In this document: positions 1 through 46,359 of the stretch, one piece after another
How positions within the stretch are numbered: the first letter of the stretch is position 1
How the letters are laid out: every line of letters begins with the position of its first letter
DNA from: a virus
DNA length: 46,359 nucleotides
Virus record (IMG/VR): IMGVR_UViG_3300045999_002334
Location: 1 to 46,359 of that record
Direction: 5' to 3' (one strand)
Program-made: the position numbers and the translations under genes
Notes under the pieces: model-generated
The model's input: only the letters and a program-made list of their open reading frames with translations
What the model was told of the DNA's origin: nothing
The model's database searches: none

Positions 1-2
1 AA

Positions 3-32
3 AACCGTTCAGAAAGGTTAGCTAAAAGATGA
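3..32 (+). CDS. 3' end of an upstream gene (partial)
   Basis: Reading from base 3 gives NRSERLAKR followed by TGA. That stop overlaps the next ATG as ATGA, the junction type used repeatedly in this genome. Only nine residues are visible, so no function can be given; upstream neighbours in such phages are usually capsid or head genes. Two other frames also stay open to base 21 or 25, so the frame choice rests on the overlap alone. Confidence 0.35.
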   Translation, partial: NRSERLAKR

Positions 33-781
33 CCGTAGTCGCTAACGCAACATTTAACCTAGACCTCAGCGAGCTTGTCGAAGAAGCTTTTGAGCGTTGT
101 GGTGCTGAGATGCGTACAGGCTACGACCTTCGTACGGCGCGCCGCTCCCTCAACCTACTCTTTGCCGATTGGGCTAACCGCGGTATTAACCTGTGGACTA
201 TTGAGCAGGGCGAGATTCCGCTTGTTCAAGGCGTAAGCACGTATGACTTGCCGCTTGACACGGTTGACTTGATTGAGCACGTCGTTCGTACGAACCAAGG
301 CGTTCTAAACACTCAAGCAGACTTAACCATTTCGCGTATTTCGGTTGATACCTACGCAACGATCCCAAACAAGCTACAACAGGCTAGACCGATCCAGGTA
401 TGGATTAATAGGCAGTCTGGGGCTACCTATGCCGGTACATCAACATCAAGCCCCCCAGCAGGCGTAAACTACCCCAAAATCGTTGTATGGCCTACACCAG
501 ATCAGGGAACGCTTGCTAACCCCTATTACCGCTTTGTTTACTGGCGTTTGCGCCGTATCCACGACGGTGGCGACGGTATCAATACACAAGACATTCCGTT
601 CCGTTTTTTACCTTGCATGGTTGCAGGGCTGTCGTATTACCTAGCGTTAAAGATTCCTGGCGCAGATGCGCGGTTAGGCGTTTTAAAAGCGCAGTACGAT
701 GAAGCATGGCAGTTTGCGGCAGATGAAGACCGCGAAAAAGCACCTATTCGGTTTGTTCCACGTAAAATGTTTATAACTTAA
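29..781 (+). CDS. Head-tail adaptor / tail tubular A-like protein
   Basis: A 250-residue protein with the look of connector proteins that sit under the portal in short-tailed phages (gp11/tail tubular A-like). The N-terminal helical part (about 10-55) carries LSELVEEAFERCG and then RTARRSLNLLFADWANRGIN, a pattern common in phage adaptor proteins. A beta-rich middle follows (PLVQGVSTYDLP, then PKIVVWPTPDQG near 155). The C-terminal helix contains YYLALKIPGAD and ends in basic residues. It sits two small genes ahead of a second adaptor-like gene, fitting a head-tail joining region. The family is assigned by pattern only, so the exact position in the connector is inferred. Confidence 0.65.
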   Translation: MTVVANATFNLDLSELVEEAFERCGAEMRTGYDLRTARRSLNLLFADWANRGINLWTIEQGEIPLVQGVSTYDLPLDTVDLIEHVVRTNQGVLNTQADLTISRISVDTYATIPNKLQQARPIQVWINRQSGATYAGTSTSSPPAGVNYPKIVVWPTPDQGTLANPYYRFVYWRLRRIHDGGDGINTQDIPFRFLPCMVAGLSYYLALKIPGADARLGVLKAQYDEAWQFAADEDREKAPIRFVPRKMFIT

Positions 782-791
782 GGAACAATGT

Positions 792-1214
792 GTGTCTAAT
801 CGGTTTGCTTCTGGAAAATTCGCAATTGCGCAGTGCGATCGCTGCAATTTTCGCTATAAACTTAAAGACTTAAAAACGGAGATAGTTAAGACTAAGCCCT
901 ACAAAATTCGTGTTTGCCGGCAGTGTTGGGATCCGGATCAACCACAGCTGCAGTTAGGGATGTACCCAGTAGAAGATCCGCAAGCATTGCGTGACCCACG
1001 GCCAGACAATACGTATTACCAAGGGGGCAATACGGGGCTGCAGTTGAATCAAAATGCAGGGTCGACTCTTGACGGTTTTGGAGACCCAACGATGGGTAGT
1101 AGGATGATTCAGTGGGGGTGGAACCCTGTTGGAATGGGGTTTAATGATGGATTAACGCCGAATGATCTGGTAGGATCTGGTCAGGTGGGTACAGTAACAG
1201 TAGACATTTCTTAG
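792..1214 (+). CDS. Zinc-ribbon virion-region protein
   Basis: A 140-residue protein of unknown function. Two CxxC pairs (C15/C18 and C42/C45) in a basic N-terminal half form a probable four-cysteine zinc site. The C-terminal half is rich in Gly, Pro, Asn and Gln. Translation most likely begins at GTG 792: an AAGGA motif at 780-784 is well spaced, whereas the ATG at 788 runs into a stop after two codons. Its place between two connector-like genes suggests a minor structural or assembly role, which is inference. Confidence 0.7.
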   Translation: MSNRFASGKFAIAQCDRCNFRYKLKDLKTEIVKTKPYKIRVCRQCWDPDQPQLQLGMYPVEDPQALRDPRPDNTYYQGGNTGLQLNQNAGSTLDGFGDPTMGSRMIQWGWNPVGMGFNDGLTPNDLVGSGQVGTVTVDIS

Positions 1215-1224
1215 GAGATACAAC

Positions 1225-1410
1225 ATGTCATTTAAATCAGGTGCAGACGGCGTTACCAAACAAGGTAAAACCAAAGGCAAAAATCTAGGCGATACAGGTC
1301 CAAGCGTTGGCGTTCAAAAGGGCGGCAAGAAAAGCATGGGCGTAACCAATGATTCATTAAAAGCAATGGGTCGTAACATGGCTCGTTCAGCTAACCAAAG
1401 AGGTCGTTAA
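1225..1410 (+). CDS. Small basic Gly/Lys-rich protein
   Basis: A 61-residue protein, very rich in Lys, Gly, Ser and Asn, with almost no hydrophobic residues. It is probably disordered and nucleic-acid compatible. A GGAG ribosome site precedes the ATG (TTAGGAGATACAAC). It lies between the zinc-ribbon gene and another small basic gene in the same transcript. No family recognised. Confidence 0.7.
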   Translation: MSFKSGADGVTKQGKTKGKNLGDTGPSVGVQKGGKKSMGVTNDSLKAMGRNMARSANQRGR

Positions 1411-1412
1411 TC

Positions 1413-1676
1413 ATGGCTAAATATTCGATGAAACGTAATGGTAAAGAAGTAGGTCCTGCTGAAGTTTACGCAGAGCCACACACCATGGCAGGCAAGAAGC
1501 TAAATGCCGACAGCGCGTTAAAGCAGGAAACTGGCGCTGAGTACATGAACGAGATGAATATATCTCTTGGTGGTATTAGCAAAAAAAGAGGCCCTGCAGT
1601 TAAAAATGATGGCATCAAGATCCGTGGTACTGGTGCAGCTACTAAGGGTGTAATGGCTAGAGGACCAATGGCGTAA
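1413..1676 (+). CDS. Small basic hypothetical protein
   Basis: An 87-residue basic protein with no recognised domain. It begins MAKYSMKRNGKEVGPAEVYA and has a Gly/Ala/Lys-rich C-terminus. It starts two bases after the preceding stop, and its own stop overlaps the next ATG by one base (TAATG), so it is translationally coupled to the adaptor gene that follows. Like its neighbour it could be a DNA-contacting or scaffold-like minor head protein, but nothing in the sequence proves this. Confidence 0.7.
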   Translation: MAKYSMKRNGKEVGPAEVYAEPHTMAGKKLNADSALKQETGAEYMNEMNISLGGISKKRGPAVKNDGIKIRGTGAATKGVMARGPMA

Positions 1677-2368
1677 TGAATTACAACGAGCTTTTTGCGC
1701 AGATCCAGTCGTACACGGAGAATCAATTCCCAGCCATGATATTGGCTAACGGGAGTTCTGTATCCGTTACGACCCAGATCAACACGTTTATTGAGCAGGC
1801 AGAGCGCCGTATATACAACTCGGTTCAAATTCCTTCTTTGCGCAAAAACGTTACAGGTAACTGTACAGCCAGCAATAAGTATCTGGCTTGTCCTAATGAC
1901 TACTTATCTACTTTTTCATTGGCGGTGATTGACACTGTTACTGGGGAATATGAGTACCTACTTAACAAAGATGTTAACTTCATTCGGCAGGCATACCCAA
2001 GCCCTACAGCTACGGGTAAACCGCGGTATTACGCTTTATTTGGCTCACGGTTAAATGACCCTAATGAACTTACTTTCATACTTGGGCCTACCCCAGACCT
2101 AAACTACGGCGCAGAATTACATTATTTCTATTACCCAGAATCCATTGTTACCGCCGGAACATCGTGGCTTGGTGATACTTATTCCCCTGTATTGTTGTAT
2201 GGCACTCTTGTTGAGGCTTACACTTACATGAAAGGTGAAACAGACATGCTTTTAGCGTATAACACCAAGTACAATGAGGCATTAGCGCAGTTAAATCGTT
2301 TGGGAACTGGCCTTGAGCGCGGCGATGCGTACAGGGATGGCCAAGCAAAAATCAAGGTTAATCCTTAA
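1676..2368 (+). CDS. SU10-type adaptor (head-tail connector) protein
   Basis: A 230-residue protein matching the pattern of phage adaptor proteins of the SU10 type. The N-terminus is helical (NYNELFAQIQSYTENQ, then FIEQAERRIYNSVQIPSLRK near 35-60). A beta domain has CPNDYLSTFSLAVID (about 73-87) and LGPTPDLNYGAELHYFYYP (about 137-155). The C-terminal helical part is LYGTLVEAYTYMKGE and a KYNEALAQLNRLG helix. In the family this protein forms a ring bridging portal and nozzle. It shares layout with the first gene of the window, so the phage seems to carry two related connector proteins. Confidence 0.75.
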   Translation: MNYNELFAQIQSYTENQFPAMILANGSSVSVTTQINTFIEQAERRIYNSVQIPSLRKNVTGNCTASNKYLACPNDYLSTFSLAVIDTVTGEYEYLLNKDVNFIRQAYPSPTATGKPRYYALFGSRLNDPNELTFILGPTPDLNYGAELHYFYYPESIVTAGTSWLGDTYSPVLLYGTLVEAYTYMKGETDMLLAYNTKYNEALAQLNRLGTGLERGDAYRDGQAKIKVNP

Positions 2369-2387
2369 ACTTTACTAGGAGCAAAAT

Positions 2388-2813
2388 ATGCCAATTAGCC
2401 AAGCCATGTGTGACTCGTTCAAGGTGCAACTCCTGAACGGCGCACAGAATTTTTCAGCCAACACATACAAGATTGCACTCTATACCAGTGCAGCTACGTT
2501 AAGCAACGCAACCACTGCGTACACTTCTTCCAATGAAGTAGCAGACGGCGGCGGATACACGACAGGTGGAAACACTTTAACGGTAAGCACTCTCCCAACT
2601 AGCACAGGCAACGTAGCGTTTATCTCGTTTGCTAATAGCACTTGGGCAAATGCAACAATTACTGCAGCTGGCGCTTTGATTTATAACAACAGTCAAGCAA
2701 ACTCTGCTGTAGCGTCCCTGAGCTTTGGTGGTGATAAAACCAGCACTGCAGGTACTTTTGCTGTTATTTTCCCAACGCCAGACGCAACCAGCGCAATTAT
2801 TCGCATCGCTTAA
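2388..2813 (+). CDS. Beta-rich virion protein, tail-associated
   Basis: A 141-residue protein rich in Thr, Ala, Asn and Ser, with regular beta-strand alternation and no cysteine after Cys8. It opens with QAMCDSFKVQLLNG, followed by YKIALYTSAATL and a GGGYTTGGNTL loop. Proteins of this pattern recur beside tail-fibre genes in many phages and are usually annotated as structural. It has a good GGAG site (CTAGGAGCAAAAT) and leads the fibre-gene array. Precise role unknown. Confidence 0.6.
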   Translation: MPISQAMCDSFKVQLLNGAQNFSANTYKIALYTSAATLSNATTAYTSSNEVADGGGYTTGGNTLTVSTLPTSTGNVAFISFANSTWANATITAAGALIYNNSQANSAVASLSFGGDKTSTAGTFAVIFPTPDATSAIIRIA

Positions 2814-2826
2814 TCAGGAGCTGTAA

Positions 2827-4767
2827 ATGGCTCTTGTACTAAAAGACCGGGTAAAAGAAGCTACCACTACCAGTGGTACAGGTACTGTCGTCCTTAACGG
2901 GGCGGCTACTGGATACCAGTCTTTTGCCGTCATTGGTAACGCCAACACCACGTACTACACCATTGCTGGCGGTAGTGATTGGGAAGTTGGTATTGGTACG
3001 TACTACTCTGGCAATACGTCTTTGTCTAGGGATACTATTCTTGCGTCTAGCAATGCAAATGCCGCAGTAACCCTGTCAGGTACGTATGATGTGTTTGTCA
3101 CATACCCAGCCGAAGAATCGGTCTATTTAAACGGCGCTAATTTAAATGCTGGCGGTTTGTCAAACATAGCGTTTTCTGCTCTTACAGCAAACCTAGCCTC
3201 AATTGGTACTGTAACTTTAACCAACGGCACAATTAGTGCAGCGCCAAATGCAGCAACTGATATTGTTAATAAAACCTATGTTGACGCTCTTGTTGCTTCT
3301 GGAGTTCACTTTCACCAGCCAGTCCGAGTTGAATCTCCAACTGCCCTAGTCGCGGTATATAACCAGCCAAACGGTGCGGGCAACGGTGTAGGCGCTACCT
3401 TAACAAACAGTGGTGCAAACGTATCCCTTGTTGTAGACGGTATATCTGTAGCAAATACCAACCGAGTTCTTGTTTATACCCAATCAAATGCCGTACAAAA
3501 CGGTGTATATGTTGTTTCAGATATTGGTTCTAACGTAACTAGCTGGGTTTTAACTCGCTCAGATGATACTAATACCTACGGATTTGATAGCCCAGAAGCA
3601 TTAAGTGAAGGCTCTACGTTCTTCGTTCAAGAGGGTGATACGGGCGCAGGCGAAACATACACATGCAATACGCCAGGCGTTATTACATTTGGCACAACCA
3701 ACATTACGTTTACTCAAATTAGTTCTGCTCAGATTTATTCTGCAGGAACAGGCTTAGATCTTGACGGAACCACATTTAGCTTAGCAAATACCACAGTTAT
3801 AGCTGGTACTTATGGTGATGCCGGCAACGTAGCCACAATCACAGTCAACGCCCAAGGCCAATTAACCAACGCCGTAAACACGGCAATCGTTGTTCCAAGC
3901 TCATCTGTAACAGGGCTAGGCACAATGGCACTGCAAAATGCCACAACAGTGGCGATTACAGGCGGCTCAATCAACGGAACTCTGATTGGTAATGCTACCC
4001 CTAGCAACGGTGCGTTTACGACCATATCAGCTTCTGGTGAGGTTAGCGGTGTAGGCTTTGCAAACTATCTAAACGCTCCTCCTACTATTGGTGGGGTAAC
4101 GGCAAACACAGGTGCATTTACTACCCTGTCCGCAGCCAATACCTTAACTGCTTCGGCAAACGTAGTAATAAGCCAATTAACAGGTTTCTTGTATGGCAAT
4201 AACTCTAGCCCTGTAACGGCCAGCACGACTATTCCAAGCTCAGCAGTAACTGGCTTTGGCACGATGGCAGAACAAAACGCCAATAACGTGTCGATTACAG
4301 GTGGGGCGATTAACGGAACCTTGATTGGTAACTCTACCGCAGCGGCTATTACAGGCACTACGATTACAGCAAGTACCGTGTTTGCAGGATCAGGCGCCAG
4401 TCTTTCTGCCCTAAACGGCTCAAACATCAGCAGCGGAACGATTGCGGTTGGCGTAGGCGGTACTGGTATTGGAGCCTTGACCAACAACAATGTCATCCTA
4501 GGTAACGGCTCTAGCGCTGTTAAGTTTGTAGCACCAGGCACTGCTGGTAACGTATTGGTATCTGACGGCACTACATGGACATCAAACACAGCTCCATCGT
4601 CTGGCGCATTGGCTGCAGGTAACAACTCAATTATCATTAACAACGTAAACATTACGGCAAACGCTACTATTGCTGCTGGGCAAAACGGCTTCTCAGTAGG
4701 CCCAATAACAACAGCAAACGGTGTATCGGTAACGGTTGCTGCAGGACAACAGTGGGTGGTTATATGA
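2827..4767 (+). CDS. Tail fibre protein with duplicated internal module
   Basis: A 646-residue fibre-like protein dominated by Thr, Asn, Ala, Gly, Ser and Val. The N-terminal region of about 100 residues (starting MALVLKDRVKEATTTSGTGT, with YYTIAGGSDWEVG) is probably the virion-attachment domain. A domain with DIVNKTYVDALVASGVHF (about 142-160) follows, then NRVLVYTQSNAVQNGVYVV and DSPEALSEGSTFFVQEGDTG (about 215-275), motifs seen in other phage fibres. The C-terminal half is low-complexity beta repeat and includes a 34-codon module present twice (residues 356-389 and 469-502). It is the longest of the fibre genes and lies first among those with attachment-like N-termini. The receptor is unknown. 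Confidence 0.8.
   Translation: MALVLKDRVKEATTTSGTGTVVLNGAATGYQSFAVIGNANTTYYTIAGGSDWEVGIGTYYSGNTSLSRDTILASSNANAAVTLSGTYDVFVTYPAEESVYLNGANLNAGGLSNIAFSALTANLASIGTVTLTNGTISAAPNAATDIVNKTYVDALVASGVHFHQPVRVESPTALVAVYNQPNGAGNGVGATLTNSGANVSLVVDGISVANTNRVLVYTQSNAVQNGVYVVSDIGSNVTSWVLTRSDDTNTYGFDSPEALSEGSTFFVQEGDTGAGETYTCNTPGVITFGTTNITFTQISSAQIYSAGTGLDLDGTTFSLANTTVIAGTYGDAGNVATITVNAQGQLTNAVNTAIVVPSSSVTGLGTMALQNATTVAITGGSINGTLIGNATPSNGAFTTISASGEVSGVGFANYLNAPPTIGGVTANTGAFTTLSAANTLTASANVVISQLTGFLYGNNSSPVTASTTIPSSAVTGFGTMAEQNANNVSITGGAINGTLIGNSTAAAITGTTITASTVFAGSGASLSALNGSNISSGTIAVGVGGTGIGALTNNNVILGNGSSAVKFVAPGTAGNVLVSDGTTWTSNTAPSSGALAAGNNSIIINNVNITANATIAAGQNGFSVGPITTANGVSVTVAAGQQWVVI
3892..3993 (+). repeat. 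Internal fibre module, copy 1
   Basis: A 102-bp in-frame module (34 codons) encoding a VTGLGTMALQNATT-type stretch followed by ITGGSINGTLIGN. It recurs 339 bp downstream with clear protein-level conservation and several synonymous differences, showing a duplication that has since diverged under coding constraint. Confidence 0.8.
4231..4332 (+). repeat. Internal fibre module, copy 2
   Basis: Second copy of the 102-bp module at 3892-3993. It encodes VTGFGTMAEQNANN and ITGGAINGTLIGN, in the same frame and of identical length. Confidence 0.8.
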
Positions 4768-4973
4768 GTACCATAACAGCAGGAAACACAGTATCCACAG
4801 CCATCACTATTACTGGTGATACGACTGGTAATTTAACGCTTTCTGCAAACGCTACTGGCAGTGTTATTCTTACAAGCCCATTGCAGTTCGTTGATGGAAC
4901 AACACAAGATACTGCTGCAGCAGTTTCTGGCGGTTTAAATGTAACGCTACAACAATCTTACGGAGGTTTTTAA
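4764..4973 (+). CDS. Short fibre-like protein
   Basis: A 69-residue protein starting MSTITAGNTVSTAITITGDT. The ATG at 4764 is preferred because it overlaps the preceding stop as ATGA; an in-frame GTG at 4752 would add four residues inside the previous gene. Composition is Thr/Gly/Ser-rich and it carries SPLQFVDGTTQDTAAA, a motif found near chaperone or tip regions of phage fibres. It may be a small fibre subunit or a detached fragment of a once longer fibre. Confidence 0.65.
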   Translation: MSTITAGNTVSTAITITGDTTGNLTLSANATGSVILTSPLQFVDGTTQDTAAAVSGGLNVTLQQSYGGF

Positions 4974-5375
4974 ATGCCAGCAGGTACATCCCCAATTTTC
5001 CCGCAAGTGCCAAGTATTGGCATAGCAAGCCTTGTTTCTAATACGGCAGTTACAGCTCGCACTGTTATTTCTGGCACGACTGGATTAACTCAATTAACAG
5101 CTAACTCAACTAACGGATCAAGAATTGATTTTGTTGAAGTACAAGGACAAGGAACCACTGTAGCAACTATTATTGATCTTTGGATTAATGACGGTACAAA
5201 TTCTTATTTGGTTGAAGAAATTTCTTTGCCAGCAGCTACAGCAAATACTACAGCGTTTGCGGCAAGTAATACGGTTAGCTTCACAAAGTTAACTTTGCCA
5301 GCCACATATCGTTTGTTTGTGTCACAGCAGGTATCAGCTAACGTAACTGTGTTTGCATTTGGTGGAACCTACTAA
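4974..5375 (+). CDS. Beta-rich fibre-region structural protein
   Basis: A 133-residue protein beginning directly after the previous stop (TAAATG). It is rich in Thr, Ala, Asn and Val with beta-sandwich-like alternation (GSRIDFVEVQGQG, IIDLWINDGTNSYLVEEISL, TYRLFVSQQVSANVTVFAFG). It has no cysteines, no signal peptide and no known motif. The compact globular pattern differs from the neighbouring repeat-rich fibres, so it may be a head-fibre, tip or decoration protein. Position is the main clue. Confidence 0.6.
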   Translation: MPAGTSPIFPQVPSIGIASLVSNTAVTARTVISGTTGLTQLTANSTNGSRIDFVEVQGQGTTVATIIDLWINDGTNSYLVEEISLPAATANTTAFAASNTVSFTKLTLPATYRLFVSQQVSANVTVFAFGGTY

Positions 5376-5377
5376 AA

Positions 5378-6319
5378 ATGCCTTTTAATAAGTCATTCAA
5401 ACAAGACGCTGTTATTACTCCACAAACGGGGATAACGGATCTTTCTGCGTCTACTGGCGTATTAATTGTGCCAACTGGTACAACCGCCCAAAGACCAACT
5501 AATGCTGTTGCAGGGACATTAAGATATAACACTACAGAAGGGTTTATAGAAACGTTTACAGCAGCAGGATGGAGAAAAATTGTACCTGTTGCGTTTGATT
5601 ATTTAATTGAATATTTAATTGTTGCTGGCGGCGGTTCTGCAGGTACAAATACTGGTGGCGGTGGAGCGGGAGGGTATTTAGCTGCATCAAACATTACGGT
5701 AAATCCTGGAACAGCTTATACAATTACTGTAGGTGCTGGTGCGGCTGATGGCGGATCAAGAGGGTCAAACTCGTCTATTTCTGGGTTTACTGTAGCTGTT
5801 GGAGGAGGTGCTGGCGGCGGTGGTTCTGGCGGCTCTGGCGGCGGTGGTTCTGGAGCAGCTACAAGTGGCCAAGGGAATAATGGCGGTGCTAACGCTCAAT
5901 ATGGTACTGGCGGTGGCGGCGGAGCTGGGGCGGTAGGAAATGGCGGGTCAGGATTTAACGGCGGGTCAGGCGGAGCTGGTTCAGCCTCTTCTATTACAGG
6001 ATCATCTGTTACCCGTGCAGGTGGTGGCGGTGGCTCTGGTAACTTTGGTGGATCTGGAGCAGGTGGTGGAGCTGGTGGTGGTGGTTCAGGTGGTAATAAT
6101 GACGGAACAATTCCTTTTGCTGGAGCTGCAAATACAGGCGGTGGAGGTGGTAGCCGAGGCGGTTCAGGTGGCGGAAGTACGGCTGGTGGCTCTGGAGTAG
6201 TAATTCTTTCAATACCAACAGCAAGTTACACAGGAACAATAACGGGCGGCCCAACTGTTACAACTTCAGGAAGTAATACAATTCTTGTTTTTAACGCATC
6301 AGGTAGTTATACAGCTTAA
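5378..6319 (+). CDS. Poly-glycine tail fibre / adhesin, paralogue 1
   Basis: A 313-residue protein of two parts. Residues 30-68 carry the shared array motif (VPTGTTAQRP, then GTLRYNTTEG and AGWRKI). From about residue 80 (EYLIVAGGGSAG) to about 272 it is a Gly-rich domain dominated by GGGG runs with Ala, Ser and Asn, closed by GSGVVILSIPTASY and a C-terminal FNASGSYTA. Gly-rich domains of this kind in phage adhesins can form stacked polyglycine-II helices whose loops decide receptor choice; that fold is inferred here. Three other genes in the array have the same architecture. Confidence 0.75.
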   Translation: MPFNKSFKQDAVITPQTGITDLSASTGVLIVPTGTTAQRPTNAVAGTLRYNTTEGFIETFTAAGWRKIVPVAFDYLIEYLIVAGGGSAGTNTGGGGAGGYLAASNITVNPGTAYTITVGAGAADGGSRGSNSSISGFTVAVGGGAGGGGSGGSGGGGSGAATSGQGNNGGANAQYGTGGGGGAGAVGNGGSGFNGGSGGAGSASSITGSSVTRAGGGGGSGNFGGSGAGGGAGGGGSGGNNDGTIPFAGAANTGGGGGSRGGSGGGSTAGGSGVVILSIPTASYTGTITGGPTVTTSGSNTILVFNASGSYTA

Positions 6320-6333
6320 TAGGAGAACCTTAA

Positions 6334-6714
6334 ATGGGACATTTTGCAAAAGTAGTAGACGGTAAAGTAACGCAAGTTATCGTAGCCGAAAAAGAGTTTT
6401 TTGATACATTCGTAGACAGCTCGCCAGGTCAATGGCTGCGCACGTCTTATAACATGCGTGGTGGCGTTCATTACGAGCCAAACAGCGATACGCCTAGAGC
6501 CGACCAATCACAGGCGTTGCGTAAAAACTACGCTGGTATCGGTTACTCATATGATGCCCAACGTGATGCGTTTATTCCGCCACAGCCGTTTAATTCATGG
6601 GTGCTAGACGATCAAACTTGCCAGTGGAACTCCCCAACACCAATGCCGACTGACGGCAAGATTTACGAATGGGATGAAGCCACGACATCGTGGAAAGAAG
6701 TAATAGTTGCTTAA
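6334..6714 (+). CDS. Conserved phage protein in fibre cluster
   Basis: A 126-residue protein beginning MGHFAKVVDGKVTQVIVAEK, rich in aromatic residues and quite unlike the low-complexity fibres around it. Features include GQWLRTSYNMRGGVHY (about 32-47), GIGYSYDAQRDAFIPPQPF (about 69-87) and a Trp-rich C-terminus. Similar short proteins with this opening are common next to fibre genes in marine and freshwater phages and have no proven function. It has a GGAG ribosome site at 6322. Possible roles are fibre chaperone or tip protein. Confidence 0.65.
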   Translation: MGHFAKVVDGKVTQVIVAEKEFFDTFVDSSPGQWLRTSYNMRGGVHYEPNSDTPRADQSQALRKNYAGIGYSYDAQRDAFIPPQPFNSWVLDDQTCQWNSPTPMPTDGKIYEWDEATTSWKEVIVA

Positions 6715-6723
6715 GGACTAAAA

Positions 6724-7722
6724 ATGCCCATCATAATTGACGGTTCTCTTGGAATAACAGCAAACTCTACTACGAGTGGTATTCTCATACCGTCTGGCAC
6801 TATCGACCAAAGACCAGCTAATGCTGCTGCAGGAACGCTTAGGTATAACACATCAAACAACGTAACTGAAGTTTATAGCGGCTTAGCGTGGGTAACTTTA
6901 ACAAGTCAAGCATATAGTATTGCTTATTTAATTATTGCCGGAGGCGGTTCAGGTGCAGGTGCTATCGGAGGTGGGGGTGGCGCAGGCGGTGTTTTATCTT
7001 CATCTAGTTTTTCTATAAATCCCGGCACAACTTATTCTTTTGTTGTTGGTGCTGGCGGAACAGGTATAGCGGCTGGTGGTGATGCGCCTAGTGGTAATAA
7101 TGGTAGCAATTCAACTGCCTTTACTCTTACCGCTATTGGCGGCGGCGGTGGTGGAAGTTATGCCGCAACAAAACCAGGTGCGGCAGGTGGTTCAGGTGGT
7201 GGTGGTGGTTCTGATAACGCTGCTGGTGGAGCAGGAACATCAGGCCAAGGAAACAATGGAGGCACTTCAAATAACTCATACCCACAAGCATCAGGTGGTG
7301 GTGGTGGAGCAGGTGCGGTAGGATCAAATGCTTCTGGTGGCACAGGTGGTGCTGGAGGTGCTGGCTCTTCGTCTAGTATTACTGGCTCTGCAGTAACTCG
7401 TGCTGGTGGTGGCGGTGGTTCTTGGAACGCTGACGCTGCTGGTGGTGCAGGGGCTGGTGGTGCAGGTGGTGGAACTGCTGGCGGTAGTAGTGTTGCTAGT
7501 ACTGCTGCTACTGCAAATACTGGTAGCGGTTCAGGTGGCGGTGGCTACAACAGTTCAGGATCGCCAGCAAATAAAGGATCAGGAAACGGTGGTTCAGGCG
7601 TAATTATTCTTTCTGTGCCAACTGTAAGCTATTCAGGAACAACTACTGGAAGTCCGACAGTTACAACCTCTGGTGATAATACAATTCTTACTTACAACTC
7701 TAGCGGTTCTTACACGGCGTAA
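6724..7722 (+). CDS. Poly-glycine tail fibre / adhesin, paralogue 2
   Basis: A 332-residue paralogue of the gene at 5378. Residues 21-59 hold the array motif (IPSGTIDQRPANAAAGTLRY, then AWVTL). The Gly-rich domain runs from about 74 (LIIAGGGSGAG) to about 290 and closes with GSGVIILSVPTVSY and YNSSGSYTA, nearly identical to paralogue 1. The two genes differ mainly in length and order of the Gly-rich blocks, as expected if recombination between repeats reshapes them. Confidence 0.75.
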   Translation: MPIIIDGSLGITANSTTSGILIPSGTIDQRPANAAAGTLRYNTSNNVTEVYSGLAWVTLTSQAYSIAYLIIAGGGSGAGAIGGGGGAGGVLSSSSFSINPGTTYSFVVGAGGTGIAAGGDAPSGNNGSNSTAFTLTAIGGGGGGSYAATKPGAAGGSGGGGGSDNAAGGAGTSGQGNNGGTSNNSYPQASGGGGGAGAVGSNASGGTGGAGGAGSSSSITGSAVTRAGGGGGSWNADAAGGAGAGGAGGGTAGGSSVASTAATANTGSGSGGGGYNSSGSPANKGSGNGGSGVIILSVPTVSYSGTTTGSPTVTTSGDNTILTYNSSGSYTA

Positions 7723-7724
7723 CC

Positions 7725-8009
7725 ATGCCAAGCACAATCAATGCACAGCCTGGCAACTCAACCACTCTCACCGCTCTTATTAAGTCTGGTGCTAGTGATG
7801 CTAACCTTGCATTTGAAACAAACGGCATTGATGCAATAGTAATAAACGGTAGTCAGATAGCAAACTTTGTATCTACAGGCGCAGTAACTGTACCCGCAGG
7901 CACGATAGACCAAAGACCCAGCCCAGCGGTTAACGGCATGTTTCGCTACAACACAAGTAATGCTACATTTGAAGCATACATCAATGGAGCTTGGAATTTT
8001 ATACCATGA
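7725..8009 (+). CDS. Truncated fibre paralogue lacking the poly-glycine domain
   Basis: A 94-residue protein whose C-terminal part (55-93) is the array motif (VPAGTIDQRP, GMFRYNTSNA, NGAWNFI). It stops exactly where the paralogues begin their Gly-rich domain. The N-terminal part (AIVINGSQIANFVSTGAV) matches the next gene (ALVIGTNQNANFTSTGAI). It starts two bases after the previous gene and overlaps the next by ATGA. It could be a functional short spike base or a remnant left by a duplication. Confidence 0.65.
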   Translation: MPSTINAQPGNSTTLTALIKSGASDANLAFETNGIDAIVINGSQIANFVSTGAVTVPAGTIDQRPSPAVNGMFRYNTSNATFEAYINGAWNFIP

Positions 8010-9073
8010 CAGTCAGAATAAATGCCAGCTCTGCGGGGCTAACCGAAACAGTTGATACCACTGGAATCCTCGAATTTCAGACTGCAAACACGTCTGCTCT
8101 TGTAATTGGCACAAATCAAAACGCCAATTTTACTAGCACTGGCGCCATTATTCTGCCAAACGGAACCACAAATAACAGACCAACCGGCGTAAATGGAATG
8201 ATTCGCTACAACACAGATAGTCCAGGATCAATAGAAGGATATGTTGGCGGTAACTGGGTAACGATTAAGTCTGGCTCATACACTGTTGATTATTTAGTTG
8301 TGGCTGGCGGTGGCGGTGGTGGCGCAAATCACGGCGGTGGTGGAGGTGCTGGTGGTTATATAGCAATTGATGCTTATACAGTAACACCAGGAACTGGGTA
8401 TACCGTTACCATTGGTGCTGGTGGCTCTGGTGGAGTTACCTCATTAAGAGGCGCTATTGGCTCTAATTCTTCCGCACTTTCACAAACTTCAATTGGCGGC
8501 GGAGGTGGCGGAAGCAGGGCGAATAGTGGAATTGAGTCTGGTACAAACGGAGGTTCGGGTGGTGCTGGTCCTGGAACATTCCCTGGAACTGCTGGTACAG
8601 GAACTGCAGGTCAAGGAAATAACGGAGGTGGTGGCTCTGGTAACAGTCCTGATGGGCCGGGTAATGGCGGTGGTGGTGGAGGTGCTAACGCAGCAGGACA
8701 AGCTGGTACAGGAACAACATCAGGATCAGGTGCTTCTGGAAACGGTGGTAACGGAACTGCATGGCTAAACGGAACTACTTATGCTGGTGGCGGGTCTGGT
8801 GGTCGTTGGAGTTCAGGAACAACTGGAACAGGCGGTACTGGCGGTGGCGGTAATGGCGGAAATAACGATACCGTTGTTGGTGGAAATGGAACTACAAATC
8901 TTGGCGGCGGTGCTGGTGGCGGTGGTGGAGGTGGAGCTAACGGTGGAAACGGTGGTTCTGGAGTTGTAATTGTTCGTTACTCTGGCTCTCAAAAAGGAAC
9001 TGGCGGCACAGTTACTTCTTCAGGTGGATTTACTTACCATACCTTTACGTCTAGTGGTACTTACACAGCCTAA
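8006..9073 (+). CDS. Poly-glycine tail fibre / adhesin, paralogue 3
   Basis: A 355-residue protein. The ATG at 8006 is chosen because it overlaps the previous stop as ATGA; an upstream in-frame TTG at 7991 is less likely. Residues 50-87 hold the array motif (LPNGTTNNRP, GMIRYNTDSP, GGNWVTI). The Gly-rich domain starts at DYLVVAGGGGGGANHGGGG (about 95) and reaches about 315, closing with GSGVVIVRYSGSQKG and HTFTSSGTYTA. The end differs from paralogues 1 and 2 and resembles the gene at 10472, so the array holds two subtypes. Confidence 0.75.
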   Translation: MTVRINASSAGLTETVDTTGILEFQTANTSALVIGTNQNANFTSTGAIILPNGTTNNRPTGVNGMIRYNTDSPGSIEGYVGGNWVTIKSGSYTVDYLVVAGGGGGGANHGGGGGAGGYIAIDAYTVTPGTGYTVTIGAGGSGGVTSLRGAIGSNSSALSQTSIGGGGGGSRANSGIESGTNGGSGGAGPGTFPGTAGTGTAGQGNNGGGGSGNSPDGPGNGGGGGGANAAGQAGTGTTSGSGASGNGGNGTAWLNGTTYAGGGSGGRWSSGTTGTGGTGGGGNGGNNDTVVGGNGTTNLGGGAGGGGGGGANGGNGGSGVVIVRYSGSQKGTGGTVTSSGGFTYHTFTSSGTYTA

Positions 9074-9075
9074 TC

Positions 9076-9771
9076 ATGCTAGGTTTTACACCATTTGCAT
9101 CCGCCCCGTTTTCTGACTTAGGTTCAGCAAATGCCGAGGTATTTGTAACTGGCGTAACTGGGGTAGGGCAGACTGGTGTTTTAGACGCAACTGGTACCGC
9201 CAATGTATTCTTAACAGGCGTTCAAGCCGTAGGTCAGGTAGGTACGGTAGAGGCTCAAGCAGATGCCAACGTATTCTTAACAGGTGTTCAGGCGGTAGGG
9301 CAGCTTGGAACGGCTACTGTAACTGCTGATGCCAACATATTCCTAACCGGTGTAACAGCCATCGGGCAGGTCGGAACTGTAGACGTATCAGCCAACGCAA
9401 ACGTTTACCTAGAAGGGGTTACAGGATATACTCAGCTAGGTACGGCCAATGCTACAGGTGGTGCAAATGTAGATCTTATTGGCGTTCAGGCAGTCGGACA
9501 AGTTGGTACTGTAGGCATTGAAGTTGTAACCCAAGTCTTTGTAACAGGTGTTACGGCAGTCGGTCAGGTAGGTACAGTAACAGTAACAGCAAACGCAAAC
9601 GTATTTTTGGTTGGCGTACAGGCAGTAGGAATAGTAGGGCAGGTGCTTGTTTGGGGTCAAATACCAGACAATCAGACACCAAATTGGACAAATATTGACG
9701 ATGACGGTAGCTCTGGATGGACGCAAGTCGTTGATAATGCAGCAGAAAATTGGGACTTAATAGCGGCTTAA
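9076..9771 (+). CDS. Structural protein with eight 22-residue repeats
   Basis: A 231-residue protein. After a 21-residue lead (MLGFTPFASAPFSDLGSANA...) residues 22-197 are eight tandem 22-residue units with consensus VFLTGVQAVGQVGTV plus a variable seven-residue tail ending in AN. The C-terminal 34 residues contain two Trp-rich motifs (NWTNIDDDGSSGWTQV and ENWDLIAA). Regular Val/Gly alternation suggests a beta-solenoid or fibrous shaft. It lies among fibre genes and is probably a virion fibre component. Confidence 0.7.
   Translation: MLGFTPFASAPFSDLGSANAEVFVTGVTGVGQTGVLDATGTANVFLTGVQAVGQVGTVEAQADANVFLTGVQAVGQLGTATVTADANIFLTGVTAIGQVGTVDVSANANVYLEGVTGYTQLGTANATGGANVDLIGVQAVGQVGTVGIEVVTQVFVTGVTAVGQVGTVTVTANANVFLVGVQAVGIVGQVLVWGQIPDNQTPNWTNIDDDGSSGWTQVVDNAAENWDLIAA
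9139..9666 (+). repeat. Eight tandem 66-bp coding repeats
   Basis: Eight consecutive 66-bp units (22 codons) in frame with the gene at 9076. Units 2 and 3 are closest in protein sequence. Unit 5 (VYLEGVTGYTQLGT) and unit 6 are more divergent, and unit 8 decays into VGQVLVWG. The period is exact with no insertions, so copy number could change by in-frame recombination. Confidence 0.85.
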
Positions 9772-9772
9772 T

Positions 9773-10462
9773 ATGGCAAGTACATACTCTTCCTCGCTTA
9801 GAATACAGCTGATTGAAACAGGCACCGAAGATCAGGCTTGGGGTCAACCGCTTGATAACAATCTAGGCACCGTTATTGAGCAGGCGATTGTTGGGTCAAA
9901 CACCATTAGCCTGACAAACCTCACATCTTTAACTCTTTCTACTGCTAACGCTGCGGTAGACCAAGCCCGTAATGCCGTATTAGTGTTTGATGGCGCTCTT
10001 ACCGCAAACTGCAACGTTATAGCTCCTAGTGTTAAAAAAGTATACGTAGTCAGTAACAAGACTTCTGGCGGATATTTTGTCAATATCAAGACTTCAGGCG
10101 GTAATGCCGTTAACGTAATTAATGGCACAAATCAACTTGTTTATTGTGACGGTACAGACTTTAAGACCGCAGTCAATATCAACGTTATTATTGGTAATTT
10201 AAGTGTTTCTGGAAATGTAACTGCTAATGGATCTGTAACTGTTGGGTCGGGAAGTAATACTTTTAGTACTGTAAGTAGCAATTTAACTTTTACATCAACT
10301 TCAAACGTGGTTAGTTTTGGGTCAAATGTAGGCGGTTTGATTCCACCAAGAGGTACAAATGCACAACGACCAACTGCAGTAGCAGGTATGCAGCGCTGGA
10401 ACACAGACATTAATGCTTTGGAGATCTACAATGGGTCTGCTTGGCAAAAAATAACTCCATAG
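9773..10462 (+). CDS. Fibre protein with conserved N-terminal attachment domain, short form
   Basis: A 229-residue protein. Residues 1-135 form a conserved domain starting MASTYSSSLRIQLIETGTED, with AWGQPLDNNLGTVIEQAI, an ARNAVLVFDGAL stretch and a YCDGTDFKTAV stretch. The following gene shares this domain closely, and it is common at the start of aquatic phage fibres. A Val/Ser/Asn beta region follows, then the array motif (about 190-228: IPPRGTNAQRP, GMQRWNTDIN, SAWQKI). It ends there without a Gly-rich domain, so it is the short counterpart of the gene at 10472. Confidence 0.75.
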   Translation: MASTYSSSLRIQLIETGTEDQAWGQPLDNNLGTVIEQAIVGSNTISLTNLTSLTLSTANAAVDQARNAVLVFDGALTANCNVIAPSVKKVYVVSNKTSGGYFVNIKTSGGNAVNVINGTNQLVYCDGTDFKTAVNINVIIGNLSVSGNVTANGSVTVGSGSNTFSTVSSNLTFTSTSNVVSFGSNVGGLIPPRGTNAQRPTAVAGMQRWNTDINALEIYNGSAWQKITP

Positions 10463-10471
10463 GAATTAATC

Positions 10472-11926
10472 ATGCCATCAACTTACTCCCCCTCGTTAAA
10501 AATAGAACTAATTGGTAACGGCGAACAGTCTGGTACTTGGGGTCAAACTACAAACAACAATATGGGTACGCTTATTGAGCAATCCATTGCTGGCGTTGAA
10601 TCAATTACCTTAACTGGCAATAAAACACTTACTAGTTTTAACGGTTTATCAGACGAAGCGCGTAATGCAGTACTGGTATTTAATGGTTCACTTGCTGCTC
10701 CAGCAAATGTTATTGCTCCATCCGTACAAAAAACATATGTTATTACTAACAATGCTGGCGCTAACGTTACAGTAAAAACTGCTAGCGGTAATGGAGTAGT
10801 TATTGGTAACGGACTTAGTTCTTTAATTTACTGTGATGGCACTGACTTTTATACTGCAGTTAACGTCAATAACGTTATTGGTAACTTATCGGTATCAGGA
10901 AATGTAGCTGTATCTGGTGGTGTAATTGGTGTTGGAAATAGTAATGTTTCTACTACATCAGGAAATTTAACCCTAACTTCCAACTCTAGCATTATTGATA
11001 TGTCTACTAATACTGGTGCGTTTATTCCTCCTACAGGAACAACTGGAGAAAGACCATCAAATTTAGCATTAGGGATGTCACGTTGGAATACCAGCATCGG
11101 CGCTTATGAGGTTTGGACTGGAACCGCATGGCAGATTGTTGCGTCTAGCACATATAACGTCAGCGCATTAGTAGTTGCTGGTGGTGGTGGCGGAGCATCG
11201 GGTGGCGGTGGCGCTGGTGGTTTAATTTCAACAGCTAGTTTTGTTGTTACACCAACAACCGCATATACCGTAACAGTTGGAACGGGCGGCGCTCAAAATA
11301 CAAGCGGTTCAAATAGTTCCGCTTTAGGTTTTAATGCTATTGGTGGCGGCGCAGGCGGTGGTCAAAATACGGCAGGTGCTAATGGTGGTTCAGGCGGCGG
11401 TGCTGGTTGGGGGGTAACTACTTCAGGTGGTACTGGTACTGGTGGTCAAGGCAATAATGGTGGTCAAGGTTCGGGGGGCAATGGATTTGCTGCTGTTCCT
11501 GGTGGAGGTGGAGGCGGAGCTAGTGGTAGCGGTGCTAATGCGTCCGCAGATAATGCTGGTAATGGTGGAGCTGGTACTGCAAGTTCTATAACAGGAACGT
11601 CCATAACTTATGCTGGTGGCGGTGGTGGCGGGAACTACACAGGTCCAGGTGGTGGTGGTGTAGGTAGTGGAGGTGCTGGTGGTGGTGGAAACGGTGGGAA
11701 TTTACTAGGTGTAAATGGGATTGCAAACACAGGCGGTGGTGGCGGTGGCTCAAATCGTGATGGTGGCGCTGGTGGTGTTGGTGGTTCTGGTGGCTCTGGA
11801 GTTGTAATTATTTCGTATGCGAACCCAACGCAACGTGCAAGCGGCGGCTCAGTTACAAACTACACCCTTGGTGGAATAGTTTATTGGGTCCATACATTTA
11901 ACACTTCGGGAACATTCACAGCATGA
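10472..11926 (+). CDS. Fibre protein with attachment domain and poly-glycine adhesin domain, paralogue 4
   Basis: A 484-residue protein combining all the array modules. Residues 1-133 are the attachment domain (SLKIELIGNGEQSGTWGQ, NNMGTLIEQSI, DEARNAVLVFNG, IYCDGTDFYTAV). About 185-226 is the array motif (IPPTGTTGERP, GMSRWNTSIG, TAWQIV). About 230-445 is the Gly-rich domain (starting ALVVAGGGGGASGGGGAGG), and the tail is SGVVIISYANPTQRASGG to HTFNTSGTFTA. Having both anchor and adhesin parts, it is the best candidate for a complete receptor-binding fibre. Its stop overlaps the next ATG. Confidence 0.8.
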   Translation: MPSTYSPSLKIELIGNGEQSGTWGQTTNNNMGTLIEQSIAGVESITLTGNKTLTSFNGLSDEARNAVLVFNGSLAAPANVIAPSVQKTYVITNNAGANVTVKTASGNGVVIGNGLSSLIYCDGTDFYTAVNVNNVIGNLSVSGNVAVSGGVIGVGNSNVSTTSGNLTLTSNSSIIDMSTNTGAFIPPTGTTGERPSNLALGMSRWNTSIGAYEVWTGTAWQIVASSTYNVSALVVAGGGGGASGGGGAGGLISTASFVVTPTTAYTVTVGTGGAQNTSGSNSSALGFNAIGGGAGGGQNTAGANGGSGGGAGWGVTTSGGTGTGGQGNNGGQGSGGNGFAAVPGGGGGGASGSGANASADNAGNGGAGTASSITGTSITYAGGGGGGNYTGPGGGGVGSGGAGGGGNGGNLLGVNGIANTGGGGGGSNRDGGAGGVGGSGGSGVVIISYANPTQRASGGSVTNYTLGGIVYWVHTFNTSGTFTA

Positions 11927-12120
11927 TTATTCAAAAACAAGCTATTGGCGATGATTGCGCAACCAAAATAGAGATTCTGTGTCCTAACTGCGGTCGGGAC
12001 GTAGATGAAACGGAATTAGCTGTACAAAAATGCAATGACTGCGGGTACGATTTATCGCAGCCAAAGCAAAGTGTTGAAGTTCACGCAACCTCAGTACCAA
12101 CGGTTGCAATTACGTTTTAA
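11923..12120 (+). CDS. Small zinc-ribbon protein
   Basis: A 65-residue protein with a clear four-cysteine ribbon: C20-P-N-C23-G and C37-N-D-C40-G. These are rubredoxin-type knuckles joined by an acidic stretch (RDVDETELAVQ). A short Thr/Val/Ser tail follows. It starts in an ATGA overlap with the poly-glycine fibre gene and is followed by the lysis cassette. Zinc binding is well supported by the knuckles; role and partner are unknown. Coupling to the fibre gene suggests a fibre accessory role, but that is only positional. Confidence 0.7.
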   Translation: MIIQKQAIGDDCATKIEILCPNCGRDVDETELAVQKCNDCGYDLSQPKQSVEVHATSVPTVAITF

Positions 12121-12128
12121 GGAATAAC

Positions 12129-12494
12129 ATGGAAAACAAAGAAACTTACTTAGAATCTGCCAAAGAAGTTGCTGGCAAAGCAATTGGCAAACACGGCTTA
12201 ATCTATATCACCATTATCGTAATTGTTGGCGTAGGCGCTTCAATTATCCTAGAAGAATCTAAGATGGCTGCGGTTATGGGGCTATTAGGTGCGTCATTGA
12301 CTGCCCTGATCTCAATGCTAAATAACGTTGCTGGTGCTACTCCTAAGCAGGACAAGCCTGAGTTTGAGATTATGAAAGAACTTATCCATCGTTTAGATGG
12401 CATGGCCGACCGTGACCCAATGTCCGTTCAGGTTGAAGGCGATAAAGTTACCGTTCGTAAAGGCGACAACGAAACCTCGGTAGGGAGAAAATAA
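12129..12494 (+). CDS. Two-span membrane protein, holin-like
   Basis: A 121-residue protein with two predicted membrane helices: about 24-41 (LIYITIIVIVGVGASII) and about 47-64 (AAVMGLLGASLTALISML), separated by a short acidic turn (EESK). A soluble, charged C-terminal tail of about 55 residues follows. This is the outline of a class II holin or antiholin. It lies directly upstream of the 3TM-type holin and endolysin genes and shares its last base region with the next ATG (TAATG). A role in the lysis cassette is probable, but holin versus regulator cannot be separated from sequence. Confidence 0.65.
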   Translation: MENKETYLESAKEVAGKAIGKHGLIYITIIVIVGVGASIILEESKMAAVMGLLGASLTALISMLNNVAGATPKQDKPEFEIMKELIHRLDGMADRDPMSVQVEGDKVTVRKGDNETSVGRK

Positions 12495-12925
12495 TGTTTC
12501 CAATCGGCGCAATACTAGATGTAGGGATGAAGCTAGTTGACAAGTTCTTCCCAGATCCAGAGCAAAAGGCAAAAGCCCAAGTAGAGCTACTAAAGATGCA
12601 GCAAGACGGTGAGCTGGCTAAGATGCAGGCGGACATGGCAGAGAACAAGGAGTTAACCGCTCGCCTTCAAGCCGACATGAGCAGTGACAGCTGGTTGTCC
12701 AAGAACATCCGCCCAATGACGCTGATCTTTATTTTGTGTGCTTACTTCCTGTTTGCCATGATGAGTGCCTTTGGTAACAACGCCAACGAGAAGTATGTTG
12801 AGCTGCTTGGGCAATGGGGCATGTTAATTATGTCGTTTTACTTTGGTGGCCGCACCCTTGAGAAGATCATGGATATGAAGGCTAAAGAAAAAGTAGCTGA
12901 GGCAGAAGCAAAAGATGCAAAGTAA
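12494..12925 (+). CDS. Holin of the 3TM / GTA-holin family
   Basis: A 143-residue protein. An N-terminal hydrophobic stretch (MFPIGAILDVGMKLVDKFFP) precedes a charged coiled coil (about 22-62, EQKAKAQVELLKMQQDGELA). The family-typical WLSKNIRPMTLIFI entry follows, leading to a membrane helix at about 74-93 and a second at 104-119 (LLGQWGMLIMSFYFGG). The C-terminal helix is highly charged. This matches the 3TM holin family known from gene transfer agents and many phages. The protein would form inner-membrane lesions that release the endolysin. It overlaps the endolysin gene by 11 bases. Confidence 0.8.
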   Translation: MFPIGAILDVGMKLVDKFFPDPEQKAKAQVELLKMQQDGELAKMQADMAENKELTARLQADMSSDSWLSKNIRPMTLIFILCAYFLFAMMSAFGNNANEKYVELLGQWGMLIMSFYFGGRTLEKIMDMKAKEKVAEAEAKDAK

Positions 12926-13436
12926 TTTTGAAACTTGCTTGACACTGCTGCTTGCCCATGAGGGCGGCTTTGTAAACCATCCTCAAGACCCAGGCGGCAT
13001 GACCAACCTTGGTGTAACTAAGCGGGTTTGGGAAGAATGGACGGGGCATGAAGTTGACGAAAAGCAGATGCGCGCCCTAACGCCTGAACTAGTAGCGCCA
13101 CTTTATAAAAGGAAATACTGGGATGCTGTACGTGCTGATGATGGTCTTGTGGATGGTGTTGATTATTGCGTTTTTGACGTTGCTGTTAACTCAGGCCCCG
13201 GAAGAGCCATTAAGTTTCTGCAGTCGTGTGTTGGCGTTACTGCTGATGGCGGTTTTGGCCCTGCTACTATGGCTGCCGTAGCAAAAGCACAGGAAGACCC
13301 AGCTAGATTAATAGAGATGTATTGCGCTCGGCGGCTAGAGTTCTTACAATCACTAAAGACCTTCGAAACGTTCGGCAAAGGCTGGTCCAGACGCGTTCAA
13401 GAAGTTAAAGACAAAGCACTCAAGATGTTAGGGTAA
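12915..13436 (+). CDS. Endolysin, GH108 family muramidase
   Basis: A 173-residue lysozyme-like enzyme cleaving the peptidoglycan glycan backbone. The GH108 signature is present: H15-E16-G17-G18-F, with catalytic Glu16, followed by PQDPGGMTNLGVT (about 23-35). The central YKRKYWDAVRADD and the VDYCVFDVAVNSGPGRAI motif (about 83-100) are also family features. The C-terminal third (FLQSCVGVTADGGFGPAT) matches the peptidoglycan-binding part that follows GH108 domains. There is no signal peptide or SAR helix, so release should depend on the holin upstream. Confidence 0.9.
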   Translation: MQSNFETCLTLLLAHEGGFVNHPQDPGGMTNLGVTKRVWEEWTGHEVDEKQMRALTPELVAPLYKRKYWDAVRADDGLVDGVDYCVFDVAVNSGPGRAIKFLQSCVGVTADGGFGPATMAAVAKAQEDPARLIEMYCARRLEFLQSLKTFETFGKGWSRRVQEVKDKALKMLG

Positions 13437-13441
13437 ACCCG

Positions 13442-15601
13442 ATGCCATTACAGAAAATCGTTCTTCGCCCTGGATTAAACCGAGAAGGTACTAACTACGC
13501 CAATGAAGGCGGGTACTATGACGGCGATAAGATACGTTTTCGTTCTGGGTTCCCAGAAAAGATAGGTGGCTGGATTCGTTTTAGCGCTGGTAAGTTTTTG
13601 GGAGTTGCTAGGTCGTTATGGAACTGGGCTACCTTAAACGGTGCTAATTACCTAGGACTTGGAACCAATCTTAAGTATTACATTGAGTATTCTGGAGAGT
13701 ACTACGACATTACGCCGATTACTTCTACGGCAACTCTTAACAACGTTATTAGCACTGGATTTACTACTTTGGTGGCTAACCTAACCGCTAACGCTGATAC
13801 CTTTGCCTTAACGAACGGCACGTATTTTCCGCAGAATAGTGGCTTGGTAAAGATTAACAACGAGCAAATTTTTTATGCTACTTTAAATGCGAACGTAGCT
13901 ACTGGCTGTGTTCGTGGATATAACAACACCACTGCTGCAAGTCATTTGGCTAACGCTAACGTTGCCAGTGCTTATTTGTACGTAAATGATGCTGCGGCGT
14001 CTAATGCAGCTATTAACACCCAATTTGTTAGTTTTGCTAACAGCACAGCGGTAGATGGTTTTTCAGCAAACCTTATTAATCAAGAACATCAAGCATTTAA
14101 ATATACATCTGGCGGTTTCTTTTTCCTTGGATCTTCTCCAGATAACAGCCTTGCAAACGTAACCTTTGCCAATGCCTCAGTCATTAATGGTGGTGGTCCA
14201 ACAATTAACGTCAGTTATCAAACCGAACCTGGACTAGCCGTATACAGTATTGGTACTGGTTGGGGTGCTGGCCCATTTAACCGTGGCACATGGGGTTCTG
14301 CATTTACCAGCGGCGGTATTGGTCAACAGCTTCGTATTTGGACAAACGATAACTTTGGTCAAAATTTAGTTTACGCTCCTCGTGGTGGTGAGATTTATTA
14401 CTGGGAAGCAAATACTGGTTTAGCTGTAAGAGGTCAAAAGCTAGAAGACCTAGCAAACGTAGCGGTAGCGACTAGCGGACAGTGGGTTCCAAAAGCCACC
14501 AATGCCGTTATTTCCTCAGCAATTCAGCGTTTTGTAATTGCCTTTGGTTCTAATTCGTATGACCCCACAGACCCTGATACCCCGTTTGATCCAATGCTGG
14601 TGCGCTGGTCAGACCAAGAAAACCCATTTGCATGGGAGCCAGATGTAACCAATCAAGCTGGTGAGTTCCGCGTATCTAACGGTTCGTACTTAATGGATGC
14701 AGTAGCCACCCGTCAAGAGATTCTAGTTTGGACTGATTCTGCCCTGTATTCCATGCAGTACCTTGGACCACCCTATGTCTGGGGCTTCCAAATCTTGATG
14801 GACAACATCTCAATCATATCGCCTAACTGCGCAATTACGGTTAACAACGTGACGTACTGGATGGGCGCGGATAAGTTCTACATGTACTCTGGCCGAGTAG
14901 AAACACTACCTTGTGCATTGCGTCAATTTGTATTTGATGACATCAACAAAGACCAAGCCTGGCAAGTAACTTGCGGTGGTAATGAGGGGTACAACGAAGT
15001 ATGGTGGTTCTACTGCTCTCAAAACAGCGTAATTATTGACCGCTACATTGTTTATAACTACCTTGATCGGGTATGGTATTACGGCAACTTAAACCGCACC
15101 GCATGGCTTGATTCTGGTATTCGTCAAAACCCAATGGCTACTACTCGTATTGGTGTAGATGATGTTGGCAACCCAATAGGAACTGCCGTGTATCACGAGC
15201 TTGGCAACGATGACCAAACCACGGCGTCTACCCTACCAATTTCAGCCTATGTACAGTCTTCTGACTTTGATATTGGGGACGGACATAACTTTGGGTATAT
15301 CTGGCGCATGATCCCTGACGTAAACTTTAACGGCTCAAACGTCAATCAGCCAAGCGTAGTGATGGAATTACAACCCCGCCAGTTTGCAGGATCCGGCTAT
15401 GGCACCCCTTCTAACTCTACAACCACTAGCTTAAACAACTTTACAACGTTCCCACAGTACACAGTCCAGCAGTTTACAGAGCAGGTGTATACACGGGTTC
15501 GGGCACGGCAAATGGCTGTTCGGATAAGTTCAGATGGCTTGGGTGTAGCTTGGCAGCTAGGCGCTCCACGGATTGATATTAAGAATGACGGTCGCAGATA
15601 A
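13442..15601 (+). CDS. Tail nozzle / tubular B-like structural protein
   Basis: A 719-residue protein beginning MPLQKIVLRPGLNREGTNYA, then GGYYDGDKIRFRSGFPEKIG. This opening is typical of large beta-propeller-like tail proteins in short-tailed phages. It contains GVARSLWNWATLNGANYLGLG (about 53-73), a loop rich in Asn/Ala/Thr (about 95-190), and a conserved-looking core with VRWSDQENPFAWEP, ILVWTDSALYSMQYLG and YWMGADKFYMYSG (about 380-485). There is no catalytic motif. Size, composition and position after the lysis genes suggest the tail nozzle or a major tail-hub protein. The family call is moderate because no definitive motif exists. Confidence 0.6.
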   Translation: MPLQKIVLRPGLNREGTNYANEGGYYDGDKIRFRSGFPEKIGGWIRFSAGKFLGVARSLWNWATLNGANYLGLGTNLKYYIEYSGEYYDITPITSTATLNNVISTGFTTLVANLTANADTFALTNGTYFPQNSGLVKINNEQIFYATLNANVATGCVRGYNNTTAASHLANANVASAYLYVNDAAASNAAINTQFVSFANSTAVDGFSANLINQEHQAFKYTSGGFFFLGSSPDNSLANVTFANASVINGGGPTINVSYQTEPGLAVYSIGTGWGAGPFNRGTWGSAFTSGGIGQQLRIWTNDNFGQNLVYAPRGGEIYYWEANTGLAVRGQKLEDLANVAVATSGQWVPKATNAVISSAIQRFVIAFGSNSYDPTDPDTPFDPMLVRWSDQENPFAWEPDVTNQAGEFRVSNGSYLMDAVATRQEILVWTDSALYSMQYLGPPYVWGFQILMDNISIISPNCAITVNNVTYWMGADKFYMYSGRVETLPCALRQFVFDDINKDQAWQVTCGGNEGYNEVWWFYCSQNSVIIDRYIVYNYLDRVWYYGNLNRTAWLDSGIRQNPMATTRIGVDDVGNPIGTAVYHELGNDDQTTASTLPISAYVQSSDFDIGDGHNFGYIWRMIPDVNFNGSNVNQPSVVMELQPRQFAGSGYGTPSNSTTTSLNNFTTFPQYTVQQFTEQVYTRVRARQMAVRISSDGLGVAWQLGAPRIDIKNDGRR

Positions 15602-16288
15602 ATGGCTAATGCTATAAACCTTACTACTACAATAGTTCCGTCAAAGGCGCCTAACTTACCGATTGCGCCCGTAGACTACAGCCAGCAATATCAAGATCAA
15701 TTTAGTAACGTTCTCCGTTTATATTTTAATCAGATCGACAATGACTGGGCAGCGGTGCTTGGCCCTAACGGTGGTAAATACACACGGTTTCCCCATATAT
15801 CTGCGTACGATGCAACTAGCCAATATGCACTAGCCAACACAACAACCACGGTTCTATGGAGTGATTTAGTATCTGGATCAGGGTTTACCCTTAATGCAAA
15901 TAGTACTGCAACATGCGAAATAGCCGGTGTATATAAGATTGACTACAGCCTTCAGTTTGCTAATACCGACAACGCTATCCATGATGCTGATGTTTGGTTA
16001 AAAGTAAACGGAACTAACGTTCCAGATTCGGCCACTAGATTTACGCTTCAAGCTAGAAAAAGCGCCAGTTTATTTAATTACACTTGCGGCTACTCTCATG
16101 TCACTTTTGAAATAGCTGCTGGAGACGTAATTAGTTTAGTTTGGGCGTCAGATAAAGTCGCCACTGCTAATGCGTCATCGGATGGATTATTCATAGAAGC
16201 ACTCCCAGCCTCTGCAAGCCCGTATAGCCGCCCTGCAATTCCTTCTGCCATAGGCACAATAGCCTTTGTATCTGCGCCGACAACATGA
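15602..16288 (+). CDS. Virion protein with C1q/TNF-like jelly-roll domain
   Basis: A 228-residue protein directly adjoining the previous stop. The N-terminus contains VDYSQQYQDQFSNVLRLYFNQ (about 24-44), a helix often seen in phage virion proteins. Residues about 60-200 read as a jelly roll of the C1q/TNF type: CEIAGVYKIDYSLQFANTDN, then DADVWLKVNGTNVPDS, and HVTFEIAAGDVISLVWAS. Such domains trimerise and bind ligands. A spike or tail-tip role coupled to the nozzle gene is plausible but inferred. Confidence 0.65.
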   Translation: MANAINLTTTIVPSKAPNLPIAPVDYSQQYQDQFSNVLRLYFNQIDNDWAAVLGPNGGKYTRFPHISAYDATSQYALANTTTTVLWSDLVSGSGFTLNANSTATCEIAGVYKIDYSLQFANTDNAIHDADVWLKVNGTNVPDSATRFTLQARKSASLFNYTCGYSHVTFEIAAGDVISLVWASDKVATANASSDGLFIEALPASASPYSRPAIPSAIGTIAFVSAPTT

Positions 16289-16322
16289 TAAACTTCAACA
16301 TAATTAACCCCAAGGGGTCCGC

Positions 16323-17723
16323 ATGAGCCTACACACCGCTGCAAAAAACCTGTCAAGTAAAGGGCGTGGTAAAGACACGCTACTAGTCCATATGTCCCCA
16401 CGTGAAGTTCAGGGGTTACAGGCGCTTGCCAAATCTAAAGGTGGTTCACTTACTATTAACCCGGAAACAGGCTTAGTTGAAGCTGGCTTTTTAGAGCAAG
16501 TTCTTCCTGTTGTTGCTGCCGCTGCGGCTACTTATTTTACGGCTGGCGCTGCTGCGCCTACTTTAGCCACTGCTTTAGGTAGTTCTACGGCTGGTGGTAT
16601 CTTGGCTGGTGCCGGTGCTGGTGCTCTTATCGGTGGTGGTTCTGCTGCACTGCAAGGTAAAGATGCAAGTCAAGGCGCTCTCTATGGTGGTTTAGGTGGT
16701 GCTATTTCTGGTGGTTTAGGCGCTTACGGAGATGCTAATGTATTTGGAGTTGGAACTGATGCTGCTACTAAAACAGGCACTCAGGTAGGCACGCAGGCAG
16801 CAACAACCGGTGTGGATGCGGCGGGTAATGCGGTTTCTATGGCAAGCCCAACAGCAAGTACAGGGTTTATTAGCCCTGAAACGGGTATGGCTGTTACGCC
16901 TCCGCCTGCGGCTAATTTAAATGTTGGTGATGTAGAAGCACAGATGGGCGGTTTTTATGGCGGCCGAGCACCGGTAAATCCATACGCAGATATGACCAAC
17001 GCCCAGATTACTACGGCTACAGGCATTCAACCTTCACCTGCCCCACCCCCAACGTACTTCCAAGAAGCAAACAAACTGACTCAAGCAGGTATTTTGGCAT
17101 TACCGGGTTTAGGTGCTGCTGCTGGAGATAGTTACAACCCGCCAGGTAGCGAGCAATACGACGAGAATAGCCCCTACCGCATGCGCTTATCCAAGAACTT
17201 TCAAGGCTCTACACCCGTTAGACCTAACCCATATTACCGAGCACAATACGCTCAGGGCGGTATGGTAGCTATGGCTCCCGGTGGTTTAACTTCGCTTCAA
17301 AACAATATGTACCCGCAAGGACAACAAGTTAATACGCAGTTCGCTACACCAACGCAAATGCCAACCAGCGCAGAAGTAGTGCGTTCAGACTACGATGCAC
17401 CAACTAACCCGTACAGCGGTCAAATGATGGCTAAAGGTGGTATTGCAAACTTAGGAGGGTACTCAGATGGCGGTCGAATGCTTAAAGGTCCTGGCGATGG
17501 TATGTCTGATAGTATTCCTGGTGTTATCGGTGGTAGACAGCCTGCTCGGTTGGCTGATGGCGAGTTCGTAGTTCCTGCTGATGTAGTTAGCCACTTAGGT
17601 AACGGGTCTACTGATGCTGGCGCCAAGAAGCTATACGCCATGATGGCTAAGGTTCGCCAAGCACGTACAGGTAAGAAGAAACAAGCTCCTGCTGTTAAAT
17701 CTGCTAAATACATGCCAGCATGA
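16323..17723 (+). CDS. Internal/tail protein with Gly-Ala-rich hydrophobic region
   Basis: A 466-residue protein. The conserved N-terminal segment (VHMSPREVQGLQALAKSKGG, then NPETGLVEAGFLEQVLP) is followed by a long Gly/Ala-rich hydrophobic stretch (about 60-140) able to enter membranes. The Pro/Gln-rich middle is probably disordered. The C-terminal region has GDGMSDSIPGVIGGRQPARL and ADGEFVVPADVVSHLGNGS (about 390-430), a recurrent module in phage virion proteins. It heads a cluster of four further virion genes ending in the giant protein, consistent with an ejected or inner-core protein. No enzyme motif seen. Confidence 0.6.
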   Translation: MSLHTAAKNLSSKGRGKDTLLVHMSPREVQGLQALAKSKGGSLTINPETGLVEAGFLEQVLPVVAAAAATYFTAGAAAPTLATALGSSTAGGILAGAGAGALIGGGSAALQGKDASQGALYGGLGGAISGGLGAYGDANVFGVGTDAATKTGTQVGTQAATTGVDAAGNAVSMASPTASTGFISPETGMAVTPPPAANLNVGDVEAQMGGFYGGRAPVNPYADMTNAQITTATGIQPSPAPPPTYFQEANKLTQAGILALPGLGAAAGDSYNPPGSEQYDENSPYRMRLSKNFQGSTPVRPNPYYRAQYAQGGMVAMAPGGLTSLQNNMYPQGQQVNTQFATPTQMPTSAEVVRSDYDAPTNPYSGQMMAKGGIANLGGYSDGGRMLKGPGDGMSDSIPGVIGGRQPARLADGEFVVPADVVSHLGNGSTDAGAKKLYAMMAKVRQARTGKKKQAPAVKSAKYMPA

Positions 17724-18136
17724 CGTTAAAAGTTCAGCCGGTACCGGTTCAGCTTGTTAATCAACTTTGGGAGAAGGTAGAGCCTTTTATCAAAAGTGCT
17801 GAAGAAAAAGCGGGTGTTACGGAATATACGGCGGAACAGATTAAGGTTTATTTAGTTCTCGGCGAGTGGATGTTGCTAGTAGCTACTGATGAGGCTAATG
17901 AAATACATGGTGCGGCTACGGTTAGCTTTATTAATTATCCTAACGACAGAGTTGCTTTTATTACCATGATAGGTGGAAAATTAGTATCAAACCCAGAGAC
18001 TTTTGCGCAGATGTCTGCTATCTTTAAAGTCAACGGAGCTACTAAAATTCAAGGGATGGCAAGAGAGTCTATTGCTCGCTTGTGGAAACGGTTTGGCTTT
18101 GTTGAAAAAGCTACTTTAGTGGAAACTAAAATATGA
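17720..18136 (+). CDS. GNAT-fold protein, T7 gp13-like
   Basis: A 138-residue protein with the GNAT acetyltransferase strand order: VYLVLGEWMLLVATDE, IHGAATVSFINYPND, RVAFITMIGG and a C-terminal helix-strand (SIARLWKRFGFVEKATLVETK). T7 gp13, needed for assembly of the ejectosome proteins, has a related fold, and small GNAT-like genes sit at the same position in other short-tailed phages. No clear Q/RxxGxG/A acetyl-CoA loop is visible, so it may be structural, not catalytic. It overlaps both neighbours as ATGA. Confidence 0.65.
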   Translation: MTLKVQPVPVQLVNQLWEKVEPFIKSAEEKAGVTEYTAEQIKVYLVLGEWMLLVATDEANEIHGAATVSFINYPNDRVAFITMIGGKLVSNPETFAQMSAIFKVNGATKIQGMARESIARLWKRFGFVEKATLVETKI

Positions 18137-19311
18137 GTATTTTAAAATCTAAACACAGCGGTTGGACATGGGAAATGAAACGCACGCCTTTTGGCGGTGG
18201 TGGAAGTCCAGGTAGCACTACTACTCAAACTTCTAACATTCCGGAATATGCACGTCCGTATGTTGAGAACATGCTTGGCGCAACGCAGTCTCAATTATTT
18301 GACACTACTACAGACCCAGAAACCGGTGAAAGACAGATTACTGGTTTTAAACCGTATCAAGCATACAGCCAAAACGTAAACGACTACTTTGCTGGCTTCT
18401 CACCACTACAACAGCAAGCGCAAAGCGAAATTAGCAATTTAAGAACACCTGGGCAGTTTGGTATGGGCACTGATTTAGCCGGCCAAGCAGGTGCAGGACA
18501 GTTAAGCACAACAGCTCCAGCTATGGGGTATGGCGCACAAGGTGCAGGCATTGGTGCTTTAGGCGTTGGCGCTTCTCAAATGGGTTTTGGTGCTGGACAA
18601 GCATTTGAAAATAAAGCGACTAACGCCGGTGATGTTGCACGTTACATGTCACCGTACATGCAAAACGTGGTTGACTACCAAAAGTCTCAGGCGTTACGTG
18701 ACTTCCAAATGGGTCAGCCTATGATGCAAGCTAAGGCTGTTGGTCAAGGCGCCTTTGGTGGTAATCGTTTGGCCTTACAACAGTCTGAAGCGCAGCGTGG
18801 TTTGATGTCACAGTTGCAAGGGATTCAAGCTACAGGCACACAAAAGGCATTTGAAGATGCGCAGCGCCAGCAGCAGTTTGGTGCTCAATTAGGGTTACAA
18901 GGTTTGGGTGCTGGTTATCAAGGGCTTAATGTTGGTTTGCAGGGAGTTCAGTCTGGGTTACAGGGTATTAATACTGCCCAACAAGGGTACAGTGGGGCTA
19001 CTCAAGCTGGCGGCACATTAGGTAATATCGGTGCTCAGCAGTCTCAATCTGACTTAGCGCGTATTGCTTTGTTAAATGAGATTGGCGGTAAGATGCAAGG
19101 CTTTGAGCAAGGTAAGATTAACCAAGCTATTCAAGATTACGGCACTGCGCAGCAGTATCCAGTGATGCAGTTGGGTTTAATGTCAAACATGCTCCGTGGA
19201 TTACCAATGCAATCTACTACAACGCAAATGTACCAAGCGCAACCCGGTATGGCGCAACAAGCTGCTGGTATGGGTCTTGGAGCTCTCGGCGCATACAAAG
19301 CGTTTAGTTAA
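18133..19311 (+). CDS. Gln/Gly-rich internal virion protein
   Basis: A 392-residue protein very rich in Gln, Gly and Ala. After a Gly/Thr-rich start (RTPFGGGGSPGSTTTQT) it has IPEYARPYVENMLGATQSQL (about 37-56). A helical segment contains KATNAGDVARYMSPYMQNVV (about 160-180) and QSQALRDFQMGQPMMQAKAV. Heptad-like LQGxGAGYQGLN repeats lie around 255-300. The start at 18133 overlaps the GNAT-like gene as ATGA; ATG 18175 is an alternative. It resembles the middle internal virion proteins of podoviruses, probably helical and released into the host, although that is not proven. Confidence 0.6.
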   Translation: MSILKSKHSGWTWEMKRTPFGGGGSPGSTTTQTSNIPEYARPYVENMLGATQSQLFDTTTDPETGERQITGFKPYQAYSQNVNDYFAGFSPLQQQAQSEISNLRTPGQFGMGTDLAGQAGAGQLSTTAPAMGYGAQGAGIGALGVGASQMGFGAGQAFENKATNAGDVARYMSPYMQNVVDYQKSQALRDFQMGQPMMQAKAVGQGAFGGNRLALQQSEAQRGLMSQLQGIQATGTQKAFEDAQRQQQFGAQLGLQGLGAGYQGLNVGLQGVQSGLQGINTAQQGYSGATQAGGTLGNIGAQQSQSDLARIALLNEIGGKMQGFEQGKINQAIQDYGTAQQYPVMQLGLMSNMLRGLPMQSTTTQMYQAQPGMAQQAAGMGLGALGAYKAFS

Positions 19312-19320
19312 GGAACTACT

Positions 19321-20745
19321 ATGAATTCATCTATGCCACAAAGCGGCGCAGCACCTTCTTCCCCTAACGCAATGCCGGGCGGTTTAGGCGCTATTCTTCA
19401 GCAACCAAATCAAGCACCAAAAGGAGCTTCTGCGGGAGATATGGCAGCCATGATGGCTATGGCTAAAGAGTTGCCTGATAGTGAACTGGCTGACGTTTTA
19501 AACGGTAGAAGCATCCGTATTCCACAATCGCTTGCCATGATAGTGGCAATGGGACGTAAGCAGCTACGCAATGCGATGCAGGGTGCACAGGCGCAACAAC
19601 AAGCCCAACAACCCAGCGTTAAAGACCGGTTCCTTGCAGAAGAAGCACAGATGGCGGCTGCACCGCAGGGTGGCATAGACCAACTACCTGCACCCAATAT
19701 GGACTCCGTGGACATGGCTGGTGGCGGTATTGTGGCGTTCCAAGATAATCAAGACCAGCCCGTACGCGAAGGCATGCCTTCTTTTGCCGAAGGTTCAGAA
19801 ACAGACAAGAAGATACTTGAGTTTCTAAAAAATGCTCCCGGAGCCCTTGTAGACAAGTTTAAGCAGTTAAATCAACCACGTGGGACAACGTTTGCGGGCA
19901 CACAAGCTGAACTTGATGCTATGGTTCAACGGGGTAGAATGCCTAAACGCGCTGCCGCTGAAACACCCGCTAGCTCAAATAAACAATATACAGCGCAAGA
20001 ACTGGACGATATAGCACGAGGCCAAGGGGTGTTTCCAGAAGGCTCTTCGGCGTTGCCTACCGGTTTAGATGTGCCTACTCCTCCTAAAAAAGATACTCCT
20101 AAAAAAGCAGGTCTACCTGCAATAGCTCAAAGCGACCAACCCGCAAGAAGCCAAGCAGAACAAGATTATCTAGCTCAGTTGGCTGGTGTTGGAGAAAAAA
20201 CGCGTGCAGGTATTGCCGGTCTTAAGAACGAAGCGCAGTCTCAGATGCTGTTTGATGCCATGTCTGCCTTGCTGGGTAATCGTAATATTGCTGAAGCAGG
20301 TTCTAAGTTTGGTCAGTTGGCGTCCGGACGCCTTGGCGCTATGAACAAAGAACGTCGTTCGATTGAGAAAGAAGCTAACGAGTACGACCTTAACTTGGCT
20401 AGATACCGTGCAGCACTTGATGCTGGTGATAAAGACCGTGCGTTTAAATACAAGCAAGCCGCCGACGAGAACAGATACCGTATGGCTATGGTTAATAAGC
20501 CTGACTCCGGTATTGCTATGCTTAACGCGCTCAAAGATCCTAAGATGATGGAGCTTTACCAGCAGATGAATATGGCTAAGAAGCCAACTGATGTTGTGTC
20601 CAGAAAAGACGCAATGGAAGATTTTAATAAATACCCAAGTTTAAAACGGCAGTATGGTGATTTTGAAACGTATTTTAGAACTATTAATAACCAATTACTA
20701 TCTGCTACAATTCCTGGACAAGGCGCAGTTACTAGACCCTTCTAG
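19321..20745 (+). CDS. Internal virion protein, Ala/Gln-rich
   Basis: A 474-residue protein with a Pro/Ser/Met-rich disordered start and a helical segment MAMAKELPDSELADVLNG followed by RIPQSLAMIVAMGRKQLRNA (about 47-85). A MAGGGIVAFQDNQDQPVREG stretch (about 131-150) resembles the GGMVAMAPGG motif of the gene at 16323. The C-terminal half is strongly helical and charged (AMNKERRSIEKEANEYDLNL, about 340-360). There are no catalytic motifs. It directly precedes the giant gene and probably belongs to the same inner-core complex. Confidence 0.6.
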   Translation: MNSSMPQSGAAPSSPNAMPGGLGAILQQPNQAPKGASAGDMAAMMAMAKELPDSELADVLNGRSIRIPQSLAMIVAMGRKQLRNAMQGAQAQQQAQQPSVKDRFLAEEAQMAAAPQGGIDQLPAPNMDSVDMAGGGIVAFQDNQDQPVREGMPSFAEGSETDKKILEFLKNAPGALVDKFKQLNQPRGTTFAGTQAELDAMVQRGRMPKRAAAETPASSNKQYTAQELDDIARGQGVFPEGSSALPTGLDVPTPPKKDTPKKAGLPAIAQSDQPARSQAEQDYLAQLAGVGEKTRAGIAGLKNEAQSQMLFDAMSALLGNRNIAEAGSKFGQLASGRLGAMNKERRSIEKEANEYDLNLARYRAALDAGDKDRAFKYKQAADENRYRMAMVNKPDSGIAMLNALKDPKMMELYQQMNMAKKPTDVVSRKDAMEDFNKYPSLKRQYGDFETYFRTINNQLLSATIPGQGAVTRPF

Positions 20746-20776
20746 CATCGCCAGCTAGTTACTTGAGTAAAGACAT

Positions 20777-23700
20777 ATGCCATATTTGCGTTTGCCTGAT
20801 GGTTCCTACATGGAAGTGCCCGAAGGGGTATCACAGAGCGAAGCGCTCGCTCACGCAAGACAAAAATACGGTGATTTATTTAAGCAAGGTGCTAAAACAG
20901 GCCCTAAAACAGGTGCTGGCGCTGCACTCGGTAGCGGTACTGAATCTTTTATTAGCTCATTGCGCACAGGCGCAGAAGGCATATTCTCCCCTGAAGAAGC
21001 GGCGCGTAAAGGTTTAGAACGAGAAGAAGCCCGTGCAAGCAAGTATGCTGAGCAAGTTGGGTTAGACAAGCTAAAAGAAGCCTACGAAAAACAAGGTTTT
21101 ACTGGTGCTGTTGGCGAAGTAGGTCGTCAAATTCCTTTAGCTCTTCTTGAACAAGCGCCTAATATTGCGGCTACATTAGCTAGCGCTAAACTTGGCGCTG
21201 TTGCAGGTTCTCCATTTGGTCCTGTTGGTGCTGGTATTGGCGCTCTTGGTGGTGCTATTGCCCCTTCCGCTTTACAGCTTTTTGGTTCTAACATCCAACG
21301 GCAAGCGGCTGAACAACAGGCTACGGGGCAACCACTAGATATTAGCCGTAGCGCCGCAGCTGGTGCAACTGCGCTACAAGCCCCCCTTGATGTAGCTGCT
21401 ACCTTTATTCCGTTGGGCGGTAGGATTGCCGGTAAGATTTTTGGTCCGGAAGTTGAAAAACTTCTGATGCGTGGCGGTACAGAAGCTGCAGAAAAGCTAG
21501 CTAAAGAGTCGTTTGCTAAGACACTGACTAAAGGTGTGGCTATTGGTGCTGCCGCAGAAGTTCCGACTGAAGTTACACAGCAAATGCTGGAACGTGCGCA
21601 AGCAGGGCTTGACTTAACTTCCCCTGATGCGCTTAAAGAATACGGCGAAGTTGCATATCAGGCTAGTTTGTTGTCGCCTATTGGTGGCGCTGGTCGTTTT
21701 GCAGATAAGTCTGGTGCACGAGATCAGGTAGCAGCACAAGCACGAGAAAAAGAAGAAATTGCTCGTGTTGCCGAAGAACAACGTAAACAATCCCCAGAGT
21801 ACAGGGCTGAATTAGAAACCCAACGCAACGATTTGCAGGGGCGCATTACTGAAATTCAATCGGTTCTTAAAGACCCGCGTCTTGATAAAGAAGCCGTTGA
21901 AGAAGGTAAAAAAGAAATTAAAGACCTTCAGGCCCAAATTAAAGAAATCGTTGGCGAACTAAAAACAGCCGGCGCTCCAACTGAAACTTTTAGTATTGAC
22001 CAAGCTATTGCTGAGCGTAAAGCACAAGAAGAGGCAGAAGTTGCTAAAACTGCAGAAGCAGAGAAGGTTAAACAAGATTCACAGGGGTTCATTAAAGAAC
22101 ACCAAGCCCTTTCAAGCACAGTAGACTACCTGCAAACTAAATTGCAGAACGCCATGAAAGAGGGCAACCTCGATCAAATTGAGAATTTTGGTGACTTGCT
22201 TGACAAGAAAAATGCCGAGTTAGCGCAGCTATCTGACTTAGCACAACGTGCTGGTATAAACGTACGTACCCCTGAAGCGCAATTAAAGAGCGCTAGCGCG
22301 GCATTACGTAAAGCCCAAAAAAAACTATCTGACGCTAGCGAAGACGCAGATTTAACTCCAGAGAAACGCAAAGAATTAATTCAAGGTGTTAAAGATGCGC
22401 AGGCAGGCGTTGAAAAATTAAGAAAAGAAGTTGATGACCGTAAAGAAGGGCAGCAAGCAAGTGCTGAACTGGCGGCTAAACAACAAGAGCGTCTGCAAGG
22501 GCCTACCAAATACAACAAAAAAACCGGTCAATTTGAGGTTCTTAGCGAAGAAGAAATTAGCGAGCCAATTGACATGGCTGCGTACGAGCTCAAAGCTAAT
22601 GAGATTACCAACAACCGTCTTGCTGGTTTAGCGGCGGCAGCTACTGAACGGCAAAGAGCCTTCGGTGAAATGGATACTGCGCAAGAAGTTGCTACAAATA
22701 TCGAAGATGGCAAGTTGTTTAATACGTCTGCTAAGCTGCTTGGTCTGCCAACTAACGCTGGTAAAAATGGTAATTGGGATTTTAGCGACCCTAAAGAAGC
22801 GGGGCTTTTGCTTAAAGAAGTAACGTCTACGCTTGACCAAATTGAAAGAGACCGCGCGATAGCAGAACAGTATGGGATGGATTTACCTGCAGACCCACGT
22901 ACGCCATACCTAGAACAGATTTTTGAAAAGGTAAGCGGTGTAGCTGCAGTTGAAAAAGCGGAGTTACCTAAAGCTAAAGTAGATGCTCGTAGAAATCTAC
23001 GCTACCGTGAAGCTGAAATTCCAGCAGCTCAGAAGCTGTTCAAGCCCGACCTGCCAGTTGGTGAGTACACGCCTAAGCATCTTGAAAAAATACGTAATGA
23101 GCTTAACGAGGTAAATCGTTTGCTCAAAGCAGATGTTGATTTTGACGCATCAAAGAAAAAACAAATTGCTGCTCTTAAGCGTCAAGCAAGTAAAGCTAAA
23201 AAAACTGCAGAGAAAAAAGACATTTCTGCTGCAGATAAAAAAGCAGCTAAAGACTTAATCAAGCGTATTGATGCAGATATTGAACGGGTTAAAAATACAG
23301 ACCGGCTTAATGAAGGCGTAAAAGAAAGACTTGAACGCCGTAAAGCACGTCTTGAGAACGAGATTCTTGACGCTACCTTACCCATACGTGCCAAAGGTAA
23401 AGCGCCTAAATACCTGCGTATTGAGTCTGATATTGAAACGCTTAACAATCAACTAAAAGAAGCTACTGCTCCTAGTGAAATTAAACGTTTACAGAACCGT
23501 ATTGCTAATGCGGAAGCTAAACTGGTTAAAGTAAAGAAAACTTCACGGCTACCTGAAGGTGGCGCTAGAGGCGAGCGTGTTGTGGGTGCCGCAAAAGAAG
23601 GCACAGCGCTTACTGAAATCCAAGATGCAATTGACCAGCTTCGTAAGGGTGAGTTTATGGGTGGTGCTGCTGCCACCGAATCTACTCTTGAAGGGCAGTC

Positions 23701-26700
23701 TCGTCCGTTAATTCTTCGTGGTATCCGCAACGATGTAGACACGCTTATCATGGCGGCTATTTCTGACATCAACATTGGTCGTCGTAGTCGTAAAGAAGCG
23801 GACATGACCATCGACGAGCAGAAAGAGTTTGCTACTATTGTTGAGCAGCTGCTGTTAAGCAAAGCAGCTAAGGCTACAGGTTGGCGCGCTAAGATACAAA
23901 GAAACCCTGAAACTGCAGAAGAAACGGCTATTTCTCAAGCGTTTAAAGATGCCGGTTTTGACTTTGGTAATAAGACCGCTTACGAACAATACATTGATGC
24001 TATTGGCAAAGCTGGCTTACGCGACGAAGATATTGTTGCTAATTATGGCGAAGCCAATAAGCAAATCGAACGTATACGTAATAATCTTGACACGCTGATT
24101 GACAAGAAAAACGACCTTGAAGATAAGCTAAAAAGTGCTACTGATAGAGAGCTTGTTGACACCTACAAAAAGCAAATTGATCGTTTAGCTAAGTCCATAA
24201 AAGAAGCCGATAAAGCATACGACGACGCTAAGGCCGAATTTGTTAGGGGTGAAAAAGAAGGCAAGGGTGAGATTCGCACCGGTATGCGGGAGCAAGAGCG
24301 CATCGATATTAGAGATACGCTTGATAAACTTAAGCAATCGTTTGGTTCTGACCGTGCAGTATTAGTTGAAGCGCCGGAAATTACTGCTGAAAGCATGCCT
24401 GATATTGATGGCGAGCCAAAAGAATTATCCAAGCTGCGTAATACTGCTAATGCGTTCTTAGAATCTACAAACGGCATACTGCGTGGTTTAGGCGAAGCTT
24501 TACGTATCTTTACCCCTGTAGACGTGCGTAAGTCTAAAGCTATTCTTGACGACTTTAATACGCAAAAGCAAACCGCTCTTGACTTCATGCGGGACATTGC
24601 TGGCAGTAAAGAAGACAAAGCGTCGTTCTTCAACAAGGTAATTGTCGCTACCAAGAAAGATAAAGAAGCTGCTGAAGCTGAAGTAGAAGCTAACGCTGCT
24701 GAAAAAGAATCAAAGACAAAGGGCGATAAATTAATTAATGCTAGCTTACGTCGTAAAGCCGATAAACTTCGTAGCCAAGCTGATGCTTTACGTAAAGAAG
24801 TTAATAACGACATTAACGAGACGCTTGAGCAGGTTAGAAGTACGATTGCCGTTGCTGAAGGCGCTGCCAAACAAAAACTTGACGCTGACTTTAAACAGTT
24901 CTTTGACCAACTTAAAGAAAACAATTCAAACTACCTAGAAGCGTCTCAAGCGTACCAAAAGGCGCGCGACTCGTACTATACCAAGAAACGTGCGGAAGCA
25001 GGCGCTGCTAGAGCCGCCCAAGAAGGCACCGACAGAGAGCGCTTGGCTAAGTCCCTTAAAAAAGGTGAGCAAGAAGGCCGTCAAAAAGTAGGTCTTGGTT
25101 TACCCGGTAAAAAAGTAGAAGCGGTTGTAACGCAGACGGTATTAAGTAACTTAGCGTTCACTAACATGAGCAAAAAAGTTACTACCATGCGTAAGTTATT
25201 TGACGCAATTGGTAAAGCTGAAGGCGTTGAAGCCGTAGCAAATGCAAAAGAAGCCTATGCTAATGAAGTTATTAAAACTCGTGCTTATGCAGAACGTGAA
25301 GGTTTTGGTCTTGGTCAAGGCGAACTTGGTGATTTGTTTATCCAGCTTGGCAAAGTAGCAGCTGATTCTCCTGAAGGCAAGGCGCTTACCAGAGACATTA
25401 ACAAACTTCGCGCGCAAGCCGAAGAAGACGCCGCACGCCTTAGTGTTGTGCAGCGCCGCAGAAAAGAAGTCGGTCCTGAAGGGTCAATTGAGCGTGAAGA
25501 TAAACTTAAGTCTATTCAAGCCGAGCAGACTGAAGAAACCAAACGTAAGATTGAGCGCCGTAAGCAGGTTGTTACCGAGAAACAACGCACAAAAATACGT
25601 GAAACAGTTGAAAAAGAACTTGCCGCAGCTAACGCAAAAGAAATTAAAAAAGCCCCCGAAGGCGCCACAGCGGCGCAAAGAAAAGCAATTAACGCGGCCA
25701 ACGACAAGATCCGTATTGCAAGGCAAGCGTTACAAGCGGAGCTTGATGTTATTACGGGCGCAGATTTTGACGTTCTTAGAAACCGTGGGCGCATCAAACA
25801 AGAAGCCTCTGATCGGCTGTATAAAAAATCTGCGTTTGAAAGCCAACGTGATAACGAGCTAGCCCGGGTTCTTAAAAAGCAAGACTTAATTGAAACAAAA
25901 GCAACCGGCGCAAAACTTAAACCAGCCGAGCAAAACTTCTTAGATAAATACGGTTCAGAACTTACGGAAGCTGAAGAAGCGTTAATTAAAAAAGCTGAAG
26001 CCGTAGGCAAAGGCGCTAAAGGCTACATAGAAAGCAAAGAAACGGAACGTAAACAGCAAGTTGCTACAACAGAAATTCAACTACAAAAACCGCTTAGCGA
26101 AAAAGAAAAGTTTGATAGAAATGAACGCATCAAACAGGTTAAGGGCCGTGTAAAAGAAAAACTTCTTAGCGACGAATTTAGTAAAGCAGTTAAGCAGCTT
26201 GACGTTGAAAAAGCAGGTTACGAGTCCGTAGGTATTACTGAAGCGGAGTTCAAAAAACTCGTAACCAAAGCCGAAGAACAGCGCCTTAATTTCTTCCTTA
26301 ACGAGATCGAAGAGTCCAAGATTGACATAGATGACTTTAGCGGTCTGCACGAGGGCATGAAAGGCGACTGGGACCCACGTATTGAGAAACCAATTACTGG
26401 CGCCGGTGTAAGTTCTACTGTTGCACAACGTGTTGTTGACAAACTTAAACTGCCAAAAGGGCTCAAGGTTCTTGTTCTTGAGAAGCTGACGCCTACATTA
26501 CGCGGTGCTATTGCAAAGGGCGGCTACACAGATATTGAGATTGACGGTGTTCGTGGCGGTGTAATGCCTGACGGTACAGTCTTTGTTGTGGCTAATAACC
26601 ACGCAGATATTAAAGACGTTGAGCGTACCCTAGCGCACGAAATTACAGGTCACTTGGGCGTTGAGGGTGTACTTGGGCAGGCTGGCATGGATGCGCTTGC

Positions 26701-29698
26701 TAAGAAAGTTATTGCTCAAAACGGTAGCGTAGCTAAACTGGCTGACAAGTTGGGTGTGGGTGAAGATGCTCTTGCCGCTTACATGGCTGCTAAACAAGCT
26801 GGCAAGTCTGAAGAGTTTGCGCAAGCTAAAGCCCTACGTGAAGTTATCGCGCATACTGCTGAAGCTAGGCCCGATAAGAACTTTATTCAGAAAGCCAACG
26901 AGTTTATTAAAGCATTGGTCGGTGCGTTCCGTGCTGCCTTGCGTAAGATGGGTATTGATTTAGACATTAACACGTCGGACATCTACAAGCTACTGCGTGA
27001 TGCGCGTCGTTCTGAAAAGATTGCTCCCGGTATATACAAAGGGCGTGATGGTGAATACCAGCTAAAACCCGGTAAAGCAACCTATGGTCCAGGCGGTGGG
27101 GTTATTGGCCGTGGTGTTGACATGGCGATGGCTAAGCAAGCGCCTTTAATGGATCGTTTGTTCCCCGCTAATATCGGTTTATACCTTAAGCAAAAACTAG
27201 TTAGTGGCGCAGCTAGCTTTGAAAAAGTGCTTGATGTTAAAGGCGTTAAAAACTCCTTGTTGGCTAACCAAGCTAAATATTATATTTCGCAACACAATCA
27301 ACGATTTACCATTTCTGGCAACGCCACAACTATTGGCGTTCCAGTACTGCGCCAAGAAAAAGGCGGTAAGGGTTACGTGCTTGATGCTAAACCCGGCGCT
27401 AACTTAAAGAGCCTTGCTGAAGTTTTAGGCAGTATCGGCTGGGGTAACGCAGAAGGTATCCGTAACGCATATAGCCTGTACCGTATTAGCAAGCGTGCTA
27501 AGAATGTGGGCGTAGAAAAGCTGAACTTTAAAAAACCGCAAGAGATGGCAAAAATGCTTAAGGAAGTCGACGCTCTTGTCAAGAATAATGAGCAGCTTCG
27601 GGATGGCTTTAAAAAAGCAGATGCGATTTACGACCAGTACAACCGTGACCTCATGAATCTGTTGGTTCAAACAGGCGCCCTTCCAAAAGACAAAGCCATT
27701 GATTTGGTTAAAAACAACGACTATATACCGTTCTACCGTACAGAACAAAACGGCAACGTGGTGCTTGATTTAGGTGGTGCCGACCGTGTTCGTATTGGTA
27801 ACTTAAAAGACCAGCCCTACTTAAAAGAGTTGGTCGGCGGTGATGAGCGCATCGTAGATATTTATACCGGCGCTTTACAGAACACCAACCTATTGATTGA
27901 TATGGCGTTGCACAATCTAGCTTCTCGTAACGTCGCGTTTACTTTGGCTGACTTAGGCTTGGTAGACGTACGTGGTGATAAGGGCAAAGGCATTCGCAAG
28001 GGTAAAGGCCCAGCAGGCGATAAAGTTATTCGTTTTAGTGTGCAACCGGTTGACGACAAAGACGATGGCTTCCGTCACGTTATTGTAAATACTGAATCCA
28101 CCGGCATCCCATCCGAATATTTGGTTCAAGGCTTAGCTGGCGTAAATACAAGCGTGCCTTCCTTGGTTAAGAGCATGGGCTTCTTCTCACGCACTTTACG
28201 TTCTTGGGTAACTAGAAACCCTGTGTATGCTGCGCGTCAGATTATCCGTGATCCGTTTACCGCAGTTATGGCTAGTGGTGTGGATACTGTTCCTGTGTTG
28301 AGTTCTTTAAAAGCCATGGGTAAATCCCTTGGTAGAATGCGGCGTGGTGAAGTTGGCAGTAGCGAAATCGAGCGCTTAGGTTTGGTAAGCAGCAACGTGT
28401 TTACGGGCACATCTGAAGATATGCAGAAGATTTTGTTGCAAATTACCAGCGGTAAAGGCGGTTGGGAGTCTTACTTAGCTAAAGCAGACGCCCTAGCAAC
28501 CCAAGGTGATGCTGCAACGCGTGAAGTTGCTTTCAATAGTTTCCGTAAGCAAGGTTTGTCAGAACTAGAAGCAGCATTGGCCACATACGAAACAATGCCG
28601 TTTACTCAGCGGGGCACATCTTCAAGCCTGTTCTTGCTGTCCACCATGGTGCCGTTCCTTAACGCGCAGATTCAAGGTCTGAATGTGATATACAACGCGT
28701 TCACAGGAAAAGCTACTTTCCAAGAAAAGCTGCGTATTAAAGAAAAATTGTGGCAGCGCGGTATGTTAATGTTCGGCATGTCCATGGCGTACGCACTGTT
28801 AATGAGTGAGGACGAGGCATACCAAAACGCTAACGACGATGAAAAGTACAACAACTGGTTTGTATACGTGCCGGGTATTGATGAGCCAGTGCGCATACCA
28901 ATCCCGTTTGAATTAGGTATTCCTTTCAAGGCATTACCGGAAGCGATTGTTAATGTTATGCGCGGCGACAGAACTGCTGGCGAAGCTACAAAAGCACTTG
29001 CTAAAATGATTAAAAATTCTGTGCCTCTTGGCCCATCGTCTATACCGGCTGGTGCTAAAGCACCGCTTGAAGTAATTACTAATTACTCATTCTTTACCGG
29101 TCGTGACATTATTAGCGATCGCTTAGCTGGTCTTGACCCAGCCGAACGGTTTAACGCCAACACTACTGAGTTGGCTAAGTTTATCGGTAAAGGTACAGGA
29201 CAGATTCCAGTCTTGGGTGAGTACCTATCACCTGTTCAGATTGAGTACCTGTTGCGTGGGTACACCGGTAGCTTGCCTTTGGCGCTTGCTTCTATGGCTA
29301 ACCCTCTGTTTGGTAGCGCTGGTGGTGAAAAGCCAACTGCGCGTGCTAGCGAGATGCCTGTTGTTGGTTCCATATTCCAGCCTAAAGATGCAAGTGGTCT
29401 TGTTAATCGTGCATACAAAGACATTGAAGCAATCAACCGTGCAGGTCAGACCTACAAGAAACTGGAAGAAGAAGGTCGTGATGCAGATGCTGAATCGTAC
29501 GCCGACCGCTTTGCCGATGAGTTAAGCCTTGCTCCATTAGCAGGTGCATTTAAACAAAGAATGGGCGCATTGGCTAAGGAAGAGCGCATGATTAAAGCAG
29601 ATCCAAACATGTCAGGTGCAGAAAAGCGTGCGGAACTGGATGCTATTCGTCAAGATCGTATTGCATTGGCTAAAGAACTTATTAGCGAACGCGAGTAA
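20777..29698 (+). CDS. Giant internal/ejection protein with zincin-like and LPD-like domains
   Basis: A 2,973-residue protein, 19% of the window. Residues 1-35 read YLRLPDGSYMEVPEGVSQSE, a short beta module. About 115-320 is Gly/Ala-rich and membrane-competent, and about 330-1850 is Lys/Glu/Ala-rich, mostly coiled coil. At about 1860-2080 lies a zincin-like domain with H1954-E-I-T-G-H1959, then REVIAHTAEARP about 95 residues on, the usual place for a third zinc ligand. From about 2150 to the end is a region like the large polyvalent protein C-terminal domain (YIPFYRTEQNG, FFSRTLRSWVTRNPVYAARQ near 2465) with a hydrophobic span near 2662-2677. Such proteins are packaged in the capsid and injected with DNA. 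No RNA polymerase or lytic transglycosylase motif was seen. Confidence 0.75.
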   Translation: MPYLRLPDGSYMEVPEGVSQSEALAHARQKYGDLFKQGAKTGPKTGAGAALGSGTESFISSLRTGAEGIFSPEEAARKGLEREEARASKYAEQVGLDKLKEAYEKQGFTGAVGEVGRQIPLALLEQAPNIAATLASAKLGAVAGSPFGPVGAGIGALGGAIAPSALQLFGSNIQRQAAEQQATGQPLDISRSAAAGATALQAPLDVAATFIPLGGRIAGKIFGPEVEKLLMRGGTEAAEKLAKESFAKTLTKGVAIGAAAEVPTEVTQQMLERAQAGLDLTSPDALKEYGEVAYQASLLSPIGGAGRFADKSGARDQVAAQAREKEEIARVAEEQRKQSPEYRAELETQRNDLQGRITEIQSVLKDPRLDKEAVEEGKKEIKDLQAQIKEIVGELKTAGAPTETFSIDQAIAERKAQEEAEVAKTAEAEKVKQDSQGFIKEHQALSSTVDYLQTKLQNAMKEGNLDQIENFGDLLDKKNAELAQLSDLAQRAGINVRTPEAQLKSASAALRKAQKKLSDASEDADLTPEKRKELIQGVKDAQAGVEKLRKEVDDRKEGQQASAELAAKQQERLQGPTKYNKKTGQFEVLSEEEISEPIDMAAYELKANEITNNRLAGLAAAATERQRAFGEMDTAQEVATNIEDGKLFNTSAKLLGLPTNAGKNGNWDFSDPKEAGLLLKEVTSTLDQIERDRAIAEQYGMDLPADPRTPYLEQIFEKVSGVAAVEKAELPKAKVDARRNLRYREAEIPAAQKLFKPDLPVGEYTPKHLEKIRNELNEVNRLLKADVDFDASKKKQIAALKRQASKAKKTAEKKDISAADKKAAKDLIKRIDADIERVKNTDRLNEGVKERLERRKARLENEILDATLPIRAKGKAPKYLRIESDIETLNNQLKEATAPSEIKRLQNRIANAEAKLVKVKKTSRLPEGGARGERVVGAAKEGTALTEIQDAIDQLRKGEFMGGAAATESTLEGQSRPLILRGIRNDVDTLIMAAISDINIGRRSRKEADMTIDEQKEFATIVEQLLLSKAAKATGWRAKIQRNPETAEETAISQAFKDAGFDFGNKTAYEQYIDAIGKAGLRDEDIVANYGEANKQIERIRNNLDTLIDKKNDLEDKLKSATDRELVDTYKKQIDRLAKSIKEADKAYDDAKAEFVRGEKEGKGEIRTGMREQERIDIRDTLDKLKQSFGSDRAVLVEAPEITAESMPDIDGEPKELSKLRNTANAFLESTNGILRGLGEALRIFTPVDVRKSKAILDDFNTQKQTALDFMRDIAGSKEDKASFFNKVIVATKKDKEAAEAEVEANAAEKESKTKGDKLINASLRRKADKLRSQADALRKEVNNDINETLEQVRSTIAVAEGAAKQKLDADFKQFFDQLKENNSNYLEASQAYQKARDSYYTKKRAEAGAARAAQEGTDRERLAKSLKKGEQEGRQKVGLGLPGKKVEAVVTQTVLSNLAFTNMSKKVTTMRKLFDAIGKAEGVEAVANAKEAYANEVIKTRAYAEREGFGLGQGELGDLFIQLGKVAADSPEGKALTRDINKLRAQAEEDAARLSVVQRRRKEVGPEGSIEREDKLKSIQAEQTEETKRKIERRKQVVTEKQRTKIRETVEKELAAANAKEIKKAPEGATAAQRKAINAANDKIRIARQALQAELDVITGADFDVLRNRGRIKQEASDRLYKKSAFESQRDNELARVLKKQDLIETKATGAKLKPAEQNFLDKYGSELTEAEEALIKKAEAVGKGAKGYIESKETERKQQVATTEIQLQKPLSEKEKFDRNERIKQVKGRVKEKLLSDEFSKAVKQLDVEKAGYESVGITEAEFKKLVTKAEEQRLNFFLNEIEESKIDIDDFSGLHEGMKGDWDPRIEKPITGAGVSSTVAQRVVDKLKLPKGLKVLVLEKLTPTLRGAIAKGGYTDIEIDGVRGGVMPDGTVFVVANNHADIKDVERTLAHEITGHLGVEGVLGQAGMDALAKKVIAQNGSVAKLADKLGVGEDALAAYMAAKQAGKSEEFAQAKALREVIAHTAEARPDKNFIQKANEFIKALVGAFRAALRKMGIDLDINTSDIYKLLRDARRSEKIAPGIYKGRDGEYQLKPGKATYGPGGGVIGRGVDMAMAKQAPLMDRLFPANIGLYLKQKLVSGAASFEKVLDVKGVKNSLLANQAKYYISQHNQRFTISGNATTIGVPVLRQEKGGKGYVLDAKPGANLKSLAEVLGSIGWGNAEGIRNAYSLYRISKRAKNVGVEKLNFKKPQEMAKMLKEVDALVKNNEQLRDGFKKADAIYDQYNRDLMNLLVQTGALPKDKAIDLVKNNDYIPFYRTEQNGNVVLDLGGADRVRIGNLKDQPYLKELVGGDERIVDIYTGALQNTNLLIDMALHNLASRNVAFTLADLGLVDVRGDKGKGIRKGKGPAGDKVIRFSVQPVDDKDDGFRHVIVNTESTGIPSEYLVQGLAGVNTSVPSLVKSMGFFSRTLRSWVTRNPVYAARQIIRDPFTAVMASGVDTVPVLSSLKAMGKSLGRMRRGEVGSSEIERLGLVSSNVFTGTSEDMQKILLQITSGKGGWESYLAKADALATQGDAATREVAFNSFRKQGLSELEAALATYETMPFTQRGTSSSLFLLSTMVPFLNAQIQGLNVIYNAFTGKATFQEKLRIKEKLWQRGMLMFGMSMAYALLMSEDEAYQNANDDEKYNNWFVYVPGIDEPVRIPIPFELGIPFKALPEAIVNVMRGDRTAGEATKALAKMIKNSVPLGPSSIPAGAKAPLEVITNYSFFTGRDIISDRLAGLDPAERFNANTTELAKFIGKGTGQIPVLGEYLSPVQIEYLLRGYTGSLPLALASMANPLFGSAGGEKPTARASEMPVVGSIFQPKDASGLVNRAYKDIEAINRAGQTYKKLEEEGRDADAESYADRFADELSLAPLAGAFKQRMGALAKEERMIKADPNMSGAEKRAELDAIRQDRIALAKELISERE

Positions 29699-29760
29699 AA
29701 AGTACCCCTAGCTTACCGTTTACGGTACCAAAATCAGCTTTGGCTTTTATGTTGTAGTGA

Positions 29761-29788
29761 AGGGCGGCCCCCAAGCCGTCCTTTTTTA
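29761..29788 (+). terminator. Intrinsic terminator of the virion operon
   Basis: Stem AGGGCGGC (29761-29768) pairs with GCCGTCCT (29775-29782), eight base pairs including one G-U, around a six-base loop. A run of six T (29782-29787) follows directly. It lies 62 bases after the giant gene's stop on the + strand. Confidence 0.85.
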
Positions 29789-29812
29789 TTTCTGCCAAGC
29801 GCAAAGTAGGTA

Positions 29813-29839
29813 CAAAAAATACCCCCTTGACGGGGGTAT
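29813..29839 (-). terminator. Intrinsic terminator of the replication operon
   Basis: Perfect eight-bp stem ATACCCCC (29819-29826) with GGGGGTAT (29832-29839) around loop TTGAC. On the - strand the stem is followed by a T run (A run at 29814-29819 on the + strand). It sits 20 bases past the primase stop codon. Confidence 0.85.
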
Positions 29840-29859
29840 CAGGCCAAGGGTAGTGCACT

Positions 29860-32709
29860 TTAACTTTCCTCATCTTCGTACACAGGGCGGGTAATCTGCA
29901 TTACGTTGACTCGCATAGTCGGACCGCGTGTCTTGGACAGCATATCTTTGCGCAGGTACTTAATCTTGTAGTTTGGCAGGCGCTCAAGCTGTTCCTTGAA
30001 GTCTTTGTAGCCATAACTCATCGACACGCAGTGCTGTTTGAGAAGCTGTTCCTCAATGAAATAATCAACGTGCCCGGGTGTAAACCCATGCTCTACACGC
30101 CCAGCTACATCAGATCGGGTTAGCGACTGGTCAATATCCCCATTACCGCCTAGCGTCGCGTCCAGTACACCGTTGAGGTACTTAACAACCACGAACTTAC
30201 CAAAGCGCTCACGGGTATAGGCGTTGAGTACATCTTCTGCGTTGCGCTTGCTTCCATGGATAATGCCCCGTGCGCTGTACACCATCAGGCGCAGAACTTC
30301 TACAATCGGCTTGATGGGAATGTCGATCAGGTTGGCATACTTTTTACCAAGCAGTTGCACAATGGTTAGGATACAGGCGTTACCCGCAGTCCAGTACCGC
30401 TCGTCAGCGTTGGTTTCAAACTCGGTTTCTAGGTTTGCTTGGGTCTTCATCAGCACTTCTTTGGCAACCTCACGGTTCTGTACCATCCAGCGGATTAACT
30501 CTAGCCCAACTACACCAAAGTTATCCTTAAGTAGCCCCAGCGTTCTGCCTTCTTCAGCCGTCCACTTTAGCTTCTTGTTCATCTGTAACTCAAGAATACG
30601 GAACATCTCCCCCTGTGACGCATGCTTACGTGCGCCCGATAAGTAGTCCATAACGTGCGTATTTGACGATAAAAGCACCAGCAGTTTCCATGTAGAGGTG
30701 TTGATGCGTTCCTCGTTGGAGCCCTGCTTCATGCGGTCTTTGCCCTTACCCTGTGTTAAATCAAGTAAGAACTCAGGCAACCACTCAAAGTCTTCACGGC
30801 TCTTGCTGGTGGTCTCGTCAATAATGAATGGCAAGCTGTTGAGTAAACCCTGACGCTGTTGCGATGCAACAATAGATGTACTCTGTGTCACACGGTAGCG
30901 CTCGGGATGCCCGAAGAAACTAGCCGCCAGTTCAAGAGTTAATGACTTACCTGTTCCCGAATCCGAAGAGCCTAGGTGGTAAACACAGCCATTGAACTTG
31001 GTGAAGTTCATTAGCAAACTAGCAGGTCCGACCAAAGACATCGCCAGCACCGACCACTCTTCCTTGGCGATCAGCATGTTAAATACCTTGCGCCAGTTTT
31101 CTATCGTGCCGGTGGGTACTGTGGACTGGTTGATGTTATCCAAGGCGGGGGTAGGTACATACACTTCGCTCCCGTTGTAGGACAAAATCCGACTGTTGTA
31201 TACGAACGTGTTGTCCGCTTGCCAGCCACAGTTGTTTGGTACTTTAACTGCCCGTTTGTTGGCGCTAATAAACTCTACGCACCCACGGATGTAGTCAAAC
31301 AAGTTCTTGTCGTTACCTGAACCATAAGCGGCGATCACGTTCTGATTAGCCAGCGCCTTAACTGTCTCGTCCTTACTTACGATGGACTTCTGTGGAATCA
31401 AGATGTCGACTGCGCCCTCGGGTCTAAAGGCAAGTAGGTGTACCAAGTGGTCGCCGTTGCTGTTCAGAATGTCCACCGCAAACAAATCGTACGGCAGCAA
31501 CATGACCTGCTTGCGTGACTTGCCACCTTGCTCGTCTTCCACCATTCTGTCCATAAAGACACCACCATTGCTGCCGAACGCGAAGCCCTTGGGTGGGGTT
31601 GGACGGGTTATAGTCTGCGGCGTAAGTACAGCTTCTTCTTCCTGCACGCGCTCAACTACTACCTCTTTCTGTTCTACGTCAACTTTAATCTCTCGACCTA
31701 GCGCCAACGGGTTGGTGAACTTGTTGTAGTGTGGGCAGGTTTCGCATACTCCTGGATTAGCCTCATCGAACTTGAGACAGCCGTAAGGCCCCTTGATGGC
31801 ATACCACTTCTCGTTGTGCCGAGCCGTATCGTATGGGTGCATGGCAGAAATCGCCAAGCCTTCTTGTTCCCCGTCATCGCAGAACTTAGCTATGCTGAGG
31901 ACGCCACGCCATAAGGGCTCCATGCCGTCTTCTGTTGCGTGTTCTTTGTAGTAATTGATCTGAGCGCAGGTTGTGATGTTCTTAAAGTAGGTGGCGCTGT
32001 TCTCAATTAACTTGACGCTGTTGGCGTTAGGTGCGAGTTTGGGGCGTTTGCCGGGCAGTTGGAGTGCTGGTATTGACTCGTACGCACTCTCGCCTACGGC
32101 GTCCCGTAAGTGGTTTGCTAGCCCATCAAAGTTAAAGATGGTGCCCTTGACCTTGATAGCTACCTTGCGGGGTTTCTCTTGCTTGTAGTTGTGTGTATCG
32201 GGCACACGCAGAATACGTGCCACGTCCCCAGTAACAGAGGCGTCGATGTTAAAGCCATGCTTCTTAGCCAACCGCTTAAGGTTCTCTGCAACAGGTTTCC
32301 AAACAGTTACATCTACTTCTTCCTCGAACGGAAAGTAAACGTGCAAGCCACCGCCACTAGAAATAATGAACGGCGTGCCTAGGGTATTTAAGTCTGTGTC
32401 GCCCAAGAACAAGTCTAAAGCAGTAGCCGCCTGCCCTTTGTTTTCGTAGTCCTTGCCTACACCACAGTCGATGTCCAAGAACAAAGACCGCATCTTTAAA
32501 GCGCTGTCGGCGGTGCGCTTTTTCTTATCATCAAACGAGGCCAAGGCAAAGAAAGTGTTGTAGCCCTTCCCATCAAACGCCATGGCGGCGTTGTACAACT
32601 CGTCAATCGTGCTGACGAATACGTGCTCTCTTTTTGCTGTGCTAATCTCGGCCGTGCAGTAAACACCCGAAGACGGTAGCACAGTCGCTAGGAATTCCTG
32701 CGACGTCAT
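29860..32709 (-). CDS. AEP-type primase fused to a helicase domain
   Basis: A 949-residue replication protein. The N-terminal archaeo-eukaryotic primase domain has LFLDIDCG (D79 and D81, metal ligands) and SSGGGLHVYF (H123, nucleotide-binding SxH motif). A probable zinc knuckle follows with Cys residues in CLKFDEANPGVCETCPHY (about 310-330). The C-terminal ATPase domain resembles DUF927/superfamily 3-type helicases: Walker A G580-S589 with K588, Walker B LPFIIDET (about 622), then a sensor-like LLVLLSSNTHVM. It would unwind DNA and make primers for the family A polymerase in the same operon. It is the last gene of the leftward operon and is followed by a terminator. Confidence 0.85.
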   Translation of the reverse strand: MTSQEFLATVLPSSGVYCTAEISTAKREHVFVSTIDELYNAAMAFDGKGYNTFFALASFDDKKKRTADSALKMRSLFLDIDCGVGKDYENKGQAATALDLFLGDTDLNTLGTPFIISSGGGLHVYFPFEEEVDVTVWKPVAENLKRLAKKHGFNIDASVTGDVARILRVPDTHNYKQEKPRKVAIKVKGTIFNFDGLANHLRDAVGESAYESIPALQLPGKRPKLAPNANSVKLIENSATYFKNITTCAQINYYKEHATEDGMEPLWRGVLSIAKFCDDGEQEGLAISAMHPYDTARHNEKWYAIKGPYGCLKFDEANPGVCETCPHYNKFTNPLALGREIKVDVEQKEVVVERVQEEEAVLTPQTITRPTPPKGFAFGSNGGVFMDRMVEDEQGGKSRKQVMLLPYDLFAVDILNSNGDHLVHLLAFRPEGAVDILIPQKSIVSKDETVKALANQNVIAAYGSGNDKNLFDYIRGCVEFISANKRAVKVPNNCGWQADNTFVYNSRILSYNGSEVYVPTPALDNINQSTVPTGTIENWRKVFNMLIAKEEWSVLAMSLVGPASLLMNFTKFNGCVYHLGSSDSGTGKSLTLELAASFFGHPERYRVTQSTSIVASQQRQGLLNSLPFIIDETTSKSREDFEWLPEFLLDLTQGKGKDRMKQGSNEERINTSTWKLLVLLSSNTHVMDYLSGARKHASQGEMFRILELQMNKKLKWTAEEGRTLGLLKDNFGVVGLELIRWMVQNREVAKEVLMKTQANLETEFETNADERYWTAGNACILTIVQLLGKKYANLIDIPIKPIVEVLRLMVYSARGIIHGSKRNAEDVLNAYTRERFGKFVVVKYLNGVLDATLGGNGDIDQSLTRSDVAGRVEHGFTPGHVDYFIEEQLLKQHCVSMSYGYKDFKEQLERLPNYKIKYLRKDMLSKTRGPTMRVNVMQITRPVYEDEES

Positions 32710-32724
32710 GTGAAACCTCTCGAG

Positions 32725-32892
32725 TTAGTAAGCGATGCCGGTGATTATTCTTGATGCAAAACGATTTACAAGTTCTATTTGAAACTCTTTAGGCAAGCCG
32801 TCGCCGTAAGCAAAATCTTCAGAGAGTCGTAACAGTTCGTAGTCAGTAAGCGCTTTGGGGATTAACGTGGTTTCTACTGGTTCTTTAAGCAT
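32725..32892 (-). CDS. Small hypothetical protein before the primase
   Basis: A 55-residue ORF (MLKEPVETTLIPKALTDYEL...) with acidic helices, RLSEDFAYGDGLPKEFQIEL in the middle and FASRIITGIAY at the C-terminus. The ATG overlaps the end of the HTH gene by 19 bases and the stop lies 15 bases before the primase start, filling the gap as in the rest of this packed operon. Its ribosome site (AAGAGA) is weak. No family recognised. Confidence 0.6.
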   Translation of the reverse strand: MLKEPVETTLIPKALTDYELLRLSEDFAYGDGLPKEFQIELVNRFASRIITGIAY

Positions 32893-33140
32893 TCTCTTAG
32901 CGCCTCTTCTGCTGTTTTACTGTTCTGTAATATATTCAACAAAGACTGTACACGTATCCGATATGATGGCGTCACTTCTGTGCCGCTGAACCAGTTGTAA
33001 ACCGTCTGCCTTGTTGCCCCTGTAAATTTTGCTACTTCAATAACTGGAAAGTCTAAACTAATTGCCCAGCGCCCCAACTGGTTTCCCAGCGTCTTCGGTG
33101 CGCTCTTTGTTGTATTTTTAATCTCGTCTGAGTAAGCCAT
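32874..33140 (-). CDS. Helix-turn-helix regulator
   Basis: An 88-residue DNA-binding protein. Start ATG 33140 (MAYSDEIKNTTKSAPKTLGN) is preferred; an upstream in-frame start at 33215 would add a Pro-rich, hydrophobic tail that looks non-coding. Residues about 33-52 (VIEVAKFTGATRQTVYNWFS) form a typical Cro/XRE-like helix-turn-helix with a Trp-containing recognition helix. A C-terminal helix (YRIRVQSLLNILQNS) may dimerise. A 145-bp leader with two inverted repeats precedes it, the longest gap in the operon, which suggests local control. Confidence 0.75.
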   Translation of the reverse strand: MAYSDEIKNTTKSAPKTLGNQLGRWAISLDFPVIEVAKFTGATRQTVYNWFSGTEVTPSYRIRVQSLLNILQNSKTAEEALRECLKNQ

Positions 33141-33285
33141 AATATTCTTTATTAAAGTGGGCGGGGGTACCGGTGCTACATTCGAAAGGTGCGTTGGTAT
33201 GAAAAAGAAACCCAACGCTTTTTACAGGCTATTTAAAGTCGCCGAGCCGACTTACACTTTCCCCCCGATAGTCTTTACGTGCTCC
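33141..33285 (-). promoter_or_regulatory. Leader of the HTH gene with two inverted repeats
   Basis: The only sizeable non-coding gap inside the leftward operon. It contains a six-bp hairpin (33236-33241 with 33248-33253, AAGTCG/CGACTT) and a seven-bp hairpin (33191-33197 with 33212-33218, GCGTTGG/CCAACGC). These may be operators for the downstream HTH protein, attenuators or RNA structures. No convincing -35/-10 pair was found. Confidence 0.35.
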
Positions 33286-33438
33286 TTAAAAGCAAGTTGT
33301 GTTGCAGTTACCCCATTGGTCACAACACGTTGTGCAAACAACCATACGACCACCTTGAGTGACTGTCTGAGTTGTGCAACGTGCGTAAACAGAAAGGGCT
33401 GTTACTGATAACAGTACGCCAACAATAAACTTATTCAT
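33286..33438 (-). CDS. Secreted cysteine-rich small protein
   Basis: A 50-residue protein with a textbook signal peptide: MNKFIVGVLLSVTALSVYA, with likely cleavage after Ala19. The mature peptide is 31 residues with six cysteines (C21, C35, C38, C39, C45, C49) in a Thr/Asn/Gly-rich setting. It should reach the periplasm or outside and could form three disulfides. An in-frame ATG one codon earlier (33441) is an alternative start; both overlap the end of the preceding gene. Function unknown; candidates include superinfection exclusion or envelope interaction. Confidence 0.65.
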   Translation of the reverse strand: MNKFIVGVLLSVTALSVYARCTTQTVTQGGRMVVCTTCCDQWGNCNTTCF

Positions 33439-34327
33439 CATCCCACTCCTCAACGGTAGAGGCTAAGCTACTGGCCTTCTTGGCTGGCACTGCGCTTGCC
33501 TTAGCGGCTGGCTTACGCTTCTCAGGCTCGTCAACTTCTTCAGCTTCTACGGCTGGCTCTTCTTTCTTGAGGCTTGGCTTCTTGCCTTCAAGTTGTGGCG
33601 CCTTCTCTGTTGGCTTGGAAACGCTCATGGTGACAGCCATCTTTGCTTCCACTGACTCGCCCTTCTTAACGGCTACTGCGTACTCGTCGTCCTCTAACCA
33701 ACGTACTGGTTGGAAAAACAACTTGGGTACTGCGGCTTTTGTATCAAAGCGGAGCCGTGTTACGAGTGTCTCAGGGTTGATGTTCTGTGCGGCAAGGTAA
33801 CGAGCGTAGGCTTGTAGTGGGCGTTTGTCGCCTTCTTCCTTACCAAAGATGGATGTAGCCGCTAGGGTCAACTGCATTACGTCACCCTGTACATCATTAG
33901 CCAAGACTACTGCAAGGCGCTGTGAGAAACGGCAAGCCTTAGAATCGCCTTGACCTGAGCCTTTGACGTTCATCGGGCATGATGCGCAGTCGCTTGCTTG
34001 TGGCTCTTCGATAGATGCGTCAGGCTTGTCACCATCTGCTGACCAGCAATCAGGTCCTTTTGTCTCGCCCTCAACGTATTGTCCAGCGTAGAATGTACGG
34101 CTAATTTTCGGTGCCGCATTGACAATAACAACATCAAGGTGGCGGTCGTCAATCGAGGTAATTTCTTTGCCGTCTGCCATCAAGCGGAATACACCGCCTT
34201 TGATTGAGATGCGCTTGGTACTGCCGCCGCCTGCCCCGCCGGTAAGGCTCTTGGCTAATGCGGATAATTCACCCTTGCGTGCAAATGCTGGGGTTTGATT
34301 CGGGTTAAAGCTGGCTAGATCGCCCAT
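33431..34327 (-). CDS. Candidate zinc-binding ssDNA-binding protein
   Basis: A 298-residue protein. The core has KGGVFRLMADGKEITS and a beta strand LDVVIVNAAPKISRTFY (about 44-80). A cysteine set C94, C114, C117 and C132 is placed like a zinc ribbon (SDCASCPMN, KACRFSQRLAVVL). The C-terminal 80 residues are Lys/Glu/Ala/Pro-rich and disordered, ending in the acidic tip EEWDDE. A metal-containing core plus an acidic tail is the plan of T4 gp32-type ssDNA-binding proteins, and the gene sits in the replication operon with helicase, polymerase and primase. The assignment is by architecture, not by recognised family. Confidence 0.5.
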   Translation of the reverse strand: MGDLASFNPNQTPAFARKGELSALAKSLTGGAGGGSTKRISIKGGVFRLMADGKEITSIDDRHLDVVIVNAAPKISRTFYAGQYVEGETKGPDCWSADGDKPDASIEEPQASDCASCPMNVKGSGQGDSKACRFSQRLAVVLANDVQGDVMQLTLAATSIFGKEEGDKRPLQAYARYLAAQNINPETLVTRLRFDTKAAVPKLFFQPVRWLEDDEYAVAVKKGESVEAKMAVTMSVSKPTEKAPQLEGKKPSLKKEEPAVEAEEVDEPEKRKPAAKASAVPAKKASSLASTVEEWDDE

Positions 34328-34343
34328 GTTACTACTCCTTCAT

Positions 34344-34595
34344 TTAGTTAATTGAAAACTTTTTTACGCCGTCTTCTGATTTATAGTGTGCGACGGTTTC
34401 TTTCACACCTTTTGCCAAATTTTCTTCGTCTGCGTCTAGCTTTGCCGCTAAGTAGCACATTGCGTTTAAGTACACCTCAAAAGCGATAAAGTCAGTAGCT
34501 TTCGATTCTTTCATAACCGCTTGTAACCTATTAAAAAGCAAGTCATACGCTTTTTGTTGAAGAGGGTCCGCAGATTTCATGTATTGCCCTTTCAT
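34344..34595 (-). CDS. Small helical hypothetical protein
   Basis: An 83-residue, mostly helical protein with an amphipathic centre (DPLQQKAYDLLFNRLQAVMK, then FIAFEVYLNAMCYLAAKLDA) and a charged tail. ATG 34595 is used; ATG 34580 is an alternative that skips MKGQY. It lies between the coiled-coil gene and the ssDNA-binding candidate, so a replication accessory role is possible. No motif recognised. Confidence 0.6.
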   Translation of the reverse strand: MKGQYMKSADPLQQKAYDLLFNRLQAVMKESKATDFIAFEVYLNAMCYLAAKLDADEENLAKGVKETVAHYKSEDGVKKFSIN

Positions 34596-34605
34596 TTACT
34601 TCTCC

Positions 34606-35016
34606 TCATTTGGTTGGTTTACGTACTGTTACTGCATACTCCGACATCGAGTTGAGCCCGGCTGGCACTACACCCGGATTCTCTTCTAAAAACATAGACA
34701 TATTCTTCTGCGCTATGCGCTTCTCAAACAGGTCTAGTGCATCGTGTTCTACAACAAAGTTCTTGAATGAATCCCAGTCGTCTGTGTAGTAACGAGTTTT
34801 CTGTGACAAGATGATAGTGCCTTCTTCTGTCCGCACCGAGTTCATACCCAGCGCCAACATCTGATCTTTCATGGCGTTCTTAATTTCATCTTGCTTCGCT
34901 TTGAGTTCTTCGATCTGACTCTCGTACTCCTTGGTCAGTTCTTGAACCTTTACGTACATTTTACGGTATACGCGTGCTAGCTTATCTAGCGGTACTACTT
35001 CTTCTTCATTTGGCAT
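34606..35016 (-). CDS. Coiled-coil protein, Gp157/Gam-like outline
   Basis: A 136-residue protein. Residues about 10-55 form a charged coiled coil (YRKMYVKVQELTKEYESQIE). A small alpha/beta part follows (LGMNSVRTEEGTIILSQKTR, then YTDDWDSFKNFVVEHDALDL). The order of coiled coil, then short strand pair and helix resembles phage Gp157 and Gam-like proteins, which act in recombination or nuclease protection; this is only a structural resemblance. It has the strongest ribosome site of its stretch (AAAGGAG) and lies behind a possible promoter with a 16-bp palindrome. Confidence 0.6.
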   Translation of the reverse strand: MPNEEEVVPLDKLARVYRKMYVKVQELTKEYESQIEELKAKQDEIKNAMKDQMLALGMNSVRTEEGTIILSQKTRYYTDDWDSFKNFVVEHDALDLFEKRIAQKNMSMFLEENPGVVPAGLNSMSEYAVTVRKPTK

Positions 35017-35029
35017 TTTTATGCTCCTT

Positions 35030-35045
35030 TGTAAAATATTTTACA
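35030..35045. promoter_or_regulatory. 16-bp perfect palindrome, candidate operator
   Basis: TGTAAAATATTTTACA is a perfect inverted repeat centred at 35037/35038, 14 bases upstream of the coiled-coil gene's ATG and just before its AAAGGAG site. It overlaps the possible -10 element of a leftward promoter. Either a dimeric regulator or an RNA hairpin could use it. Confidence 0.45.
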
Positions 35046-35066
35046 TCAACAAAGTCAGGTGTACAA
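35038..35066 (-). promoter_or_regulatory. Possible sigma70-type promoter, leftward
   Basis: On the - strand TTGTAC (35066-35061) and TAAAAT (35043-35038) are separated by 17 bases. The -10 matches consensus in five of six positions, the -35 in three. The region is one of the few gaps in the leftward operon. The assignment is tentative because phage early promoters may use other rules. Confidence 0.35.
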
Positions 35067-35074
35067 CCCGACTT
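35052..35074 (-). other. Hairpin between helicase and coiled-coil genes
   Basis: AAGTCGGGT and ACCTGACTT pair over nine bases (one G-U in the - strand RNA) around loop TGTAC. It lies 11 bases past the helicase stop. No proper T run follows, so it may be an RNA-processing or partial attenuation hairpin rather than a strong terminator. Confidence 0.4.
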
Positions 35075-35084
35075 AGGGTTTTCC

Positions 35085-36644
35085 TTAAAAATTAATTTCT
35101 TCCTTGTACAAATTCAGCAAGAGGTCGTGACCCTCAACACGTTTCTCTAACTGTTTAAACATGCGCTTCTCTATTTCACTGCCTTGCAAATGAATTACCG
35201 TTACGTTGGTTGATGTTTGCCCGATGCGATCGGCACGTGCAATGCACTGCAAGTAGGTTTCAACAGACATGACTGGGCCATAAAACACCACGGTGTCTGC
35301 CGCTGTTAATGTTACACCATGCGATGCGGCTTGCGGCTGAACAACCAGTACACGTGGGTCAGGGCTGTTTTGAAAGCGCTTGAAGATGTCTGTGCGCTTG
35401 TTTACCGAAACGTCACCGTGTATTACTTCGCTAGCTATGTTGTGCTTAAGCAGGTGAGTATGGATTGTTTCTATGCTGTGCCTGAAGGGCGCAAAGACAA
35501 TGACCTTGCGGTTAGTTTCTTCAAGTACTTCCAGCAAGACGTTCAGCCTAGGTGCGCAGTCAAACTCCACAACCTCATGGTCATCGGTGTAAGCCGCCCC
35601 TGCACTTATCTGCAACAGCTTGCTAACACCTGCGGCGGCATTGACGGCAGTAATCGTCTCGCCTGATGCCTGCATAACCATAAGATCTTTGAGCATGCGG
35701 TAGTACTTAACCTGTTGAGGCGTAAGGGGAATCTCACGGGTCTCGGTGAGTACGGGTGGTAGGTCGGTACATTCTTCTTTGGTATACCTAATCGCCGGTT
35801 GCAGTGCGTCATATACGTCTTGCTGAGCATTACGTTTTGGAGCCCACTTGAACTTGGTTAGCTTGTTCATTACCTTGTCACGCCATGCGGTAGCAAACTT
35901 GGGTACACCGGCTGGGTTTACTAGCTTGGCTAAGCCGTACGCATCTATGGGCGACTGTGCGGCAGGTGTGCCCGTCATCATCCACAGCATGGTCTCGGGC
36001 TTAAGTATCTTGTTGAGTGACTTCCAACGCTGTGTCGATGGGTTCTTGTAGGCGTTTGCTTCGTCCACAATCACAAGGTCGAACTTGCCGTTGGCAATAA
36101 CTTCATTAGCAATCAGGTTTAGCCCATCGTAGTTGACCACCACGAACTCGTAGTCGCCTTGTACCATCTCGATGCGCCGTGATGCCTGTGAATGATGCGC
36201 CGCAATAACTGAACGGTGAATGACGCTTTTGCCAATCGAACTTACCCAAGCGTCGTGCATGATGGACAGGGGGCATAGAATCAAACAACGCCGTACATGC
36301 TTTATTTTCATCAGGTAATCAGCCGCCCACAAGGCAGAGAATGTTTTGCCAGTACCGGGGTCGTTAAATACGAACGCTCTACGATTCATTGTCAAGAAGC
36401 AAGCGGTATCTATTTGGTGGGCGAACGGCTTGAACCGCCCCGGCCAGTCGTACTTAGCGGTAATGGGTGATGGCGCATTCTTTACCCCTAGATTGCGGAG
36501 CACACGCGTTTCGTCTAGCCCCCAGTACACGGCTACTTCAAACGTGCCGTTGTCTTCGCTGACGATCTTGCTTCTAGGTATAACGCTGTACTTATCAGGG
36601 TTGCGTGTTTTAAACAGCAACGCTTTGTTTTCGATGATCTGCAT
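35085..36644 (-). CDS. SNF2-type superfamily 2 helicase
   Basis: A 519-residue DNA-dependent ATPase. Motif order is that of the SNF2 group: Q-like FKPFAHQ (71-77), Walker A D95-PGTGKT101, LILCPLSIMHDAW (motif Ia, about 121-133), DEAN box D194-N197 (VDEANAYKNPSTQRW), TGTP (224-227), then the second RecA lobe with KVIVFAPFRHS and motif VI QCIARADRIGQT near 480. Phage members of this family are thought to remodel DNA structures or displace proteins during replication or recombination. It overlaps the upstream gene by one base and is followed by a 68-bp regulatory gap. Confidence 0.9.
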   Translation of the reverse strand: MQIIENKALLFKTRNPDKYSVIPRSKIVSEDNGTFEVAVYWGLDETRVLRNLGVKNAPSPITAKYDWPGRFKPFAHQIDTACFLTMNRRAFVFNDPGTGKTFSALWAADYLMKIKHVRRCLILCPLSIMHDAWVSSIGKSVIHRSVIAAHHSQASRRIEMVQGDYEFVVVNYDGLNLIANEVIANGKFDLVIVDEANAYKNPSTQRWKSLNKILKPETMLWMMTGTPAAQSPIDAYGLAKLVNPAGVPKFATAWRDKVMNKLTKFKWAPKRNAQQDVYDALQPAIRYTKEECTDLPPVLTETREIPLTPQQVKYYRMLKDLMVMQASGETITAVNAAAGVSKLLQISAGAAYTDDHEVVEFDCAPRLNVLLEVLEETNRKVIVFAPFRHSIETIHTHLLKHNIASEVIHGDVSVNKRTDIFKRFQNSPDPRVLVVQPQAASHGVTLTAADTVVFYGPVMSVETYLQCIARADRIGQTSTNVTVIHLQGSEIEKRMFKQLEKRVEGHDLLLNLYKEEINF

Positions 36645-37033
36645 TATTCGATGATCCTGTACACAGACATGTATTGATTAGCTAGGTTGTGTTTCTCCAA
36701 CTTGTTGGCACCAGTAAGTCGCACCAAGGCAATACGCCAAAAGTCGTCTTCTTGAAACTCGGTTTCGCCAACCCACTCGCTACCCCACCGCACCGTCCAC
36801 ATATCCGCAAGCGCAGATAATGGCGCTTTCATAGCTTGGTTATGTAAATCTTTTTCGGTTAATGCTTTGAACTGCCCGTAGGGCTCTTGTATTATGGGGT
36901 TGCGTGCGATTGTTCCTGCTGTTGGATAGTTTGTTGATGTAAATGTTATTCCTTCGTTGTTATCTACTGCTTGACGTATGCGCTCTCTTTGGTGCTCTAT
37001 TGCGTCAGCGTAGTCCTTATCTGATATTCCCAT
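36644..37033 (-). CDS. Hypothetical protein
   Basis: A 129-residue protein with no recognised family. It has a charged N-terminal helix (DYADAIEHQRERIRQAVDNN), a Pro/Thr-rich middle (YPTAGTIARNPIIQEPYG), and a Trp-rich C-terminal half (ADMWTVRWGSEWVG, then DDFWRIALVRLTGANKLEK). Its stop shares one base with the helicase start, and it begins directly after the HNH gene's stop. A replication accessory role is suggested only by position. Confidence 0.6.
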   Translation of the reverse strand: MGISDKDYADAIEHQRERIRQAVDNNEGITFTSTNYPTAGTIARNPIIQEPYGQFKALTEKDLHNQAMKAPLSALADMWTVRWGSEWVGETEFQEDDFWRIALVRLTGANKLEKHNLANQYMSVYRIIE

Positions 37034-37291
37034 TTACTTTATCGCCCCCTTGGTAGTGCGTTTGTACGAGCGGTTGGCGCTAGCTGGTACGGCTTTCAGA
37101 TTGGAACGTGTTGTGGTACCGCCCTTGCTTAGTGGCTTCTTGTGGTCAACGTCTTTGCCGTCGCCCTTGTGTACCACGCCTTCACGCTCCAGCATACGCC
37201 TTGCTTTGTTACGCTGGGCTCGCTTCTTCTTAACGGCTTCTGTACCGTCGTAGTTTGCGTATTCTTGTTTGTAGTCTCTTTTGTATGCCAT
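37034..37291 (-). CDS. Small HNH-type nuclease-like protein
   Basis: An 85-residue, strongly basic protein. The HNH core reads GKDVDHKKPLSKGGTTTRSN (D49, H50, N64) followed by LKAVPASANRSYK (N73), which fits the D-H / N / N pattern of compact phage HNH proteins. The basic N-terminal helix (VKKKRAQRNKARRML) would contact DNA. No CxxC pairs are present, so it is the zinc-free type. Phage HNH proteins of this size nick or cut DNA or act in packaging; here the replication operon suggests DNA processing or host DNA breakdown. Confidence 0.75.
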   Translation of the reverse strand: MAYKRDYKQEYANYDGTEAVKKKRAQRNKARRMLEREGVVHKGDGKDVDHKKPLSKGGTTTRSNLKAVPASANRSYKRTTKGAIK

Positions 37292-37299
37292 GATATGCC

Positions 37300-37965
37300 T
37301 TAGTGTTTGGGGTTAAACTCGCAACCCTTGACTTGGCACCAACCGCAGAGCGGGGTGCTGGTTGGGTTCCAAATGTCATTATCGTAGGATGCGGCCAGCT
37401 TGGCTACCCTCTCCCTGTACCGCCACCAATGAAAGTCTTTCTCTTCTACGGTCATCACTTGCGTGACCATTGAGTTCTTCACAACGAATAGCAGAGCAGA
37501 GTTCACTTGGCGTATGTGGGGGAAGTGGGCAAACACCATCAAAGACATCAGGGTTAGCTGGTCTCGGTCGGGGTACTTGTCGTTGCCTGTCTTGTAGTCC
37601 ACTACCCTAGCCTTGAGCCCGTCATCATCTACGATAAGCAGGTCAGCGATACCCCGTACCCATACGTCAGGGTCATTGAAGTCGCAGGGGGTCAGGTCTT
37701 CCTTCAAACCCATCTCGTACTCGGTTAGCTTGCGCCCCTTCTTCTTGTTAAGCGCATCAAGTGTTGACTGAATAAACAAGTGCTCGGGGGGTAGGGGGGT
37801 GCCGTCCTTGATGTAATGTTCTGCCGACTCATGCACCTGCTTGCCATAGATGGTGTGCGTTGTCTCGGTAAACGGGTAGTTCTTGAGTACCTTGACTTCA
37901 TGGAAACGTCTTGCACAGCCTTCAAAATCTTTGAGCCCTGAGTGACTCCACTTAATCTTAGGCAT
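37300..37965 (-). CDS. RecB/Cas4-type PD-(D/E)XK nuclease with probable Fe-S cluster
   Basis: A 221-residue exonuclease-like protein. Motifs: H45 in YGKQVHE, D108 in VRGIADLLIV, D123-Y-K125 in ARVVDYKTG, and Q136 in RDQLTLMSL, matching the RecB-type nuclease core. One early cysteine (C17, GCARRF) and a C-terminal trio C207, C210 and C215 (LCGWCQVKGCEF) have the spacing of the 4Fe-4S cluster in Cas4/AddB-like nucleases. It probably resects DNA ends for recombination-dependent replication with the SNF2 helicase. It overlaps the upstream gene by eight bases. Confidence 0.85.
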   Translation of the reverse strand: MPKIKWSHSGLKDFEGCARRFHEVKVLKNYPFTETTHTIYGKQVHESAEHYIKDGTPLPPEHLFIQSTLDALNKKKGRKLTEYEMGLKEDLTPCDFNDPDVWVRGIADLLIVDDDGLKARVVDYKTGNDKYPDRDQLTLMSLMVFAHFPHIRQVNSALLFVVKNSMVTQVMTVEEKDFHWWRYRERVAKLAASYDNDIWNPTSTPLCGWCQVKGCEFNPKH

Positions 37966-38158
37966 TGTGTTTAGTCCAGTAATTGAATGTTTTGCGTAAT
38001 GCTTCGTATGCGGTATCTGCTCTAAAGCGGCGACCTACAGGAGTGCCGTTGTATAGATAAATGCTGGTATATTCTTTGTTAATGTCAGGGCTAATATGGT
38101 GTCCATTCAACGCCATGAGGTCAATCATGGTCTGCTCTTCTACGCTCCACTTTCTCAT
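37958..38158 (-). CDS. Small hypothetical protein
   Basis: A 66-residue protein, basic and aromatic-rich (MRKWSVEEQTMIDLMALNGH, then YEALRKTFNYWTKHNA). It has an N-terminal helix resembling the start of Myb-like or homeodomain helices, but it is too short to assign. It begins one base before the SprT-like gene's end and overlaps the nuclease gene downstream, so it is clearly part of the operon. Confidence 0.6.
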   Translation of the reverse strand: MRKWSVEEQTMIDLMALNGHHISPDINKEYTSIYLYNGTPVGRRFRADTAYEALRKTFNYWTKHNA

Positions 38159-38464
38159 TTAGAACTTCGCAGTCTTGACGGCTTGGTCTAAGCGGTCAGC
38201 AAAAGCCGTTACGAACTTCTCATTGTGGGTCAGGTCGTTGCCCATGTCGTACAGAATTGCGTGGGTAAGCTCATGCCAAAAGGTATTGCTTCGCTCGTCC
38301 GCGGTGTACTTGTACCCTCTGTCAGGGTTGCCTTGGGCGATGGTGATGGTGTGTGCTGCCTCATCAAAAGAGCCTCTGCACAACGTCTTGCCAACCACTA
38401 CCTCGGATTTCGTGCGCACCAGATGGGGTGTTCGCCCTATGGTAACTTGTTTTGGTATCTTCAT
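38159..38464 (-). CDS. SprT-like zinc metalloprotease
   Basis: A 101-residue protein with the zincin motif H64-E65-L-T-H68 (FWHELTHAILYDMG), preceded by a beta region containing RGSFDEAAHTITIAQG, and followed by LTHNEKFVTAFADRLDQ, where N81-E82 may supply the third ligand. This short form is common in phages next to polymerase genes. Related cellular proteins cut DNA-protein crosslinks; the phage role is not known. Its end is directly followed by a small gene, and it overlaps the polymerase stop by four bases. Confidence 0.75.
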   Translation of the reverse strand: MKIPKQVTIGRTPHLVRTKSEVVVGKTLCRGSFDEAAHTITIAQGNPDRGYKYTADERSNTFWHELTHAILYDMGNDLTHNEKFVTAFADRLDQAVKTAKF

Positions 38465-40446
38465 TTAGCTTCTCCGTATCGTTTGTTACAACCTGTTTCA
38501 GCATCTAGCGGTATGCCCGGCATGTACGCTGGGTCTTTCACCATCTGCTCTAAAACCCAAGCCTCGGCTTCTTTGGCTTCGTTTTCGGGTACTAATACCA
38601 CTACCTCATCGTGCACGGTTAATACGCAGGAATACCTCTTTTGTATCCTGAGCATGCCGTCTGTCATTACGCATCGTGCTACTGCCTGCACGACGTTTTC
38701 TACTATCTTGCCCCCGTACAGCTTACGAATAGACTTTTCGTCGGCGCCATACGACCACTGGATACGGCCTTTTTCATCGGCGCTACCAGTTAAGTTGGGG
38801 TATTTTAAAGCTAAACCACTAGGTAATAGTATACGCTCTTTGTCAAAAGTTAAACATTTATATACATAGGGTTTACCCTGATATAGGCTATTGCTTACCA
38901 ACGAGTTGCACAGTTCCCAAAAGCTGACCACGTCCCGTGACTTCTCTCGGTAGATGTCGATGATCTTCTTGGCGGCTAGGCAATGCGTTAGCAAATCTTT
39001 GTCGGAGCAGGTGTGCGGTATTGCCGCCATCATCTCCATGTTCTTCTCCCAACCAATGAAGTCGTGCACGTCTTGGCTACTTACCCCCAACTGCTTGGCA
39101 AAAGTCTTGTCGTACATCGTTGGTGGTGCACCTAGGAAACCTGTTAGCAACTGCGCCGCAAAGCTAGCCCAGCCCATGCCATAACCACAACCTAGTAGCG
39201 CTGACTTTGCACTCTGTCTGAGATCGGGGTGGTCGTTCTTGTTAAGCCCCGGTATGCCGAACATCTGCGCACCGAAAGCGGCATACGCATCTTGGCCCGA
39301 CGCAAATATGTCGAGTAGGGGTTTGTAATCCGAGAGGTATGCCAAGACTCTAGGTTCAATCTGCGACAGATCGCAAACCACGAGCGTGTAGCCGTCCGGC
39401 GCTTGGATAGATTTACGTAGGAATGACCCCCGCTTGAGGTTTTGGAGATTAAGCCCCGAACCCTTGGACGCCGACCAACGACCTGTGTGTGCGCCGTAGT
39501 AGTTAAGCGGTACAGGGAGCGTGCCTCGCCCAGCAATATCGACAAAACGTTGCGCTCTTGTCCGCTCAAGCGTGCTCTTAACTTTGAGGCGTGCTTCACA
39601 AATGAGTGACACATCCTCGTTGTCGCTGTTAAGGAGGGCTTGAAAGAGGGCGTCGTTCTTGGCAAACGCATAGGCTTCTTTGCCTGTTGTCTTCGATATT
39701 TTCTTAGGAGGCGCAATGTTGAGTTTAAGCAATACGTCTGCAAACTGGTCATTACTAGCAAGCGCCGTTTCTTCAATGCCGATCTTTGCAAGTAGCGCTT
39801 CACGCTTTTCACGTTCATCAACAATCGCTTCATTTAACATATCCTCATCTAGTTCTAGTACGGGGTTGGTAAACATCTTGAGCGTCATGTCGATCAGCTT
39901 GAGTTCCTTAAGTGGAAAGCCGCCCTCAACTTCAAGCATCAAGTTCTCAAATATCTTCTCGCACAGGAACACGTCGTGCTTACAATACTCAGCAAGTTCT
40001 TGCTCTACTTCATACGGCAACTCCGTCATGCCGTTGGTACTGTGTACTGCGTTGCCTTTAGGCGGTAAGCCATAGGTATCCGCTAGTTTCATTAGGCTGT
40101 TGCCAGCTTCCACGCCACGTAGGGCACGAGCCATTGACAGGCTGTCAAAAATAAAGCAAGGCTTTGCCCCGTACACCCAGCTAAGGATTGAAATGTCGAA
40201 CTGCGCATTGTGCGCAAGCACCGCCGTCCGGTTCCAATCAACTGAGTCAACCCAGTTTTGTATGTCATCGTGCGATACCCATGTTATGTCTTCCTCCACG
40301 TCTAGTGTTTTGTAGCACAGGCCAAAGGCTTTGAAGCGTTCGTCTCTGACGTACTGCTCGGTCGTCATCTTGGACAGCGTGTACTCTTTGCTGTCCCAAC
40401 GTGTTTCAAAGTCAATGACAAGTATCTTGTCAAATGGTGCATTCAT
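38461..40446 (-). CDS. Family A DNA polymerase with 3'-5' exonuclease
   Basis: A 661-residue replicative polymerase (ATG 40446 chosen for its ATGA overlap; an in-frame TTG lies four codons earlier). Exonuclease motifs: D12-F-E14, N80 and D84 (VLAHNAQFD), Y154-x3-D158. Polymerase motifs: A with D359 (VVCDLSQIEPRVLAYLSD), B with R410, K414 and Y422 (LRQSAKSALLGCGYGMG), C with H612-D613-E614 (LTVHDEVVVLV). Residue 418, equivalent to E. coli 762, is Leu. It works with the primase-helicase at the operon's end. No 5'-3' exonuclease domain is present. The thumb region is short. Confidence 0.95.
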   Translation of the reverse strand: MNAPFDKILVIDFETRWDSKEYTLSKMTTEQYVRDERFKAFGLCYKTLDVEEDITWVSHDDIQNWVDSVDWNRTAVLAHNAQFDISILSWVYGAKPCFIFDSLSMARALRGVEAGNSLMKLADTYGLPPKGNAVHSTNGMTELPYEVEQELAEYCKHDVFLCEKIFENLMLEVEGGFPLKELKLIDMTLKMFTNPVLELDEDMLNEAIVDEREKREALLAKIGIEETALASNDQFADVLLKLNIAPPKKISKTTGKEAYAFAKNDALFQALLNSDNEDVSLICEARLKVKSTLERTRAQRFVDIAGRGTLPVPLNYYGAHTGRWSASKGSGLNLQNLKRGSFLRKSIQAPDGYTLVVCDLSQIEPRVLAYLSDYKPLLDIFASGQDAYAAFGAQMFGIPGLNKNDHPDLRQSAKSALLGCGYGMGWASFAAQLLTGFLGAPPTMYDKTFAKQLGVSSQDVHDFIGWEKNMEMMAAIPHTCSDKDLLTHCLAAKKIIDIYREKSRDVVSFWELCNSLVSNSLYQGKPYVYKCLTFDKERILLPSGLALKYPNLTGSADEKGRIQWSYGADEKSIRKLYGGKIVENVVQAVARCVMTDGMLRIQKRYSCVLTVHDEVVVLVPENEAKEAEAWVLEQMVKDPAYMPGIPLDAETGCNKRYGEAK

Positions 40447-41084
40447 AGTACGTACCAATCGTCAAAGCGGGATAGGTTGGGAAACTTTCTTGTGTACCCC
40501 TTGGAGGTAAGCAGGTCGTATATCTTCTCTCGCATAGGGGTGTAGTTGTGTTCGCAGGTAATTATCTTAATCTTGTACGCATCGAAGTCAAAGGCGTTCA
40601 GTATCTCGAACTCACTACCCTCGGTGTCAATCGAAAGGTATTCAATCTCTTTGGGGGCGTTGTACTTTTTGAGTAGGTCAAGCAAAGAGATGGTGGTTAC
40701 GGGGTACTTGGTGCCGCTCGTTCGTGTTGTGGCGTGTTCATCTCCGCTTGAGAACGTATTGATGGTGGATAGTTCTGCCGCATTTACTTCGTTGAACTCC
40801 AGCACCTCGCCTGATTTACTCCACACGCAGTCGTAATCAATATGGCATTTCCGGTTCTTGGCTAAGTCTTCTGCCCATACCTTGGCAGGCTCAGCTAGTA
40901 TCCCAGTCCAACCAAACTTGTTCTCAAGCAGGTACGTATTGCTTAGGTCAACGCCATTAGTAGCGCCGAACTCCACAAAGTACCCGCCTGTTTTGCAAGA
41001 CAGTTCGCTTAGTACAAAGATGTCTTGCTTGAGTTGTGATTTAGAACTGCTCTCCATGATGTCCGCCTGTTCTTGCGTAAACAT
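40443..41084 (-). CDS. FkbM-type methyltransferase
   Basis: A 213-residue SAM-dependent methyltransferase. The binding loop reads YFVEFGATNGVDLSNTYLLE (about 35-54), and GWTGILAEPAKVW (58-70) carries the acidic residue contacting ribose. Later motifs are SLLDLLKKYNAPKEIEYLSI and D153-TEGSEFEIL, hallmark of the FkbM family. Family members O-methylate sugars or other small hydroxyl groups. It follows two glycosyltransferases and overlaps the polymerase gene by four bases, pointing to methyl capping of a glycan. The substrate is unknown. Confidence 0.85.
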   Translation of the reverse strand: MFTQEQADIMESSSKSQLKQDIFVLSELSCKTGGYFVEFGATNGVDLSNTYLLENKFGWTGILAEPAKVWAEDLAKNRKCHIDYDCVWSKSGEVLEFNEVNAAELSTINTFSSGDEHATTRTSGTKYPVTTISLLDLLKKYNAPKEIEYLSIDTEGSEFEILNAFDFDAYKIKIITCEHNYTPMREKIYDLLTSKGYTRKFPNLSRFDDWYVL

Positions 41085-41860
41085 TAATCTTTCCTTGGTA
41101 GCTTACCGCTAAACGTGTACGTGCCGGTGTGCCCAAAGCTAGCCCATGGTGCGGCATATACCTTGAACCCTGCTTCCCGTGCGATCTTGCAGAAGTGGTA
41201 GTCCTCGGACAGCAGGCGGTTGCTCTCTTCATCAATGCTGGTTGCAAAGTATTCTTTGATAATCTTTACCTGACGCACCGTATCAACCGCATGGTACATG
41301 TCGTTGGTATAGCTTGGCACCTTGTCGGCTAAGTCTTCAAATACCTTACGCTTGATAAGCATAAAGCCTGTGCCACCATTGGCAATCTCCATAGCATCAG
41401 TTATTTTGCCAGTAGTAGATGCAGTACCATGGGGCAGGTTGACTACAAAGGCGCCTGTAAAGTTACTTAGCTGATCGGGTGGTACGCCACGCTTAACCGC
41501 CTCTGTTACCTCAACCCAGTTGATCTCTTTCTTGGGGTACACGCCGCAGATAATATCCTTATCGGCCTTGACCATGAGGGGAATGTCGTTGGGATTAAAA
41601 CTGATGTCAGCGTCAATGAACATCAGGTGGGTAGCATCCGTCTCCAAGAAGTCATAAGCCATGCTGTTACGAGCACGCGTGATAAGGCTTTCGTTCATCA
41701 TAAAGCTAAAGAACATCTGTATTTGATTAGCCCCACATACACCAACGAGTTGCATAATGCCGGAGGTGTACATGCCGGTACACATACCGCCGTACATTGG
41801 TGTGGCTACAAACAGTTTAGTCTGTGGTATTGCTGTTGTTACTGTAATTGCGTTGCTCAT
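41084..41860 (-). CDS. GT-A glycosyltransferase-like protein
   Basis: A 258-residue protein. ATG 41860 is preferred: it has GGAG 5 bases upstream and overlaps the previous stop as ATGA; ATG 41872 would put the start inside that gene. Motifs are TKLFVATPMYGGMCTG (about 14-29), RARNSMAYDFL (63-73), THLMFIDADISF with D83 and D85 as the metal-binding DxD, a GGTGFMLIKRKVF acceptor-side helix, and EDYHFCKIAREAGFKVYAAP near the end. It probably transfers a sugar from a nucleotide donor. It shares one base with the FkbM gene downstream. Confidence 0.75.
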   Translation of the reverse strand: MSNAITVTTAIPQTKLFVATPMYGGMCTGMYTSGIMQLVGVCGANQIQMFFSFMMNESLITRARNSMAYDFLETDATHLMFIDADISFNPNDIPLMVKADKDIICGVYPKKEINWVEVTEAVKRGVPPDQLSNFTGAFVVNLPHGTASTTGKITDAMEIANGGTGFMLIKRKVFEDLADKVPSYTNDMYHAVDTVRQVKIIKEYFATSIDEESNRLLSEDYHFCKIAREAGFKVYAAPWASFGHTGTYTFSGKLPRKD

Positions 41861-42555
41861 TTGTTTCTCCATGGTAAGTTTACGTACGCTCTTTTCATTA
41901 CTTCATTTCCTTCTTCAAACATTTTCATCAGGCGTTCAGGCGCTCGATAGTTAACTGTGGCTTCTCCGGTACAGCCAAAGCTAGGCAACGCTTTTGCGAC
42001 TGCTTTGTATAGCACCCTATCGGCACCCCATTGTCCGTAAAAATGATGTGCCACACTAACCAAGTAATCCCGCCTAAAGCAATAACAATTAGTATCAACA
42101 AAATTGATAGTGTGGTCATAAAACGTCGGGTACCTACCGAGCGCCTCGCAATCATCGTCAAAGACATATTCGCCTTGTTCATTAATAATCTTTCTTAGTG
42201 AGTACGACCACATAAGGTCTTTTGATTTGATCTTAGCGATCATGGTTTCTACATGGTTAGGTTCAAACCAGTTGTCCTCATCCAAGAATAGAATGTAGTC
42301 GGCGTTTACCATCAGAGGCATAGCGGCATAGACTCGGTGCCCGTACCAACCGCCACCGCCTACGTTTTCAGGTAGCATCATGGTTAAAGTTCTAGTCCAA
42401 TCATATTTAATCTCAGCCATGTCTTGAGCCGCTTTTGCACCATCTATTACAACAAGGTGTTCAGTAAATACGGTTTGGTTGTTTACGCTTTCTATTGCCT
42501 GCACCACCGTACTCTTCCCAGTAGTCGGGGTAATGACCATGATGCGCTCAGACAT
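41857..42555 (-). CDS. Family 2 glycosyltransferase
   Basis: A 232-residue GT-A enzyme. The N-terminal donor-binding strand-loop is MVITPTTGKSTVVQAIESV (6-24) and HLVVIDGA follows. The metal site is ILFLDEDNWFEPNH with D92-E93-D94. A GGGGWYGHRVYAAMP loop (about 66-80) and CYCFRRDYL (later acceptor region) are GT2-typical. It ends in an ATGA overlap with the next glycosyltransferase and overlaps the small upstream gene by eight bases. The sugar and acceptor are not predictable. Confidence 0.8.
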   Translation of the reverse strand: MSERIMVITPTTGKSTVVQAIESVNNQTVFTEHLVVIDGAKAAQDMAEIKYDWTRTLTMMLPENVGGGGWYGHRVYAAMPLMVNADYILFLDEDNWFEPNHVETMIAKIKSKDLMWSYSLRKIINEQGEYVFDDDCEALGRYPTFYDHTINFVDTNCYCFRRDYLVSVAHHFYGQWGADRVLYKAVAKALPSFGCTGEATVNYRAPERLMKMFEEGNEVMKRAYVNLPWRNK

Positions 42556-42709
42556 TACTAATATCCCTTTCCTTAATCATGGCATCAGCTATTTCGTAGG
42601 CACGTTTAACCGCCACCTGATCCCATGTCTTTTCTGAAGTATCAAACTTCCAATCGCCAGCGCATATACCAGCCATAATCTTTGCAGCAAATTCATCTCT
42701 TAAGTTCAT
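42548..42709 (-). CDS. Small acidic hypothetical protein
   Basis: A 53-residue protein (MNLRDEFAAKIMAGICAGDW...). ATG 42709 overlaps the radical SAM stop as ATGA and has GAGGA upstream; a longer reading from 42739 lies inside that gene. It is helical and acidic, with WDQVAVKRAYEIADAMIKER at the C-terminus, a pattern common in small phage proteins. It could be an accessory protein of the neighbouring enzymes, but no evidence beyond position exists. Confidence 0.65.
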   Translation of the reverse strand: MNLRDEFAAKIMAGICAGDWKFDTSEKTWDQVAVKRAYEIADAMIKERDISNV

Positions 42710-43569
42710 ATCTTCCTCACGTTCTCGCACGACTTGCAAATACTACACTTATCAAAACCATCGGCCTCGTTCATCTTAATGATCTGCGCTAGCTTCTCGC
42801 CCTGCATCATCTCTTCGTAGGTCTGTTCCAACAAGTTGCCAATCACATGCTTGAGGTTGTAGTCCATACAGCACAGAACCACATCACCATTTGGAAGTAA
42901 GACGTTCCTATCGTAGAAGGGGGTAGATGCACAAGTTAACGGGAACGTGTTGTGTGGCGTGATGCTTAGCGCTTGTCCTTTAACTTGCTCAGGGTCTAGG
43001 CTATCTGCCCTTGTATGCCCTTGCCAACCAGCCAACTGCTTAACATATGGGTGCAAGAACTCATGCACTACGCCTGATTTGTCCATAGTCATAGCGCCAA
43101 TACCGCATGGCACCTGTGTCTTAATCATGACTTCAAAGGCGTTCATCCATTCGGTTGTTGGTTTCCACCCTTTCATGTTGCCGTTGTTGTCAGGCAAGTG
43201 AAGCATCACTACTTCGACTTGGTCAGGGTGTGTCTCCAATACCTTGCGCACTTTCTCGGGGTCAGTCATGCCGTACAAGGTGGTATAGATTGCTACTTTA
43301 AAACCCATGTACAAAACCGTCTCCAGCATAGCGGTGCATGATGGGTTAGCCCAAGGCTCAGACATACCCGAGAAGTCGATGCGTGTGTTCTTGGGTAGCT
43401 TGGTAAGCACCTTCATCAAATCAACAGGTTGCATGTACTTGGTATCCGTACCGTATTGCGTACGCAAGTTATCTTGTGGGCAAAACGTACACATCAACGG
43501 GCAACCAATCATGGTGGTAAGTTCCATGACAGGCCCATCGTGGTGCACGATTCCATACTTTTCTCTCAT
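42706..43569 (-). CDS. Radical SAM / SPASM-type enzyme
   Basis: A 287-residue radical SAM protein. The cluster motif is C23-P-L-M-C27-T-F-C30 (CX3CX2C). SGMSEPW (67-73) fits the SAM-binding GGEP-like position. The C-terminal SPASM-like part has C213, then VLLPNGDVVLCCMDY (C233, C234), GNLLEQTYEEMM, and the trio C275, C278, C281, enough ligands for an auxiliary cluster. Such enzymes mature peptides or modify sugars and other small molecules. Located between a fucosyltransferase and two glycosyltransferases, a role in sugar modification is suggested, but peptide substrates are possible. Confidence 0.85.
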   Translation of the reverse strand: MREKYGIVHHDGPVMELTTMIGCPLMCTFCPQDNLRTQYGTDTKYMQPVDLMKVLTKLPKNTRIDFSGMSEPWANPSCTAMLETVLYMGFKVAIYTTLYGMTDPEKVRKVLETHPDQVEVVMLHLPDNNGNMKGWKPTTEWMNAFEVMIKTQVPCGIGAMTMDKSGVVHEFLHPYVKQLAGWQGHTRADSLDPEQVKGQALSITPHNTFPLTCASTPFYDRNVLLPNGDVVLCCMDYNLKHVIGNLLEQTYEEMMQGEKLAQIIKMNEADGFDKCSICKSCENVRKI

Positions 43570-44426
43570 GCCATCTCCTTTACTACGTTGTGTACAAACG
43601 CAAGCGCTTCGTTAAGGCTTGGTTCTTTCTTGAGTAGCGGTTGCTCGTACATGGTTTTGTACAGATCTTGGTTACTGTCCACATCGGCGATCAGCTTAAC
43701 AAACTCATTCATGTTCCGTAGCCGTTGGTAATTCAAAAAGGCATGGGCATTGAAGTCAGCGTCCATGTCACCGCTATAAATAGGCACAGTCAGTCCTGCA
43801 TACGCATCGACCAGCTTCTCCGTAACGTAGCCGTCATACACCGAGTTCTCAGGGCATAAGCAGAACTTGTACTCAGGTAACACAGCGAACTTAGACTTGC
43901 GCAATGAGTTGCCAAACATGTTGCCATACCCTTCTATGGTTTTGTACTGCGAGATACTGTTGAACATGTTGATGCGTAGGCTCTCAGGATTACCAGCGAT
44001 CATGGCGCAGAACTTACTCTTAATACTCATGTCCAGTCGCCTGCCGTTGGTAAGGCTGTTGATGGGAATCAGTTGCTCGTAACCATGGTTGTTAGCCCCA
44101 ACACGCCGTTGCTTCTGCGTAAAGCCGGGCCATGCCAACCGAGCGTACCATAGTGGCAGTCTGAAGTTCCTGCCGCCGTACGTATCGTAGTCAAACGACA
44201 GCGAGTAGTCGTACCCAGCATAACTAGGACGCATGTTCTCGCCGATGTACATGATGGTCTTTCGTGATTCTGCCTGTACATTACCAAACACCGAACTAAT
44301 AACTACGTCCGCTTCGTATGGGTTGTTTGTGTACTCGATGCCACCCAGCGCCGTGTTAAAGAAGAAGTCAAAGAAGTCTCCGTCAAAGGCGCCATCCCAA
44401 AAATTAATCACGCATACCTTTTTCAA
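43566..44426 (-). CDS. GT10-type fucosyltransferase
   Basis: A 286-residue protein that begins at TTG 44426. That start is supported by a strong GAGGAGG site eight bases upstream and a TTGA overlap with the preceding stop; no closer ATG exists. GT10 signatures: MYIGENMRPSYAGYDYSLSF (59-78) and FCLCPENSVYDGYVTEKLVD (188-207; E193-N194-S195, Y200, T202-E203-K204), then GLTVPIYSGD. Family members transfer fucose from GDP-fucose to GlcNAc in Lewis-type or O-antigen glycans. It opens the glycan-modification block. No GDP-fucose pathway genes are nearby, so donor would come from the host. Confidence 0.85.
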   Translation of the reverse strand: MKKVCVINFWDGAFDGDFFDFFFNTALGGIEYTNNPYEADVVISSVFGNVQAESRKTIMYIGENMRPSYAGYDYSLSFDYDTYGGRNFRLPLWYARLAWPGFTQKQRRVGANNHGYEQLIPINSLTNGRRLDMSIKSKFCAMIAGNPESLRINMFNSISQYKTIEGYGNMFGNSLRKSKFAVLPEYKFCLCPENSVYDGYVTEKLVDAYAGLTVPIYSGDMDADFNAHAFLNYQRLRNMNEFVKLIADVDSNQDLYKTMYEQPLLKKEPSLNEALAFVHNVVKEMA

Positions 44427-44590
44427 AATGGTGCCTCCTCAAAGTTGTATTGCTCGGGTTCTTTTTTAGGTGTACGGAAAAGCTTGTACGTCCAGTCAGG
44501 TTTGTTTGCTATCAATGCTTTCGCTTCCTCCAGCCTGCGGACCACGCGCATCTTGTCGCCGTCTTCGTTGTATATCGAGTATAGGTTCAT
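44423..44590 (-). CDS. Small hypothetical protein upstream of the fucosyltransferase
   Basis: A 55-residue ORF (MNLYSIYNEDGDKMRVVRRL..., tail YNFEEAPF). It has the look of many small phage proteins: a short beta start, a helix (RRLEEAKALIANKPDWTYKL), and an acidic-aromatic end. Its stop overlaps the TTG of the next gene. It carries the ribosome site for that gene within its coding end. Its own ribosome site is not obvious. Function unknown. Confidence 0.65.
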   Translation of the reverse strand: MNLYSIYNEDGDKMRVVRRLEEAKALIANKPDWTYKLFRTPKKEPEQYNFEEAPF

Positions 44591-44681
44591 ATGATTTTAG
44601 TTTAGTAAATACCGGTATTGTTGGTGGTAGTAACCGCATCGCTTCGTCCAGCACTTCTATCAGCAATGCCATGTTCCTCAT
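44496..44681 (-). CDS. Possible small ORF overlapping the previous gene
   Basis: A 61-residue reading (MRNMALLIEVLDEAMRLLPP...) with AAAGG seven bases upstream of the ATG. It overlaps the 55-aa ORF by 95 bases in another frame, and its second half (DIQRRRRQDARGPQAGGSE) looks like out-of-frame translation. The N-terminal 35 residues could be real, possibly as the remains of a longer gene. Otherwise 44591-44691 is about 100 bases of leader. Confidence 0.3.
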   Translation of the reverse strand: MRNMALLIEVLDEAMRLLPPTIPVFTKLKSYEPILDIQRRRRQDARGPQAGGSESIDSKQT

Positions 44682-44691
44682 TACACTACCT

Positions 44692-44922
44692 TTATGCTCT
44701 TGCTAGTGAAGGCGCCAGCAAAAGGACAAACAACCCAACCGCCAAGAAGCCAATATAAATACGCCACACCAGCTTGTTACGCCTGTACTGCGCAGTGTTT
44801 CCTACGAGAGCGTGTTGTAGTAAGAGCATGTCGTTGTCATACTCAACGTACTTTGGTTTGAGTGGGTTCGCATCATAGTTTGAACCGATTAGTACTTTCC
44901 CTGTGTTATATGGTGTGTTCAT
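44692..44922 (-). CDS. Small single-span membrane protein
   Basis: A 76-residue protein. Residues 1-50 are soluble and polar (LIGSNYDANPLKPKYVEYDN, then LLLQHALVGNTAQYRRNK). Residues about 51-71 form one membrane helix (LVWRIYIGFLAVGLFVLLLA), with a short Arg/Ala tail. The Arg/Lys cluster before the helix suggests the N-terminal part stays in the cytoplasm. It could act at the host inner membrane early in infection; no family known. Confidence 0.65.
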   Translation of the reverse strand: MNTPYNTGKVLIGSNYDANPLKPKYVEYDNDMLLLQHALVGNTAQYRRNKLVWRIYIGFLAVGLFVLLLAPSLARA

Positions 44923-44923
44923 T

Positions 44924-45106
44924 TTATTTTCCTAGTGAGATTGTTCCGGGTGTCCACAAGCTAGGCACCGATCTGTGTTCATCAATACGTTGTGCAAAGG
45001 GGTGTGGCGTAGGCACGTAGGGTTTAAAGTTGTTGCCTGTGCGTGACTTGGCAATCTTGAACTCGTCGGGTTGTGGTTTGTATGTTTCAAAGTTAGCTTG
45101 CTTCAT
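44924..45106 (-). CDS. Small basic hypothetical protein
   Basis: A 60-residue protein with few hydrophobic residues and many Pro/Lys (FETYKPQPDEFKIAKSRTGN, then SVPSLWTPGTISLGK). It is likely disordered. The start overlaps the previous stop as ATGA, and the next gene starts one base after its stop. No motif recognised. Confidence 0.6.
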   Translation of the reverse strand: MKQANFETYKPQPDEFKIAKSRTGNNFKPYVPTPHPFAQRIDEHRSVPSLWTPGTISLGK

Positions 45107-45339
45107 TGTATAGTCCTGTTCTTTATTGTGTTAGTAATTGTTTCACCTACTTGTGCGGCAGTTTCAATCAACAGCAACGGCAGATTTGTTTCGTCCATGT
45201 TAAGTCCGTACACTTTAACGCTGTCACTTGCTTCATCAACGACAATCACAACTGCTGAATGTGTTGAGTCTTCAACTGTGCACAAGGCCAACTGCTTTAC
45301 TACAAAGTCATACGCTTGCTCTTTGGTTCCTTGTTTCAT
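45103..45339 (-). CDS. Hypothetical protein
   Basis: A 78-residue protein with a helical start (QAYDFVVKQLALC), a short beta pair (SAVVIVVDEASDSVKVYGLN), and a helical end (LPLLLIETAAQVGETITNTI). This alpha-beta-alpha outline is common among small phage proteins. Both ends overlap neighbours by four bases. Role unknown. Confidence 0.65.
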   Translation of the reverse strand: MKQGTKEQAYDFVVKQLALCTVEDSTHSAVVIVVDEASDSVKVYGLNMDETNLPLLLIETAAQVGETITNTIKNRTIQ

Positions 45340-45623
45340 CCTATGTCCCTCAGTAAGGTTGATACGTCGTCGATGTTGTCTTCATTCACCACCAAGACGA
45401 ACCCTTGCGCCTGCTTGATCTTACCCATCTCGGCTTGTTGTAGCGGTGTGGGCTTGTTAGTACCCGCCTTACACTCGATAGCAACGAATACACCCCGATA
45501 ACAACACACAATATCAGGAACCCCACTACGCCCATAGCCACCAGTAGCAGGGAAGAAATAGTAAGCGCCGTTCTTTTTAAGTACATCGACGACTTTCTTT
45601 TTAACTTTGGCTTCGGGTGTCAT
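45336..45623 (-). CDS. VRR-NUC domain nuclease
   Basis: A 95-residue stand-alone VRR-NUC protein. After a helix (VKKKVVDVLKKNG) come YYFFPATGGYGRSGVPDIVC (P36-D37), VFVAIECKAG (E50 and K52), and TPLQQAEM (Q63). Together these form the PD-(D/E)XK active site. Stand-alone phage forms can cut branched DNA, so it may act as a junction resolvase or nicking enzyme. It overlaps both neighbours and is one of three nuclease-like genes in this operon. Confidence 0.85.
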   Translation of the reverse strand: MTPEAKVKKKVVDVLKKNGAYYFFPATGGYGRSGVPDIVCCYRGVFVAIECKAGTNKPTPLQQAEMGKIKQAQGFVLVVNEDNIDDVSTLLRDIG

Positions 45624-45804
45624 AGCGTTTCCTTACCTCATCAAGCCGTTGCAGACAGACAACGATTAGGTTTAGTTGTTGGTTAAGAACCTCCTGATCG
45701 TTTACCCGATAGGCCTTGAGTGCAATGATTACCTCAGCTTCAAGGTTACACAGGGCGGCGTTCTCACGCATCATTGCTAGGATTTCATTTTCTGACATAG
45801 GCAT
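45601..45804 (-). CDS. Small helical hypothetical protein
   Basis: A 67-residue, fully helical protein (MSENEILAMMRENAALCNLE..., then LNQQLNLIVVCLQRLDEVRK). Start ATG 45804 or ATG 45798 are both possible; each lies within the end of the winged-helix gene (20 or 14 bases of overlap). It overlaps the VRR-NUC gene by 23 bases. It may form a small helical bundle. Function unknown. Confidence 0.55.
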   Translation of the reverse strand: MPMSENEILAMMRENAALCNLEAEVIIALKAYRVNDQEVLNQQLNLIVVCLQRLDEVRKRYDTRSQS

Positions 45805-46084
45805 GCTTCAACTCCTCAAGTAGTTTATTACCACGTGCACCGACAGTAAGCTCCATGTTGCGCCCGTCTTCTATTTCCCTGCGTTGCAGTATTAACTTCT
45901 TACTAACTGCCTGCTTGAGATACTTATGCGCTGTTGCAGGGGACATGATCTTTTGCCGATCAGCCATCTCTAGTACACGCGTGGTGTTCATACTGCCTAG
46001 CTTGTTTACCATGCCGACAATATACTCCTCGTATACAGTGATGCCATACTTATCCCGTATCGGGTTTGTTTCAAATGTGTTCAT
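45785..46084 (-). CDS. Winged-helix DNA-binding protein
   Basis: A 99-residue protein with a MarR/winged-helix outline. Helices YEEYIVGMVNKLGSMNTTRV and EMADRQKIMSPATAHKYLKQ (recognition helix about 50-62) are followed by a wing (KKLILQRREIEDGRNMELTV) and a final helix (ARGNKLLEELKHAY). It is probably a dimeric or monomeric transcription regulator acting early. It stands near the head of the visible leftward operon, upstream of all replication genes. Confidence 0.75.
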   Translation of the reverse strand: MNTFETNPIRDKYGITVYEEYIVGMVNKLGSMNTTRVLEMADRQKIMSPATAHKYLKQAVSKKLILQRREIEDGRNMELTVGARGNKLLEELKHAYVRK

Positions 46085-46093
46085 GTAAACCTC

Positions 46094-46357
46094 TTAGAAA
46101 TTAAACTTACTTAGTATGTCATCGACCTGCGTCTTGACCTCGGTGCGTGCACCAATGTCTTTGCGTAAGTCTTTCACGTCTACGTTGCCAATCGCTTTGA
46201 GCAGGGCTTTGCGTGCTTCACTCAACTGATGATCGTTGATGACGTTAAGAGACTGCGCCATCTCACACAAGTCATGCGCCCCCTCCAGCAATGAGTCGTG
46301 GAACTTACGAGGTACGGCTTCACCACTAACGTAGTCAACCGTTAGCCTGTCCGACAT
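46094..46357 (-). CDS. Hypothetical protein at the window edge
   Basis: An 87-residue protein (MSDRLTVDYVSGEAVPRKFH...). It has an acidic first part and a long helical remainder (QLSEARKALLKAIGNVDVKD, then TEVKTQVDDILSKFNF). The ATG is two bases from the window end, so a longer upstream reading cannot be excluded. No family recognised. It leads the operon as far as can be seen. Confidence 0.6.
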   Translation of the reverse strand: MSDRLTVDYVSGEAVPRKFHDSLLEGAHDLCEMAQSLNVINDHQLSEARKALLKAIGNVDVKDLRKDIGARTEVKTQVDDILSKFNF

Positions 46358-46359
46358 AC

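Follow-up and report, generated by a model that had tools for sequence, protein, structure and literature searches.

A mobile cassette of glycan-modifying enzymes inserted ahead of the DNA polymerase gene of an environmental phage

Why should an environmental phage carry a fucosyltransferase, a radical SAM enzyme, two further glycosyltransferases and a methyltransferase directly ahead of its DNA polymerase gene? In the window (the whole stretch analysed, 46,359 nucleotides of IMG/VR record IMGVR_UViG_3300045999_002334) these genes and one for a 53-aa protein form an intact cassette, inserted just ahead of the polymerase gene and, like its flanks, encoded on the minus strand. Operon order begins with o55 (44590-44423), directly ahead of the GT10 alpha-fucosyltransferase (43566-44426, 286 aa), which has a TTG start and overlaps o55 by 4 nt. 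There follow the radical SAM enzyme (rSAM), putatively of twitch/BtrN type (42706-43569, 287 aa, 4-nt overlap with GT10), the 53-aa protein (42548-42709, 4-nt overlap with rSAM), the GT2 glycosyltransferase (41857-42555, 232 aa, 8-nt overlap with the 53-aa frame), a GT-A-fold glycosyltransferase of phrog_1574 (41084-41872, 262 aa, 16-nt overlap with GT2) and an FkbM-family methyltransferase (40443-41084, 213 aa, 1-nt overlap with GT-A). The flanking family-A DNA polymerase, outside the cassette, occupies 38461-40446 (PF00476, 4.2e-30; phrog_17) and starts at ATG 40446, overlapping FkbM by 4 nt, with TTG 40458 as an alternative start; the upstream flank holds an Hjc-like resolvase/nuclease (45336-45623; PF01870, phrog_93). 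The unbroken overlapping run into the polymerase described in the first-pass annotation is correct in its coordinates and frames, and the enzyme families named there agree with the Pfam and PHROG matches.

The same order recurs far beyond this phage. GT10-rSAM-GT2-GT-A is kept in dozens of contigs and across backbones, and strong purifying selection acts on the cassette genes of the relatives (median dN/dS values about 0.08-0.15), so the arrangement goes beyond chance. At loci collected by an independent GT2 search, rSAM lies upstream in 29/32, GT10 is present in 30/32 and an FkbM-type gene in 24/32, so that the genes co-occur rather than lie scattered, and a replication or recombination gene is also present at 61 of the 64 GT2-bearing loci, which bears out the earlier placement of the block in an early or replication operon. 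The enzymes could instead be unrelated morons with different substrates, brought together only by the tendency of early operons to collect accessory genes; small genes do often intervene between the five enzyme genes in other phages, the FkbM type differs, and the 53-aa gene is not always in the same place. We consider this very unlikely, as the order is kept across backbones with correlated divergence, FkbM and rSAM are fused in one gene in Synechococcus phage DSL-LC02, and T4-like contigs hold GT10, GT2 and rSAM together with the GDP-fucose pathway.

The cassette does not, however, belong permanently to the replication operon: empty sites rule this out. Of 52 distinct relatives with both flanking genes, hjc and polA, 51 lack any cassette gene in the interval and the remaining one has GT-A; the hjc-to-polA spacing, 4877 bp in the window, has a median of 295 bp among these relatives and is 911 and 813 bp in L355 and L356 (polA 88% identical). 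Given these empty sites, the cassette is an insertion that moves horizontally, and almost none of the closest relatives has it. Where the polymerases of two phages share only about 40% identity, their cassette proteins still share 70-85%. Pairwise identities correlate at 0.46-0.64 among the core cassette genes and at 0.94 and 0.95 among replication genes (polA-helicase and helicase-o298, respectively), whereas across the two sets the values are only -0.28 to 0.45. The cassette moves as a unit between unrelated phages, its divergence not following that of their backbones. A smaller version, with GT-A and FkbM, exists alongside the empty-site relatives.

Within the cassette, GT2 and GT-A form a constant core, while GT10, rSAM and the methyltransferase are exchangeable outer steps: GT-A adjoins GT2, within 1.5 kb downstream, in all 55 loci with room from the independent GT2 search, and the pair is also found with other glycosyltransferases or methyltransferases replacing GT10 and rSAM. 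GT2 matches PF00535 (Glycos_transf_2) at 32.8 bits against a cut-off of 23.3, its D92-E93-D94 and further residues are invariant in an alignment of relatives, and its profile matches are bacterial GT2 enzymes such as 6h1j, SpsA and chondroitin synthase. GT-A has only sub-threshold Pfam matches (Anp1, GT2) and nothing significant in a sequence search against solved structures, but matches phrog_1574 at 2.3e-49, has invariant DAD (D87-A-D89), SED and HxG motifs, and gives a predicted model (pLDDT 80) with a GT-A-type fold and generic GT-A matches, GtrB being a weak one. Neither the mobility of the insertion nor this division into a constant core and exchangeable outer enzymes had been noticed in the first-pass annotation.

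The genomic surroundings of GT-A relatives raise the question of whether the acceptor is DNA, with GT-A and GT2 attaching sugars to a modified base, which the rest of the set would elaborate for protection against restriction. In T4-like phages these relatives lie directly upstream of the sliding clamp gene in 56/56 loci with room, an adjacency seen also in annotated isolates, and 7 of 80 DLP_6-type loci have TET/JBP genes no more than 6 kb from the GT-A gene. The likeness to T4-type DNA glucosyltransferases, which are phage glycosyltransferases also encoded with replication genes, extends to the clamp. T4 alpha-GT and beta-GT have a GT-B fold. They need hydroxymethylcytosine, while no source of a hydroxylated base was found for the cassette: PF00303 (thymidylate-synthase/hydroxymethylase) and PF12851 (TET/JBP) are absent from the window and from the 42-67 kb cassette contigs, which sets the cassette apart from the T4-type systems, and two 65-kb genomes show no other base hydroxylase in their early regions. 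The earlier view that DNA glycosylation is less likely, as no base-hydroxylating enzyme is visible, is thus upheld. The TET/JBP linkage was dropped as proof: it is seen for DLP_6-like phages, but a second sample of T4-like phages showed no enrichment (1/25 with GT-A, 1/12 without). DLP_6, Cr30 and phiM12 all have the GT-A gene, with or without TET/JBP. In phiM12 it is accompanied by nothing more than a canonical ThyA; the thymidylate-synthase homologue of this phage was ruled out as a dCMP hydroxymethylase by its PFN motif, which we take to mark ThyA. Moreover, the cassette is dispensable within the lineage and bacterial relatives of rSAM sit in polysaccharide clusters. T4 alpha-GT does bind the clamp gp45 (PMC13216743), yet overall we regard DNA hypermodification as improbable. 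Still less probable is a specific form of it, in which the phrog_1574 GT-A would be a replisome-linked DNA glycosyltransferase founding, in this phage and its cassette relatives, a complex oligosaccharide on DNA; GT2, GT10, rSAM and FkbM would take part in building it, and an as yet unrecognised enzyme would activate the base.

The radical SAM enzyme bears on the likely sugar chemistry. It exceeds the Pfam cut-offs for both Radical_SAM (30.7 bits) and SPASM (42.5 bits), and C23, C27 and C30 (the CxxxCxxC site), C213, C233, C234, C278 and C281 are invariant over 31 relatives. The full seven-cysteine SPASM motif (CX9-15GX4C-gap-CX2CX5CX3C) is nevertheless not found: the first half is present as C213-x14-G228-x4-C233, but the second reads C275-x2-C278-x2-C281, in which only C278 and C281 are invariant, and because this half is incomplete we consider the protein twitch-like despite the Pfam match. 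BtrN is the top match in both profile and fold searches (fold E 6.4e-10), with DesII and SpeY also among the fold matches. These three radical SAM enzymes act on aminocyclitols or sugars. They share the fold and the CxxxCxxC site, and the four-cysteine auxiliary pattern resembles the twitch domain of BtrN, although identity to BtrN is only about 16-18% and the phage enzyme is encoded alongside glycosyltransferases. Judged by its fold and by a putative single auxiliary cluster of four cysteines (C213, C233, C278, C281), it is probably a BtrN-like twitch dehydrogenase. Bacterial relatives (37-50% identity) adjoin genes for GT4, GT17, GT2, O-antigen ligase and a GT4-FkbM fusion; the closest cellular ones, at 39-53% identity over the alphaproteobacterial matches, are held by surface-polysaccharide clusters of Rhodoblastus and Acetobacterales MAGs, though these genes are chromosomal and have no GT10-GT2-GT-A cassette around them. 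Such relatives were found in only 1 of 385 sampled alphaproteobacterial genomes, and assigning a host from the 39-53% matches was dropped. Two candidate substrates were also rejected. The 53-aa protein as a RiPP precursor is at odds with its resemblance to the C-terminal ends of unrelated phage proteins (PHROG 2201, 37111 and 20565, searched with the 63-aa open frame) and with its changing position, either between rSAM and GT2 or ahead of GT10. A secreted N-rich repeat protein (cluster c10) lies near 32 cassette loci but is absent from the window and from L002, and hence is no necessary partner.

The outer enzymes GT10 and FkbM are clear members of their families. GT10 exceeds the cut-offs for PF00852 (57.7 against 23.9 bits) and FucT_N (36.8 against 27.2 bits), matches H. 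pylori FucT (2nzw) at 1.3e-23 in phmmer with aligned FucT motifs, and conserves G62-E63-N64 and E203-K204 among 20 relatives. Genes for GDP-mannose dehydratase and GDP-fucose synthase adjoin GT10 in the relatives L062 and L063, and their counterparts lie beside GT10 in cyanophage S-SKS1, while the window has no GDP-fucose synthesis genes. FkbM matches Methyltransf_21 (PF05050) at 58.9 bits against a cut-off of 22.7. Here the earlier picture of a five-gene block holds for the family only and not for an orthologous member of a conserved set, as FkbM of the window type is found at only 3 rSAM loci, against 43 with a different FkbM-like protein (c6) beside rSAM.

The catalytic motifs are intact in the window copies and, together with the families and the GDP-fucose genes of L062 and L063, they support the earlier proposal of a fucosylated, methylated and radical-modified glycan; that the cassette builds a glycan is very probable. 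What we infer about the sequence of reactions, the precise sugar chemistry, the acceptor and the advantage gained is as follows. A short decorated glycan would be made in the cytoplasm, the GT-A and GT2 pair transferring the first sugars. GT10 would add L-fucose from GDP-fucose, supplied here by the host and in some relatives by the phage, the BtrN-like enzyme would dehydrogenate or epimerise one sugar hydroxyl, and O-methylation by FkbM would cap the chain. The acceptor would most likely be a host envelope glycan, for example the LPS core, and its alteration would hide the infected cell from competing phages. Expression together with the DNA polymerase places the cassette early in infection, and this timing, the bacterial context of rSAM and the lack of known base-hydroxylating enzymes point to the host surface. 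Of the earlier suggestion that host-surface glycans are altered early, the early placement stands and the acceptor is retained as a proposal. Taken whole, the account of a mobile early cassette making a fucosylated, oxidised or epimerised, methyl-capped glycan on the host envelope is tentative, plausible but somewhat short of probable. Early expression would fit DNA modification too.

Alternatively, early-made and persisting enzymes might decorate a phage structural protein, shielding virions or tuning adsorption. Distant rSAM homologues, which count against the host-envelope reading, lie between tail-fibre genes (the FkbM-rSAM fusion of DSL-LC02) or in a head module (vir524); soluble cytoplasmic glycosyltransferases fit protein acceptors, and the GT-A fold resembles a PBCV-1 capsid glycosyltransferase and the LH3 collagen glycosyltransferase domain, albeit weakly (TM 0.3-0.5). 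Virion glycosylation nonetheless appears rather unlikely, since the close family is consistently found in early replication/recombination operons and a core pair common to different backbones is tied to no single structural protein.

Two known kinds of phage gene set resemble the cassette in part. Phage serotype-conversion gtr clusters (gtrA/gtrB/specific gtr) are likewise thought to change the host surface and likewise place exchangeable terminal enzymes on a constant core, but they use a flippase, a bactoprenol-linked donor and a membrane glycosyltransferase, whereas the cassette enzymes all appear soluble and include radical SAM and FkbM enzymes. The window proteins scanned gave no Pfam match to GtrA or GtrB, and no membrane glycosyltransferase or flippase; an O-antigen-type route would therefore need host machinery. 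Cyanophages S-SCSM1, with its fucose/LPS gene set (PMC9602691), and S-SKS1 likewise encode fucosyltransferases and GDP-fucose synthesis, but no orthologous GT2-GT-A-rSAM set was matched in them, and the window lineage differs in probably relying on host GDP-fucose and in keeping the genes in an early operon.

We found no account of a phage rSAM-glycosyltransferase-fucosyltransferase cassette in open-licence papers. Phage glycosylation genes are usually viewed as fast-changing, isolated additions. Here, the 70-85% identity of cassette proteins despite polymerases of about 40% identity implies strong, repeated selection for one particular glycan. The rSAM would be a rare phage-encoded sugar dehydrogenase or epimerase working with glycosyltransferases and, if the acceptor is found, the cassette would represent either an anti-competition strategy widespread among aquatic phages or a novel kind of virion or DNA decoration.

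On the minus strand of the window, which at 46,359 bases is an entire IMG/VR virus record, five enzyme genes and a gene for a 53-aa protein form a chain of overlapping reading frames from 44426 to 40443 that runs into the gene for a family-A DNA polymerase. The gene order described in the first-pass annotation holds, its coordinates are right, and its families are supported by Pfam and PHROG. GT10, radical SAM plus SPASM (rSAM), GT2 and FkbM all score above the Pfam cut-off, and the fifth enzyme (GT-A) is phrog_1574, whose predicted structure (pLDDT 80) weakly matches GT-A-fold enzymes (LH3 glycosyltransferase domain, TarS, GtrB and PBCV-1 capsid GT). Since overlaps are 1–16 nt throughout, including the polymerase junction, the gene anatomy makes co-transcription and early expression of the block likely. 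Catalytic residues, whose integrity the annotation had left to be checked, are undisrupted: judged from alignments of 20–31 relatives per enzyme, the window copies keep C23/C27/C30 of rSAM, D87-A-D89 of GT-A, D92-E-D94 of GT2, and G-E-N and E203-K204 of GT10. Median dN/dS among relatives of the cassette genes is 0.08–0.15. The rSAM model (pLDDT 90) has BtrN as its top fold match (E 6.4e-10), with DesII and SpeY, likewise enzymes of sugars or aminocyclitols, also among the matches and several peptide-modifying enzymes ranking lower, and its auxiliary cysteines (C213, C233, C278, C281) show the pattern of a single-cluster twitch domain rather than full SPASM. On contig L076 the rSAM homologue is surrounded by multiple copies of another radical SAM-like family (c87, ~447 aa). 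Elsewhere in the window, the plus strand (20777-29698) encodes a 2,973-aa protein whose sole Pfam match is LPD38, a large-polyvalent-protein domain, at residues 2679-2863.

The genes travel together. The rSAM search returned 76 viral loci and an independent GT2 search largely the same contigs. Where GT2 matched at 70% or more and flanking sequence sufficed, GT-A lay within 1.5 kb downstream in 55/55 loci, rSAM upstream in 29/32, GT10 was present in 30/32 and an FkbM-type gene in 24/32; a replication or recombination gene accompanied 61 of the 64 GT2 loci at this identity. The order GT10-rSAM-GT2-GT-A is preserved, often with small genes intervening, and the full cassette occurs in two phage backbones, one with polA, helicase and primase, the other with ERF recombinase, PD-(D/E)XK nuclease and RusA. 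T4-like contigs carry a more distant cassette (GT2 and rSAM ~61%), which immediately precedes the sliding clamp in L058, L060 and L061, while in L063 rSAM precedes proteins that on inspection by eye resemble T4-type DNA polymerase and UvsX. Near 32 cassette loci we also found ~100-aa predicted secreted proteins (family c10, e.g. L026:11374-11676) with repeated NSPYNWKNSEYNYN-type units, a YDNxGNRxGY tail and no Pfam match.

Cassette and replication genes do not track each other. Pairwise identities correlate closely among replication proteins (polA-helicase r 0.94; helicase-o298, a further replication protein, 0.95) and at 0.46–0.64 among core cassette proteins, while between the two sets the correlation is only -0.28 to 0.45; cassette proteins are ~75% identical between phages with ~40% identical polymerases. 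With the window helicase and its neighbouring protein as bait, we compared 52 distinct relatives having both flanking genes, hjc (Hjc-like resolvase/nuclease, 45336-45623 in the window) and polA (38461-40446 in the window). The hjc-polA interval holds no cassette gene in 51 of them, its median being 295 bp against 4,877 bp in the window, and L355 and L356, whose polA is 88% identical, have an essentially empty site; in the same interval L438 (polA 82%) has GT-A (71%) together with a protein recognised by eye as FkbM-like. Because 51/52 relatives lack the cassette here and L438 has a smaller set, the block is, on this comparison of gene order, an accessory insertion that also exists in smaller versions, rather than a permanent component of the replication operon.

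Its composition varies at the edges. GT2 and GT-A occur together without rSAM or GT10, either next to phage primase-helicases (L135-L150) or where other glycosyltransferases or methyltransferases occupy the outer slots; the window's FkbM type is found at only three rSAM loci, a different FkbM-like protein adjoining rSAM in 43. Our reading is that the inner glycan stays the same while the outer steps can change, and the sequence of steps is our inference. In the T4-like contigs L062 and L063 a GDP-mannose 4,6-dehydratase and a GDP-fucose synthase-like enzyme adjoin GT10, and the annotation of S-SKS1 places the same genes there; the window's phage would need GDP-fucose from its host.

The acceptor of the glycan is the least securely supported part of the reading. 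Glycosylation of DNA would need a hydroxylated base, and the first-pass remark that no base-hydroxylating enzyme is visible stands: neither PF00303 nor PF12851 matches the window or the cassette-bearing contigs of 42–67 kb, and the early parts of two 65-kb cassette genomes showed no other base hydroxylase, although all these records may be incomplete. One of these two phages (L177/L178 or L181/L182; genomes G010/G009) encodes a C5-cytosine DNA methylase (PF00145, 2.3e-57). This acceptor is nevertheless not to be dismissed, as GT-A relatives (phrog_1574 glycosyltransferases) immediately precede the gene for the T4-type sliding clamp, on its upstream side, in 56/56 contigs with room, and T4 alpha-GT binds the sliding clamp (PMC13216743). 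The annotated phages phiM12, DLP_6, Cr30, RHph_I1_18 and OspM_OC show the same placement, with GT-A labelled hypothetical in four of the five; together the loci concerned are L201-L280 (DLP_6-type), L079, L080 and L192-L194. TET/JBP genes lie near GT-A in 7/80 loci of one subgroup (DLP_6-type), whereas another shows no enrichment, and phiM12 carries GT-A but just a canonical ThyA. The Stenotrophomonas phage DLP_6 gene AAY80_030 (L079:3398-4744) is annotated as 'SNF2 DNA repair protein' yet matches TET/JBP (1e-20); similar genes lie upstream of GT-A in several IMG/VR contigs, and the DNA of DLP_6 and Cr30 may be modified by TET. Short divergent thymidylate-synthase homologues (~215–220 aa where complete, motif RSNDVVFGY) 3–4.4 kb upstream of GT-A in L217, L240, L252 and L276 are possible pyrimidine hydroxymethylases.

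We favour a host envelope glycan as acceptor because of the early timing and the bacterial context of rSAM, and to this extent the first-pass preference for the host surface is partly supported, its acceptor step being the weak part. Bacterial rSAM relatives (39–53% identity) are from Alphaproteobacteria; those examined in Rhodoblastus neighbour GT4, GT17, GT2 and GT4-FkbM genes, and a deltaproteobacterial relative (37%) has an O-antigen ligase alongside. Synechococcus phage DSL-LC02 encodes a fusion protein of FkbM and radical SAM. Glycosylation of the virion by these enzymes is a possible alternative, since distant rSAM homologues sit among tail or head genes. On the favoured envelope reading, the cassette glycan would be added to the host envelope glycan, the benefit being masking or superinfection exclusion. 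We take the block to be a form of phage-encoded glycan modification: a mobile, strongly conserved glycosyltransferase/radical SAM cassette whose capping steps can be exchanged.
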